Source of the DNA: Poseidonibacter lekithochrous
GTDB taxonomy: Bacteria; Campylobacterota; Campylobacteria; Campylobacterales; Arcobacteraceae
Assembly: GCF_018861145.1 (NCBI RefSeq)
Contig: NZ_JAHKQT010000016.1
Span: forward strand, 1-53,128
DNA: 53,128 nt
Reading direction: 5' to 3'
The notes beneath the pieces are model-generated. The model had not been told where the DNA came from. It saw only the letters and a program-made list of their open reading frames with translations, and made no database searches. Positions 1 through 53,128 of the stretch are shown piece after piece; the first letter of the stretch is position 1, and each line of letters begins with the position of its first letter. The position numbers were made by a program, and so were the translations under genes.

Positions 1-22
1 GATATATAGTTCATGGTTTTCC

Positions 23-1549
23 TTATTTATCTTCTTCACTATCTTCGTGAAGATTAATTTCTTGTTTAACTGGTTTCATAGCTGGAAAAAGTAATACATC
101 TCTAATTGAGTGCTCATTTGTAAGCATCATTACTAATCTATCCATTCCGATACCTTGACCTGCACATGGAGCCATTCCATAAGATAATGCATTTACGAAA
201 TCTTCATCCATTTCATGTGCTTCATCATCACCACCTGATTCTTTTGCTTCCATTTGGCCTTCAAATCTTTTTAATTGATCAATTGGGTCATTAAGTTCTG
301 AGAATGCATTTGCTATTTCTTTTCCAGCAATAAATAATTCAAATCTGTCAGTTAAATGAGATTTTTCATCATTTCTTCTTGCAAGTGGAGAAATTTCTAC
401 TGGATATTCTGTAATAAAAGTAGGGTCTATTAGTTTATCTTCAACATATTCGTCAAATAATTCACCTTGTAATTGTCCTAAATTCATTTTTTCATTTACA
501 TCTACATTTGCAGCTTTTAAATAAGCAATAATTTTTTCTTTATCTTCCGTAACATCAGCTGGAACACCACCAATACTTGTTAAAGATTCAATTAATGGAA
601 TTTCACTAAAGTTTGCGAAATTAATTTCTAAATCTCCATAAGGTAATATCGTTGGTAAATCTAAATGTTCAAATAAATATTCAAAATACTCTTTTGTTAA
701 AGCAATTAAATCTTTATATGTTTTATAAGCCCAGTAAAATTCAATTGATGTGAATTCTGGATTATGTGTTGCATCCATACCTTCATTTCTAAAACATCTA
801 TTAATTTCAAATACTGCTTCAAATCCACCAACAATACATCTTTTTAAATATAATTCAGGTGCAATTCTTAAGAATCTATCAACACCTAAAGCATTATGAT
901 GAGTTGTAAATGGTTTAGCATTTGCTCCACCTGCAATTGGGTGCATCATAGGAGTTTCTACTTCTAAGAAACCTTTATCTTCAAAGAATCTTCTAGTTAA
1001 TGATATAACTTTAGATCTTATATGAAAAGTTTTTCGAACTTCACTATTCATGATTAAATCTAAATATCTTTGTCTATATCTAAGTTCTTTATCTTGAATA
1101 CCATGATATTTTTCAGGAAGTGGAGAAATTGATTTTGTTAATATTTTTAAACCATCAACATGAAGTGATAATTCACCTTTACCTGTTACAAATGGATATC
1201 CAGAGATTTCAATAATATCACCAACTTCAACAGTTTTCTTAAAAATCTCATTATAAAAACCTTCAGGAAGATTATCTCTACTTACATATATTTGTAATAC
1301 TCCTGATTCATCTTCAATCTTTAGAAAAGATGCTTTTCCCATAAGTCTAAAGAATTTAATTCTCCCTGCAACTGTATAGTTTCTTTTTTCATCTCTTTTA
1401 TCTTCTAATTGAAAAATATCACTATTTACATTTAGAAATTTACCAATTGTCGTATTTCTTGAGCTTTCATTTGAGTAAGGATTTATACCTATTTCTCTTA
1501 ATTTTTCAGCTTTTTCTATTCTTTGTTGTATATATTTATTTTCGAACAA
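23..1549 (-). CDS. lysS: Lysine--tRNA ligase (class II)
   Basis: Charges tRNA-Lys with lysine in the cytoplasm. The 508-residue length is normal for bacterial LysS. An N-terminal OB-fold anticodon-binding region (about residues 55-150) precedes a class II catalytic core. Motif 1 is seen around [10 protein letters not shown], motif 2 around [15 protein letters not shown] and motif 3 as [11 protein letters not shown] near the C-terminus. The tail is acidic (HEDSEEDK). The gene lies 10 bases downstream of the cvpA-like gene on the same strand, so the two are probably co-transcribed. Nothing unusual; identification is secure from the three motifs and full length. Confidence 0.97.
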
Positions 1550-1559
1550 TAAAAATTCC

Positions 1560-2354
1560 TTATTTATTTTCTTCTGATTTATTTACTATGCTTTGTAACT
1601 TTTCTTTTACAGTGTTGATTTGTTCTTCTGTTGCATCTGTAGTATTTGAAATTGTTTCTTCTACTTTTTTAACTACTTCATCTTCAACAGATTTTTTAAC
1701 ATCATCAATTGTACTTTGTACACCTTGAGTAATATCTTTTTTAGTATCTTCTATAGTTTTTCCCATTTCTTCAATAGCTGATTCCTCTTGTGAATCCTTA
1801 GATGTTGTAGCTTCTTTTGCAGTATCTACAACAGTATCAACTGTTTTTTCAATATTTGAAGTGATTGATGAAGTATCAAGTTTAATAATATAAGAACCTG
1901 TACTTATTAAATGTGGCATTACAACAGAACCTGCTGTTTTGTTATCAATAGCTTTTTTAAAAGATTCAACTTGATATAAAGCATATGCAATAACTGAAAA
2001 TATTAAAAATACTTTAGCTGCTCCAAATACAAATCCAAAAATTCTATCAAATACTCCTAATCCACTTGCAGAGAATATTTTACTAACAATTACTCCAAGT
2101 ACATAGATAATAATCCAAAAACCAATTAAAGCAATAATAAAGCCGATTAATTTAATTGTAGTTTCATTTTCTAACGCTAAAAACGGAGCTATTAAATTAC
2201 CAATTTCACTTGCTGCACGTGATGCTACGAATATTGCACCAATAATCCCAACAATTCCGAAAACTTCTTTTATTAAGCCTCTAAATAAGCCTTTTAGTCC
2301 TAAAACTAGAGTAATACCTAGTATTACCATATCAAAAATAGTAAACTCTTGCAT
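1560..2354 (-). CDS. cvpA: CvpA family membrane protein with long charged tail
   Basis: The N-terminal ~130 residues carry about four hydrophobic segments with the glycine-rich pattern of the CvpA family (for example the [10 protein letters not shown] stretch near residue 24 and [15 protein letters not shown] near residue 105). In E. coli CvpA is linked to colicin V production and envelope homeostasis; the biochemical role is unresolved. Residues ~165-264 form a soluble tail rich in Lys, Glu, Asp and Thr with repeated V-D-T-V / I-D-D-V-K-like periodicity, probably helical or coiled coil, longer than in the short E. coli protein. Inner membrane protein; upstream partner of lysS on the same strand. 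Family call good, function unknown. Confidence 0.88.
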
Positions 2355-2420
2355 AGATTTCCTTTACATAATATGCGCTATTGTATCTAATGTTTTCAAA
2401 ATTAAACTTTAAAAAAACTT

Positions 2421-2452
2421 TTGACTTTAATTTAAACTTTTTTAGATAAAAT
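2421..2452 (+). promoter_or_regulatory. Candidate promoter of ispG
   Basis: TTGACT at 2421-2426 and an AT-rich -10 (GATAAA at 2445-2450, or TAAAAT at 2447-2452) lie just in front of the ispG start at 2459. With either -10 the transcript would begin only a few bases before the ATG or at it, and no Shine-Dalgarno is visible (the bases before ATG read ATCTCTTC). Pattern recognition only. Confidence 0.45.
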
Positions 2453-2458
2453 CTCTTC

Positions 2459-3520
2459 ATGATAAAAAGATACCCAACAAAACAAATATTCGTAGGAAAT
2501 GTACCAGTTGGTGGTGATGCCCCAATTCCTGTACAGTCAATGTGCTTCACAAAAACAACAGATGTTGAAGCTACTGTTGAGCAAATTCGAGCTTTACACT
2601 TTGCAGGCGCTGATATAGTAAGATTAGCAGTGCCAAATAAAGAAGCTGCTTTAGCTTTAAAAGAGATAAAAAAACAAGTGGATTTACCAATTGTTGCTGA
2701 TATTCATTTTCACTACAAACTTGCATTAATTGCTGCAGAAGTTGTAGATTGTATTAGGATTAATCCAGGAAATATTGGAGATAAAAAAAGAGTACAAGAA
2801 GTAGTACGTGCTTGTCAAGAGAGAAATCTTCCAATTAGAATTGGAGTAAATTCAGGATCTTTAGAAAAACAGTTTGAAGATAGGTATGGACAAACAGCAG
2901 AAGGAATGGTTGCTAGTGCTGATTACAATATAAAATATCTTGAAGACTTAGGTTTTACTGATATAAAAGTATCTTTAAAAGCAAGTGATGTTCAAAGAAC
3001 AGTCGAAGCTTATAGAACTTTAAGACCTATGAATAATTATGCCTTTCATTTAGGAGTTACAGAAGCTGGGACACAATTTCACTCTACAGTTAAATCTTCA
3101 ATTGCTTTAGGTTCTTTACTTTTAGATGGTATTGGTGATACTTTAAGAGTTTCAATGACAGGAGAATTAGAAAAAGAGATTGAAGTAGGTAAGGCAATTT
3201 TAAAAGATGTTGGAATCACAAAAGAGGGTTTAAATATTATCTCTTGTCCTACGTGTGGAAGAATTGAAGCTGATTTAGTTCACGCAGTTGCAGAGGTTGA
3301 AAAAAGAACAAAACATATAAAAGCATCACTTGATGTTTCCGTAATGGGATGTGTTGTAAATGCAATCGGAGAAGCAAAATCTGCTGATGTTGCAATTGCA
3401 TTTGGAAAAGGTTCGGGTCTTGTTATGAAAAAAGGTGAGATTATCGCAAAACTATCTGGGGATGCTTTGATTAATAGATTTCTTGAAGAAGTGGAAGTAG
3501 AAGCAGAGAAAAGAAAATAA
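2459..3520 (+). CDS. ispG: 4-hydroxy-3-methylbut-2-enyl diphosphate synthase (IspG/GcpE)
   Basis: Iron-sulfur enzyme of the MEP isoprenoid pathway; converts MEcPP to HMBPP. The 353-residue length fits the short bacterial form. Family signatures are present: [17 protein letters not shown] at the start of the TIM barrel, then the C-terminal cluster cysteines in CPTCGR (about residue 262) and VMGCVVN (about residue 299). The start is supported by the conserved N-terminus; no clear Shine-Dalgarno precedes it. The stop codon abuts the dnaB start with no gap (ATAAATGG region), so the two genes are very likely translated from one mRNA. Confidence 0.97.
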
Positions 3521-5608
3521 ATGGATAGCGTTTATAGTATAAATATAGAAAGAGCAGTATTAAGTTCAATACTTTTTAATCCTGAAGAATTAGAAGATGT
3601 TTTAGGTGTTTTAAAAGCAAAAGATTTCTATTTGCCTGCACATCAAAAAATATTTGATGTAATGATTAAACTTCATAATGACGATATGCCAATTGATGAA
3701 GAGTTTATAAGAAAAAGAATAAACGCAAAAGATGTTGATGATTCTATTTTAATTGAAATTTTATCAGCAAATCCAATTACAAATACTCTTGCATATGTAA
3801 AAGAAATTAAAGACGGCTCAGTAAAAAGAGAATTAGCTACACTTGCAACTACTATTAAAAAAGTAGCACTTGAAGAAGAAGTAAGTGGAAATGATGCCCT
3901 TGATACAGTTCAAGGGGAATTATATAAAATCTCAACAGATTCGGCAACTTCTGAGCTAAAAAATATGCAAGAAATCACAGGTGATACTCTTTCATATATC
4001 GAGAAAATGAAGAAACTTGGAAATAAACATTTAATTGGCGAAACAACAGGTTTTGAAGATCTTGATAGAAAAACAACTGGATTTAATGAAGGGGATTTGA
4101 TTATTATTGCTGCTAGACCAGCTATGGGAAAATGTCTAGCACGTGGTACAAAAGTCTTAATGTTTGACGGTTCTTTAAAAGCAGTTGAAGATATAAAAAG
4201 TGGCGATAAACTTATGGGAGATGATTCAACTTCTAGAAAAGTATTATCAATAGCTAGAGGAAGAGAACAGATGTACTGGGTACGTCAAAATAAAGCAATA
4301 GATTATAGAGTAAATGAATCTCATATTTTATCTCTAAAAAGAAGCCGAACAGAAGGTCTACATAAAAATGGTGATATTTTAAATATAAATGTAAAAGAAT
4401 ACTTGGAAAAAAGTGATAAGTTCAAAAATAACTATAAGGGATATAAAGTTTCTGTTGAATTTGAAAATGAAAATTTATCAGTTTTAAAAAGAGAAGAAGA
4501 ATTAAATTTTTTTATTGATAAAAATTCAACTGTAGAAAATGATTATTTTATTTTTGATGAAAATTTAGAAGAAATAGAAAAAATAAAATTTCTAGCTAAC
4601 TCTTTAGGTTATTTAACATATTTTGAAAATAAAAAATTATATGTATCAAAACTTAAACTAGAGATAAATTTAACAGAAATCAAAATTGAAAAAGATATAG
4701 TAGATGATTACTATGGTTTTGAAATTGATGGAAATAAGCTGTTTTTACTAGAAGATATGACAGTTACTCATAACACTGCACTTGTACTTAATATGGCTTT
4801 AAAAAATGTAGAAGCGCAAAAAGGTGTAATCTTTTTCTCTCTTGAAATGCCCGCAGAACAACTAATGCTAAGAATGTTAGCTGCAAAAACTTCAATCCCT
4901 TTACAAAATCTTAGAAAAGGTGATATGAATGATAATGAATGGAGCCAACTAAGTGGTGCTTTTGAAGATTTAAATACTAAAAAATTATTTGTAGATGATG
5001 GTGGAAGTATAAATATTAATCAACTTCGTGCACGTGTTCGAAAATTAGCACAAAATGAAGATAATAATATCTCACTAGTAATCATCGATTACCTTCAACT
5101 AATGCAAGGTACAGGTGGAAAAGATAGACATCAAGAAGTATCAGAGATCTCAAGAGGGTTAAAAATGCTTGCGCGTGAGATGAAAATTCCAATCATTGCT
5201 TTATCACAGTTAAATAGGGGAGTTGAAAGTAGACCTGATAAACGTCCAATGCTTTCAGATTTAAGAGAATCTGGAGCAATTGAGCAGGATGCGGATATTA
5301 TTATGTTTGTTTATAGAGATGATGTTTATAAAGAAAGAGATGAAGCAAGAAAAGAAAAAGAAGCAAAAGACAAAGGTGAAGAATACAAATCCTCATTTGT
5401 AAACAAACCAGTAGAAGAAGCAGAAATAATAATAGGAAAACAAAGAAATGGACCTATTGGAACTGTTAAACTTGATTTTCAAAAAGCACTTACAAGATTT
5501 GTTGATAAAGAAAACGATATGAACTCTTCAACACCTGTAGAAATCATATTTGAAAATGTTGCAGATATTGAAAGAGAAACAAATATGGATATGCCTGATA
5601 TACTATAA
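3521..5608 (+). CDS. dnaB: Replicative DNA helicase DnaB, interrupted by an intein
   Basis: Hexameric 5'-3' helicase of the replication fork. The ORF is 695 residues, whereas DnaB is normally about 460-490. Removing residues 205-418 leaves 481 residues, a normal size. Extein parts: N-terminal domain (1-~150), linker, and RecA-like domain with Walker A split as ARPAMGK (ends at Lys204) and TALVLN (from Thr419). Walker B follows as LVIIDYLQLMQG, then ALSQLNRGVE and the arginine-finger region DLRESGAIEQDAD. The intein interrupts the phosphate-binding loop itself, so the helicase should be inactive until splicing. Start directly abuts the ispG stop. Confidence 0.96.
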   Translation: MDSVYSINIERAVLSSILFNPEELEDVLGVLKAKDFYLPAHQKIFDVMIKLHNDDMPIDEEFIRKRINAKDVDDSILIEILSANPITNTLAYVKEIKDGSVKRELATLATTIKKVALEEEVSGNDALDTVQGELYKISTDSATSELKNMQEITGDTLSYIEKMKKLGNKHLIGETTGFEDLDRKTTGFNEGDLIIIAARPAMGKCLARGTKVLMFDGSLKAVEDIKSGDKLMGDDSTSRKVLSIARGREQMYWVRQNKAIDYRVNESHILSLKRSRTEGLHKNGDILNINVKEYLEKSDKFKNNYKGYKVSVEFENENLSVLKREEELNFFIDKNSTVENDYFIFDENLEEIEKIKFLANSLGYLTYFENKKLYVSKLKLEINLTEIKIEKDIVDDYYGFEIDGNKLFLLEDMTVTHNTALVLNMALKNVEAQKGVIFFSLEMPAEQLMLRMLAAKTSIPLQNLRKGDMNDNEWSQLSGAFEDLNTKKLFVDDGGSININQLRARVRKLAQNEDNNISLVIIDYLQLMQGTGGKDRHQEVSEISRGLKMLAREMKIPIIALSQLNRGVESRPDKRPMLSDLRESGAIEQDADIIMFVYRDDVYKERDEARKEKEAKDKGEEYKSSFVNKPVEEAEIIIGKQRNGPIGTVKLDFQKALTRFVDKENDMNSSTPVEIIFENVADIERETNMDMPDIL
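4133..4774 (+). other. Intein in DnaB P-loop with remnant of an endonuclease domain
   Basis: In-frame 214-residue protein intron, DnaB residues Cys205 to Asn418. Block A begins CLARGTKVLM. Block B reads VNESHILSL with His268. Block F/G reads YYGFEIDGNKLFLLEDMTVTHN, ending in the required His-Asn, and the next extein residue is Thr419. All splice-site residues (Cys1, block B His, penultimate His, last Asn, +1 Thr) are present, so splicing is expected. The ~120 residues between blocks B and F are longer than a minimal intein, but the LAGLIDADG-type LGDG motif is absent. A stretch around 352-376 (IKFLANSLGYLTYFENKKLY) resembles the tail of such endonucleases, which suggests a decayed homing domain. 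Confidence 0.92.
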
Positions 5609-5701
5609 ATAAGCAGTTATTAAATCATTTTTTGCTATCATCATAATTTAAATTATACTAAATAATAATAGTAATAATTATAAAATTTGATAGGAATTAG
5701 C

Positions 5702-7072
5702 ATGGTAAATATGATTTTATGTGGCGGAAATGGAACTAGGTTATGGCCTATTAGTAGGTCTTTAATGCCTAAGCAATTTGTTAAGTTATTTGATAATAAG
5801 TCACTTTTCCAATTAACTGTTGGAAGAAATAAAGACTTATGTAAAGAACAATACATTATTTCTAATACAGATCAATATTTTTTAGCTTTAGACCAATTAG
5901 AAGAATTAAAATGTAACAATGTAAAGTATTTACTTGAACCAATAGCAAAAAATACTGCACCTGCAATTGCACTTGCTTGTATGACATTAGATTATGATGA
6001 AATAGTTTTAGTTTCACCTTCAGATCATTTGATTAAAAATGAGAGTGAATATAAGAAAGTACTAATTCAAGCTAAAGAATTAGCAGAAAAAGATCATATA
6101 GTGACTTTTGGAATAAAGCCAGAATCCCCTGAAACAGGATATGGATATATTGAAGCAAAAGGACTAGATGTTCTTTCTTTTAAAGAAAAACCTGATTTAA
6201 AAACAGCACTTGAATACTTAGAAAAAGGTAATTATTATTGGAATTCGGGAATGTTTTGTTTTAAGGCAGGTGTTTTTTTAGATGAATTAAAAAAATATTC
6301 ACCAAAAATCTATGAAACATCATTAAATGCTATTTCAAATACAAAAAAATCAGATTTAATAAGAATTTCACATCAAGATATGGATTTAATTCCAGAAGAT
6401 AGTATTGACTATGCAGTTATGGAACAAAGTAAAAAAGTAAAAGTTGTTTATTCAGATATTTCTTGGAACGATTTAGGTTCTTTTGATGCATTATCACAAG
6501 AGTTTGAAAAAGACGAAAATGGTAATTCAATTGATGATAATATAATTACTATTAATTCAAAAAATAACTTTATTCATACTAGTGATAGAATGATTACCTT
6601 AGCTGATATAGATGATTTAACTATTGTAGATACTCCTGATGCTTTATTAATTACAAAAAAAGGTAGTTCTCAAAAAATAAAAGATATTGTTAAGGAATTA
6701 AAGGGAAGAGATACCGAGCTTCATAATATTCATTTAACAGCTCATAGACCTTGGGGAACTTATACAATTCTAGAAGATACTCCAGGATACAAAATTAAAA
6801 GAATTGAAGTTAAACCTGGGAAAAGATTATCTTTACAAAAACACTTTCATAGAAATGAACACTGGATAGTAGTTTCTGGAACAGCTACTGTAACTGTAGG
6901 TGAAGAGCGAAGATTAGTTAGACCTAATGAATCTACTTATATTAAAATGGGTGAGATTCATAGATTGGAAAATGAAGGTAAAATACCTGTAATTTTAATT
7001 GAAGCGCAAGTTGGTGAATATACAGGTGAAGATGATATTTTGAGAATTGAAGATGATTTTGAAAGAGAATAA
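5702..7072 (+). CDS. manC: Mannose-1-phosphate guanylyltransferase / mannose-6-phosphate isomerase
   Basis: Type II bifunctional enzyme: the N-terminal GT-A domain makes GDP-mannose from Man-1-P and GTP (LCGGNGTRLWPISR and MPKQF motifs at the start), and the C-terminal cupin (from ~345, RPWGTYTIL, KPGKRLSLQKHFHRNEHW) isomerises Fru-6-P and Man-6-P. The 456-residue length is normal. I prefer the ATG at 5702 over a TTG at 5687 because AGGA at 5692-5695 lies 6 bases before it. First gene of the O-antigen locus; its product feeds gmd/rmd at 31.8-33.7 kb. No phosphomannomutase (ManB) is present in the window. Confidence 0.95.
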   Translation: MVNMILCGGNGTRLWPISRSLMPKQFVKLFDNKSLFQLTVGRNKDLCKEQYIISNTDQYFLALDQLEELKCNNVKYLLEPIAKNTAPAIALACMTLDYDEIVLVSPSDHLIKNESEYKKVLIQAKELAEKDHIVTFGIKPESPETGYGYIEAKGLDVLSFKEKPDLKTALEYLEKGNYYWNSGMFCFKAGVFLDELKKYSPKIYETSLNAISNTKKSDLIRISHQDMDLIPEDSIDYAVMEQSKKVKVVYSDISWNDLGSFDALSQEFEKDENGNSIDDNIITINSKNNFIHTSDRMITLADIDDLTIVDTPDALLITKKGSSQKIKDIVKELKGRDTELHNIHLTAHRPWGTYTILEDTPGYKIKRIEVKPGKRLSLQKHFHRNEHWIVVSGTATVTVGEERRLVRPNESTYIKMGEIHRLENEGKIPVILIEAQVGEYTGEDDILRIEDDFERE

Positions 7073-7076
7073 CTAA

Positions 7077-7850
7077 TTGAAAAACAATATTATATTAGCT
7101 TTTAGCTTTGCGAAAAGAGATTTTAAAGAAAGATATGTAGGAACAAGTTTAGGTCAATTTTGGTATATACTTTCTCCAATAATTACAATTTTTATATATA
7201 CTGTTATTTTTTCAGATTTTATGAAAATGAAATTAAATATTATTGATAATAGTTATGCATATAGTATTTATTTAGTTCCAGGATTATTGGCATGGACAAC
7301 TTTTAGTACTATAATTATGAGATTAAATAATTCTTTTTCTGAAAAGTCAAATTTAATAAAAAAAATTGCAGTACCTATGTATACCTTTCAATTAAGTATT
7401 TTACTTACAGAATTATTTTTATTTATCATTTCAATTACTTTAAGTTTAGTTTTTTTATTTTTAGTTGATCAGCCTATAACTTTAACTTTTTTGTGGATGA
7501 TTCCTGTAATGATTTTGCAAGTACTATTTGCTTTTTCTATTGGAGTAATTATTTCTTTATTCACTCCATTTTTTAAAGACTTAAAAGAAGCAATTCCTAT
7601 CATCATTCAATTATGGTTTTGGATGACGCCTATCATATATTTAAGTGAGATGATAGAGAATAAATATCCTGCACTATTGATATATAATCCATTTTATTAT
7701 TTTGTTAAAATATATCAAGATATATTTTTATTATCAAAAGCTCCTTCTTATGATTCTTTAATATCGATATCTATTCTTACTTTTTCAACACTTATTATTG
7801 CAGGATACTTATATAAAAAAATGATTCCTACAATTAAGGATATCATTTAA
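7077..7850 (+). CDS. wzm: O-antigen export ABC transporter, permease (Wzm-like)
   Basis: Inner-membrane permease of 257 residues with about six hydrophobic segments and the ABC-2 signature region (DFKERYVGTSLGQFWYILSP near the N-terminus). With Wzt it moves a lipid-linked polysaccharide to the periplasm. The start is a TTG four bases after the manC stop; TTG is common in this window. The stop overlaps the next gene's start (TAATG), so translation of permease and ATPase is coupled. Neighbours (ManC, methyltransferases, glycosyltransferases) mark this as an LPS O-chain rather than a lipid exporter. Confidence 0.92.
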   Translation: MKNNIILAFSFAKRDFKERYVGTSLGQFWYILSPIITIFIYTVIFSDFMKMKLNIIDNSYAYSIYLVPGLLAWTTFSTIIMRLNNSFSEKSNLIKKIAVPMYTFQLSILLTELFLFIISITLSLVFLFLVDQPITLTFLWMIPVMILQVLFAFSIGVIISLFTPFFKDLKEAIPIIIQLWFWMTPIIYLSEMIENKYPALLIYNPFYYFVKIYQDIFLLSKAPSYDSLISISILTFSTLIIAGYLYKKMIPTIKDII

Positions 7851-9070
7851 TGAATAAAATATTAGAGATAAAAAATATAACAAAAATATATAAAATATAT
7901 AAATCAAATTTGGATAGATTAAAAGAAGTTTTCTTTAAAAATAAATATCATAAAGAATTTATTTCTAACAACAATATTACTTTTGATTTATTTGTTGGTG
8001 AAACATTAGGAATTATAGGTACTAATGGTGCTGGTAAATCTACTCTTCTTAAGCAAATAGCAGGAGTAGTTGAACCCACTAGCGGAGAGATAATTAGACA
8101 TGGTAGAGTTACAGCTCTTTTGGAATTAGGAACAGGTTTTAATCAAGAGTTAACTGGCTATGAAAATATTTTTTTAAATGGAACACTTATTGGTATGTCC
8201 GAAGAAGAGTGCAAAAGTAAATGTGATGAGATTATTGCATTTAGTGAGTTGGGTGATTATATTTACGAACCAATTATGACATATTCATCAGGTATGAGTA
8301 TGCGTTTAGCATTTTCCATTGCACTTTTCTCCGAACCTAAAATTCTTATTGTTGATGAAGCTTTATCAGTTGGAGACGCTCATTTTTCAGCTAAATGTAC
8401 AAAAGCGCTGAAGAAGAGAAAAGAAGAGAATATGAGTATTATTTATGTATCTCATGATTTAAATTCATTAAAAATTCTTTGTGATAGGGTAATTTTGCTA
8501 AACCATGGAGAAGTAGTAAGAGAAGGAACCCCTGAAGATGTTATAAATAAATATAACTTTCTTATTGCTAAACTAAATGAAGATGAAGATAAAATTGTTA
8601 TTAGTGATGAGCAAAATAGTAACTCTTTTGGTACTTTTGATGTGGAGATTTTGAAAATTGAAATCTCAGGAAGTGAATCTAATTCAGCAGTAATAAGCTC
8701 TGGTGAAAATGCAAATATTACAATAGAAATGAAATCAAATACTGATATTGAAAATGTAAATATTGGAATACTAATAAAAGATAGGTATGGTCAAGATATT
8801 TTTGGTACAACTAGTAAGAATGAAGGCTTTGAATATCAATTAATTAATAACTCTAAGTATAAAATCACTTTTAATTTAGATTTAAATATAGGTATTGGTA
8901 AGTATACTATTAGTACAGCATTGGCAGTTGGTGAAAATCATTTAGATTGCTGTCTTCATTGGTTAGACCATGGTACTAATTTTGAGATTGCTGGAATAAA
9001 AGGTAGTCTATTTACTGGTATAAATAAGTTATATCCTAAAATATCAAAAATGGAAAAACTTAATGATTAA
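7850..9070 (+). CDS. wzt: O-antigen export ATPase with C-terminal carbohydrate-binding domain (Wzt-like)
   Basis: ATP-binding subunit of the polysaccharide exporter. Walker A GTNGAGKST, signature YSSGMSMRLAF, Walker B ILIVDEALSVGD followed by VSHD all fall in the first ~220 residues. Residues ~260-400 form an extra beta-rich domain (SGENANITIEMKS, HWLDHGTNF) like the Wzt C-terminal domain, which in E. coli O8/O9a reads the terminal cap of the finished O-chain. A 406-residue length fits this two-domain type. The domain implies a chain-capping enzyme; the methyltransferase-domain proteins downstream are candidates. Overlaps both neighbours by a few bases. Confidence 0.93.
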   Translation: MNKILEIKNITKIYKIYKSNLDRLKEVFFKNKYHKEFISNNNITFDLFVGETLGIIGTNGAGKSTLLKQIAGVVEPTSGEIIRHGRVTALLELGTGFNQELTGYENIFLNGTLIGMSEEECKSKCDEIIAFSELGDYIYEPIMTYSSGMSMRLAFSIALFSEPKILIVDEALSVGDAHFSAKCTKALKKRKEENMSIIYVSHDLNSLKILCDRVILLNHGEVVREGTPEDVINKYNFLIAKLNEDEDKIVISDEQNSNSFGTFDVEILKIEISGSESNSAVISSGENANITIEMKSNTDIENVNIGILIKDRYGQDIFGTTSKNEGFEYQLINNSKYKITFNLDLNIGIGKYTISTALAVGENHLDCCLHWLDHGTNFEIAGIKGSLFTGINKLYPKISKMEKLND

Positions 9071-9551
9071 CAAGGATTTTGAACTTATTTCAAACAAAGG
9101 TCAGAATATTTATTTTGAAAAAGAATTTAGAGTATTTACAGGACATGAAAATATTTATTTAGGTTCAAATATTTATTTAGTAGATACCTTAATAAACGCA
9201 GGAAATGATCTAGGCAGAATTACTATTGAAGATTATGTCTTTTTTGGACATGGAGTAAAGTTATTAGCAAGAGGTCATGATTATACTTTAATCGATGAAG
9301 CTAGACAGCAGGCCATTACAGAAAAACCAATATATATAAAACAAGGAGCTTGGGTTTCAAGTGGAGCTATTATATTAGGTGGTGTTACAATTGGAAAAAA
9401 TGCTGTTGTTGCAGCAGGAAGTGTCGTAACAAAAGATATTCCAGATAATGCAATTTTTGCAGGAAACCCTGCAAAGTTTATTCGATATATACATAAAAAA
9501 ACTTCTATATTTGAGAAGGTAAAGAATTTTATTAAAAAGTTTTTTTCTTAA
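9063..9551 (+). CDS. Left-handed beta-helix acyltransferase (acetyltransferase)
   Basis: A 162-residue protein with hexapeptide-repeat pattern through most of its length, ending in the family signature GKNAVVAAGSVVTKDIPDNAIFAGNPAK split over residues ~115-142. The motif GHGVKLLARGHDY supplies a plausible catalytic histidine. Such enzymes transfer acetyl groups from acetyl-CoA to sugars in LPS or capsule assembly. Start ATG at 9063 overlaps the end of wzt by 8 bases, so co-expression is likely. The C-terminal ~20 residues are basic/hydrophobic (FEKVKNFIKKFF), perhaps a membrane-touching helix. Acceptor sugar is not predictable from sequence. Confidence 0.85.
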   Translation: MINKDFELISNKGQNIYFEKEFRVFTGHENIYLGSNIYLVDTLINAGNDLGRITIEDYVFFGHGVKLLARGHDYTLIDEARQQAITEKPIYIKQGAWVSSGAIILGGVTIGKNAVVAAGSVVTKDIPDNAIFAGNPAKFIRYIHKKTSIFEKVKNFIKKFFS

Positions 9552-9575
9552 TTTCTCTCTTGTTTTTTTGCCCTT

Positions 9576-11606
9576 TTACTTTTCTATACCTTTTATATCT
9601 TCAATGATTCTTTTAAATGAAGGATAAAGTATTTTATTTCCATAAGCACTTAAATGGTCCCCATCAAAGAAAAGTGGATTATTATTATCCATAGCTGAAC
9701 ATGTACTTGTTGGACATAAAGTTACAAAAGGATCCCAAATAACTAGTTGTGGGAATTCCTTCGATAATATACTAAGAGAATCCATAACAGGTTGCCGATA
9801 ATTTATAAGAAATTTACGATCAATTGTTAGCCCATCTTTACAAATAGGATTTGATGAGTTAAACCAATCTGAACAACGAAAAGCAGGTGATTTAAATACA
9901 GGTTTAGGTGCATCAATTATTATATCTAATGATTTTTCTTTTAATCTTTGCAGAATAGTTCTTGTTTCTTCTAAGGCAAGCTTTCTATTATTAATAGCGC
10001 TAGGAGTTAATTGCCGTGAGATTGGATCTGAAAGTTCAAAACTTTTCCATTGATCAGCTAAACGATTCATTCTTAATGATGCTAAAAAAACAGTATCGCC
10101 AACACTTGCTAATTTCTCAATTTCTTCTAACATTATATTCATATTTCGAGTACAAGCTTCACTTATAGCTGTTCCTGGAACAATTAAGTTTGCAATTGGA
10201 CAACCACCAGTAGAAAGTGGATGAATCTCAATTCCATATTCATAAGATAATAGTCCTAACATAGTACTATATGCTCCAGCATGTGAGTCACCAACAACAA
10301 ATAGTTTTTTGCCTTTTAGTTTTTCATTATTTTTTAAATCAAGAGGCGCTGCATATCTATGAGGATACCAGATTTCTTTTTCTTTTGTAACACTAAGATT
10401 CATTTTAGATTGCGATGTAAAAATAGTTTTAGAAAGAAAATAAGAGGCAATAACTATTAGTATTCCACTTGATATGATTATCCAATGTGGCTTACTAAGA
10501 ATAAATTTGTTTTTTCTTATAGGAAGTTCAATAAAATGATAAGATAATATTGCGAATAAAACAGTTAAGAAAACTGCTAATGTCATTTGAAAAAGAGATT
10601 CTAATCCAATTGTCCATCTAAATAAAGCATAAATTGGCCAATGCCATAAATATAAGGAATATGATATTTTACCAGTATAAGCAAGTTTTTTATTTTCAAA
10701 TATTTTTTGCAAAAAGGATTTATTCTCTGCTCTTCTAGCTATTCCTGCAATTAAAAACAAGGTTCCACTTACACTAAGTAATGCCCAAGGAAAAGGAAAA
10801 GAACCTTTATCTGAGAAAATGAATCCAGAAAACATTAAAATTAAACCTATCGCCATATAGATATTTGATTTTAAGCAAGAGTTAGCGAGGAAATTTTTAT
10901 GTAAGTGTAGTTTAAAAAGTAATGCTCCTGCAGCTAATTCCCAAAATCTACTAGGTAATAAATAAAAAGCTCTATCCGAATGAAGAGGTGTCTCATACCA
11001 AGCAAAGATTAAAGAAAATACAAATAGTGAAGCTAATAACCAATTTGCAACTATACCTACTCTAGGATGCTCTTTATATTTAATCCAAATGAAAAATAAA
11101 AGTGGAAAGAAAACATAGAATTGTTCTTCAACTCCTAAGCTCCAAGTATGTAAAAATGGATTAAATTCTACTCTAGGAGAAAAGTATCCATCCGTAAACC
11201 AAATAAGAGCAAAATTACTATATCCAAAAAAAGCAGCTAATGCAGTTTCACTATTTGTTTGACTTAACCATGAATTAGGAATGAATAATGTACTTAAAAT
11301 ACTAAAAACAAGAAGCATTATTACCAATGGAGGTAAAATTCTCAATATTCTTCTTGCATAAAAATTTAGAATAAGTTCTTTAAAATTTGATTTGTAAGCT
11401 TTATATAAAGAGCTACTAACAACATATCCTGATATTACAAAAAAAACATCAACCCCTGAAAATCCACCACCTAAAAAAGATGCATCAAGGTGAAATATCA
11501 TTACTGATAAAACTGCAAAAGCACGTAAACTATCAATTCCTGCAATATAAGAAAAGTTATTAGAATTATTATTATTATTCATTATTATATTATCCATTAA
11601 AAACAT
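9576..11606 (-). CDS. Acyltransferase-3 / SGNH O-acetyltransferase (OafA-like)
   Basis: Inner-membrane O-acyltransferase of 676 residues. The N-terminal acyltransferase-3 half has about ten membrane segments and the motifs GIDSLRAFAVLSVMIFH, FSGVDVFFVISGYV and HTWSLGVEEQFYV. The periplasmic C-terminal SGNH half shows FVVGDSHAG (Ser nucleophile) and FFDGDHLSAYG (Asp-x-x-His). Homologues O-acetylate O-antigen after export. It faces the sugar operon on the opposite strand, convergent with the hexapeptide gene 25 bases away. Start is uncertain: ATGs at residues 1, 4 and 9 precede an asparagine run and none has a clear Shine-Dalgarno. Confidence 0.92.
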   Translation of the reverse strand: MFLMDNIIMNNNNNSNNFSYIAGIDSLRAFAVLSVMIFHLDASFLGGGFSGVDVFFVISGYVVSSSLYKAYKSNFKELILNFYARRILRILPPLVIMLLVFSILSTLFIPNSWLSQTNSETALAAFFGYSNFALIWFTDGYFSPRVEFNPFLHTWSLGVEEQFYVFFPLLFFIWIKYKEHPRVGIVANWLLASLFVFSLIFAWYETPLHSDRAFYLLPSRFWELAAGALLFKLHLHKNFLANSCLKSNIYMAIGLILMFSGFIFSDKGSFPFPWALLSVSGTLFLIAGIARRAENKSFLQKIFENKKLAYTGKISYSLYLWHWPIYALFRWTIGLESLFQMTLAVFLTVLFAILSYHFIELPIRKNKFILSKPHWIIISSGILIVIASYFLSKTIFTSQSKMNLSVTKEKEIWYPHRYAAPLDLKNNEKLKGKKLFVVGDSHAGAYSTMLGLLSYEYGIEIHPLSTGGCPIANLIVPGTAISEACTRNMNIMLEEIEKLASVGDTVFLASLRMNRLADQWKSFELSDPISRQLTPSAINNRKLALEETRTILQRLKEKSLDIIIDAPKPVFKSPAFRCSDWFNSSNPICKDGLTIDRKFLINYRQPVMDSLSILSKEFPQLVIWDPFVTLCPTSTCSAMDNNNPLFFDGDHLSAYGNKILYPSFKRIIEDIKGIEK

Positions 11607-11808
11607 TATTAAAACCAGAAGTGTATCATTATAATCTTTAAAAAATGGACATAAAATATTGAGTAAATAGATTAGTACAAACTGGTGAGGAGTCTATTAT
11701 CTCTAGTAATAAAAATTAAGGTAATGAGGTAATTACTAGCTTGGATATATTAATCTAACTTTTTGTATAATACAGGATTATAATCTTAAAAAGAGAGAAA
11801 AATCCCCT
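11607..11808. promoter_or_regulatory. Divergent promoter region; TATAAT at 11766-11771
   Basis: The 202-base gap between the OafA-like gene and the methyltransferase gene contains TTTTTGTATAAT (the -10 TATAAT at 11766-11771, preceded by a T-rich stretch, the usual look of Campylobacterota sigma-70 promoters) and a second TATAAT at about 11780. Either would start the 11.8-19.0 kb operon about 30-40 bases before the ATG. A GAGAGA run before the start at 11809 can serve as ribosome-binding site. Confidence 0.5.
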
Positions 11809-13233
11809 ATGACAGTTGAAGAGATAATCAAGAAAATTAAAGTAGAAGCAAAAAATAATCAAAAAGATGAACCTTCATCTCTCCAGGATATACCTGAAAA
11901 TGATTTTCAGGAAAATAAAACTAAAAATACTAAAGAAATATTTTATTCACTAGATGATTTTACAAAGTATCATGATGAAGAATTTATCAACAATGCATAT
12001 CAAGGAATACTTAATAGAAAAGCAGATGAGTCAGGGAAAAGCAATTATCTTACAAAGTTAAGAGAGGGTGATTTAACGAAAGAAGAAATTGTTGCATTAA
12101 TACATTTCTCAGAAGAGGGACAGCAACAAAATATTTCTATTAAAAATACAAAAATAATTTATTTATTAACTAAAGGGTATAAAGTTCCATTTTTAGGATA
12201 TATCTTAAAAACTTTTGTATTATTAGCAACTTTACCTAAATTATTAAAACAAATAACAAAAAATGAAGGTCTAAGAGAAATAGAATCTATAAAACAAGAA
12301 GAAAAACATGATGAATTAATTAAAAAATTTAAAATGCATTCACTAGACACAAAACTACATCTTAAAGAACAAGAGGAAGACTTGTTTAATCAAGAAATAA
12401 AATTAAAAGAATTTAAAAATATTATAGAAAAGAATTTATCAAAAGTTGAAATTGGTTTGCAAGAAACTAATATATCTAAAGAACATTTAACAGAACTTAT
12501 TAATGAAGCAAAAAAAAGACTTCCTCTTGAGCCTTTTAACAAAGAAGAAGTTCAAAGACTTATAGAAGAAGAAAATCATTTATTTGATGCTTTATATGTA
12601 AATTTTGAAAATGAATTTAGAGGAACAAAAGAAGATATAAAAAATAAAGTAAAAGTGTATTTACCATATTTAGAGAATTTACCATTTGACAAAGAAACTA
12701 TAAATAGTCTTGATGTAGGTTGTGGTAGAGGTGAATGGATAGAATTATTAAATGAAAACGGTTATAAAAATACTACAGGAATTGATTTAAATCGTATGAT
12801 GGTATTAGAATCAAAAGAACTAAATCTAGATGTTAAAGAAGCAGATGTTATAGCACACTTAAAATCTTTAAAAAGCGATAGTCTTGCACTTATTACAGGT
12901 TTTCATATCATAGAACACTTACCTTTTGATACTCTTATGAGTGTATTTGTTGAGAGTTTCAGAGTTCTTAAAAAAGAAGGTATGATTATCTTTGAAACAC
13001 CAAATCCTAGAAATATTTTAGTAGGTTCATCAGACTTTTATCTAGACCCTACACATAAAAACCCAATACATCCTCTAACTTTAAAATTCTTAGTAAGACA
13101 AGCAGGTTTTACAAAAGTAGACTCGATGATATTAGATGATGAAAAATTAACAAACTTTGAAGATTTACAATTCAATGATATAAACGATTATATCAATATT
13201 GGTAGAGATCTAAGTGTAATAGCTTATAAATAA
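11809..13233 (+). CDS. DUF4214 - coiled coil - SAM methyltransferase (candidate O-chain cap enzyme)
   Basis: Three parts are visible in 474 residues. Residues ~50-105 match a DUF4214 module (FINNAYQGILNRKADESG then YLTKLREGDLTKEEIV). A hydrophobic/amphipathic stretch (~115-150) and a long charged coiled coil (~155-270) follow. Residues ~275-474 are a class I methyltransferase with SAM motif I LDVGCGRGEWIELL, motif II GIDLNRMM, HIIEHLPF and FETPNPRN. The architecture recalls WbdD-type chain terminators, which combine a methyltransferase and coiled coil, but there is no kinase domain. Its place next to a Wzt with a C-terminal sugar-binding domain supports a capping role (inference). Overlaps the next gene by 1 base. 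Confidence 0.88.
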   Translation: MTVEEIIKKIKVEAKNNQKDEPSSLQDIPENDFQENKTKNTKEIFYSLDDFTKYHDEEFINNAYQGILNRKADESGKSNYLTKLREGDLTKEEIVALIHFSEEGQQQNISIKNTKIIYLLTKGYKVPFLGYILKTFVLLATLPKLLKQITKNEGLREIESIKQEEKHDELIKKFKMHSLDTKLHLKEQEEDLFNQEIKLKEFKNIIEKNLSKVEIGLQETNISKEHLTELINEAKKRLPLEPFNKEEVQRLIEEENHLFDALYVNFENEFRGTKEDIKNKVKVYLPYLENLPFDKETINSLDVGCGRGEWIELLNENGYKNTTGIDLNRMMVLESKELNLDVKEADVIAHLKSLKSDSLALITGFHIIEHLPFDTLMSVFVESFRVLKKEGMIIFETPNPRNILVGSSDFYLDPTHKNPIHPLTLKFLVRQAGFTKVDSMILDDEKLTNFEDLQFNDINDYINIGRDLSVIAYK

Positions 13234-14258
13234 TGAGAATATTAATTCCTTCAATCCAGGTACCCTTTATAAGTGGTGGTTCTACTCTTATGACAGAAGG
13301 CCTAAAACATGCCTTAATAAAAGCAGGACACCAAGTAGAAATAGTAACTATACCTTTTAAGTTTTCTCCAAATTCTTATGTGAGTAATCTAATAGATATT
13401 TGGAAAGAACAAGACTTTAATAACTTTAATGGCTATAAAATTGATATGGTTATTGCTTTACAATTTCCTGCATATTATGTAAAACATGACAACAAAGTTT
13501 TATGGCTTATGCATCAACATAGAAGTATGTATGAATTGTATAAAGAAGAAATAGCTAGTAAAGATGACGTACTTTTAAAAGATAAAATACATTCAAATGA
13601 TTCTTCAGAATTATCAAATGTTACAAAAAGATTTTCTATGTGTGAAAATGTAAGTAAGAGATTATTAAAATATAATCATCTTTCTTCTATACCTGTATAT
13701 CATCCTCCTGCTTATGAAGAAAATTTTTACTGTGAAGAAAGCTATGATTATATCTTTTATCCAAGTAGATTAGAAGAGCTTAAAAGACAAGATTTACTTA
13801 TTGAAGCTATGAGATATACTATAAGTGATGTGTGCGTAATTATAGCAGGTGATGGTGGACAAAAAGAGAAATATAACGAACTTATAAAATCATATAATCT
13901 TGAAAAAAAAGTAAGACTTGTAGGTTTTATCTCTCAAGCAGAAAAAGAAACATATTATGCAAGATGTCTTGGAGTATTCTTTGCACCCTTTGATGAAGAC
14001 TATGGATATATTACATTAGAAGCGATGTTATCATCAAAACCAGTTATTACTTGTGTTGATTCAGGTGGTCCCTTAGAGTTTGTAGAAAATGAAAAAACAG
14101 GATTTATAATTAATCCAGATCCAAAAGAGATAGCTAAAAAAATAGATTGGATGTATTTCAATAAAAATGAAGCTAAAGAATTAGGTGAAAATGCACTACG
14201 AAGTTATAAAAGTAAAAATATTACTTGGGATAATGTAGTCAACAAATTGTTAGGATAG
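13233..14258 (+). CDS. Family 4 glycosyltransferase
   Basis: A 341-residue GT-B retaining glycosyltransferase. The N-terminal domain opens with IPFKF-type Rossmann strands and SGGSTLMTEGL; the C-terminal domain has YPSRLEELKRQDLLIEAM and the donor-site E-x7-E region PFDEDYGYITLEAMLSSKPVI. Cytoplasmic; expected to use a nucleotide sugar (GDP-mannose or GDP-rhamnose are the obvious candidates in this locus). It is related to the first half of the 779-residue protein two genes downstream (shared YDYIFYPSRL / YDYFFTASRL and FDEDYG / YDEDYG motifs). Linkage is not predictable. Confidence 0.88.
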   Translation: MRILIPSIQVPFISGGSTLMTEGLKHALIKAGHQVEIVTIPFKFSPNSYVSNLIDIWKEQDFNNFNGYKIDMVIALQFPAYYVKHDNKVLWLMHQHRSMYELYKEEIASKDDVLLKDKIHSNDSSELSNVTKRFSMCENVSKRLLKYNHLSSIPVYHPPAYEENFYCEESYDYIFYPSRLEELKRQDLLIEAMRYTISDVCVIIAGDGGQKEKYNELIKSYNLEKKVRLVGFISQAEKETYYARCLGVFFAPFDEDYGYITLEAMLSSKPVITCVDSGGPLEFVENEKTGFIINPDPKEIAKKIDWMYFNKNEAKELGENALRSYKSKNITWDNVVNKLLG

Positions 14259-14261
14259 TAA

Positions 14262-15527
14262 GTGATAAATAAAAATAATAATATAACATACGAAAATTGT
14301 GGAATTCCCAATGTGGATTCTTTTTATAAAGATAAATTTGCTCATAATGTAAGCTATGACATAGAACAAAATAATTTATACGAATATAATATATTAAGTT
14401 TAAAACAAATGTATGTATATGACTATATAAAACCAAATTCAACTGTTTTAGATTTTGGGTGTGGAAGTGGTGTATTTAAAATATTAAAAAAACTCAATAC
14501 CTATATTGTAGGCATTGATATGTCTATAATTGCTCTTGAAAATGCAAAAACATTAAATAACTATGATGAAGTATATTCTCTAGATATTTTTGATGATTTT
14601 TATGATAAGTTTCAAAACCATTTTGATTATATTATTTCATCTGATGTTTTTGGACATATTGAATTTATGCATAAAGATAAAGTGATACAAAGACTTAAAC
14701 AGCTTCTTAAAAAAGATGGAACTATGATTCATGGTATAGAAACAGGTGATATAAAGTACAATGAACTTTCAATTGAAGATAGAACAAAGTTTGCTATAGT
14801 TGATGGACATGTTGGCATGGAATCTGAAGAAACTACAACAAAAAGATTTCAACAATATTTTCAAAATGTAAATACATATACTCCTTATGGTATCGTAAAT
14901 GATTTAGAAGAGATTATTAAGCAAAGTCAAAGTTATGATGTCTCTTATTTAGACCCTAAATTAATCGATTATTTAAAAAGTAAGGTAAAAGATAAAAGTT
15001 TTTTAGATGCTTTTAATATCAGTCAATACTGTGCGCATAAAGCTTATGAAGAAACAACACCTTCAAACACATTTTTTAATTTATATGGTTTTAGTTTTTT
15101 AGTATGTAGTGATAAAAATATTATAAAATATTCTCATGATAAACCACAATCAAATATCCAGTTTAGTACACATTTTTATCAAGAAGAAAAACTAAATGAT
15201 ATTTTATTTAGGTGGTCTCAACCTTATAGCTATATAAATCTTTCGCATATAAAAAATATCAAACTGATGTTAAATTCATATATCCCAGCATATACACAAA
15301 AAGAGCAAAATATAAGAATTTTAATAAATGGAAAGATAGTAAAAACTTTACTTTTTACAAATGAGATAAATAGTTTAGAATACACTTTTGTCAATGAAGA
15401 AAAACTTTCAAATATTAAAATAGAATTTTACGCTGATTCAAGTTTTACTCCTTTGCTTTTTGAAGAAAATGATGATAATAGAGTCTTGGCTTTTAATCTA
15501 TCAATTTTGGCAAAGGAAACATTATAA
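14262..15527 (+). CDS. SAM-dependent methyltransferase with C-terminal extra domain
   Basis: A 421-residue protein. The class I methyltransferase domain (~50-170) has motif I VLDFGCGSGVFKIL, motif II YIVGIDMS and SSDVFGHIEF; residues ~280-420 are beta-rich and of unknown function (IRILINGKIV then IKIEFYADSS), perhaps carbohydrate-binding. The GTG start at 14262 lies four bases after the previous stop, with AGGA about 8 bases upstream. The last base overlaps the next ATG. Within an O-chain locus the likely acceptor is a sugar hydroxyl, making it an alternative or partner to the DUF4214 methyltransferase in chain capping. Confidence 0.82.
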   Translation: MINKNNNITYENCGIPNVDSFYKDKFAHNVSYDIEQNNLYEYNILSLKQMYVYDYIKPNSTVLDFGCGSGVFKILKKLNTYIVGIDMSIIALENAKTLNNYDEVYSLDIFDDFYDKFQNHFDYIISSDVFGHIEFMHKDKVIQRLKQLLKKDGTMIHGIETGDIKYNELSIEDRTKFAIVDGHVGMESEETTTKRFQQYFQNVNTYTPYGIVNDLEEIIKQSQSYDVSYLDPKLIDYLKSKVKDKSFLDAFNISQYCAHKAYEETTPSNTFFNLYGFSFLVCSDKNIIKYSHDKPQSNIQFSTHFYQEEKLNDILFRWSQPYSYINLSHIKNIKLMLNSYIPAYTQKEQNIRILINGKIVKTLLFTNEINSLEYTFVNEEKLSNIKIEFYADSSFTPLLFEENDDNRVLAFNLSILAKETL

Positions 15528-17866
15528 TGAAAATAGTAATCATAGCTCCAAGTCCTGTACCTTTTGGTGTAGGTGGAGCAGAAAAACTTTGGTGGGGAAT
15601 GCAAGAGTATATTAATAAAAATACTACAAACCAATGTGAACTTATAAAAATACCCACAAAAGAAAACTCTTTTTGGGACCTTATCGAATCATATTACAAG
15701 TTTTACAAACTTGACCTTTCCCATTTTGATATGGTTATTTCTACAAAATATCCTGCATGGATGATACAACATCAAAATCATCATGTGTATTTACAACATT
15801 GTCTAAGAGGACTTTATGATACTTATCATTTTTCACAAAAACCTCTTATTGTAGAATCAGAACACAAAAAAGTAAATGAAATTATATATTATTTAGAAAA
15901 TAAAGATACTACTATAGATACAGTATTTACTTTACTTTTTGAATTACAAAAAGATGCAAGTGTGCCACAAGATACTTATGATTTTCCCGGACCTTTTATA
16001 CGGCAAATTATTCACTTTTTAGATAATAAAACTATGCAAAATGTAGAAAGTTTCCAAGCAATATCTCAAACAGTAATAAATAGAAAAGAGTACTTTCCTA
16101 AAGGTTCTATAGTAGAAAAAAACTTTCATCCTTCAAATTTAAGTAATTTACATAATGAATCGTATGATTATTTTTTTACAGCAAGTAGACTAGATACAGC
16201 AAAAAGAATAGAGATGATAATTAGTGCATATAAAAAATCAAGCACAACTATTCCTTTAAAAGTAGCAGGTGCTGGTCCTTTAACAAAACAGATGAAAGAA
16301 TTAGTAAAAGATGATAATCGCATAGAAATGTTAGGTTTTATAAGTGATGAAGAACTTATACTGCACTACTCAAAAGCTTATGCTGTTTTATTTGTACCTT
16401 ATGATGAAGATTACGGTCTTATAACAATAGAAGCAGCTATGTCTGAAAAGCCAGTTTTGACTTTTGATGATGCAGGTGGGGTAGTAGAGTTTATAGAAAA
16501 TGAAAAAACAGGTTTAGTATGTAAACCAGATGTAAACGAGTTAAGCAAAAATATTGACTATATTTCTGAAAATACTGAATTATGTAAAACTATGGGACAA
16601 AATGCAAAGAAAGCTGTAGAAAATATTACATGGAAAAATACTATTGAAAATTTACTTAAAAATAGTAAGAAAAAGTTAAAGTTAACAGTTGCAACAACAT
16701 ATCCAGTATATCCTCCAAGAGGTGGGGGACAAAATAGAGTATTTTATCTTTACAAAGAGTTAGCAAAAACTATGGTAGTAGATATAGTTTGTATTGTTAA
16801 TGCAGATCAAGAATACACTAAAGTTAAAATAGCGAAAAATTTATATGAAATTAGAGTACCAAAATCTTATTTACATCAAGAAAAAGAAGATGAGATGCGC
16901 GAAAAAGCTGGTATTCCTGTTACTGATATAGCTATGTTATATTTAGCAGATGAAACACCTGCATATAAAGATGCTATTGCAAGTTCTTATGAAAACTCTA
17001 ACTTTCTAATTGCAACTCAAGTGTATACCTATGGTATTTGTAGAAGTATTACAAATGATGCTATTATCCATGATTCTCAAAATGTAGAATATAATCTAAA
17101 AAAACAGATGCTTCAAGATACTCCATATAATAGAGAACTTTTAGAAACAGTATTTATAGCAGAAAAAGAAGCTGCAAATAATAGTATTTTTACTACTGTT
17201 TGTGCAAATGAAGATGCTTTGACTATGGAAAAAATATATGGATTTAATCCTAAAAAATCTTTACTCGTAGCAAATGGAGTAGATCTTCATACTGTAAACT
17301 TTATGTCAAAAGTGCAAAGAGATTCTATGAAAACAAAACTTGGTCTTGATAATCAGAAATTAGTACTTTTCATAGGAAGCTGGCACCAGCCTAATATTGA
17401 CGCAGTTGATGAGATCTTTATACTTGCAAATAAATTACCAGAATATAAGTTTCTTATTATGGGTACAGTAGCTAACTATTTTAAAAGTGAAAATAAAATG
17501 CATTTAAAACCTGAAAATGTAGGATTTACAGGTATGTTAAATGACCTAGAAAAAGAATATGTATTAAGTACAGTCGATATAGCAATAAACCCTATGCTTA
17601 CAGGTTCAGGTACAAATTTGAAAATGTTAGATTATATGGCAAATGGTATTCCTGTGTTAAGTACAAAAATAGGTGCAAGAGGTTTATCTATACCAGAAGG
17701 TTATATAGCCGTTGCCGATATTTGTGACTTTGATAAATACATAAAAGATATTCATAAATTTACTAATATAGAAAAAAGTAGAAGCTATGTAGAAGAAAAC
17801 TTTTCATGGAATAAAATAAAAGAGTCTTTAGAAAACAAATTATTTAGTGTAGATAACAATTTATAA
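15527..17866 (+). CDS. Tandem family 4 glycosyltransferase (two GT-B enzymes in one chain)
   Basis: A 779-residue protein made of two complete glycosyltransferases. The first (1-~380) has GVGGAEKLWWGM at its N-terminus, TASRLDTAKRIEMI and PYDEDYGLITIEAAMSEKPVL. The second (~385-779) restarts with PVYPPRGGGQNRVFYLYKEL, then LFIGSWHQPNIDAV and NPMLTGSGTNLKMLDYMANGIPVL. Two-domain polymerases of this sort build repeating O-chains (for example WbdA-type enzymes), so this is a candidate chain polymerase with two activities (inference). Starts on the last base of the preceding stop codon. Confidence 0.87.
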   Translation: MKIVIIAPSPVPFGVGGAEKLWWGMQEYINKNTTNQCELIKIPTKENSFWDLIESYYKFYKLDLSHFDMVISTKYPAWMIQHQNHHVYLQHCLRGLYDTYHFSQKPLIVESEHKKVNEIIYYLENKDTTIDTVFTLLFELQKDASVPQDTYDFPGPFIRQIIHFLDNKTMQNVESFQAISQTVINRKEYFPKGSIVEKNFHPSNLSNLHNESYDYFFTASRLDTAKRIEMIISAYKKSSTTIPLKVAGAGPLTKQMKELVKDDNRIEMLGFISDEELILHYSKAYAVLFVPYDEDYGLITIEAAMSEKPVLTFDDAGGVVEFIENEKTGLVCKPDVNELSKNIDYISENTELCKTMGQNAKKAVENITWKNTIENLLKNSKKKLKLTVATTYPVYPPRGGGQNRVFYLYKELAKTMVVDIVCIVNADQEYTKVKIAKNLYEIRVPKSYLHQEKEDEMREKAGIPVTDIAMLYLADETPAYKDAIASSYENSNFLIATQVYTYGICRSITNDAIIHDSQNVEYNLKKQMLQDTPYNRELLETVFIAEKEAANNSIFTTVCANEDALTMEKIYGFNPKKSLLVANGVDLHTVNFMSKVQRDSMKTKLGLDNQKLVLFIGSWHQPNIDAVDEIFILANKLPEYKFLIMGTVANYFKSENKMHLKPENVGFTGMLNDLEKEYVLSTVDIAINPMLTGSGTNLKMLDYMANGIPVLSTKIGARGLSIPEGYIAVADICDFDKYIKDIHKFTNIEKSRSYVEENFSWNKIKESLENKLFSVDNNL

Positions 17867-17874
17867 TATCAAAT

Positions 17875-19023
17875 ATGACAGAAATTTATATAGATATTAC
17901 TCAATATATAACTAATCGTTTAAATACAGGTATTCAAAGAGTTGTAAAAGAATATTTGATTAGAGAAGTAAAACAAAACAAAAACTTATATGTTTTGTTT
18001 TATGATTTAAAAAACAAAAACTTTTCTCAAATACAAAATGATGAAGTACTATGTTTTCTTGAAAATGTAGCTAAATATGAGTTTAAAAATATTTCTAAGA
18101 TAGATATTTTTAAAGAAAACAAAAACAAAAAAATATTTTTTGATATTGATTCTGTTTGGAATTCTCCATTGAAAAGAGATGGCTTTTATAAAGAGCTAAA
18201 AGAAGGAAATTTTTTAATATATAATTTTATATATGATTTAATTCCTATATTATTTCCTCATTTTATGTATGAACAAACTATCAATAATTTTAAACCATAT
18301 ATAGACTCTATTTTTAAGTATAGTGATTTTGTATTCTTTGATTCGAACTCAGCAATGCAAGACTTTTCAAAAATACAAGAAAAATCAAACTTTCCCCGTA
18401 AAATAAATAAAAAAGTGATATATCTAGGTTCAGATTTTAATACTAGTAAAAATGTTGAAGAATCAAGATCATCAAAATATGAAAAATTATTATCAAAAAA
18501 ATATATACTATTTGTTGGAACACTTGAACCTAGAAAAAACCAAGAACTAATACTAGATGCTTTTGATGAGTTATATAAAAATAATCCAGATCTAAATTTG
18601 ATATTCATAGGTAAAATTGGATGGAATGTAGAAAATCTTGTCTACAAAATAAATAATCATAAACTTAAAGACAAAAATCTATTTCATTTACTTGATGTAG
18701 AAGATAGTACGCTAAATAAGTTTTATCAAAATGCATATATAGTAACTTATTTATCACATTATGAAGGATATGGCCTTCCAATAATAGAATCACTACAATA
18801 TTGCAATATTACACTAGTTTCAAAAAACAGTTCTATGCCAGAAGTAGGGGGAATATACGTAGAATATATAGAAAACAACTCAAAAAAAAGTATTATATCA
18901 ATAATTAATCAATATCTAAAAAATCAAGCTCTGTATACATCAAAAAAAAGTAAAATAAAAGATGGTTTTAAAGCTAAAAATTGGGAACTTTTTTACTTTA
19001 AAATAAGCAAGTATTTAACTTAG
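17875..19023 (+). CDS. Family 4 glycosyltransferase (mannosyl/rhamnosyl-type)
   Basis: A 382-residue GT-B enzyme. It shows YIDITQYITNRLNTGIQRVVKEYL, a characteristic N-terminal opening of this branch, then FVGTLEPRKNQELILDAF and YLSHYEGYGLPIIESLQ with its E-x7-E donor-binding pair. Related in layout to the glycosyltransferase at 33670-34788 (both have the VGT/GSLEPRKN-like and YEG(Y/F)GLP motifs). Last gene of the first O-antigen segment; it begins eight bases after the previous stop. Codon use is very AT-rich, as in the neighbours. Confidence 0.88.
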   Translation: MTEIYIDITQYITNRLNTGIQRVVKEYLIREVKQNKNLYVLFYDLKNKNFSQIQNDEVLCFLENVAKYEFKNISKIDIFKENKNKKIFFDIDSVWNSPLKRDGFYKELKEGNFLIYNFIYDLIPILFPHFMYEQTINNFKPYIDSIFKYSDFVFFDSNSAMQDFSKIQEKSNFPRKINKKVIYLGSDFNTSKNVEESRSSKYEKLLSKKYILFVGTLEPRKNQELILDAFDELYKNNPDLNLIFIGKIGWNVENLVYKINNHKLKDKNLFHLLDVEDSTLNKFYQNAYIVTYLSHYEGYGLPIIESLQYCNITLVSKNSSMPEVGGIYVEYIENNSKKSIISIINQYLKNQALYTSKKSKIKDGFKAKNWELFYFKISKYLT

Positions 19024-19037
19024 TTTAAGTTTATACT

Positions 19038-19046
19038 TGATACAAT
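19038..19046 (+). promoter_or_regulatory. Candidate extended -10 promoter of the S-layer gene
   Basis: TGATACAAT at 19038-19046 reads as an extended -10 (TG-n-TACAAT). Transcription would begin near 19053, giving a leader of about 120 bases that starts just before the inverted-repeat structure at 19059-19151. No convincing -35 is seen, which is usual for this phylum. Not tested. Confidence 0.4.
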
Positions 19047-19058
19047 ATCTGAGTTTCG

Positions 19059-19151
19059 CCTAGGAACGCATGCTGTCAATCTAGTCTTAGATCACTAGCG
19101 TGTCAAAATTAAAAAAAACAAATGACATCTAGCTGGACTAGATATCCTAGG
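19059..19151 (+). promoter_or_regulatory. Nested inverted repeats in the 5' leader of the S-layer gene
   Basis: Four pairs of complementary segments are nested here: CCTAGG 19059-19064 with 19146-19151; ATCTAGTC 19079-19086 with GACTAGAT 19136-19143; CTAG 19095-19098 with 19129-19132; TGTCA 19101-19105 with TGACA 19123-19127. Six CTAG tetramers fall within about 95 bases, and GCATGC sits at 19068-19073. A strong Shine-Dalgarno AAGGAG (19165-19170) follows, five bases before the ATG. The likely roles are an mRNA-stabilising stem or a protein-binding site; both are inference. Confidence 0.7.
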
Positions 19152-19175
19152 AATGAACTTAATTAAGGAGAATAT

Positions 19176-22100
19176 ATGGCATTTAACACAAATCAGGCAA
19201 TCGTTGCAGAATATTACGTTGCGGCGTTAGGAAGACTACCAGATCAAGCTGGTTTTGAATACTGGACATCACAATTAGACGCAGGTATGACACCTGATGC
19301 ATTAATGGGTTTATTTTTAGATAGAAGCTTCCCAGAGGTTGCAACAAGATATCCAGAAACACAAACAAATGGTGAATTTATAGCAAGTGTATATTCAAGT
19401 ACATTTGGAAGAGAAGCTGATGCAGAAGGTTTAACATACTGGACAGCTCAATTAGATACAAAAACTCAAACACAAGTATTAGCAGAAATGTTAGCTGTAG
19501 CTAAAGATCCAGCAAATACAGTTGATGCAGCTTACCTTGCAGCACAAAAAGCTCTTGCTGAGGATGCTTTAGATACTACTGTTGTTACTCCAGAGGTTCC
19601 AGGTGTTGTAGGTTCAACATTTGAATTAACAGGATCAACTGATAAATTAGTTGGTACAGATGACAATGATACATTTGAAGCTGGTTTAGTTCAAAGTGAA
19701 CTTACTGGTGCTGTAGCAAATGCACTTTCTACTGCTGATAAAATTGATGGTGGAGCTGGTACAGATACATTAAATGCTGAATTAGTTAGACAATTTTCAT
19801 TTAACGGTGACGTTAGTGAAGTTTCACCTAAGACTACAAGTGTTGAAATCGTAGAATTTAATGCACAAGATACTACATCTAATGGTATTGCAAATACTAT
19901 TACAGTTGATGCAGAAAAAATGACTGGTGTTGAAAAAATCGGTTCTTACTACTCAGATGGTGATTTAGTTATTGAAAACTTAAATACATTAACTGATGCT
20001 GGTACAATTAGAAATACATCTGACATGACTATTACTATGAATCATACAGATAACTTTAATTCTGATGAAGATGCTTCAGATTTAACAGTTTATTTTGATG
20101 AAGATTACTTAAATAATACTACTAGTACTGGTAACTCTGCTTTAACAATTAACATGATTAATACTCTTAACTTAAAATTAGCTAATGGTTCTTCAGTTAT
20201 TCAAGGTTTTGATGCTCTTACATTTAGTGTTGACTCTACATTAATTACTGTTGACGTAAATGGTTTAGAACTTTCTGCAGTTCAAGGTGCAATTGAAGCA
20301 GCAGTTACAGCAGCTGGATTCACAGATATTTCAGTATCAACTTATACTGAGCAAGCATACTTCGGTACAAATATTTATTATGAAGATACTGGTGTTACTT
20401 ATACTGCTGGTTCTTATGCTGGTGAATATTCTGCATTCGTACTTACTAATTCAGGTTCAGAAATTTTAACTGAAGGTGGTTTCACATTAACTGATGGTCA
20501 AAAAGATGGATCACTTGCATATTCTCAAGATGATAGAGATGCAGTTGAAACTACTAACCCTATTACTATTAATGTTGAACTTGAAAAAGTTGGACAAGAT
20601 GGTGAAGGTGGAAACTTAATAATTGGTGGAAAAGACCAAAATTTAGCTAGTGATGGTGAAGAAGATCAAAATGATGGTATTGAAGTTTTCAATATTACTG
20701 TAAAAGGTAACACTGATCAACCTTCTGATTTAGGTTACATTACTTCAACTGACCAAGCATTAAAAACAGTAAACGTTACTTCTGAAACTGGTTCTGTTGC
20801 TTCATTAAGAGTAAGAGATGCTTTCCAAGGTACTACAGCTAATACTATAGATACTGAAGGTTTAGATACATTTAATGCTAATACATTCATGGGAACTAAT
20901 TTAGTAATTGGTGATGTTGATGCTGCTGAAAATATTAATACATTTACAGCTACTTCATCTACTAATGTTACATTAAATGAAGAAATTAACGGTCTTGAAA
21001 ATGGTGTTAAATATACTGTTGCTACAGGTTCTGGTAAAGATGAAATTACTGTTGATTTAGATGGTGATGCTGTTGATACAATTGGTGAAGGTTTTGCAGT
21101 TAGTACAGGTGCAAATGATGATATCGTTACTGTTAATATGCAAGGTTCAGGTGCTGCTAATGCTGGTGTTTCTGTTGAAACAACTGCAGATTTAAATAAC
21201 TTATCAATTGCAACTGGTTCAGGTGCTGATATGGTTACTTTAATTGGTGGTACAGATACTGCTGTTATAGATGGTGATGCAGATTTCAATATCACTACAG
21301 GTGCTGATTCTGATATGGTATACATTAACTCAATTAATGATGCTGCTAGTGCTGATGCTGCTAAAGGTCAATGGATTGTAGGTACTAACACTGCTGCTTC
21401 TGTTGAAACAGTTTATTACAAAGCTATTTTAACTGTTGATTTTGCTGGTTTTGAACAAGCAATAGCTATTAATACAACTGCAGCAAATAACTTTGTTGCA
21501 ACACAAGTTGAAATTAATGAAGCAATTATCAATGCAATTGAAGCTAATCCTGAACTATCAAGATTATTAACAACTGAATTAGGAACTGGTACTCAAGAAT
21601 TAACAATTGATTCTGTAATTGAAGGTGCAAATGAATTAAATATTTCTATTGCTCAACCAAATTACTTAACAACTGATATTTTATCTACAGATGTTTCAGC
21701 ACTTAATGCTGGATATGTTCAAACTGGTGTGACTACATCTGTTTTATCTGATACTGCGGCTGAAATTTCAGGAATTATTGCTACTAATGCAACTGACGTT
21801 GCTACTGTAGTAGGAACTGGTACACTTGGTGGTTCTGCTGATGAAACTGCTGTAACTAATGTTTCTACAATTGATTTAGGTGCAGGTGCTAATGATTTAG
21901 TTGTTCTTAACTCTAATGAAGCATCAACTCAAACAATTGTATTCTCTGCAACTTGGGGAAAAGTTTCTGTAGTTAATTTTGAAACTACTGGTGATTCTAT
22001 TGCACATACTGTTGCTGAAGCTGCTGATACTAATATTAATATGTTAGATTTCACTGCTTGGTTAGATGACGAAGTTTCACCTTCAGGTTCTACTTTATCA

Positions 22101-22478
22101 AATACTGCTGTTGCAACAACTTATGCTACTGCTACAACTTTAGGTCAAAATACTGTTGTTGCTGTTGATTTTGCAACACAAATTGATGCTATTGATGGTT
22201 CAGCTACTAACACTTTTGCTACATTAACTGATGCTGAAGTATTAGCTGCACTTAATGCAGATGCAACTTTTGCAACTGTTGTAGATGCTGCAACTATAGG
22301 TACTAATGCAAGAGATTCAATTTTATTAATTGAAAATACTGCAAACTTAGGTGAGTACAAAGCATATAACGTTACTTATTCTGATAATGCTGCTGATGAT
22401 GAATTTGCATCTGCAACTTTAGTTGGAACTATTGACTTTGGTAACCAAGTTGATTTAGTAACTGCTAACTTAGCTTAA
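19176..22478 (+). CDS. S-layer-type surface protein with N-terminal DUF4214 and RTX-like repeats
   Basis: A 1100-residue acidic protein rich in Thr, Ala, Asp, Asn and Ser, with no cysteine seen and no Sec signal peptide, as expected for type I secretion. Residues ~1-125 hold two DUF4214-like units (VAEYYVAALGRLPDQAG and IASVYSSTFGREADAEG, each followed by YWT-QLD). The rest is a long beta-rich region with degenerate glycine/aspartate turns resembling RTX calcium sites (IDGGAGTDTLN, ATGSGKDEIT, TGANDDIVT, ATGSGADMVT, DLGAGANDLV). The C-terminus ends ATLVGTIDFGNQVDLVTANLA, a plausible uncleaved secretion signal. Folded leader and strong Shine-Dalgarno suggest very high expression. The type I exporter lies at 27.4-31.8 kb. 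Probably the major surface-layer subunit; an RTX-like adhesin is the alternative. Confidence 0.85.
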   Translation: MAFNTNQAIVAEYYVAALGRLPDQAGFEYWTSQLDAGMTPDALMGLFLDRSFPEVATRYPETQTNGEFIASVYSSTFGREADAEGLTYWTAQLDTKTQTQVLAEMLAVAKDPANTVDAAYLAAQKALAEDALDTTVVTPEVPGVVGSTFELTGSTDKLVGTDDNDTFEAGLVQSELTGAVANALSTADKIDGGAGTDTLNAELVRQFSFNGDVSEVSPKTTSVEIVEFNAQDTTSNGIANTITVDAEKMTGVEKIGSYYSDGDLVIENLNTLTDAGTIRNTSDMTITMNHTDNFNSDEDASDLTVYFDEDYLNNTTSTGNSALTINMINTLNLKLANGSSVIQGFDALTFSVDSTLITVDVNGLELSAVQGAIEAAVTAAGFTDISVSTYTEQAYFGTNIYYEDTGVTYTAGSYAGEYSAFVLTNSGSEILTEGGFTLTDGQKDGSLAYSQDDRDAVETTNPITINVELEKVGQDGEGGNLIIGGKDQNLASDGEEDQNDGIEVFNITVKGNTDQPSDLGYITSTDQALKTVNVTSETGSVASLRVRDAFQGTTANTIDTEGLDTFNANTFMGTNLVIGDVDAAENINTFTATSSTNVTLNEEINGLENGVKYTVATGSGKDEITVDLDGDAVDTIGEGFAVSTGANDDIVTVNMQGSGAANAGVSVETTADLNNLSIATGSGADMVTLIGGTDTAVIDGDADFNITTGADSDMVYINSINDAASADAAKGQWIVGTNTAASVETVYYKAILTVDFAGFEQAIAINTTAANNFVATQVEINEAIINAIEANPELSRLLTTELGTGTQELTIDSVIEGANELNISIAQPNYLTTDILSTDVSALNAGYVQTGVTTSVLSDTAAEISGIIATNATDVATVVGTGTLGGSADETAVTNVSTIDLGAGANDLVVLNSNEASTQTIVFSATWGKVSVVNFETTGDSIAHTVAEAADTNINMLDFTAWLDDEVSPSGSTLSNTAVATTYATATTLGQNTVVAVDFATQIDAIDGSATNTFATLTDAEVLAALNADATFATVVDAATIGTNARDSILLIENTANLGEYKAYNVTYSDNAADDEFASATLVGTIDFGNQVDLVTANLA

Positions 22479-22509
22479 TAACTAACAAGTAAAATAAATT
22501 AAAAAGATT

Positions 22510-22525
22510 TAAGCCTTCGGGCTTA
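22510..22525 (+). terminator. UUCG-capped hairpin after the S-layer gene
   Basis: TAAGCC (22510-22515) and GGCTTA (22520-22525) pair perfectly around a TTCG tetraloop, 31 bases after the S-layer stop; no strong T-run follows. It may be a 3' stabiliser or partial terminator ahead of the full terminator downstream. Confidence 0.6.
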
Positions 22526-22555
22526 CTTCTTAATGATTTAAGCTTTACAATTAAA

Positions 22556-22589
22556 CCTCACTTTCTTTTAGTAGAAAGTGGGGTTTTTT
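22556..22589 (+). terminator. Rho-independent terminator of the S-layer gene
   Basis: CCTCACTTTCT (22556-22566) pairs with AGAAAGTGGGG (22573-22583; one G-T wobble) over a 6-base loop and is followed directly by six T (22584-22589). It separates the S-layer gene from the small gene at 22694. Confidence 0.88.
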
Positions 22590-22693
22590 ACCTTCTATAA
22601 AGAGTTATTTAACTACTAACTTTATATAAAGGGTAAAGAATATAAATTAAATATAATAAGCCTTTAACCTATAAATAATACCAGGAGAATATA

Positions 22694-23089
22694 TTGGCAA
22701 ACAATAAAACAGTAACTATAAACGAAAAAAAGTACAATGAAAAAGATTTAAGTAAAAAAGCATTAAGTACAGTAGAATCTTTAAAAGTAACAAACCAAGA
22801 GATAGAAAGAATAGAAGATAAATTAGCAATTGCAAAAACAGCAAGAAGTGCATATGGAATCTCTTTAACACCAAACCTACCAAAACCAGCTGCAGCTAAT
22901 AAGAAAAAAGATGTAGTAACAATCAATGATAAGAAATACGCATATGCTGATATGAATGAAAAAGCTATGGCAGATATTATGTCAATATCAATAGTAGATA
23001 AAAAGATAGCAGATTTAGAATCAGACTTAGCAATTACAAAAACAGCTAAAAACCTTTACACAAAATCTTTAATTGAAGAAGTAAAGTAA
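22694..23089 (+). CDS. Small protein with tandem duplicated domain (DUF6447-like)
   Basis: A 131-residue cytosolic-looking protein built of two similar ~50-residue units. Unit 1 (~4-56) begins KTVTINEKKYNEKDLSKKAL and ends AIAKTARSAYGISL. Unit 2 (~76-129) begins DVVTINDKKYAYADMNEKAM and ends AITKTAKNLYTKSL. A Pro/Ala/Lys linker joins them. Each unit is a short beta hairpin followed by helices. From memory this resembles a DUF6447-type family; I cannot confirm it. TTG start at 22694 is supported by AGGAG at 22683-22687. Independent terminators on both sides make it a one-gene unit. Its place between S-layer gene and exporter suggests an accessory role (inference). Confidence 0.75.
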   Translation: MANNKTVTINEKKYNEKDLSKKALSTVESLKVTNQEIERIEDKLAIAKTARSAYGISLTPNLPKPAAANKKKDVVTINDKKYAYADMNEKAMADIMSISIVDKKIADLESDLAITKTAKNLYTKSLIEEVK

Positions 23090-23105
23090 ACCTTAATCTA
23101 TAAAG

Positions 23106-23139
23106 ACTCAAATTCAATTTTAAGAGTTTGAGTTTTTTA
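23106..23139 (+). terminator. Rho-independent terminator of the small duplicated gene
   Basis: ACTCAAA (23106-23112) pairs with TTTGAGT (23127-23133), followed by a T-run. Lies 17 bases after the stop. As the next gene is on the minus strand and ends at 23172, the same hairpin could also act in reverse. Confidence 0.75.
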
Positions 23140-23171
23140 TTTTCTAGTAGAAAGAATATCTTAACAGAAAC

Positions 23172-24158
23172 TTAGTTATATAAATCATAAACATATTTAG
23201 CTGTAATAGCATCTTGTAGCGCTACACCTGTAGAAATAAATAATACTTTTTTATTTAAAGGTTTTTCATTTATTAAATCTCTTAATTCGAGGACATCATC
23301 TTTTTCTATAAGATTGTTTTTTTCCCATTTTTTCATATCTCCCAAAAGTAGAGATTGCTTTGAATCTGTAATTATCTGAAAATCATTGACTATACTAGAA
23401 TCTAATTCTGATAAATTATCAGCGTCTGCACCTATACTACTTATAAATTCAATATTTTTACTATTTTCTTTATTTAAAATAGATTTCTCTGAATTTGTAC
23501 ATAAAAATACTGAATTTGTGCTATTGAATACTTCTTCAGATGTATCTTTTATTATTATTTTTAATGTGGGAGCGTGAATCTTACATAATTGAATAAAATT
23601 ATCTGTATTTTTAATATCATAACAATATAAAGTATTTATCTTTAAATATTTATGCAAAATTAATGCAGTATAAAAACCAATCCTTCCTGCCCCTATTATA
23701 GAAATAGCATTTTCTTTGTGATATTCATATAAAGTATAAGCTAAAACACTGATTGCTGCAGTTCTAAATGAGGATAAAATACATGCATCTATTGCTACAT
23801 AAATATAATTATCATACCAATCAAGTAAAAGCATCTTTCCTACACTAATCTTATCTTTTATGAAGTTATTTTCTTCATTTGTACCTATTATTTTTACTGC
23901 TTTTATTTTTTCATTTTTATTTATGATACAAGGCATTATTCTAAAATCACCTTTAATATTATCTACACTATAAATACTTTTAGTAGGTAAGGTAATAAGA
24001 CTTTGATCTAAAGCCCAATCATTATAAAATTTTTTTAAATTTCTCATAAACTGCGAAATATCTTTTGTAAGTATATTATGAACTGTTAGGTCATCAATAA
24101 GTTTAAAAGGTTCATCTTCTATTCTTAAAAGTTTTTTTAAATGGTTATTATTTTTCAT
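23172..24158 (-). CDS. Ornithine cyclodeaminase / mu-crystallin family NAD(P)-dependent enzyme
   Basis: 328 residues with the family's Rossmann motif SIIGAGRIGFYTALIL (about 152-167) preceded by SSFRTAAISVLAYTLYEY, which matches the conserved R-T-A segment of ornithine cyclodeaminases, SbnB-type enzymes and ketimine reductases. These enzymes act on amino acids or imines with bound NAD(P). No SbnA partner is visible. The start overlaps the upstream ATP-grasp gene by 11 bases, so the two are translationally coupled and probably work in one pathway, for instance making and ligating a nonstandard amino acid. Sequence is divergent; the substrate cannot be named. Confidence 0.82.
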   Translation of the reverse strand: MKNNNHLKKLLRIEDEPFKLIDDLTVHNILTKDISQFMRNLKKFYNDWALDQSLITLPTKSIYSVDNIKGDFRIMPCIINKNEKIKAVKIIGTNEENNFIKDKISVGKMLLLDWYDNYIYVAIDACILSSFRTAAISVLAYTLYEYHKENAISIIGAGRIGFYTALILHKYLKINTLYCYDIKNTDNFIQLCKIHAPTLKIIIKDTSEEVFNSTNSVFLCTNSEKSILNKENSKNIEFISSIGADADNLSELDSSIVNDFQIITDSKQSLLLGDMKKWEKNNLIEKDDVLELRDLINEKPLNKKVLFISTGVALQDAITAKYVYDLYN

Positions 24159-25842
24159 TATTAATTTCCTCTTTCTCTAAAATAATTATTTCATCGTAAT
24201 CTGAACTATTTATTATTTGAAAATCATTATTTTGAATTACTATAATAAGTTCATCAATATCTTTCTGTAAGAGAAGATGATCTATTCTTTCTTTTAATAA
24301 TATGGTTTCATAATATATTTCTATCCCTGAAGATGAAAATGTTTTATCATGAGTTGTAACATAAGATACTATACCTTTATTTAGACTTTTCTCTTGTAGT
24401 TGTTTCGCTTTATTTAAAGCTTCATTTTTACCTATTATAGCTTTAATAGGTATTTTACCATCATTTCTAATTATAGTTTTAACAAAGCTAATAATTTTAT
24501 CTTTTGTAAAGTCATCTCTTCCTAATTGTGGAGCAAAATTAACTTCATTTATAATAGCACCATTTTTGTGCCATGGTATAGATATATCTTCTGAAATAAC
24601 ATCTATACCTGCTACATCCATACCAAAAAGATTAGCAGCTCTTAAGGCGATATCAATATTTTCAGGATGTATATTATTTGTTAAGTCTTCATTTCTCCCT
24701 CCATCTTGAGTAGATTCTATTTTTCTTAATGGAATCCAAATATCTTTTTCAGGTATAGAATCTAAAGTTAAGTTTAACTTTGAAAGAACTTCTATTGTTA
24801 ATTTATCACAAGGATAAGGTTCAGTTCTTTTCCATGTCACTAATAATTCATTTTTAAGGTTTTCTTTTCCTATTAATTCTTCTATTTTTGATATGCCATC
24901 ACCTTTAATAGACTTTGGATGTCTTTTTACAACATATAAAATAGTTTGTTTTACAATAAAAATACGATAACAAGTACCTTTTACTTGTTTTTCCACAAGA
25001 ATTTGACCTGATTTAGAAAAAGTTTTTGCTTTCTCAAAAGCTTTGTAAAGTTGTTGAACATTTTCTATATCAATATATACACCTCTTCCTTCATTTTCAT
25101 CTACTGGTTTTACGACTAAGGGAAAACCTATGATTTCTGAAGCATTAAGACATTGTTCTTTTTTATTAATTAGTTTATGAATAGGATAAGGTAATCCTAA
25201 GTCTTTTAACATTAACGCAGTAATCATTTTATTGCCAACTACTTGAGAACCAATTTTTGAGTCACTACCTATAGAACTACTTAATAATTGTACTGATTCT
25301 TTTCCTTCTCCTATTACATATAAACCTCTACCTAGATGTCGATATGGGATACCAAGATTATAAACTGTTTCTAAAATAACAATTGATGATTTTGATGAAC
25401 CTGCAATATTTAAATGAGGTTTTATTATTTTTTTCTGAATAATATTATTTAAAATTGAAATATTACTTTTACTAATAGGTTTTATCAAAAAATTAAAAAA
25501 TATATTTAAAGATTCGTTAAATATATTTTTATAAGCATTGATTGATATATATTTTATAGATTTTAAAGAAATAATAATCCTTGTTTTCTTTGTCTTTTTA
25601 TTATCTTCAAATTCTTCTATTAGACCTTCTTCAAATATTGGTATTTTAATTGCTTGCAAAAAGGATAAGTTTAATTTTAATACTCTTTGTATAACTGTTT
25701 TTAAATTGATATCTTTTTTTGTTAGCTCATCAATATTAATTAAAAAAAATTTTGTTAAATAGTTATCAATATTCTTTTTATTGTTATCTGTTAGATTGAT
25801 ATTATTAGGTATTTCAAAATTTATAAGTATATTTTCTTTCAT
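24148..25842 (-). CDS. ATP-grasp ligase related to the N-terminal half of cyanophycin synthetase
   Basis: 564 residues. After a poorly conserved ~170-residue N-terminal domain comes an ATP-grasp fold: GSQVVGNKMITALMLKDLGLP, GFPLVVKPVDENEGRGVYI (nucleotide-binding lysine and glycine-rich loop), ILVEKQVKGTCYRIFIV, and the metal-binding INEVNFAPQLG near residue 455. This order matches the ATP-dependent amide-ligase half of CphA-like proteins, but the Mur-ligase half of CphA is absent, so it is unlikely to make cyanophycin alone. The expected reaction is carboxylate-amine ligation with ATP. First gene of a two-gene unit divergent from the SapC/exporter operon. Product unknown. Confidence 0.82.
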   Translation of the reverse strand: MKENILINFEIPNNINLTDNNKKNIDNYLTKFFLINIDELTKKDINLKTVIQRVLKLNLSFLQAIKIPIFEEGLIEEFEDNKKTKKTRIIISLKSIKYISINAYKNIFNESLNIFFNFLIKPISKSNISILNNIIQKKIIKPHLNIAGSSKSSIVILETVYNLGIPYRHLGRGLYVIGEGKESVQLLSSSIGSDSKIGSQVVGNKMITALMLKDLGLPYPIHKLINKKEQCLNASEIIGFPLVVKPVDENEGRGVYIDIENVQQLYKAFEKAKTFSKSGQILVEKQVKGTCYRIFIVKQTILYVVKRHPKSIKGDGISKIEELIGKENLKNELLVTWKRTEPYPCDKLTIEVLSKLNLTLDSIPEKDIWIPLRKIESTQDGGRNEDLTNNIHPENIDIALRAANLFGMDVAGIDVISEDISIPWHKNGAIINEVNFAPQLGRDDFTKDKIISFVKTIIRNDGKIPIKAIIGKNEALNKAKQLQEKSLNKGIVSYVTTHDKTFSSSGIEIYYETILLKERIDHLLLQKDIDELIIVIQNNDFQIINSSDYDEIIILEKEEINNEK

Positions 25843-25990
25843 TATCTTAAAGCCTTTATATTTTTCATTAACGAATTAATTATGATTATAATATAATTAG
25901 AGATATTAATCAATTTATTTTAAGTGAATTCTTCTTATTTAATATGGTACTATTTAATTTAAAATTAATTAGTGTCAGAGTCAAATTAAG

Positions 25991-26018
25991 TTGAATGAAA
26001 GTAATAATGATATATTAT
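25991..26018 (+). promoter_or_regulatory. Candidate promoter of the SapC-exporter operon
   Basis: TTGAAT (25991-25996) and TATTAT (26013-26018) are spaced by 16 bases, 30 bases before the TTG start at 26049, in the 206-base divergent intergenic region. AGAGGA (26035-26040) is the ribosome-binding site. Weak consensus match. Confidence 0.4.
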
Positions 26019-26048
26019 TCCAAATAAATTAATAAGAGGAATATATAT

Positions 26049-27347
26049 TTGGCTAGAAAAACAAGAATATCTTTACCTAATATTCCTCAACATATTATAA
26101 AAAAAAGTTTAAATGAAAAGATAATCTTTCATGATAAAGAAGATTATACAAAATTTTCTGAGTTTATGTTTATTTCTGCAGAGAAATTAGATGTAAAAAT
26201 ATATTCATATATTTTTATGGAAAAATATTTTGAATTATTAATAAGTTCTCATATAAGTGAAAATATTTCAAAGTTTATGCAAACTTTAGGTAGAAATTAT
26301 GTTTTCTATTATAATAAAAAATATAACAGAAGTGGAACAATTTGGGAGGGTAGATATAAAACATCCTTAGTTGAAGTTGAATATTATGCAGAAAAAGTAA
26401 GCTTGTATATTGATAATATTGCAATAAAAAACAATCTTGTAAATACTATTTCTTCAAGCTTAAAAAAGAAAAAAAAGATTTCTTTAAGTGATTTTGATAA
26501 AAAGTTTATAGAAAAAAGTTTACAAAGTGAAACTATTACAGGAAGTGATAGTTTTATAAAATCATTAGAAAATATTGTTGGAAAGACTCTAGTTTCAAAA
26601 AAAAGAGGAAGACCTAAAAATACTAATATTCAAGGAAATAAAATGTATAAAAAATTAGAATTATTAAGTAAAGAAAAACATAGTAATTTAAAAATTAAAC
26701 CTTTGTCAAACTTATTGTTTGCAAAGAATATGGCATCTATACCTGTTTTAATAAGTGAAACAGAAAAAATAATGACTACCTTTCCAATAGTTTTTACAGC
26801 AGATGAAAATCCATCTTTAATTGCTATTACAGCTTTAGGCAATGACAATTTAGCAATTACAGAAGATGGCAGATGGATTACTAACTATATTCCAGCTGTT
26901 TATAGAAAATACCCATTTACTTATGTAAATGTAAAAGAAAATACAGAACAAAAAGCTGTTGCTATTGATATTGAAGCTGAAATAATATCGACAGATGTTG
27001 GAAATACATTATTTGATGAAGACAAAGAACAAACACAACTTTTAAAAGATACTATACAATTTTTGACATCTTATGAACAAGAAACTATGAAAACAAAGAG
27101 TTTAGTAAAAATTATAGCAGATGCTAATATTTTAGAAGATAGAGAAATTAGTGTTGGTGAAGGTGCAGAAAAAAAAGTTTTAGTAAAAGGTTTCAAAGTA
27201 GTTGATAGAGAAAAGTTAAATGCACTAGATGATGCAACTTTAGCTTCATGGGTAAGAAATGGAATAATTTCATTTATAAACTTGCATATTAAATCATTAG
27301 ATAATATGCAAACTTTGATGGATTTATCATCACAAAAAAATAGTTAA
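26049..27347 (+). CDS. Fusion: inactive REP-associated (Y1) transposase-like domain + SapC domain
   Basis: 432 residues, two families in one frame. Residues 1-~192 follow a RAYT/Y1 transposase throughout: MARKTRISLPNIPQHII, IFHDKEDYTKFSEFM, ISKFMQTLGRNYVFYYNKKY, GTIWEGRYKTSLV, SLYIDNIAIKNNLV, then GSDSFIKSLENIVGKTL and the basic tail KKRGRPKN (184-191). The HUH position reads MEKYFELL (57-64), so His60 and His62 are replaced by Tyr and Glu; Tyr120 is retained. Residues ~199-425 are a SapC domain (KLELLSKEKHSNLKI, FPIVFTADENPSLIAI, DGRWITNYIPAVYRKYPF). TTG start with AGAGGA 8 bases upstream; first gene of the exporter operon, 16 bases before the ABC gene. SapC function is not established even in Campylobacter fetus. 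Not a mobile element: no second transposase gene or element ends are seen. Confidence 0.88.
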   Translation: MARKTRISLPNIPQHIIKKSLNEKIIFHDKEDYTKFSEFMFISAEKLDVKIYSYIFMEKYFELLISSHISENISKFMQTLGRNYVFYYNKKYNRSGTIWEGRYKTSLVEVEYYAEKVSLYIDNIAIKNNLVNTISSSLKKKKKISLSDFDKKFIEKSLQSETITGSDSFIKSLENIVGKTLVSKKRGRPKNTNIQGNKMYKKLELLSKEKHSNLKIKPLSNLLFAKNMASIPVLISETEKIMTTFPIVFTADENPSLIAITALGNDNLAITEDGRWITNYIPAVYRKYPFTYVNVKENTEQKAVAIDIEAEIISTDVGNTLFDEDKEQTQLLKDTIQFLTSYEQETMKTKSLVKIIADANILEDREISVGEGAEKKVLVKGFKVVDREKLNALDDATLASWVRNGIISFINLHIKSLDNMQTLMDLSSQKNS

Positions 27348-27363
27348 ATTTTAGGATAACTTA

Positions 27364-29151
27364 ATGGCACAAAATAATAAAAAAGTTGATGATATAGAAT
27401 ATTCAGAACTTAAAGAAACGATAAGTAAAGCAAAAAAATCTATAATTATGGTAGGTTTTTTTAGTATGTTTATAAACCTTTTGATGTTAGTACCACCCTT
27501 ATATATGTTACAATTATATGATAGAGTAGTTGCAAGTAGAAGTGAATCTACACTAATAATGCTTACTTTAATTGTTGTTATATTATTTATTACTATGGGT
27601 TTACTTGAAGTTGTAAGATCAAGAGTTCTTATCAAGTTTGGAAATAAGTTTTCGAATCTTTTAAGTGATAGAGTATTTGATAGTAGTTTTGAACTAGCAA
27701 ATAAAAAACCTGAATCAGCATCTTCACGTTTAATGGGTGATTTAATGCAAATTAGACAGTTTTTAAGCGGAAATGGTTTATTTGCATTTTTTGATGCTCC
27801 ATGGATTCCTATATATATTGGAGTATTATTTTTATTTCATACTTATTTTGGTATTTTTGCAATTTTTGCAGCTATTGTATTAGTTATATTTACACTTTTA
27901 AATGAATATACAACAAAAGAAAAAATGAATGAAGCAAATAGTTTAAACAGAGAATCTATGATGCAATTAGAATCAAGCCTAAGAAATGCAGAAGTTGTAA
28001 ATGCTATGGGTATGAAAACAAATATTAGAAAAAAATGGCAAACTAAATATTTTGGTTTTTTAAATGCCCAAAATGATGCAAGTACAAAAGCTAGTATTTG
28101 GTCAAATACTTCTAAAACTTCAAGAATGTTTTTTCAATCTATGATGTTAGGTCTTGGTGCATATTTAGCTATTAATATGGAATTAAGTGCTGGTATGATG
28201 ATTGCAGGTTCTATTCTTATGGGTAGAGCATTAGCTCCACTTGATTTAATGATTAATACTTGGAAAGGTTTTAGTGGTGCAAGAATGTCTTTTAAAAGAG
28301 TTGATGAGCTATTAAAAGACTTTCCAAAAGATAAAGATTATATGGAATTACCATCACCAAAAGGTGTATTATCAATTGAAAATGTTTTTGCAAAACCACC
28401 TGCATCTGACAATTATTCACTTCAAGAATTAAGTTTAAAAGTAGAAAAAGGTGATATTGTAGGAGTAGTTGGACCAAGTGCTGCAGGAAAATCAACTTTT
28501 GCTAGAATTGTTTTAGGAGTATGGCCAGTAGCTCATGGAACAGTAAGAATGGATGGAGCTGATATCTCTCAATGGGATAGAGAGCATTTAGGTAAATTTA
28601 TTGGTTACTTACCTCAAGATATTGAATTATTTGAAGGTACTATTAGTGAAAATATTGCAAGATTTTCAGAAGTTGATTCTAAAAAAGTAATTGAAGCTGC
28701 AATGAAAGCTGGTGTTCATGATATGATTTTAAGATTAGCAGATGGTTATGATACAGTTATCGGAAAAGCAGGAATGACACTTTCAGGAGGTCAAAGACAA
28801 AGAATAGGACTTGCTCGAGCAATTTATGATAATCCTGTATTTATAGTGCTTGATGAACCTAATTCAAATTTAGATGATCAAGGTGAAATTGCATTATTAA
28901 AAACAGTTGAAGAATTGAAAAAAACAAATACTACAATGATTATTATTACACATAGACCAAATATTTTAAAAGCAACAAATAAACTTGCAATGATGAATAA
29001 TGGAAAAGTTGAAAAGTATGGAAATACAAATGAAATTTTTGCCTCAATAGCTCAGCAAAAAGCTCAAGCAAGTGCAGCACAACAAACGCAAGCAGCACAG
29101 CAAAAACCTAAAACGACTCAACAAATTACATTAAGTAAGCCAGGGAGCTAG
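27364..29151 (+). CDS. Type I secretion permease/ATPase (PrtD/SapD-like)
   Basis: Inner-membrane ABC exporter, 595 residues. About six membrane helices in residues 25-300 without an N-terminal C39 peptidase or C39-like domain, the PrtD/HasD type. The nucleotide-binding domain has Walker A VGPSAAGKSTFARI, Q-loop YLPQDIELFEG, signature LSGGQRQRIGLARAI and Walker B FIVLDEPNSNLD with TH at the switch. The last ~35 residues are a Gln/Ala-rich tail. It lies directly after the SapC fusion and before HlyD and TolC partners. The most likely cargo is the S-layer protein at 19176. Confidence 0.94.
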   Translation: MAQNNKKVDDIEYSELKETISKAKKSIIMVGFFSMFINLLMLVPPLYMLQLYDRVVASRSESTLIMLTLIVVILFITMGLLEVVRSRVLIKFGNKFSNLLSDRVFDSSFELANKKPESASSRLMGDLMQIRQFLSGNGLFAFFDAPWIPIYIGVLFLFHTYFGIFAIFAAIVLVIFTLLNEYTTKEKMNEANSLNRESMMQLESSLRNAEVVNAMGMKTNIRKKWQTKYFGFLNAQNDASTKASIWSNTSKTSRMFFQSMMLGLGAYLAINMELSAGMMIAGSILMGRALAPLDLMINTWKGFSGARMSFKRVDELLKDFPKDKDYMELPSPKGVLSIENVFAKPPASDNYSLQELSLKVEKGDIVGVVGPSAAGKSTFARIVLGVWPVAHGTVRMDGADISQWDREHLGKFIGYLPQDIELFEGTISENIARFSEVDSKKVIEAAMKAGVHDMILRLADGYDTVIGKAGMTLSGGQRQRIGLARAIYDNPVFIVLDEPNSNLDDQGEIALLKTVEELKKTNTTMIIITHRPNILKATNKLAMMNNGKVEKYGNTNEIFASIAQQKAQASAAQQTQAAQQKPKTTQQITLSKPGS

Positions 29152-29153
29152 GA

Positions 29154-30461
29154 ATGAATTTAGAAAATAATTTACAACAAAATAATATGCCATCAGATGA
29201 TGATTCTAAAGTAATTGCTTTTGGATTGACTTTATTAATAGTAGTCTTTGTAATTTGTGGTGGCTGGATGGCTTTTGCACCTTTACAAAGTTCTTCTGTT
29301 GCAATAGGAGAAGTATCTGCTGGTACAGAGAAAAAAGTAGTTCAGCATTTACAAGGTGGAACAATTAGTGAAATTCTTGTAAAAGAAGGAGCTATAGTTA
29401 AAAAAGATGATGTTTTAATTAAACTTGATATTTTACAAAGTAAAGCTCAATTAGATGCATATAAAAGACAATATATGGATTCACTAGCTTCTTTTTCAAG
29501 ATTAGTTGCACAAAGAGATGATTTAGATTCTATTAATTTCCCAAGTGAGGTTACTAATTTAAATATAATTCAAGACCAAGAAAATATATTTTATACAACA
29601 ACTAGAAGTTTAAAAGATCAAAAAGAAATTACTGAGCAAAGGATTGTTCAATTAAGAAATCAAATTTCAGGTCTTAAATCTTTAAATAATGTAAGAACTA
29701 ATAGAATAAAATCATTAAGTGATGAGTTAAAAGAATGGGAATCTCTATATGCACAAAAACTTGTAGACAAGATTAAAATTAGAGATATTAATAGAGAAAT
29801 AAACTCTTTAAAAGGGGATATTGCAAGTAATAAATCTGATATATCTAGACTTGGTGAACAAATTAATGAGATGAAAACCCAACAGTTATTAACTGAAAAA
29901 GAGTATAGAAATACAGTTTTAGATCAAATTGTTCAAGTAAAAAATATTATGTCTGATTTAAAGTCTAAAATTGATAGTTTTGAAGATGTTATCTCAAAAT
30001 CAGATATTAAAGCTCCAACAAGTGGAATTGTAGTAGGTTTAAAGGCGCATACTGAAGGCTCAGTTATAAGACCTGGTACTGATATTTTAGAAATAGTTCC
30101 CGAAAATTCGGATCTAATAGTAATTGCAAGAGTTCAAATTACCGATATAGATAAAGTTAAAATAGGACTTCTTTCTGATATTAGATTTTCAGCATTTAAT
30201 TTGCAAAATGCACATGTAATTGAGGGTGAGATTATTTATGTATCTGCTGATAGATTTACAGATGAATCAACTGGTGAACCATATTATGAAGCAAAAATTA
30301 AAGTTACACCTGAAGGAATGACTCAATTAGAAAAGTTTGGTTTCAAACTTTTACCTGGTATGCCAGCTGAAGTAATGATTAATATTGGTGAGAGAACGCC
30401 ATTGAGTTATTTAGTTAAACCATTTACAGATATGCTTTCTAGGGGATTTAATGAAGAATAA
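29154..30461 (+). CDS. Type I secretion membrane fusion protein (HlyD/PrtE/SapE-like)
   Basis: 435 residues with a single N-terminal membrane anchor (~23-45, FGLTLLIVVFVICGGWMAF), a lipoyl half-motif (VVQHLQGGTISEILVKEGAIVKKDDVLIKLD, residues ~62-92 in part), a long alpha-helical hairpin (~100-285) and the second lipoyl half plus beta-barrel (SDIKAPTSGIVVGLK, VPENSDLIVIARV). The C-terminus PLSYLVKPFTD is characteristic of HlyD partners of PrtD-type exporters. Bridges the ABC exporter to TolC. ATG two bases after the ABC stop; overlaps the TolC gene by 11 bases. Confidence 0.94.
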   Translation: MNLENNLQQNNMPSDDDSKVIAFGLTLLIVVFVICGGWMAFAPLQSSSVAIGEVSAGTEKKVVQHLQGGTISEILVKEGAIVKKDDVLIKLDILQSKAQLDAYKRQYMDSLASFSRLVAQRDDLDSINFPSEVTNLNIIQDQENIFYTTTRSLKDQKEITEQRIVQLRNQISGLKSLNNVRTNRIKSLSDELKEWESLYAQKLVDKIKIRDINREINSLKGDIASNKSDISRLGEQINEMKTQQLLTEKEYRNTVLDQIVQVKNIMSDLKSKIDSFEDVISKSDIKAPTSGIVVGLKAHTEGSVIRPGTDILEIVPENSDLIVIARVQITDIDKVKIGLLSDIRFSAFNLQNAHVIEGEIIYVSADRFTDESTGEPYYEAKIKVTPEGMTQLEKFGFKLLPGMPAEVMINIGERTPLSYLVKPFTDMLSRGFNEE

Positions 30462-31776
30462 AATTTCAAAAGTTTTACTTACAACACTTATTTATGGAAG
30501 TGTTGCAAGTGCTTCCTATACTACGCCAAGTGATGCTTATAAAGCTGCAATTAATAATTCGACTAAAGTATCTTCTTCTAAGTATTTATTTGAATCAAAA
30601 GAAGAAGGTTTAAATGAGATTTATGCAAGATTATATCCTCAGATTGAAGGTAGTGTTTCTTTATCAAGAACAGACTATGAAAGAAATGAGTTAATAAATA
30701 GTAGCGATCCTTATATAAAAGAAGAGTCTACTGATTTAAATATATCTTTAGATCAAGTTCTTTTTGACCAATCTTTATTTTCACAAATTGATGTTGAAAA
30801 GTCAAAAGTAAAAATTTCTTCATATGATTTTGAACTATCAAAGCAAAAAATTGCAACAGAAACTTTAAATACATATATGAGTGTTTTAAATTCAAAAAAT
30901 AAGATTTCACTTTTAGAATCAAACTTAGAATATGTAAGTCAAAATCTAAATATGATTGAAAAAAAGTATTCTATGAATTTAGTAACAAAAATGGATTACT
31001 TAAAAGTAAATGTTGAATATCAAAAATCTAGGATTTCTCTAATTCGTGAGGAAAAAAATTATGAAGTTATGTTTAGAAAATTACAAGATATAACGAAACT
31101 AGAAAATATTGAAATACCTGATATTAATTTAAATTCTTTATCTGATGAGTTTATGCACAATATTCTAAATGTTGTTAATATTAATACAAGTATAGACAAA
31201 AATATTAATATTTTGCAATCAAGAACAGCTGTAAAAATGGCAAGTGATGACATAACAAGTGCAAAAGCTGGACATTTACCAACACTTGATATTAATGCAA
31301 GATATACTCAGTATATTTCAAATGATGCTACTTCTGATTATGAAAATTATGGAAGCGCAATGTTAAGGTTAAGAATTCCATTTTTTAAAGGTGGAGCAAC
31401 ATCTTCAAGAGTGGCATCAAAACAACTTATAAAAAAAGCAGCAGTTGAAGATGTAAAAACAATTGAAGATGAAACTAACATAAAATTAAATGAAAATGTT
31501 AACAAATTAAAAAATGAGATTGAAACTTTAAAAATGTATAAAGAAGCCTTAATTTCTGGTCAAACTTATCTTGATTCAATTCAATTAGCTTATGAAAAAG
31601 GTTTGAGAAATATTGTAGAACTATATGATGCAAAAAATAAACTTTTTGAAATAAAATTTGATTACATACAAAGTGTACAAGAAATGACAAATTTATATGT
31701 AGAGTTTTTAATTTTAACAAATAATTTAAATAATTTAGATTTAATTGATAATATTGTGTCTAAAACTGAAGAATAG
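30451..31776 (+). CDS. Type I secretion outer-membrane channel (TolC/SapF-like)
   Basis: 441 residues. A Sec signal peptide is evident ([21 protein letters not shown], likely cleaved after ~21). Two similar halves typical of TolC follow, with long heptad-like helices ([37 protein letters not shown]) and the repeated beta-strand/turn regions. [19 protein letters not shown] is the usual start of the first half. Completes the three-part exporter; five bases separate it from gmd, so the sugar genes downstream could be read from the same mRNA. Confidence 0.92.
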
Positions 31777-31781
31777 GAAGA

Positions 31782-32819
31782 ATGATGAAAAAAGCGATAA
31801 TTACAGGTATTACAGGACAAGATGGAGCTTACTTAGCTGCCTTACTTTTAGAAAAAGGTTATGAAGTTTATGGTACATATAGAAGAACTTCTTCTGTTAA
31901 TTTTTGGAGAATTGAAGAACTAGGAATAAAAGATCATAAAAATCTTAATTTAGTAGAGTATGACTTAACAGATCAATCAAGTAGTATTAGAATTGTTTCA
32001 GAAATCAATCCAGATGAAATATATAATTTAGCTGCTCAAAGTTTTGTTGGTGTATCTTTTGAACAACCATTAGCAACTGCACATATTACAGGACTTGGTT
32101 GTGTTCATTTACTTGAAGCGATTAGAATTATAAATCCAAAAATTAAATTTTATCAAGCTAGTACATCTGAAATGTTTGGAGATGTTCAAGAAATTCCACA
32201 AACAGAAAAAACACCATTTTGGCCAAGAAGTCCTTATGGGGCTGCAAAAATGTATGCACATTGGATGGTTGTAAACTATAGAGAATCTTATGATATTTTT
32301 GCAACAAGTGGAATTCTTTTTAATCATGAATCACCATTAAGAGGACAAGAGTTTGTAACAAGAAAAATTACAGATTCTGTAGCAAAAATCAAACTTGGAA
32401 AATTAGGTCATATGGAACTTGGAAATATGGATGCAAAAAGAGATTGGGGTTTTGCAAAAGATTATGTAGAAGGTATGTATCTTATGCTACAAGCTGATAA
32501 ACCTGATACTTATTTATTAGCTACAAACAGAACAGAAACTGTAAGAGATTTTGTTGAAATGTCATTTAAAGCAGCTGGAATTGAAATAGAATTTCAAGGA
32601 AAAGCTGAAGATGAAATAGCAATTGATAAAGCTACAGGAAAAACTCTTGTAAAAGTAAATCCAAAATTTTATAGACCAGCAGAAGTTGATATTCTTATTG
32701 GAAATCCACAAAAAGCTAAAGATGAACTAGGATGGGAACCAAAATGTACACTTGAAGAATTATGTGCAATGATGGTAAAAGAAGATTTAAGAAGAAATGA
32801 AATAGGTTTTTCTTTTTAA
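31782..32819 (+). CDS. gmd: GDP-mannose 4,6-dehydratase
   Basis: Converts GDP-D-mannose to GDP-4-keto-6-deoxy-D-mannose. 345 residues; SDR extended fold with NADP motif [25 protein letters not shown], catalytic [10 protein letters not shown] (Tyr-x3-Lys), and the family's FNHESPLRG. Two ATGs (31782, 31785) follow AGGAAG at 31775-31780; the second gives the better spacing. Its substrate comes from ManC at 5.7 kb and its product goes to the reductase immediately downstream. Confidence 0.97.
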
Positions 32820-32822
32820 GTT

Positions 32823-33680
32823 ATGAAAAAAGTCTTAATAACTGGAATAAATAGTTTCACAGGTAAACATCTAGAAAAATATCTTCAAAAACAAGATTTT
32901 GAAGTAGTGGGAACTACTTCGAAATCTTGTGATATTACAAATAAAGATGATATTATCAATGCCTTAAATAAATTTAAACCAAACTTTATAATTCATCTAG
33001 CGGGTATATCTTTTGCAGCTCATGCAAATAATGAAGACTTTTATAAAATAAATACAATTGGAACTACAAATTTACTTGATGCAATTTTGCAAACAAATTT
33101 AAAAATAGAAAAAATTATACTTTCAAGCTCTGCTACTGTATATGGAAACCAAGATAAAGAAATTTTAGATGAATCTCTTTGTCCTAAACCTGCAAATCAT
33201 TATGGCGCTAGTAAATACTCAATGGAGTGTTTAGCAAGTGGATATTTTTCTAAACTTCCAATAATTATCACTAGACCATTTAATTACACAGGCTTTGGAC
33301 AAGAAGAACATTTTTTAATACCTAAAATTGTTTCTCATTTTAAAGAGAATAAAAAAGAAATAGAACTAGGAAATTTAGATGTAAAGCGTGAATTTAATGA
33401 TGTGAATTTTGTTTGTGAGGTTTATTCTAAATTGCTTATGGTAAAAGAAAAAAGTAAAATAATTAATATAGCTTCACAAAATCCTATTGCACTTTTAGAT
33501 GTAATAGAACTAATGAATAAAATATCAGGATATGAAATAAAAGTTTTAGTTAATCCAGCTTTTGTTCGTAAAGATGAAATCAAGACTTTATGTGGAAGTT
33601 CAAAAAAGCTTTTTAACTTAATAGGTGATATAGAATCAAAAGAATTAGAAAAAACACTAAGAGTGATGTATGAAGCCTAA
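32823..33680 (+). CDS. rmd: GDP-6-deoxy-D-mannose reductase (Rmd-type)
   Basis: 285-residue SDR with GINSFTGKHLEKYL, LSSSATVYGNQ, catalytic YGASKYSME and FNYTGFGQ. It resembles Rmd, which reduces GDP-4-keto-6-deoxy-mannose to GDP-D-rhamnose, rather than fucose synthase (whose epimerase residues I do not recognise here). With Gmd next door this supplies GDP-D-rhamnose for the O-chain. Starts four bases after gmd; its end overlaps the next glycosyltransferase gene by 11 bases. GDP-perosamine or other 4-keto products are less likely since no aminotransferase is present. Confidence 0.88.
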   Translation: MKKVLITGINSFTGKHLEKYLQKQDFEVVGTTSKSCDITNKDDIINALNKFKPNFIIHLAGISFAAHANNEDFYKINTIGTTNLLDAILQTNLKIEKIILSSSATVYGNQDKEILDESLCPKPANHYGASKYSMECLASGYFSKLPIIITRPFNYTGFGQEEHFLIPKIVSHFKENKKEIELGNLDVKREFNDVNFVCEVYSKLLMVKEKSKIINIASQNPIALLDVIELMNKISGYEIKVLVNPAFVRKDEIKTLCGSSKKLFNLIGDIESKELEKTLRVMYEA

Positions 33681-34788
33681 AATAATAATAGATACTATTT
33701 CATTATTGTCATCATTAACAGGTATTGGTAGATATACTTATGAAATAGCAAAAAGAGTAGAAAAAGATAGTGGTATTAATTCTAGTTTCTTTTATGGTTA
33801 TCATAGTAAAACTTTGATTGAATCTACTGATAAAAATGATTTGAAGATATTAAAAAAGATTTTATCTAAAAGTCAAATATTAAAAAAAATAGCAAGAAAA
33901 CTTGTAACAATTTCTAGTAGATTGTTTGTTACAAGTTATGATCTTTATTGGCAACCAAATTTTATACCAAATGAAGGTATAAAAGCGAAAAAGATTATTA
34001 CAACAGTACATGATTTTTCATTTATTTTACACAAAGACTTTCATCCAAAAGAAAGAATAGAACATTTTGAGAAATACTTTTTAAAAAATATTATTAAAAG
34101 TGATATGATTATTACTGGTTCAAATTTTTCTAAACAAGAAATTTTAGATAGATTGGACTTTAAAGAAAATCAAATAAGAGTAATATATCACGGAATAAAT
34201 CATGATTTATTTAAAATGTATAATGATATAAAGTTAGATTTCCAAGTTCCTAAGAAATTTATATTTAGTGTAGGAAGTATAGAACCAAGAAAAAATTTAC
34301 TTGGATTATTAAAGGCATATAACCTTTTATCTAAGGATGTTAAAAGTGAATATAAACTTGTTTTAGCAGGTTTCAAAGGTTGGGAAAATAAAGAAATAAT
34401 GCAGATTATAGATAATAATAAAGAAAATATTATATATCTTGGTTTTATATCTGATATTGAATTAGCAAAAGTTTATAATCTTGCAACTTGTTTTTTATTC
34501 CCTTCTTTTTATGAAGGTTTTGGTTTACCTGTTCTTGAAGCTATGGCTTGTGGAACACCTGTCGTTTGCAGTAATAGAAGTTCTTTACCTGAAGTTGGAG
34601 AAGATGCTGTCGTATATTGTAATCCAGATGATATAAGTGATATAAAAGAGAAAATAGAACTGGTTTTAAAAGATACTTTATTACAAACAGAAATGATAAA
34701 AAAAGGTATGCAAAGAGCTAAGTTATTTTCTTGGGATAAATCAGCAAAAGAGCATATAAAAGTTTTTGAAGAGGTATTAAAAAATTGA
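33670..34788 (+). CDS. Family 4 glycosyltransferase (mannosyltransferase type)
   Basis: 372 residues. N-terminal DTISLLSSLTGIGRYTYEI is typical of mannosyl/rhamnosyltransferases such as those of P. aeruginosa A-band LPS; VHDFSFILHKDFHP, VGSIEPRKNLLGLLKAY and the donor site FPSFYEGFGLPVLEAMACG complete the fold. Expected to transfer mannose or D-rhamnose onto the O-chain primer. Overlaps rmd upstream and the next glycosyltransferase downstream by four bases. Confidence 0.9.
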   Translation: MKPKIIIDTISLLSSLTGIGRYTYEIAKRVEKDSGINSSFFYGYHSKTLIESTDKNDLKILKKILSKSQILKKIARKLVTISSRLFVTSYDLYWQPNFIPNEGIKAKKIITTVHDFSFILHKDFHPKERIEHFEKYFLKNIIKSDMIITGSNFSKQEILDRLDFKENQIRVIYHGINHDLFKMYNDIKLDFQVPKKFIFSVGSIEPRKNLLGLLKAYNLLSKDVKSEYKLVLAGFKGWENKEIMQIIDNNKENIIYLGFISDIELAKVYNLATCFLFPSFYEGFGLPVLEAMACGTPVVCSNRSSLPEVGEDAVVYCNPDDISDIKEKIELVLKDTLLQTEMIKKGMQRAKLFSWDKSAKEHIKVFEEVLKN

Positions 34789-35885
34789 AAATAGCAATAG
34801 TGCATGATTGGCTTGTTACAAATGCAGGTGCAGAAAAAGTTTTAAAAGCTATTATTGATATTTATCCAAATGCTGATATATATTCTTTAGTTGATTTCTT
34901 AAGTTTAAAAGATAAAAAGGAAGTGATTTATAGTAAACCTGTAAAAACAACTTTTATACAAAAACTTCCATTTTCAAAAAAACACTTTCGAAACTATTTG
35001 CCATTTTTCTCAAAAGCTATAGAAAGTTTTGATTTAAAAGACTATGATTTGATTATCTCTTCGTCTTGGGCAGTAGCAAAAGGAATAAAAAAAACGAAAA
35101 AACAACTTCATATATCTTATTGCCACACTCCTATTAGATATGCTTGGGACTTGTATGATGAATATACATCAAGTTTAAAGCAGCCTAAAAAGTATCTAGT
35201 TCAGAAAACTTTAGAAAAGTTAAGAAAGTGGGATATAAAAACTCTAAATAGAGTAGATTATTTTATTGCTAACTCAAAGTTTGTACAAAATAGAATAACA
35301 AATACATACAAAAAAGATTCACTTGTAATCTATCCACCTGTAAATACAGATAAATTTATATTGGAAGAAGAAAAAGAAGATTTTTATTTTACTGCTTCAA
35401 GATTAGTGCCATATAAAAAGACAAAACTAATTGTTGAAGCTTTTAATAAAATGCCTAATAAAAAATTAATAGTAATAGGAGCAGGGGAAGAATTCAATAA
35501 TATAAAACTTATTGCAAAAGATAATATAACTTTATTAGGGTATCAAGAAGATGAAGTTTTAATAGAATATATGAAAAAAGCAAAAGCATTTGTTTATGCC
35601 GCAGTTGAAGATTTTGGGATAGTTCCTATTGAAGCTATGAGTTGTGGTACACCCGTAATTGCACTAAATCAAGGTGGAACTGCAGAAACTGTAATTAATA
35701 AAACCAATGGTCTTCATTTTGATGAACAAAGTACATTAAGTATAATTAATGCTGTTGATGAATTTGAAACATTAACTTTTAATTATAAAGAGATATCAAA
35801 ATATGCTAATTCTTTTTCAATTAATAGATTTAAAAAAGAATTTAAATCATTTGTTGATAATAAACTAACTATAATAGAACAATGA
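34785..35885 (+). CDS. Family 4 glycosyltransferase (WbaZ/WbpZ-like)
   Basis: 366 residues opening KIAIVHDWLVTNAGAEKVLKAI, a signature of the WbaZ/WbpZ mannosyl/rhamnosyltransferase branch. SYCHTPIRYAWDLYDEY, IYPPVNTDKF and YAAVEDFGIVPIEAMSCGTPVIA follow. The TTG start overlaps the previous stop by four bases. Such enzymes add the first mannose or rhamnose residues. Followed with a four-base overlap by the initiating transferase. Confidence 0.9.
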   Translation: MKIAIVHDWLVTNAGAEKVLKAIIDIYPNADIYSLVDFLSLKDKKEVIYSKPVKTTFIQKLPFSKKHFRNYLPFFSKAIESFDLKDYDLIISSSWAVAKGIKKTKKQLHISYCHTPIRYAWDLYDEYTSSLKQPKKYLVQKTLEKLRKWDIKTLNRVDYFIANSKFVQNRITNTYKKDSLVIYPPVNTDKFILEEEKEDFYFTASRLVPYKKTKLIVEAFNKMPNKKLIVIGAGEEFNNIKLIAKDNITLLGYQEDEVLIEYMKKAKAFVYAAVEDFGIVPIEAMSCGTPVIALNQGGTAETVINKTNGLHFDEQSTLSIINAVDEFETLTFNYKEISKYANSFSINRFKKEFKSFVDNKLTIIEQ

Positions 35886-37222
35886 AAACAAATAAATTAA
35901 ACTTATCCAATATTCTTTATATCTTATTACTTATTTCTATGGATTTTATTGTTGTACTTTTATCTTTAGAAATAGCAATAATGATAAGAGAACAATTATT
36001 TAATAACTTTGTTCCTGTTTTTAATACAGATGGGATTAAAAGCTACTATTGGATAATGTTTATTATAATTACATTATTAGTTTTTGAAAAAATATATTTT
36101 ATAAGATATGATTTCTGGAGTGATACAAAAAAAATATTAAAAGCTTTAATCATGTCTTTTATTGCAGTTTTCACTGTTATTACTTTAACTAAGATGTCAG
36201 ATGATTATTCTCGTATGTTTATCTTAATCTTTTTTACTTTGTTATGTATTTTATTACCACTTTCAAAAAGACTTTTTAAGAGATTTATATTCTCTGCTGA
36301 TTACTTTAAAATTAGAGTTAAAGTAGTTGCAAATTCTGATCAAGAAAATTCAATTTCTGATGAGATTCGAGAAAATTGGTATTTTGGTTTTAAAGATGTA
36401 AAAACAAATTTTGATATGGTTATTATATCTTCTAAGAATTTTGAAGTAGAAGAGTTTCATCAAATTATAAAGAAATATACAAAAAAAACAAAAGATATTT
36501 ATATAATTCCTTATGTTGATCATATTGATTTATCACATGCAACGGTTGTAGATTATTTTAATATAAGATTATCTGCAATCCATATAGAAAATAGGCTTCT
36601 AAATACTCAAAATATATTTGTAAAATATATATTTGAAAAACTATTAGTTTTTATGATTTTCCCTTTTGCTTTAGTTTTACATATTTTCATTTCTTTATTA
36701 ATTAAATTAGATTCTAAGGGAACTGTTTTCTTTAAACAAAAAAGATTTGGAAAAGACGGAGAGTGCTTTAGAGTTTATAAATACAGAACAATGTATTCGG
36801 ATTCTAGTGAGATACTAAATAAGTATTTAGATGAAAATCCTTTAGAAATTGAATATTATGATAAATATCATAAATATCAAAATGATCCAAGAATTACAAA
36901 AATTGGTAAATTTTTAAGAGATACATCTTTAGATGAATTTCCACAGTTTTACAATATTTTAAGAGGTGATATGAATTTAATAGGTCCTCGACCTTATATG
37001 CTAGATGAAAAAAGTAAAATTGGCAAATTTAATGAAGAAGTTATTCTAAAAGTTAAACCAGGTATTAGTGGTCTTTGGCAAGTTAGTGGAAGAAATGAAC
37101 TTACTTTTAAAGAAAGAGTAGATTTAGATATCTGGTATATACAAAACTGGTCTTTATGGATGGATTTTGTGATTTTTATGAAAACTATTAAAGTTGTACT
37201 ATCAAAAGTTGGAGCTAAATAA
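35882..37222 (+). CDS. Initiating sugar-phosphate transferase (WbaP/WcaJ family)
   Basis: 446-residue polyprenyl-phosphate glycosyl-1-phosphate transferase. Four to five membrane segments in the first ~140 residues, a CoA-binding-like middle domain, a further membrane helix (~255-275), and the catalytic domain: FKQKRFGKDGECFRVYKYRTM, DEFPQFYNILRGDMNLIGPRP and KPGISGLWQVSGRN. It loads the first sugar phosphate onto undecaprenyl phosphate, starting O-chain synthesis. Last gene of the second sugar block. Confidence 0.93.
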   Translation: MKTNKLNLSNILYILLLISMDFIVVLLSLEIAIMIREQLFNNFVPVFNTDGIKSYYWIMFIIITLLVFEKIYFIRYDFWSDTKKILKALIMSFIAVFTVITLTKMSDDYSRMFILIFFTLLCILLPLSKRLFKRFIFSADYFKIRVKVVANSDQENSISDEIRENWYFGFKDVKTNFDMVIISSKNFEVEEFHQIIKKYTKKTKDIYIIPYVDHIDLSHATVVDYFNIRLSAIHIENRLLNTQNIFVKYIFEKLLVFMIFPFALVLHIFISLLIKLDSKGTVFFKQKRFGKDGECFRVYKYRTMYSDSSEILNKYLDENPLEIEYYDKYHKYQNDPRITKIGKFLRDTSLDEFPQFYNILRGDMNLIGPRPYMLDEKSKIGKFNEEVILKVKPGISGLWQVSGRNELTFKERVDLDIWYIQNWSLWMDFVIFMKTIKVVLSKVGAK

Positions 37223-37327
37223 AAGACTTAATTTAAGCATAATAAAAATAATTAATTTTATATTTTAATAAGTTATATAGTTGTTTATAAGATAATCTTT
37301 ACTATTATTTAATACAAAGGATTATCT

Positions 37328-37741
37328 ATGAAAAAAATGAAAAAAGGGTTTTCTCTTCTTGAGTTAATATTCGCTATTGTTGTTATTGGTATTATTGCAT
37401 CTTTTGCTATACCAAAATATTTAGATACTAGAGATTCTGCGATGGCTTCAACTATAAAAAGAGATATTGCTAGTGCAACGACTTCTATTCAAAGCTATCA
37501 TTTGGTAAAGGGTGAGATTGACAAAATCTCTGATTCTATTACTTTAAATGAAAATAATTGGACTATAACAGATACTAAAATTACATATAAAGATAATGAA
37601 AAAGATTGTGTTACTTTAGAGATTAAAGATGATTCAGGTACTAAAAGTTTAGAACTCACTGTTGATGCAACAGCAACAAGTGGTATTTGTAAAATATTAA
37701 CTGATGACGGTGTTAAGACTACAAGTTACGAATTATTTTAA
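37328..37741 (+). CDS. Type IV pilin/pseudopilin-like protein
   Basis: 137 residues with a class III signal: short basic leader MKKMKKG then FSLLELIFAIVVIGIIASFA, with Glu5 of the mature protein, so cleavage after Gly7 by a prepilin peptidase is predicted. The remaining ~100 residues are a small globular head with two cysteines (KDCVTLE, SGICKIL) that could form a disulfide. AAGGATT before ATG is the ribosome-binding site. No other pilus or type II secretion genes are nearby. Convergent with the ligase gene, its stop abutting the ligase stop. Confidence 0.85.
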   Translation: MKKMKKGFSLLELIFAIVVIGIIASFAIPKYLDTRDSAMASTIKRDIASATTSIQSYHLVKGEIDKISDSITLNENNWTITDTKITYKDNEKDCVTLEIKDDSGTKSLELTVDATATSGICKILTDDGVKTTSYELF

Positions 37742-38560
37742 TCATTCCTTTTTTCGTATTCTTAAAAAAGATGCAAATTTTGGTTTTCCAAATCTTGTGA
37801 GATTATAGTATTTAAAAGTGACTATATCTCCAATTTTTGGGTGATTGATTCTTTGTTCGGCAGTGAAACCATTTCCTAAATTAAAAACTACATTATTTTC
37901 TAGTTTTAGTACTAAGCTTTTAAATTTGTTTTGTTTGTCTTTATTATAATTTATACCTATTACTTCAGCTTCTGAATCTAAAAACTTTTTTACTTTTAGT
38001 ATATTTGAACTTCTACCTACGAAATATTCTAAACTTGGATTTTTTATCATAATCCCTTCTGCTTTTAACTTTATAAGTTTTTCTAAGTATGATTCTAAGT
38101 GTTTGTTATCTTTGCATTTGATTTGTTCAATTATTTTTATATATTTGTTTTTGTTTACTTTTTGCCATTCTTTTATTTTTTTAAGTCTTTTTATAAAATC
38201 ACCTTTTTCGTAGGGTACTTCAAATATATTATAAGTGATTTCCTTCCAATGTTTACTTGGGGTTTTATCCAAAACTATACTTTGTATATTTTCAAAATCA
38301 TTTCTTTTAGTCCAAAGTTCACCATCGAGTTTAAAGTTTGGAAAATCTTTCACAAACCATTTTGGAGCATTGATAATATTTCCATTTTTACTAAGTAGTT
38401 GTTTACCATCCCAATAAGCTCTTATGCCATCAAGTTTTTCACTCATCATCCAATTTTCTATTGAATGAGTTTTATTATAAGTTTTTGCTTTTTGTAATTC
38501 AATAGCACTTAAATTATGACTTAAAATTGAAATTAATAGTAGAGTGAAGAATGATTTCAT
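37742..38560 (-). CDS. Periplasmic-type ATP-dependent DNA ligase
   Basis: The chosen start (MKSFFTLLLISILSHNLSA) gives 273 residues and a clear Sec signal peptide; AAGGA at 38566-38570 precedes it, so the longer ORF reaching 38617 is not used. The nucleotidyltransferase motif is SEKLDGIRAYWDG (nucleophile Lys in K-L-D-G), followed by LDGELWTKRNDF, AEGIMIKNP and KVKKFLDSEAEVIG, then a small OB-fold. Such minimal ligases with leader peptides occur in Campylobacterota, Haemophilus and Neisseria and are thought to act on incoming DNA; the replicative ligase is the NAD type. Confidence 0.9.
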   Translation of the reverse strand: MKSFFTLLLISILSHNLSAIELQKAKTYNKTHSIENWMMSEKLDGIRAYWDGKQLLSKNGNIINAPKWFVKDFPNFKLDGELWTKRNDFENIQSIVLDKTPSKHWKEITYNIFEVPYEKGDFIKRLKKIKEWQKVNKNKYIKIIEQIKCKDNKHLESYLEKLIKLKAEGIMIKNPSLEYFVGRSSNILKVKKFLDSEAEVIGINYNKDKQNKFKSLVLKLENNVVFNLGNGFTAEQRINHPKIGDIVTFKYYNLTRFGKPKFASFLRIRKKE

Positions 38561-38695
38561 AAAAATCCTTTTAGTAATTTTATTAATTATATTTAAAGCA
38601 ATATTAAATAATTGCAATAAATCATAAAGTCATAATAATTATTTAGATAAAATATTTAACTTTACACTGAATTTAGTGTTATAGAAGGATTATAT

Positions 38696-39250
38696 TTGAA
38701 TAAAAAATTACTAACAGAAGATGAAAAAAATATATTATTAAACTCTATTAGAAGTATTGAAGACTTTCCTAAAGCTGGTATTGTATTTAAAGATATCACT
38801 ACACTATTAAATGACAAAGATGCTTACAAACTTTTAATGACACACTTAGAAGATAGATATAAAGATTATAACTTAGATTATATTGCAGGAATTGAAGCAA
38901 GAGGTTTTATTTTTGGAGCAGCACTTGCTAATAAACTTGGTATTGGTTTTGTACCAGTTAGAAAAAAAGGAAAACTTCCTAGTACTACTGCTTGTGAAAA
39001 ATATGAATTAGAATACGGTTTTGATGAAGTTGAAATACATTTAGATGCTTTTAGAGATACAAAAGATGCTAGAGTTCTTTTAATAGATGATATTATTGTA
39101 AGTGGAGGAACTGCATATGCAGCTGCTAATTTAATAAATAAATTAAATGTAAATTTAGTAGAAATGTGTTTTTTAATGGATATCAAAATGCTAGGTGGTG
39201 CCAAAAAACTTGAAAAAGTTGCACCAGTTTATTCTGTATTAGAAATATAA
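38696..39250 (+). CDS. apt: Adenine phosphoribosyltransferase
   Basis: Purine salvage: adenine + PRPP to AMP. 184 residues with the PRPP-binding motif [17 protein letters not shown] and the APRT start [22 protein letters not shown] plus [17 protein letters not shown] start at 38696 after AAGGATTATA. A small hairpin (ACACT ... AGTGT, about 38666-38681) lies in the leader. First gene of a run apt-trpB-dedA-pepA with short gaps. Confidence 0.96.
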
Positions 39251-39262
39251 AGAAGGAAAAAT

Positions 39263-40471
39263 ATGAGTAATTATATACCAAAACCAAGTCCTTTTGATCC
39301 AGATGAAAAAGGTCAATTTGGAATCTTCGGAGGGCAATATGTTCCTGAAACATTAATGCCTGTATTAAAAGAATTAGAAATAGAATATAAAAAATATAGA
39401 TTTGATAAAGAGTTTTGGGCTGAAGTAAATGCTTTATTAAAAGATTATGTTGGACGAGAAAATCCACTTTACCTTGCAAAAAATATTTCAGAAGAAATTG
39501 GTGCAAAAGTATATTTAAAAAGAGAAGATTTAAATCACACGGGTGCACATAAAGTTAACAATGTTATTGCACAAGGTTTATTAGCAAAAAAACTTGGAAA
39601 AACAAAAATTATAGCTGAAACAGGTGCTGGACAACACGGAGTTGCCTCTGCAACTATTGCTGCACTTATGGGTTTAGAATGTACAGTTTTTATGGGTGCA
39701 AAAGATGTTGAACGTCAAGAATTAAATGTATTTAGAATGAAGCTTTTAGGTGCTAAAGTAATTGCAGTTGAAAGTGGAAGTAAAACATTAAAAGATGCTA
39801 TGAATGATGCGATTAGATATTGGGTTACAAATGCACGTGATACTTTTTATGTAATTGGAACAGTTGCAGGTCCACATCCTTATCCTATGATGGTTAGAGA
39901 TTTTCAATCAGTAATTGGTTATGAAGCAAGAAAGCAAATATTAGAAAAAGAAAATAGACTTCCTGATTATGTAATTGCTTGTATTGGTGGTGGTTCAAAT
40001 GCTATTGGTATGTTCTCTCATTTCTTAGAAGATAAAGAAGTAACTTGTATCGGGATTGAAGCTGGTGGTTTAGGATTAGATACTAATATGCATGGATGTT
40101 CACTTGAAAAAGGAAGTCCAGGAGTATTACACGGACAATGTTCTTACCTTTTACAAGATGAAGATGGACAAGTTTTAGAAGCTCATTCAATTTCAGCAGG
40201 ACTTGATTATCCAGGGATTGGACCAGAACACTCTTTTCACAAAGATAATAAAAGTGTAGAATATGATTCAATAACAGATAAAGAAGCTTTAGATGCATTC
40301 GTATGGTTAAGTAGACGGGAAGGAATTATTCCTGCATTTGAAAGTTCTCATGCAATTGCTTATTTAAAAAAAGCAAAAGATAGACTTCAAGGTAAAATTG
40401 TGATTATCAATTTATCTGGACGTGGTGATAAAGATATGGTACAGGCTAAAAGTTTATTAAATTTTGACTAA
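39263..40471 (+). CDS. trpB: Tryptophan synthase beta subunit
   Basis: PLP enzyme joining indole and serine. 402 residues, TrpB1 type. Motifs: [17 protein letters not shown], the PLP lysine in [27 protein letters not shown], the phosphate loop [12 protein letters not shown], and [16 protein letters not shown]. No trpA is adjacent, which is unusual in general but the window shows only this member. AGAAGG at ~39251 precedes the ATG. Confidence 0.97.
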
Positions 40472-40482
40472 AAAGGAAGAAA

Positions 40483-41196
40483 ATGGAACAGTTCTTTAAA
40501 AAGTTTCAACCCCATTCAGGAAAAATATTTGCAACTGTAATTATTATATTTTTCTCTTTTTTAGCTTACAATCTTTATCAAGCCCCAGTTAGTGGGTTTG
40601 AAGAAAAGTTTGTTTATTTACTAAAAGAGTATGGATATATAATACTTTTTGCTTGGGGTATGCTTGAAGGAGAAGCTGGTCTTATAATGGCTGGTCTTTT
40701 AGCACATACAGGAGATATGAATTTATATATTGCTATTTTTGTAGCAGGTCTTGGTGGTTTTGCAGGAGATCAAGTCTATTTTTATATAGGTAGATTTAAT
40801 AAGTCATATGTTCACAAAACATTTAAAGGTCAAAGAAGAAAGTTTGCATTAGCACATTTATTACTTCAAAAATATGGTTGGCCAATTATTTTTGCACAAA
40901 GATATATGTATGGAATGAGAACAATTATTCCAATTTCAATTGGCCTTACTAGATACAATGCAAAAATGTTTGCTTTTATAAATCTTATATCTGCATGGTG
41001 CTGGGCAGCTATTACAATTGTCCCTGTTTGGTATTTTGGAGAAGAAATTTTAAAAGTGCTACATTGGTTAAAAGAACATTGGTATTTAGTATTACCTATT
41101 GCTTTAGGTTTTGGAGCTAGTATTATTTACTATTTTAATAAAGCATCAAAAAAAGTAGAAAAGAAGAATTTAAAAAAGGAAGAAAATGAAAATTAA
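40483..41196 (+). CDS. DedA family membrane protein
   Basis: 237 residues with four to five hydrophobic segments and DedA/SNARE-associated signatures: EGEAGLIMAGLLAHTGDMN, GGFAGDQVYFYIGRF, and the conserved FAQRYMYGMRTIIPISIG. DedA proteins act as flippases/transporters for undecaprenyl phosphate or phosphatidylethanolamine in several bacteria. Here it follows trpB by 11 bases and overlaps pepA by 11 bases, so it belongs to the housekeeping operon rather than to the O-antigen genes. Confidence 0.9.
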   Translation: MEQFFKKFQPHSGKIFATVIIIFFSFLAYNLYQAPVSGFEEKFVYLLKEYGYIILFAWGMLEGEAGLIMAGLLAHTGDMNLYIAIFVAGLGGFAGDQVYFYIGRFNKSYVHKTFKGQRRKFALAHLLLQKYGWPIIFAQRYMYGMRTIIPISIGLTRYNAKMFAFINLISAWCWAAITIVPVWYFGEEILKVLHWLKEHWYLVLPIALGFGASIIYYFNKASKKVEKKNLKKEENEN

Positions 41197-42619
41197 TTTA
41201 ACAAATACAAAAATAAATAAAATAAAATCAGATATTGAAATTGTATTAGTAGATAAACTTGAAGATTTAGAAGAAAAAGAGTTATTAGAGAATTTAGGAT
41301 TTAAAATTTCAGATGAAGCATTAATTTATTTACCTGAATCAGGAAAAATATTTGTTGCTTACGAAGAAGAAACATATGATTGTTTAGCAATTGCAATTGC
41401 AACAGCAATTAAAAAGTTCCAAACAACAACTTTTAAAAATGCAAAATTAGATTTAAGTTGTTTTGATTCAAAGATTTTAAAATTTATTGTTGAGGGTACT
41501 CTTTTAGGTTCTTATACTTTTGATAACTACAAATCAAAACCAGAGAAAAAGAAAAAACAAGAATTAACAATTTCAATTTTAGAAGATTCTCCAACATTAG
41601 ATAATATTGAGTTAAATGCAATTTTAAATGAATCAACTATTATTTCAAAAGCAGTAAATAAAACAAGAGATATGGTTAATACTACTCCTGGCGACTTTTA
41701 TCCAGATGTAATGGCAAAACTAGCTAAAAAATTAGCAAAAGATGCAAAAATTGAGTGTAAAATTAAAGGTGAAAAGTTCTTAGAAAAAAATGATATGAAT
41801 GCAATGTTAAGCGTTGGTCGAGCTTCTATTCATGAATCAAAATTAATACATTTATCTTATAAACCAAAAGATGCAAAAAAGAAAATAGTACTTGTAGGAA
41901 AAGGTCTTACTTATGATTCTGGTGGATTATCTTTAAAGCCTGCTGATTATATGGTAACAATGAAATCTGATAAATCAGGTGGTTGTGCAGTATTATCAAC
42001 TATTTGGGCAATTGCAAAATTAGAACTTCCATATGAAGTTCACGCAGTAGTTGGAGCAGTTGAAAATATGATAGGTGGAGATGCTTATAAACCAGATGAT
42101 GTATTAAAAGCAAAAAATGGAACTACAATAGAAGTTAGAAATACAGATGCTGAAGGAAGACTAGTTCTTGCTGATTGTTTATGTTATGCACAAGATGAGA
42201 TTTCTGATATTGATTATATCTTTGATTATGCAACTTTAACAGGAGCTTGTGTAGTTGGAGTTGGACAATATACAACTGGTATTATGGGGAATAATGAGAT
42301 TTTAAAAAGAAATGCAGTTTTATCAGCTTTACGATCAGGGGAATATGCAACTACTTTAGATTTTAATAGATATTTAAAGAAAACAATAAAATCAGATATT
42401 GCAGATATTTCAAATATTGCAAGTACTAGATATGGTGGCGCAATTACAGCAGGATTATTTTTAGATAACTTTTTAAAGAAAGAAAATAAAGAGAAATGGA
42501 TTCATTTTGATATTGCAGGACCTGCATTTGTTGAAAAAGCTTGGGGATATAATCCTTATGGTGCAAGTGGAGCAGGGGTTAGAATGACAATAGAGTTTTT
42601 AAAAAATATTGATAAATAA
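41186..42619 (+). CDS. pepA: Leucyl (cytosol) aminopeptidase
   Basis: M17 metallo-aminopeptidase of 477 residues. The C-terminal catalytic domain has VGKGLTYDSGGLSLKP, MKSDKSGGC and the signature NTDAEGRLVLAD with metal ligands Asp and Glu. The N-terminal ~150 residues are the variable domain. Overlaps dedA by 11 bases (translational coupling). In other bacteria PepA also binds DNA for recombination and regulation; nothing here addresses that. Confidence 0.96.
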   Translation: MKINLTNTKINKIKSDIEIVLVDKLEDLEEKELLENLGFKISDEALIYLPESGKIFVAYEEETYDCLAIAIATAIKKFQTTTFKNAKLDLSCFDSKILKFIVEGTLLGSYTFDNYKSKPEKKKKQELTISILEDSPTLDNIELNAILNESTIISKAVNKTRDMVNTTPGDFYPDVMAKLAKKLAKDAKIECKIKGEKFLEKNDMNAMLSVGRASIHESKLIHLSYKPKDAKKKIVLVGKGLTYDSGGLSLKPADYMVTMKSDKSGGCAVLSTIWAIAKLELPYEVHAVVGAVENMIGGDAYKPDDVLKAKNGTTIEVRNTDAEGRLVLADCLCYAQDEISDIDYIFDYATLTGACVVGVGQYTTGIMGNNEILKRNAVLSALRSGEYATTLDFNRYLKKTIKSDIADISNIASTRYGGAITAGLFLDNFLKKENKEKWIHFDIAGPAFVEKAWGYNPYGASGAGVRMTIEFLKNIDK

Positions 42620-42663
42620 ATTTAAAAACACTTAATTTATAATACTTATGAAGGATTTGAATA

Positions 42664-45510
42664 ATGAAACTGTTAAATAAAAAAATCATATTTATAACAA
42701 TAATCTTCATAAGTATCTCTCTTAGTATTTACTTACTAGCATATAATTTAACTAATAAAACTATTCAGAAGTCTTTTAATAATCAAATAGAAATCAATCA
42801 AAACAACATAAAATTTATTATAAAACAATTTGATAGAACAAAGTTTGATTTATTAAATACTTTATCAAACAATGAAAACTTAAAGAGATTTATCTCTTCA
42901 AAAGATGATCTTGAATTAAAAAAACTTTTTTTAACATTTGCAAGTTCTGATAAACTGATAATGCAAATACGTATACTAGACTTAAACGGTAATGAAACCT
43001 TTAGACTAGATAAAATAAAAGATAAATATGTTTTTCAAAATAAAGATACTTTTCAAAATAAAGGACATAGTGAGTATTTTAAAAGTTTTATAAAACTTAA
43101 AAACAATGAATTAGGTATTTCTAAACTTAGTTTAAATGTTGAGAATAATATAGTTGAAAAACCTTTTAAATCTACAATTAGAATGGCAATGCCAATTTAT
43201 TTAGAAGAAAAAGAAAGAGCAATATTAGTAATAAATTATAATATGAATAGTTTTATAAAAAGCCTTTTCTCTTCCTCAGCTTTTAATTTGTATTTAATTG
43301 ATGAAGATGAATACTTTATTTATCATCCACAAGAAGAGTTTTCTTGGACAAGATATAAAGAACATAGAACTGTTGTTTCTAAGTATTTCCCAAAAAATAG
43401 ATATGAAAAATTAGTTTTTAAAGATATTAATTTATGGAACAATAAATATAAAATCATTTATGAAAATAAGAAATCATCAAGTTTAAACTTTTTAATTAAA
43501 AGAACTACAGATATTGGTGGACTTATATTTCTAGCAAGTTTACTTTTACTTACGCCATTTCTATATATGATTTTATTATATATAAAGAGAATAAATTTAT
43601 TAAATTCCTCATTAATTGATTCAAAAGTAAAAATAGAATCAATACTTGATCATACTTCAGATGCAATTATTCTAATTAATTTAAAAGGAATAATTCAAGA
43701 AGTAAATTTATCTACAGAAAAGATATTTGGGTATAAAAGACATGAGTTAGTAAATAAAAATATAAAGATGTTAGTTCCTGAACCACATCATAGTAAACAT
43801 GATAATTATATTAAAAATCATGATAAAAATATGCATAGTAAAGTAATAAATATTGATAGAGAATTATTTGCATTACACAAAGATGGTTCTAGTTTATCAA
43901 TAAGCTTAGTTGTAACAAAAGTTAATATCTCTAATTCTGAATATTTTATAGGAACAATAAAAAATTTAAGTGATGAAATAAAAACAAAAAAACTATTTGA
44001 AAACATTTTTGCTTCTTCTGCTATTGGTATCGCAATTGTTTTAAAAGATGGAAGTTTATGGAGGATTAATAAAAAGTTTGCAGATATAGTTGAGTATTCA
44101 GTGGATGAATTAACTAAATTAACTTTTCAAGATATTACTCATAAAGAGGATTTAAGTAAAGATTTAAAATTAGTTAATAAAGTATTAGAAAAAGAAATAG
44201 ATGAATACTCTATAGAAAAAAGATATATAACTAAATCAGGAAAAATTGTATGGGTAAATTTAAGAGTTAAAGGTGTTTTTAGCAGTGAAAATAATGAGAT
44301 TTTTGAATATTTTATTGCAAGTATTGATGATATTACTGAGCAAATCCAGATAAAAAATAAGTTAAAAGAGGCTGAAAAAATAGCTCATATTGGTCATTGG
44401 TTATGGGATATTAGAAAAGAATCTGTAAGTGTTTCTGATAATATGTTATCAATATTTGGAAAAACTAAAGAAACTTTTAAAAATGATTACCACTCTTTTA
44501 TAGATATAATTCATGAAGATGATAAAGAAAATGTTCTAAATACTTTAAATGGATGTCTTCATCTAAAAAAAGATTTAGAGATTGAGTATAGAATAGTTGT
44601 AAATAATAAAATTAAATTTATTTACGCAAAAGGTAGAATTTTATACTTAGGTGAAGAAGCAATAGAGTTTTTTGGTACTTGTCAAGATATAACTAATCTA
44701 AAGTTATTAGAACAAGAGACAAAGAAAAGAGAACTTGTATTGATGGAACAGTCTAAACTAGCTTCTATGGGAGAAATGGTTGGTTCTATTGCACATCAAT
44801 GGAGACAGCCTTTGAACTCTATTGGATTTATTTTACAAGATATGATTTCTGCTTATAAACATAATGAATTTAATGAAGATTATCTAAAAGAAGTAAAAAA
44901 AGAGATGATGGAACAGTTAAACTATATGTCTGAGACTATTGATGAATTTAGAAACTATTTTAAAAATAATGAGCCATATAAAGAGTTTAATATTGTTTCT
45001 TCTTTACTTGATGTGAATAAGCTTTATAGGGCTCATATTGATAATTATTACCTAAATCTTGAGATAAAAGTAAATGGAAAAGATATTAAAGAATTAACTA
45101 AAGAAGAGAAAAATAGATTTAGAGTAATCAATCAAGAATCACAATTAAAGCAAGTTTTAATAAACTGTATATCAAATGCTAAAGATGCAATTATTGAACT
45201 AAAGACTACGGTAAAAGAACAAAAAAATATAATTGTTAAAATACAGGAGAATGAAAAAAATATTCAAATTTCTATTAGTGATTTGGCTGGAGGAGTGTCT
45301 ACTACTACTTTATCTAGAATATTTGAACCATATTTTACTACAAAAGAAATGGGTACAGGATTAGGTTTGTATATTTGTAAAACGATTTGTACTCAATCTT
45401 TAAAAGGTGATATTGAGTACAAATATAATAAAGAAAAAATTAATGGTATTGAATATTTAGGTTCAAGGTTTATTATTACTGTACCTAGGTTTATTGAAAA
45501 TCATAGATAG
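42664..45510 (+). CDS. Sensor histidine kinase: Cache sensor, three PAS domains, HisKA, HATPase
   Basis: 948 residues. A membrane helix (~7-27) and a second (~278-302) flank a periplasmic Cache-like domain. Cytoplasmic PAS domains follow at ~318-435 (IESILDHTSDAIILINLKG), ~440-560 (FASSAIGIAIVLKDG) and ~570-680 (HIGHWLWDIRKESV). The H-box is SIAHQWRQPLN with His711; the ATPase has NCISNAKDAI (N-box), ISDLAGGVS and the G2 region GTGLGLYICKTI. Inner-membrane kinase; no response regulator in its own frame, but the adjacent receiver proteins are candidate partners. Convergent with the next gene. Confidence 0.93.
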   Translation: MKLLNKKIIFITIIFISISLSIYLLAYNLTNKTIQKSFNNQIEINQNNIKFIIKQFDRTKFDLLNTLSNNENLKRFISSKDDLELKKLFLTFASSDKLIMQIRILDLNGNETFRLDKIKDKYVFQNKDTFQNKGHSEYFKSFIKLKNNELGISKLSLNVENNIVEKPFKSTIRMAMPIYLEEKERAILVINYNMNSFIKSLFSSSAFNLYLIDEDEYFIYHPQEEFSWTRYKEHRTVVSKYFPKNRYEKLVFKDINLWNNKYKIIYENKKSSSLNFLIKRTTDIGGLIFLASLLLLTPFLYMILLYIKRINLLNSSLIDSKVKIESILDHTSDAIILINLKGIIQEVNLSTEKIFGYKRHELVNKNIKMLVPEPHHSKHDNYIKNHDKNMHSKVINIDRELFALHKDGSSLSISLVVTKVNISNSEYFIGTIKNLSDEIKTKKLFENIFASSAIGIAIVLKDGSLWRINKKFADIVEYSVDELTKLTFQDITHKEDLSKDLKLVNKVLEKEIDEYSIEKRYITKSGKIVWVNLRVKGVFSSENNEIFEYFIASIDDITEQIQIKNKLKEAEKIAHIGHWLWDIRKESVSVSDNMLSIFGKTKETFKNDYHSFIDIIHEDDKENVLNTLNGCLHLKKDLEIEYRIVVNNKIKFIYAKGRILYLGEEAIEFFGTCQDITNLKLLEQETKKRELVLMEQSKLASMGEMVGSIAHQWRQPLNSIGFILQDMISAYKHNEFNEDYLKEVKKEMMEQLNYMSETIDEFRNYFKNNEPYKEFNIVSSLLDVNKLYRAHIDNYYLNLEIKVNGKDIKELTKEEKNRFRVINQESQLKQVLINCISNAKDAIIELKTTVKEQKNIIVKIQENEKNIQISISDLAGGVSTTTLSRIFEPYFTTKEMGTGLGLYICKTICTQSLKGDIEYKYNKEKINGIEYLGSRFIITVPRFIENHR

Positions 45511-45519
45511 AATTACATA

Positions 45520-46644
45520 TTAGTATTCATCAAGTGATTCTAAATGAATTTGAAATTTAGCTCCATAGTATATAGTTTCATTATGTACAAATTCTTCATT
45601 ACTAACCGTTAGTTTTCCTTGTAAATGATTTTCTACAATTTGTCTAGACATATAAAGACCAATTCCTGTTCCTGATTCTTTTTTTGTAGTAAAATATGGT
45701 TCAAAAATCTTTTCCATAAGTTCAATAGGAACTCCTCCTGCATTATCATGGATACTAATTACAAAACCATTATCATCTTTATGTGTACTTATTTTAATAA
45801 GTCTTTCTTTGTCTTGATGTGATAGTTCTTCTATTGCATTTTTTTTAATATTTATTAAAACTTGTATAAGTTCATTTTGATAATTACATAAATGAAAATC
45901 TTCAATATCTATTATTTTTTCTATTTTATATGTTCTCATTTGAGAAAATATCAATTTATCAATTTTTTCTAAAGTATCTTTAATATAAAAACAAGATTCT
46001 AATTTATTTGGTTTAAGATAGCTTTGAAAATCGTTAAGTGTTGTATCCATATAATGGATGGAATTCATTATATTTTCAATCATACTATCAAGTGTATTAT
46101 CTTCATCAATTATCTTACCAAACTCTTTCTCTAGTTTAATATTTGAAGTACATATAGAAATTGTATTTAAAGGTTGTCTCCATTGATGTGCAATATTTGT
46201 AAGCATTTCACCCATTGCTGCCATTTTAGATTGAATCATTAACATTCTTTCTTGTTTTAAAATTTCTTTTTCATTTAATAATTCTTTTTCAAATTGTCTT
46301 AGTTCATCAACTAACTCTTCTAAATCTATTGGTTTAACAATGAATTTTTTAACTTTTAGTTTAATAGCTTCAATAAAATATTCTGGTTCGCTAAAGGCAG
46401 ATGCAAGAATAATTGGAATATCAAAATTATTCTTTTTTAATTCTTTATACATATCTACACCATTCATTTCAGGCATGTTTATATCAGATATGATTATATC
46501 AGGATTGATTTCTTCAACTTTTTTAATTGCTTCAATTGGATTTTTAAAAGTATATATATGAGAAATTTCTCTACTTAAAACTTTTCCAATTTTTTTTAAA
46601 AGAAATCCATCATCTTCAACTATCATTACACGTAGATTAATCAT
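45520..46644 (-). CDS. Soluble response regulator-histidine kinase hybrid
   Basis: 374 residues. N-terminal receiver with acidic pocket EDD (10-12), phospho-acceptor Asp54 in SDINMPEMNG and Lys in IVKPIDL; then a coiled-coil linker and a HisKA/HATPase kinase with His153 in NIAHQWRQPLN, IKKNAIEEL, IHDNAGGVP and GTGIGLYMS. No membrane helix or PAS, so it is probably driven by phosphotransfer to its receiver. The H-box is nearly identical to that of the upstream sensor kinase. Divergent from the next receiver gene by 91 bases. Confidence 0.92.
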   Translation of the reverse strand: MINLRVMIVEDDGFLLKKIGKVLSREISHIYTFKNPIEAIKKVEEINPDIIISDINMPEMNGVDMYKELKKNNFDIPIILASAFSEPEYFIEAIKLKVKKFIVKPIDLEELVDELRQFEKELLNEKEILKQERMLMIQSKMAAMGEMLTNIAHQWRQPLNTISICTSNIKLEKEFGKIIDEDNTLDSMIENIMNSIHYMDTTLNDFQSYLKPNKLESCFYIKDTLEKIDKLIFSQMRTYKIEKIIDIEDFHLCNYQNELIQVLINIKKNAIEELSHQDKERLIKISTHKDDNGFVISIHDNAGGVPIELMEKIFEPYFTTKKESGTGIGLYMSRQIVENHLQGKLTVSNEEFVHNETIYYGAKFQIHLESLDEY

Positions 46645-46735
46645 TAAATAATACCTCTTTTTTATTAATAACTATATTAGCATATTTTTATGCATATTAA
46701 GATAAAATAGAGAAACTATAAGTAGGTATTAATTT

Positions 46736-47944
46736 ATGGAAGAAAGTTTTTTAAAAAAGATAAGCATTTTAATAGTAGATGATAATAAAAATGACTTAGA
46801 GATAATTTCTAAGTCTTTAAGTAAATATTTTAAAAAAGTTCATACAGCTTCTAATGGTGCTGATGCATTTGAACTTTATAAAGAATATAAAAATATTGAT
46901 ATTATAATTTCAGATATTCAAATGCCTAAAATAAATGGATTAGAATTATTAAAACTTATTAGAAACTCAGATTTTTATTTACCTTTTTTAATAGTATCTG
47001 CAACTTTTGATGAAGATATGTTAATCCAAGCTATTAATCTAAATGTAAGCTCTTTTCTTCCTAAACCTATTAATCTTCACTCACTAATTGAAAGAATAGA
47101 TATCCTTTGTGAAAGAAAATATTTTAAATATAAAGAAGAATTAAGAAAAGAAGAACTAAAAAATTATTTAGATTCTGTAAATAGTGTTGCTTTTATTTAT
47201 AAAATGAACAAAGATGGCGATATAACATATATGAATGATACAATGTTAGAAAATACTGGATATGAAGAAAAAGATATAATTAATTTATCCTTTGATGATA
47301 TTCTTCATCCTGATATTCCTAAAAAATATGTTGATGAAACATGGAGAGTTTTAAATAATGGTGAACTATGGAAAGGAAATACAAAGTTTATTACAAAAAA
47401 TAAAGATGCATTTTACTTAAATAGTACAATTTTTAGATTAATTACGGAAGAAAACTCTTTTATAACTATCGCTTTTTTAACAACAAAAGAAAATCTTGAA
47501 AAAAGAGATTTCCATAAAAAGGTTATAAATAGTATAAAAGAGTTTCATCAAAAAGAAACTTATTATAAACAAGAAATAGAAAGATTAACTGCCGAAAGAT
47601 CTAATTTACTATTCTTATCAAATACAACTACAGGATTAGAAGAAAAGGTTGCAAGATTAAGTTCACAAGTAGATAAATACGAATTAGAATTGAATGTAAA
47701 AGATAAAAAATTTGAGCATATGCTAAAATTAAAGCAAGAAGAAATTGGAAATTTTGTTGAAAAAGCACAAAAAGAAATATTAAAAGTATCTTTAGTTCAA
47801 AAAGAGAAAAAACATTTAGAAAAAAATATTAAATTAATCGCAAAAGAAAATTTATTTTTAAAAGAAGAAAATAAAAAAGCTAGGGTGCGTATTCGAGATT
47901 TAGAAGAATTATTAAAAATTAATAAAATTAAAAAAAATATTTAA
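46736..47944 (+). CDS. Response regulator with PAS domain and C-terminal coiled coil
   Basis: 402 residues. Receiver domain 8-125 (VDDNKND, Asp60 in SDIQMPKING, SFLPKPINLH). A PAS domain at ~145-255 (GDITYMNDTMLENTGYEEKDIINL) follows, then ~140 residues of heptad-rich coiled coil ending KARVRIRDLEELLKINKIKKN. There is no DNA-binding, kinase or cyclase domain, so the output is likely protein-protein interaction. With the two kinases on its left it may form a phosphorelay. Its end marks the left edge of the island. Confidence 0.9.
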   Translation: MEESFLKKISILIVDDNKNDLEIISKSLSKYFKKVHTASNGADAFELYKEYKNIDIIISDIQMPKINGLELLKLIRNSDFYLPFLIVSATFDEDMLIQAINLNVSSFLPKPINLHSLIERIDILCERKYFKYKEELRKEELKNYLDSVNSVAFIYKMNKDGDITYMNDTMLENTGYEEKDIINLSFDDILHPDIPKKYVDETWRVLNNGELWKGNTKFITKNKDAFYLNSTIFRLITEENSFITIAFLTTKENLEKRDFHKKVINSIKEFHQKETYYKQEIERLTAERSNLLFLSNTTTGLEEKVARLSSQVDKYELELNVKDKKFEHMLKLKQEEIGNFVEKAQKEILKVSLVQKEKKHLEKNIKLIAKENLFLKEENKKARVRIRDLEELLKINKIKKNI

Positions 47945-48281
47945 AGTAAATTTATCTGCTTTTTGGGCATTTTTGTTTATAATATATATATAAATAACCT
48001 CTAGAGGTATATAATAAATAATAATAAAAGGTTAGCAATGGGATTAGGTGTCCCGTATTAAAATTTTTTTATAACCTTCTAAACACTGTTATATAGGAGT
48101 TCTAGAGCTAGTTTAATTTTTATATTTAATCTTAGTCCTTGAATAGTCCTTATAAAAAATCATCTACAACTCATTTTAATATTTAAGTAACAAGTTAAAT
48201 TTAGACACAATTTTTCTTCCCCAATTATATTGAAAATATTAATTTAATAGTAACTTTCATATACATTAAGTATACAATAAG
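47945..48281. other. Gene-free left edge of the island with palindrome and stem-loop
   Basis: No ORF is supported in these 337 bases. A perfect 12-base palindrome ACCTCTAGAGGT lies at 47997-48008, with a related TTCTAGAGC at ~48100. A nested stem-loop occupies 48028-48078: AAGGTTA 48028-48034 with TAACCTT 48072-48078, and inside it ATGGGA 48038-48043 with TCCCGT 48051-48056 (one wobble). TATAC/GTATA (48260-48264 / 48270-48274) forms a short inverted repeat. These could be an attachment site, operator or small RNA; the sequence does not decide. Confidence 0.5.
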
Positions 48282-48325
48282 GTTTTCATAAACTTATAAA
48301 CATTTTTATATAAGTTTATGAAAAC
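48282..48325 (+). promoter_or_regulatory. Perfect 17-bp inverted repeat covering the start codon of the antitoxin-like gene
   Basis: GTTTTCATAAACTTATA at 48282-48298 is the exact complement of TATAAGTTTATGAAAAC at 48309-48325, with a 10-base spacer. The ATG at 48318-48320 lies inside the right arm. No Shine-Dalgarno is visible. It may be an operator for autorepression (known for AbiEi-type antitoxins) or an mRNA hairpin hiding the start. Confidence 0.8.
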
Positions 48326-49295
48326 AAAAAAAGATTTATTTAATTATATTAAAATCAGTACAAATTGGAACATTAATGAAAAAGTACTTAATGTAAATCT
48401 ACCTATATATATCAAATCTGCCTATGAATTATGGAATACACAAATAGCTGGAGTTGATGTTTTATTTCTTAAAATTAAAGATTCTAATATAGATATGAGA
48501 ATTCATCAAAATGCAGTAAAAAAAATAGAAGAGCCATGCTCTTGTAATACAGTTCTAGTTTTTGAGAAATTAGATAATAGGAATTCAAATAGTTTAATAA
48601 AAAAACATATTTCATTTATTGTGCAAAATAAACAAATTTATATACCTTTTGCATTAACTCAAATTAAAACTGAAGATAAGAAAATTAATTTAAAAAGATT
48701 TAATCAATTAAGTGTTGATGCTGATATGATACTAGTCTCATATTTAGATAATAGAATTACTAATAAAATAATGATAAAAGATATTGCATCAGTAATTAAC
48801 AAAGATTCTCGAATGGTTTCTAAAGCTTTAGATGTTTTATTATCTATGAAGTTAATTAGTATTGAAAAAGTAGGAAGAAGTAAACATATATATTTTGAAA
48901 GTAAGAAAGAAATATATTATTATTTAAAAAAGCATATACAAGTACCTATTAAATACTCATTTTATGTAAATGAGTATTCTTCTAATAATATCGTTTATAG
49001 TGGATACACAGCATTATCAATTTATTCATCATTTATTGATGCAACTATAAAAACAATTGCTATTGATAATAAAGAAGTCAAATCTTTAAATATAAAAGAA
49101 ATTGAATGTGAGAAAGAATCTGCAAAATATAAAATTGAGGTTTGGGATAGAAACCCTAGTCTTTTTTCAAAAGATAAGGCAATAAATCCCTTGTATCTAC
49201 TAAGATTATTTACAAATATAGATGATGAACGTACAGAATATGCTCTAGATGAAATAGAAGAAGAAATTATAAATAAATTTGAGGATAATAAATGA
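48318..49295 (+). CDS. Winged-helix antitoxin-like regulator (AbiEi-type, putative)
   Basis: 325 residues. A winged-helix segment lies at ~130-200 (MIKDIASVINKDSRMVSKALDVLLSMKLISIEKVGRSKHIYF). The C-terminal third (VYSGYTALSIYSSFIDATIKTIAID, WDRNPSLFS, DDERTEYALDEIEEEI) resembles proteins that sit before AbiEii-type nucleotidyltransferases in type IV toxin-antitoxin pairs. The N-terminal ~120 residues are not recognised. Four-base overlap (ATGA) with the downstream nucleotidyltransferase gene supports the pairing. The start codon lies in a 17-bp inverted repeat. A plasmid replication initiator was considered but the partner gene fits better. Confidence 0.65.
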   Translation: MKTKKDLFNYIKISTNWNINEKVLNVNLPIYIKSAYELWNTQIAGVDVLFLKIKDSNIDMRIHQNAVKKIEEPCSCNTVLVFEKLDNRNSNSLIKKHISFIVQNKQIYIPFALTQIKTEDKKINLKRFNQLSVDADMILVSYLDNRITNKIMIKDIASVINKDSRMVSKALDVLLSMKLISIEKVGRSKHIYFESKKEIYYYLKKHIQVPIKYSFYVNEYSSNNIVYSGYTALSIYSSFIDATIKTIAIDNKEVKSLNIKEIECEKESAKYKIEVWDRNPSLFSKDKAINPLYLLRLFTNIDDERTEYALDEIEEEIINKFEDNK

Positions 49296-50046
49296 AAAGT
49301 ATTGATTATATAGGCTTAAGTCATTTTCAAAATTACTGTAAAGATTTTGATGAACATTATGTTGTTGTAGGTGGTTTTGCAACAGTAATGTTACTAGATG
49401 AAGAATTTGGAAGTGATCATGGTAAAGCAACTTATGATATTGATTTAGTAATTTTAACTAATAATTCAATAGAATTATAAAAGAATATGTAAAAGCAGGG
49501 CAGTATAAAATTCAAATTGGTGAAAAAGATAAATATAGATATTACAGATTTATACAGCCTGAAATCGAAGATTTTGCAAAAGAAATTGAATTATTTGCAT
49601 CAAATGAAAATACGCTTGAACTAGAAAATTCTCAAAGAATTATTCCTATTGATCCAAAAAAAGGTCTTTACTCTTTATCTGCAATAATGCTTGACCCTGA
49701 ATATTTCGAAATGATTAAAAATAACATAGATAAAAGAGGAGTTGCACCAAGTACAAATACACAAGCTACTATCATGCTTAAAATGTCTGCTTTTTATGAT
49801 TTAAAAGAACGTGGAGATAAAAAGTGGAAAAAACATAGAAGAGATATTTTAAAACTCTCTTTGCTTTTAACAGGAGAAGAAAAAATAGAGTTAAATGGAA
49901 GAATGAATCAAGATTTTGATGGCTTTTTTGAACATCTTACTCAAGAATTAGATCCAAAATCTATTAAATCATTTGCCGACGGCTTACCTATAATTAAAAA
50001 AGAAGTTATTAAAGTATTAGAAAAAGTCTTTATTCAAAATAATTAA
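49292..50046 (+). pseudogene. AbiEii-like nucleotidyltransferase toxin, frameshifted
   Basis: The first 62 codons (to a TAA at 49478-49480) hold the nucleotidyltransferase core: VVVGGFATVM (Gly27-Gly28) and the metal site ATYDIDLVIL (Asp49, Asp51). The reading continues in the -1-related frame from about 49466, as NRIIKEYVKAGQYKIQIGEK, through IIPIDPKKGLYSLS to a stop at 50044-50046, together making a ~250-residue protein of normal family size. A single missing base between about 49466 and 49480 explains the break. Either the toxin is dead or the base is a sequencing error. Only short A-runs are present, so programmed frameshifting is unlikely. Partner of the preceding regulator. Confidence 0.72.
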
Positions 50047-50318
50047 TGATCCTTTTCCATCTCTTTTAATAAAGTCATTCTCATCCAAGCTGAAGTAGTA
50101 ATCTTAACTCCAATTTCTCTTGACATATTTAAAGCTTGTTGCTCAATCCAATCTTTTTCAATTTGATTTAATGCCACAGGAATAGCTACATTTCTTACTT
50201 CTTCTTGTGTTTTTTTTGGTCTTCCTGCTTTTTTCTTTGTAGGTACTTTTTCTTTTAAAACTTTTTCATTAGTTTGAATTTTAGAAGAGTTTTGTTTTAA
50301 CTTATCTGCATAACCCAT
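50043..50318 (-). CDS. Small ribbon-helix-helix-type partition partner (putative ParG-like)
   Basis: 91 residues. The N-terminal ~45 are basic and disordered (KEKVPTKKKAGRPKKTQEE). The C-terminal half (VAIPVALNQIEKDWIEQQALNMSREIG then TTSAWMRMTLL) fits a ribbon-helix-helix DNA-binding fold. AAGGAG precedes the ATG. It follows the ParA gene by two bases, the usual order for a ParA-type plasmid partition pair. Its end overlaps the end of the nucleotidyltransferase pseudogene by 4 bases on the other strand. Confidence 0.7.
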   Translation of the reverse strand: MGYADKLKQNSSKIQTNEKVLKEKVPTKKKAGRPKKTQEEVRNVAIPVALNQIEKDWIEQQALNMSREIGVKITTSAWMRMTLLKEMEKDH

Positions 50319-50320
50319 AA

Positions 50321-50917
50321 TTACTCCTTGAGTGCTTTTTTAATATTATTCATATCTTCTATGGCATTTCTATAAATATGTCTTTTAAATCTATTTGTTC
50401 CAGCTTTATTTTCAATAGCTTCACAATCAAATAAACTGTCCTCTAATACAGAAGAATCTCTAACAAATAAAATATTAAAATGTATATCTTTATATGATTT
50501 TTTTATCTCTTCTTCTAAATATTCTTTTAACTCAATAGCTTTATTGTTGTTCTTAGTTCTATTTATTACAATGATTATATTTTTGTTGATTTCAGATACA
50601 TCTTTGAGTGTTGCAATTGTTGCTTGTACATCAACAATTGAAGTAAGCGTTGGTATTATAATTTTACTAGCTTGTTTAATAATGTCATTTATTCTAGAAT
50701 CTTTAAATCCACCAAAATCATAAACAACATTTTCATCAAAAGGAATTTGATCATAATCTTCGGTTGAAACTAAGAAACCTTTTTCTTCTGGCATTAAATT
50801 ATGTGCAGATGAATGTGAATCATTCGTAACATAAGTATAATCTAACATTTGAGATACCTGAACAGATAGAGTAGTTTTCCCAACTCCACCTTTTATACTA
50901 TAAATAACATACGACAA
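50321..50917 (-). CDS. parA: ParA family partition ATPase
   Basis: 198 residues with the deviant Walker A KGGVGKTTLS (9-18), VVYDFGG as the A'/B region, IIIPTLTSI and IIIVINRTKN. Small ParA of the plasmid type without a DNA-binding N-terminal domain. Moves plasmid or island DNA by ATP-driven nucleoid binding. TTG start at 50915-50917 (minus strand) with AGGAG 6 bases upstream. The D of the usual D-x-D-x-Q second loop is replaced by ND-S in YVTNDSHSSAHNL, a divergence seen in some small ParAs. Confidence 0.82.
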   Translation of the reverse strand: MSYVIYSIKGGVGKTTLSVQVSQMLDYTYVTNDSHSSAHNLMPEEKGFLVSTEDYDQIPFDENVVYDFGGFKDSRINDIIKQASKIIIPTLTSIVDVQATIATLKDVSEINKNIIIVINRTKNNNKAIELKEYLEEEIKKSYKDIHFNILFVRDSSVLEDSLFDCEAIENKAGTNRFKRHIYRNAIEDMNNIKKALKE

Positions 50918-51241
50918 TATAAGCTCCTAATAATTATTTCTATATAAAAATATAAAGTAATATATAAAATATATTTTTATTATAACTAATAAAGAATTAA
51001 TATTTTATTTATATGTTTATATAATAATTCTATATATAAATATATATTTTTATATAAAATTAATTCTTAAAATAGTATAAATTAAATTTATTAATTTATA
51101 ATTTTAAGTAAATATATTTAGTAGCTTTATTTTGATAATACAATCTTTATAAATATTAATAATTAATTAACATTAAACTACATTATTAATAATATTTAAT
51201 GATATGTACTTTCCATATATTTACAGCTAAACTTTAGGTAC
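50918..51241. other. Extremely AT-rich gene-free DNA upstream of parA
   Basis: Nearly pure A/T with many TATATA runs and no ORF. AAGAATTAAT (50992-51001) and ATTAATTCTT (51059-51068) form a spaced inverted repeat. Position upstream of a ParA operon suggests promoter/operator or a centromere-like site; low information content prevents a firmer statement. Confidence 0.4.
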
Positions 51242-51340
51242 AAATATTTAGAGCTTGGTAGGCGCACAATCTTGCTTGATTTGTTTATCACTTGATAAAC
51301 TATCAAGCTCTAAGTATTTATTAGTTTGTGCATCTACCAA
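51242..51340 (+). repeat. Interleaved inverted repeats with two mutually exclusive folds
   Basis: Fold 1: 51242-51257 pairs with 51304-51319 (16 bp, one G-T), extendable by three pairs. Fold 2: 51255-51269 pairs with 51326-51340 (about 14 bp with one mismatch; GGTAG..GCACAA with TTGTGC..CTACC). Inside fold 2, CTTGATA 51291-51297 or GCTTGAT 51274-51280 can pair with the TATCAAGC segment at 51301-51308. The arms share bases 51255-51257, so the folds compete or form a pseudoknot. Confidence 0.75.
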
Positions 51341-51601
51341 ATATGCAATCTAATTTTACTTACTAATCAATTCATTTTAATTATATACAGAAATCCACTT
51401 GATTGTCGGAGAATAAAATAATATATAAAAACAGGAGGTAAATAATAGCCCGCGTAAGTTTTGGCGACAACCGAGCTATTATAAATAGACTAATAGTATA
51501 ACAAAAAAATAACATTTTATCAATACTTGTCAAATTTTTTAAAACAACTTAAATGTTGAGAATAAAGTATTGTTCATAATATATGATAGGCATAATCTCT
51601 T

Positions 51602-51811
51602 GTGTCTGATGAAGTAACCATCTTTGGGGCTTATTCTAGTTAAATAGTAACCCAAAAAAACGCCATTTGGTGAATAAATAAAAAAGAGACACTACGGTGT
51701 GTGCAGGAATTTGGAAACAAATGACTAGGGACAGAACTCCCTTTTAGCAAAAAGTGGACTACATGCAGAAATGGCGTAGTGTTTGATACTAGATACTCAA
51801 CCAAGCTTGAG
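51602..51811 (+). repeat. Interleaved stem domain with GNRA tetraloop hairpin
   Basis: ACGCCATTT 51660-51668 pairs with AAATGGCGT 51769-51777, and ACACTACG 51689-51696 pairs with CGTAGTGT 51775-51782: the order is 1-2-1'-2', sharing three bases. Smaller elements: TTTGGG 51623-51628 / CCCAAA 51651-51656; ATTTG-GAAA-CAAAT 51709-51722; AGGGA 51727-51731 / TCCCT 51738-51742; CTCAA 51796-51800 / TTGAG 51807-51811; GTGTCT 51602-51607 / AGACAC 51687-51692 as an alternative pairing. Confidence 0.65.
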
Positions 51812-52134
51812 GCAACTTTTTACTAAGTCTAACTATTAACTTTACTTTGAATTACCAATCATTGATATAATTTATAACAAATAGATATGTAAAATATATG
51901 GTATCGCATTACCCACCATGAAACCTCGTTAGTATGAGCATGTAAAAATACTAACTAAAGCGACGACGGCTCATTCTAAGGGTTATTTATGTTAAAAGCT
52001 TGTGTTTTTCAAAGCCAAGCTTTTGTTTACTTCCTCTGGTCTAAATCCAGAGTTATTTATTAAAAGAAATAAAAAATAAACTTTTTAATAGTTAAATTTA
52101 AAAAAAGACAAAATTATAAATATGAGGATAAAAA

Positions 52135-52440
52135 ATGAAAAAAAAAGAGATTAGAAATAATATAGATTTTTATGATTATTGTTATAAAAAAGCAAGAGAA
52201 AATGTAATTGAAAATTGGAATTTAAATGACGAAAAGATTGAAGAAGTAAATTTAAATGAATGTTTTATTTTAAAAGAATTTTTTAAAATGTTTGAGTTAA
52301 AATATGAAAATTCTTTGAAAAAAGTTCAAAAAATGTATAAAGGTAAAAGACTTAAAGAAAAAAGAAATGAGATTTTAAAAAATACTAAGATTTTTATCTC
52401 AAGAATTGAATATTTAATTACTAGAAGAATCATACACTAG
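52135..52440 (+). CDS. Hypothetical protein, small and Lys/Glu/Asn-rich
   Basis: 101 residues, predicted mostly helical and basic at the C-terminus (KVQKMYKGKRLKEKRNEILKN, then LITRRIIH). No family recognised. GAGGA (52124-52128) lies six bases before the ATG, which supports real translation. It sits between the structured gene-free segment and the IS3 remnant, so it probably belongs to the island. A role connected with the structured region is possible only on grounds of position. Confidence 0.55.
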   Translation: MKKKEIRNNIDFYDYCYKKARENVIENWNLNDEKIEEVNLNECFILKEFFKMFELKYENSLKKVQKMYKGKRLKEKRNEILKNTKIFISRIEYLITRRIIH

Positions 52441-52510
52441 ATTTTTTCTTTTCTAAAAACTTTTAATAAGAGATAAGTAAAACTATGTATGAATTTTAGT
52501 TACCTCTCCA

Positions 52511-52744
52511 ATGCAAATAGCCAAAGATTTAGATATTAATGATAAAACTTTATATAGTTGGTTAAGAGAATATAAAAAAGCAAATAGTATTCATGTTGAC
52601 AATAGGCGAACTACTCAAAAAACTTCTTTAAAAGAAACATTAGACGAAGAGAATAAACGTCTAAGAAAAGAGCTTGCTATTGTTAAGCAAGAAAGAGAAA
52701 TTTTAAAAAAGACAACCACATACTTTGCAAAAGAAACTCTATAA
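52511..52744 (+). pseudogene. IS3 orfA, N-terminally truncated
   Basis: 77 codons: IAKDLDINDKTLYSWLREYKKA is the end of the helix-turn-helix of an IS3 OrfA, followed by the leucine-zipper-like EENKRLRKELAIVKQEREILKKTTTYFAKE. Only a few in-frame codons (ILVTSP) lie before the first ATG, after a TGA at 52490-52492, so about the first 25 residues of a normal OrfA are missing. Confidence 0.82.
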
Positions 52745-52746
52745 AG

Positions 52747-52945
52747 TATGCTTTGATAAAAGAACATCAAATGAGTTTCAGTGTTACCCTTATATGTAAA
52801 GTATTTAAATTAAATCGAAGTGCTTATTATTATTGGATTAAAAATGGTTGTGTTGTAAATAAGATTGATGAACAGTTAAATAAGCTTATCAAAGATATCT
52901 TTATTCAATCGAGACAGACGTATGGAACAAGACGATTAAAGCACT
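52747..52945 (+). pseudogene. IS3 orfB (DDE transposase), C-terminally truncated
   Basis: In the frame -1 to orfA: LIKEHQMSFSVTLICKVFKLNRSAYYYW then IFIQSRQTYGTRRLKH, the start of an IS3 OrfB (HTH_21 region). The DDE catalytic core is entirely absent; the frame ends at a TGA (52945-52947) created at the junction with the following gene. Confidence 0.8.
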
Positions 52946-53128
52946 GATCTGTCAACAGTAGAAGATGGAACTGATGAAAAAATATTTAATCAGTTTGATG
53001 TAAATGTATTTGGTTTACTAAAAGTTACTAGAGCAGTTCTTCCTCATATGAGAGAAGCAAAAACAGGAATAATAATTAATATTAGTTCATTTTTAGGAAA
53101 AATAGGATTTCCTCTTTTAGCTCATTAT
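52946..53128 (+). pseudogene. Short-chain dehydrogenase fragment lacking its N-terminus; runs off the window
   Basis: 61 open codons to the window edge: DLSTVEDGTDEKIFNQFDVNVFGLL, then RAVLPHMREAKTGIIINISSFLGKIG and FPLLAHY. This is the middle of a classical SDR, with the N-x-F-G and I-N-I-S-S catalytic-serine segments. The NAD(P)-binding N-terminus (about 65-75 residues, TGxxxGxG) is missing, replaced by IS3 sequence. The catalytic Tyr-x3-Lys would lie just beyond the edge. Probably a chromosomal gene cut by insertion and later deletion. Confidence 0.78.

Follow-up and report, generated by a model that had tools for sequence, protein, structure and literature searches.

A large structured RNA gene in Arcobacteraceae and its relatives on integrative elements of Campylobacterales

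To our knowledge, very few structured bacterial RNAs are longer than 500 nt, and those carried by mobile elements are mostly without known function. The Rfam covariance model library includes GOLLD and ROOL; GOLLD assembles into a multimeric cage, and very high expression is typical of ROOL. OLE and raiA/ModT are likewise large structured bacterial RNAs whose function is partly unknown. GOLLD consists of two halves, one conserved and one variable (PMC12286853), and Lactobacillus salivarius has an abundant megaplasmid lncRNA of the general ROOL sort (PMC5643018). PLE satellites and phage ICP1 produce abundant intergenic non-coding transcripts, that of ICP1 being about 800 nt long (PMC7567579). 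Arcobacter sp. L was surveyed by Stav et al. 2019, in which rare intergenic motifs confined to one genus stayed unnamed (PMC6429828).

The RNA described here shares with GOLLD a length of ~800 nt, pseudoknots, a place on mobile DNA near tRNA genes, and a constant and a variable half (PMC12286853), but in our case it is the 5′ end whose topology is constant, and the variation lies in the 3′ part. With ROOL it shares a large, ornate, pseudoknotted fold and a patchy occurrence near tRNA islands (PMC12286853), but the taxa and the carrier are different and there is no sequence or model match. The Rfam covariance models of GOLLD and ROOL gave no match at the gathering threshold or at E<=10. Phages or prophages carry GOLLD, often near tRNA islands; the present RNA was seen at tRNA clusters and on integrative elements, and IMG/VR viral contigs, searched with three exact patterns, held no copy, unlike the case of GOLLD and ROOL. 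GOLLD and ROOL are analogues of this RNA, not relatives. OLE and raiA/ModT belong to other sequence families, which are reported from Gram-positive or Bacillota hosts, and no Rfam match links them to the present RNA. The PLE and ICP1 RNAs are similar by description only, the PLE RNA sitting between inverted repeats (PMC7567579).

The window (the whole 53,128-nt stretch of Poseidonibacter lekithochrous DNA that was analysed) contains a segment at 51242–52052 for which a preliminary description had proposed an undescribed large non-coding RNA. A DNA search with 51200–52100 as the query showed homology over 51239–52057, and the last base of a terminator-like hairpin is 52052, so the proposed limits were nearly exact. 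The segment is also free of genes and richer in G+C than its flanks (0.28–0.34 against 0.10–0.27), as had been described. The longest listed ORFs were 50–54 aa, none of them convincing, and the longest stop-free frame (59 codons) did not exceed the 63 codons expected in shuffles; a protein-coding reading was therefore dropped. Rfam 15 gave no family for the segment or its homologues at the gathering threshold or at E<=10, only tRNAs and chance matches, and no published description of an RNA in 51239–52060 was found in the literature searched, in agreement with the first impression that it belonged to no recognised family. ARAGORN detected no tmRNA, with its tRNA-like ends and tag frame, in the window or the homologue loci. 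Plasmid and phage records gave short chance matches only, and the window's own genome held no further copy beyond chance AT-rich matches. We conclude that 51239–52060 on the + strand is almost certainly a discrete gene for a real structured large RNA of ~820 nt. The RNA is previously unnamed and forms a new family among the large structured bacterial RNAs, one that is not in Rfam 15. As genus-confined Arcobacter motifs stayed unnamed in the survey of Stav et al. 2019, an unnamed earlier sighting is possible (PMC6429828). The features of the gene are collected in Table 1.

Table 1. Positions in the window of the RNA gene and of the sequence and structure elements in and around it.
Feature	Position	Strand	Basis or remarks
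Promoter-like site TGTACT-N17-TAAACT	51205..51233	+	Upstream alignment; matches the homologues' TTTACA-N17-TATACT in register
Large structured ncRNA gene, class A	51239..52060	+	BLAST homologues in five genomes, 76-85% identity; no Rfam match
P1 helix	51242..51319, arms 51242-51261 / 51300-51319	+	Same position in classes B and C
P2 helix, interleaved with P1 (pseudoknot or alternative)	51255..51340, arms 51255-51268 / 51327-51340	+	
Small hairpin TTTATC/GATAAA between P1 arms	51284..51299	+	3 compensated pairs
AGGAGG, Shine-Dalgarno-like	51433..51438	+	In most class A/B copies; no conserved start codon
Stem-loop with conserved loop UUUGGCGAC	51442..51482	+	Common to classes A and B; stems changed
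Core domain (model R1)	51581..51690	+	Helices 51596-51601/51684-51689, 51617-51620/51668-51671, 51623-51628/51651-51656
GNRA (GAAA) hairpin ATTTG-GAAA-CAAAT	51709..51722	+	Most class A copies retain GGAAAC on a varied stem
Strongly conserved segment GACTACATGCAG...GATACTAGA	51752..51815	+	Alignments; recognisable in class C too
Hairpin with constant loop GAGCAUGUAAAA and variable stem	51928..51955	+	4 compensated pairs
Hairpin AAAAGCTTG...CAAGCTTTT	51994..52024	+	Alignment; stems changed in relatives
Terminator-like hairpin CTCTGG-TCTAAAT-CCAGAG with T-rich tail	52034..52061	+	

Among 104 Arcobacteraceae genomes, 23 carried the RNA, nine in the form of class A and 14 of class B. A DNA search of 200 related genomes gave five full-length class A copies (G091, G087, G026, G016, and G044; query 40–858, 76–85% identity) and three diverged ones (G062, G069, and G047). 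Class B has the first ~340 nt in common with class A and then continues with a different 3′ part of ~600 nt. R1, a 110-position covariance model built on the class A core, was searched against 399 genomes of the order and matched at full length in three other families with 36–43 bits. These copies, called class C, span roughly 650–850 nt at the DNA level, and BLAST added four more genomes to this class. With covariance models and BLAST together, about 15 carrier genomes were found in the three further families of Campylobacterales. Matches of the combined model R2 across 387 genomes of the phylum were confined to Campylobacterales. The class B model also matched in one f16 genome and partly matched in two f20 genomes; the f20 copies, as read from the sequence, have the same 5′ helix pair and a class B-like end.

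Some copies were incomplete. In L056 (G009) the P1 hairpin is missing between AATATTT arms, and the remainder of the class B RNA is retained. The second copy in G097 (L047), also of class B, breaks off after ~436 nt and is followed by an HsdR-like gene. The class C copy of G209 (L160/L123) ends after the core and is followed by an apparent C-terminal end of a tyrosine recombinase; G209 also has a class B-like copy.

The 16 pairs of the class A core were paired in 99.3% of cells. Their covariation score was 0.431, against 0.197 ± 0.026 in shuffles (0/500), and it reached at most 0.132 when the partners were slid. With class C added the score was 0.625 (0.197 ± 0.022 in shuffles), a value that leans towards the model because the alignment was fitted to it. 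Several class A helices vary through compensatory change among relatives, and a 3′ hairpin of class B showed six compensated pairs against at most three in column shuffles. Pairs in both the core and the 5′ pseudoknot are maintained by compensatory change, contrary to the outcome that the preliminary description had named as grounds for giving up the RNA, and this change exceeds the controls, as is generally asked of a structured ncRNA.

At the 5′ end the interleaved complementary arms were found as the preliminary description had claimed, with 20 bp in P1, and the order P1a-P2a-P1b-P2b is present in all three classes. P1 in class A showed eight compensated pairs against a maximum of four in 20 column shuffles; P1 is the less telling helix, because its sequence is common to classes A and B. 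P2 forms up to 17 bp from sequences that are unrelated between classes. The mean pairing score of P2 arms in cis was 30.1, compared with 13.2 ± 3.2 after arms were swapped between classes, and a plain alignment of classes A and B showed three P2 pairs with double changes. P2 was weak in two copies (G090 and G047). Folding energy was set aside as evidence: the + strand gave a z of −2.4 (0/20 shuffles as good) and the minus strand an almost equal −2.2, so that energy alone is weak proof.

As P1 and P2 have bases in common at their junction, they may compete or pair between molecules. Competition of this kind would also suit a regulatory RNA that controls integration, excision, copy number, or the expression of a repressor or excisionase, either in trans or as a P1/P2 switch. 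In several class B elements an integrase is close to the RNA, along with an HTH or ParA gene, and in three genomes a small HTH-like ORF lies within the RNA, between the pseudoknot and the remainder; both fit such a role. Hundreds of conserved tertiary-like bases, however, exceed the needs of an antisense regulator, the gene neighbours vary, and G389 keeps the RNA though its adjoining integrase is a fragment. We consider regulation unlikely to be the main role.

Across the family, hairpin loops are fixed and their stems vary. The stems around loop UUUGGCGAC are AAUAGCCCG/CGAGCUAUU in class A and AGCAAUUCUU/AAGAAUUGCU in class B. Loop GAGCAUGUAAAA has the counterparts GAGCGUGnAAAA in class C and GAGCUGAACAA in class B; the constant loop GAGC(A/G)UGnAAAA at 51936–51947 has matching loops in both classes. 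GGAAAC is constant in classes A and C, and the GNRA-capped hairpin was present at the place where it had been reported. The loop motif UAAAUCC near the 3′ end is common to classes A and B. The conserved AGGAGG word could touch the 16S rRNA tail.

The size, the pseudoknots, and the highly conserved unpaired segments would also be compatible with a catalytic RNA (a divergent intron or other ribozyme) or with the guide RNA of a nuclease. Against this, the Rfam models of the group I and group II intron cores gave no match, no reverse transcriptase or nuclease gene occupies a fixed position, and host genes are not interrupted, which makes this explanation very improbable.

A TTTACA-N17-TATACT-like site, read from the alignments, recurs just upstream of class A copies, and a promoter consensus scan gave no real excess over shuffles in this AT-rich upstream region. 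Two terminator-like hairpins were found in the region (one of them at 52034–52052) against 0.2 expected. The location of the copies at island ends beside tRNA genes could in principle reflect a conserved DNA site, an attachment site or origin, which folds by chance and is not RNA. The compensatory pairs, the constant loops on variable stems, the strand-specific terminator, and the recurrent promoter-like sites suggest RNA instead, and in one element (G344) the attachment repeats are tRNA-Leu sequence with the RNA outside them. A DNA site is thus scarcely credible.

The G344 element displays 127-nt direct repeats, 97% alike and spaced 4013 nt, each composed of the 3′ part of tRNA-Leu(tag) and 72 nt of flank. 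The RNA lies just inward of the left repeat in this 4-kb element, with a tyrosine integrase inward of the right repeat. The RNA as integration site was ruled out for G344, as the attachment repeats exclude it. Copies elsewhere are patchy and sited beside tRNA clusters or integrases. Eight of the 11 R1 loci in other families lie directly downstream of the tRNA cluster (Pro-)His-Arg-Arg-Leu(tag), and a ninth lies at tRNA-Leu(caa). This position is independent support for these loci, because the search used no tRNA information. Two class A copies of genus g10 occupy the equivalent cluster, after tRNA-Leu(tag). TTTTTACTAC words are repeated just 3′ of tRNA-Leu in L115–L122, L163, and L164; they are present whether or not the genome has the RNA at this site, and may be integrase arm sites.

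The preliminary description had placed the RNA on a plasmid-like island beside parA. A ParA-like gene does stand beside the RNA, as do a nucleotidyltransferase-like gene broken by a frameshift and a fragment of a transposase. A plasmid, however, is not the specific carrier: the copies reside on integrative islands in chromosomes, frequently at tRNA genes. The RNA is cargo of integrative elements, not specifically of plasmid DNA. The nucleotidyltransferase-like (AbiEii-like) reading frame at 49292–50046 is split by a frameshift, and its pieces had no Pfam match. The stretch between parA and the RNA (50950–51240) is extremely AT-rich (9.7% G+C) with long imperfect repeats, and an IS3-type transposase fragment at 52511–52960 is broken off near the contig end.

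G389 and G322 contain the same island with 88% identity, and the RNA is missing from G322, where an imprecise deletion has removed it and fused its promoter side with a decayed integrase. That the RNA moves precisely on its own was dropped as a candidate, since this event is an imprecise deletion and not an excision. The G322 island persists without the RNA, which is therefore dispensable there.

Near 28 elements, 141 neighbour proteins included seven type I methylases, seven specificity subunits, and seven phage integrases, as well as MmeI and AbiEii proteins; they matched 239 PADLOC models. The 117 control proteins, taken from one fixed window in each of 20 carrier genomes, matched 12 PADLOC models; the families listed for them included a single HsdR and no integrase. 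As the controls are few and PADLOC models overlap heavily, the difference is a strong trend and not a calibrated statistic. No recurrent protein partner was found among the 141 neighbours of the 28 elements. That restriction and AbiE genes are strongly enriched nearby would agree with a defence or counter-defence RNA, which might be an anti-phage module carried as cargo or might belong to a toxin-antitoxin-like system. Islands carry such genes anyway, however, and the RNA has no fixed partner toxin and no ToxI-like short repeat unit; we judge this role somewhat less likely still than regulation.

The explanation we favour, and regard as probable, is that the RNA resides on integrative elements, has its own promoter and terminator, and acts as a predicted folded particle, perhaps a multimer, that benefits the element. 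As cargo, the RNA would occupy one end of integrative elements of Campylobacterales, at tRNA genes or beside integrases. Its putative transcription would start at its own promoter and stop at its own hairpin terminator, and it would act as RNA. Long-range or inter-molecular contacts would be the role of the 5′ pseudoknot and of the hairpins with constant loops, and from these contact-like features we infer a stable folded particle. Two features favour a particle like those of GOLLD and ROOL: the contact-like loops and the pseudoknot stay constant amid sequence turnover, and one 5′ domain occurs with different 3′ parts, much as GOLLD combines its conserved half with a variable one (PMC12286853). 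Taken by itself, the stable particle, perhaps multimeric, is by this analogy quite possible, if short of probable. The predicted particle would benefit the element through maintenance, or through interplay with superinfection and defence. Loss of the RNA from the retained G322 island speaks against the particle, as do the absence of a recurrent protein partner and of copies in the viral contigs searched; its main rivals are a regulatory role in the element and interplay with defence. More doubtful is an element-borne RNA nanoparticle superfamily in Campylobacterota, with three classes that would share a pseudoknotted 5′ domain and constant contact loops, form RNA-only multimers in the service of integrative elements, and have arisen independently of GOLLD and ROOL. 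The many natural variants, alternative 3′ parts, and broken copies, together with at least one element whose attachment repeats can be seen, offer a comparative handle on the role of such RNAs and bring Campylobacterota, some of them culturable, into the large-RNA problem.

Short reading frames were observed inside a few copies. The HTH-like ORF (72–83 aa, ...TSKDCAEALGISTRTLDERRK...) occurs in L057 (G058), L070 (G036), and L071 (G006), where it occupies part of the RNA upstream of the class B core, after the 5′ pseudoknot and before AAGGAGG. G093 has a different ORF of 88 aa, which ends directly before AAGGAGG.
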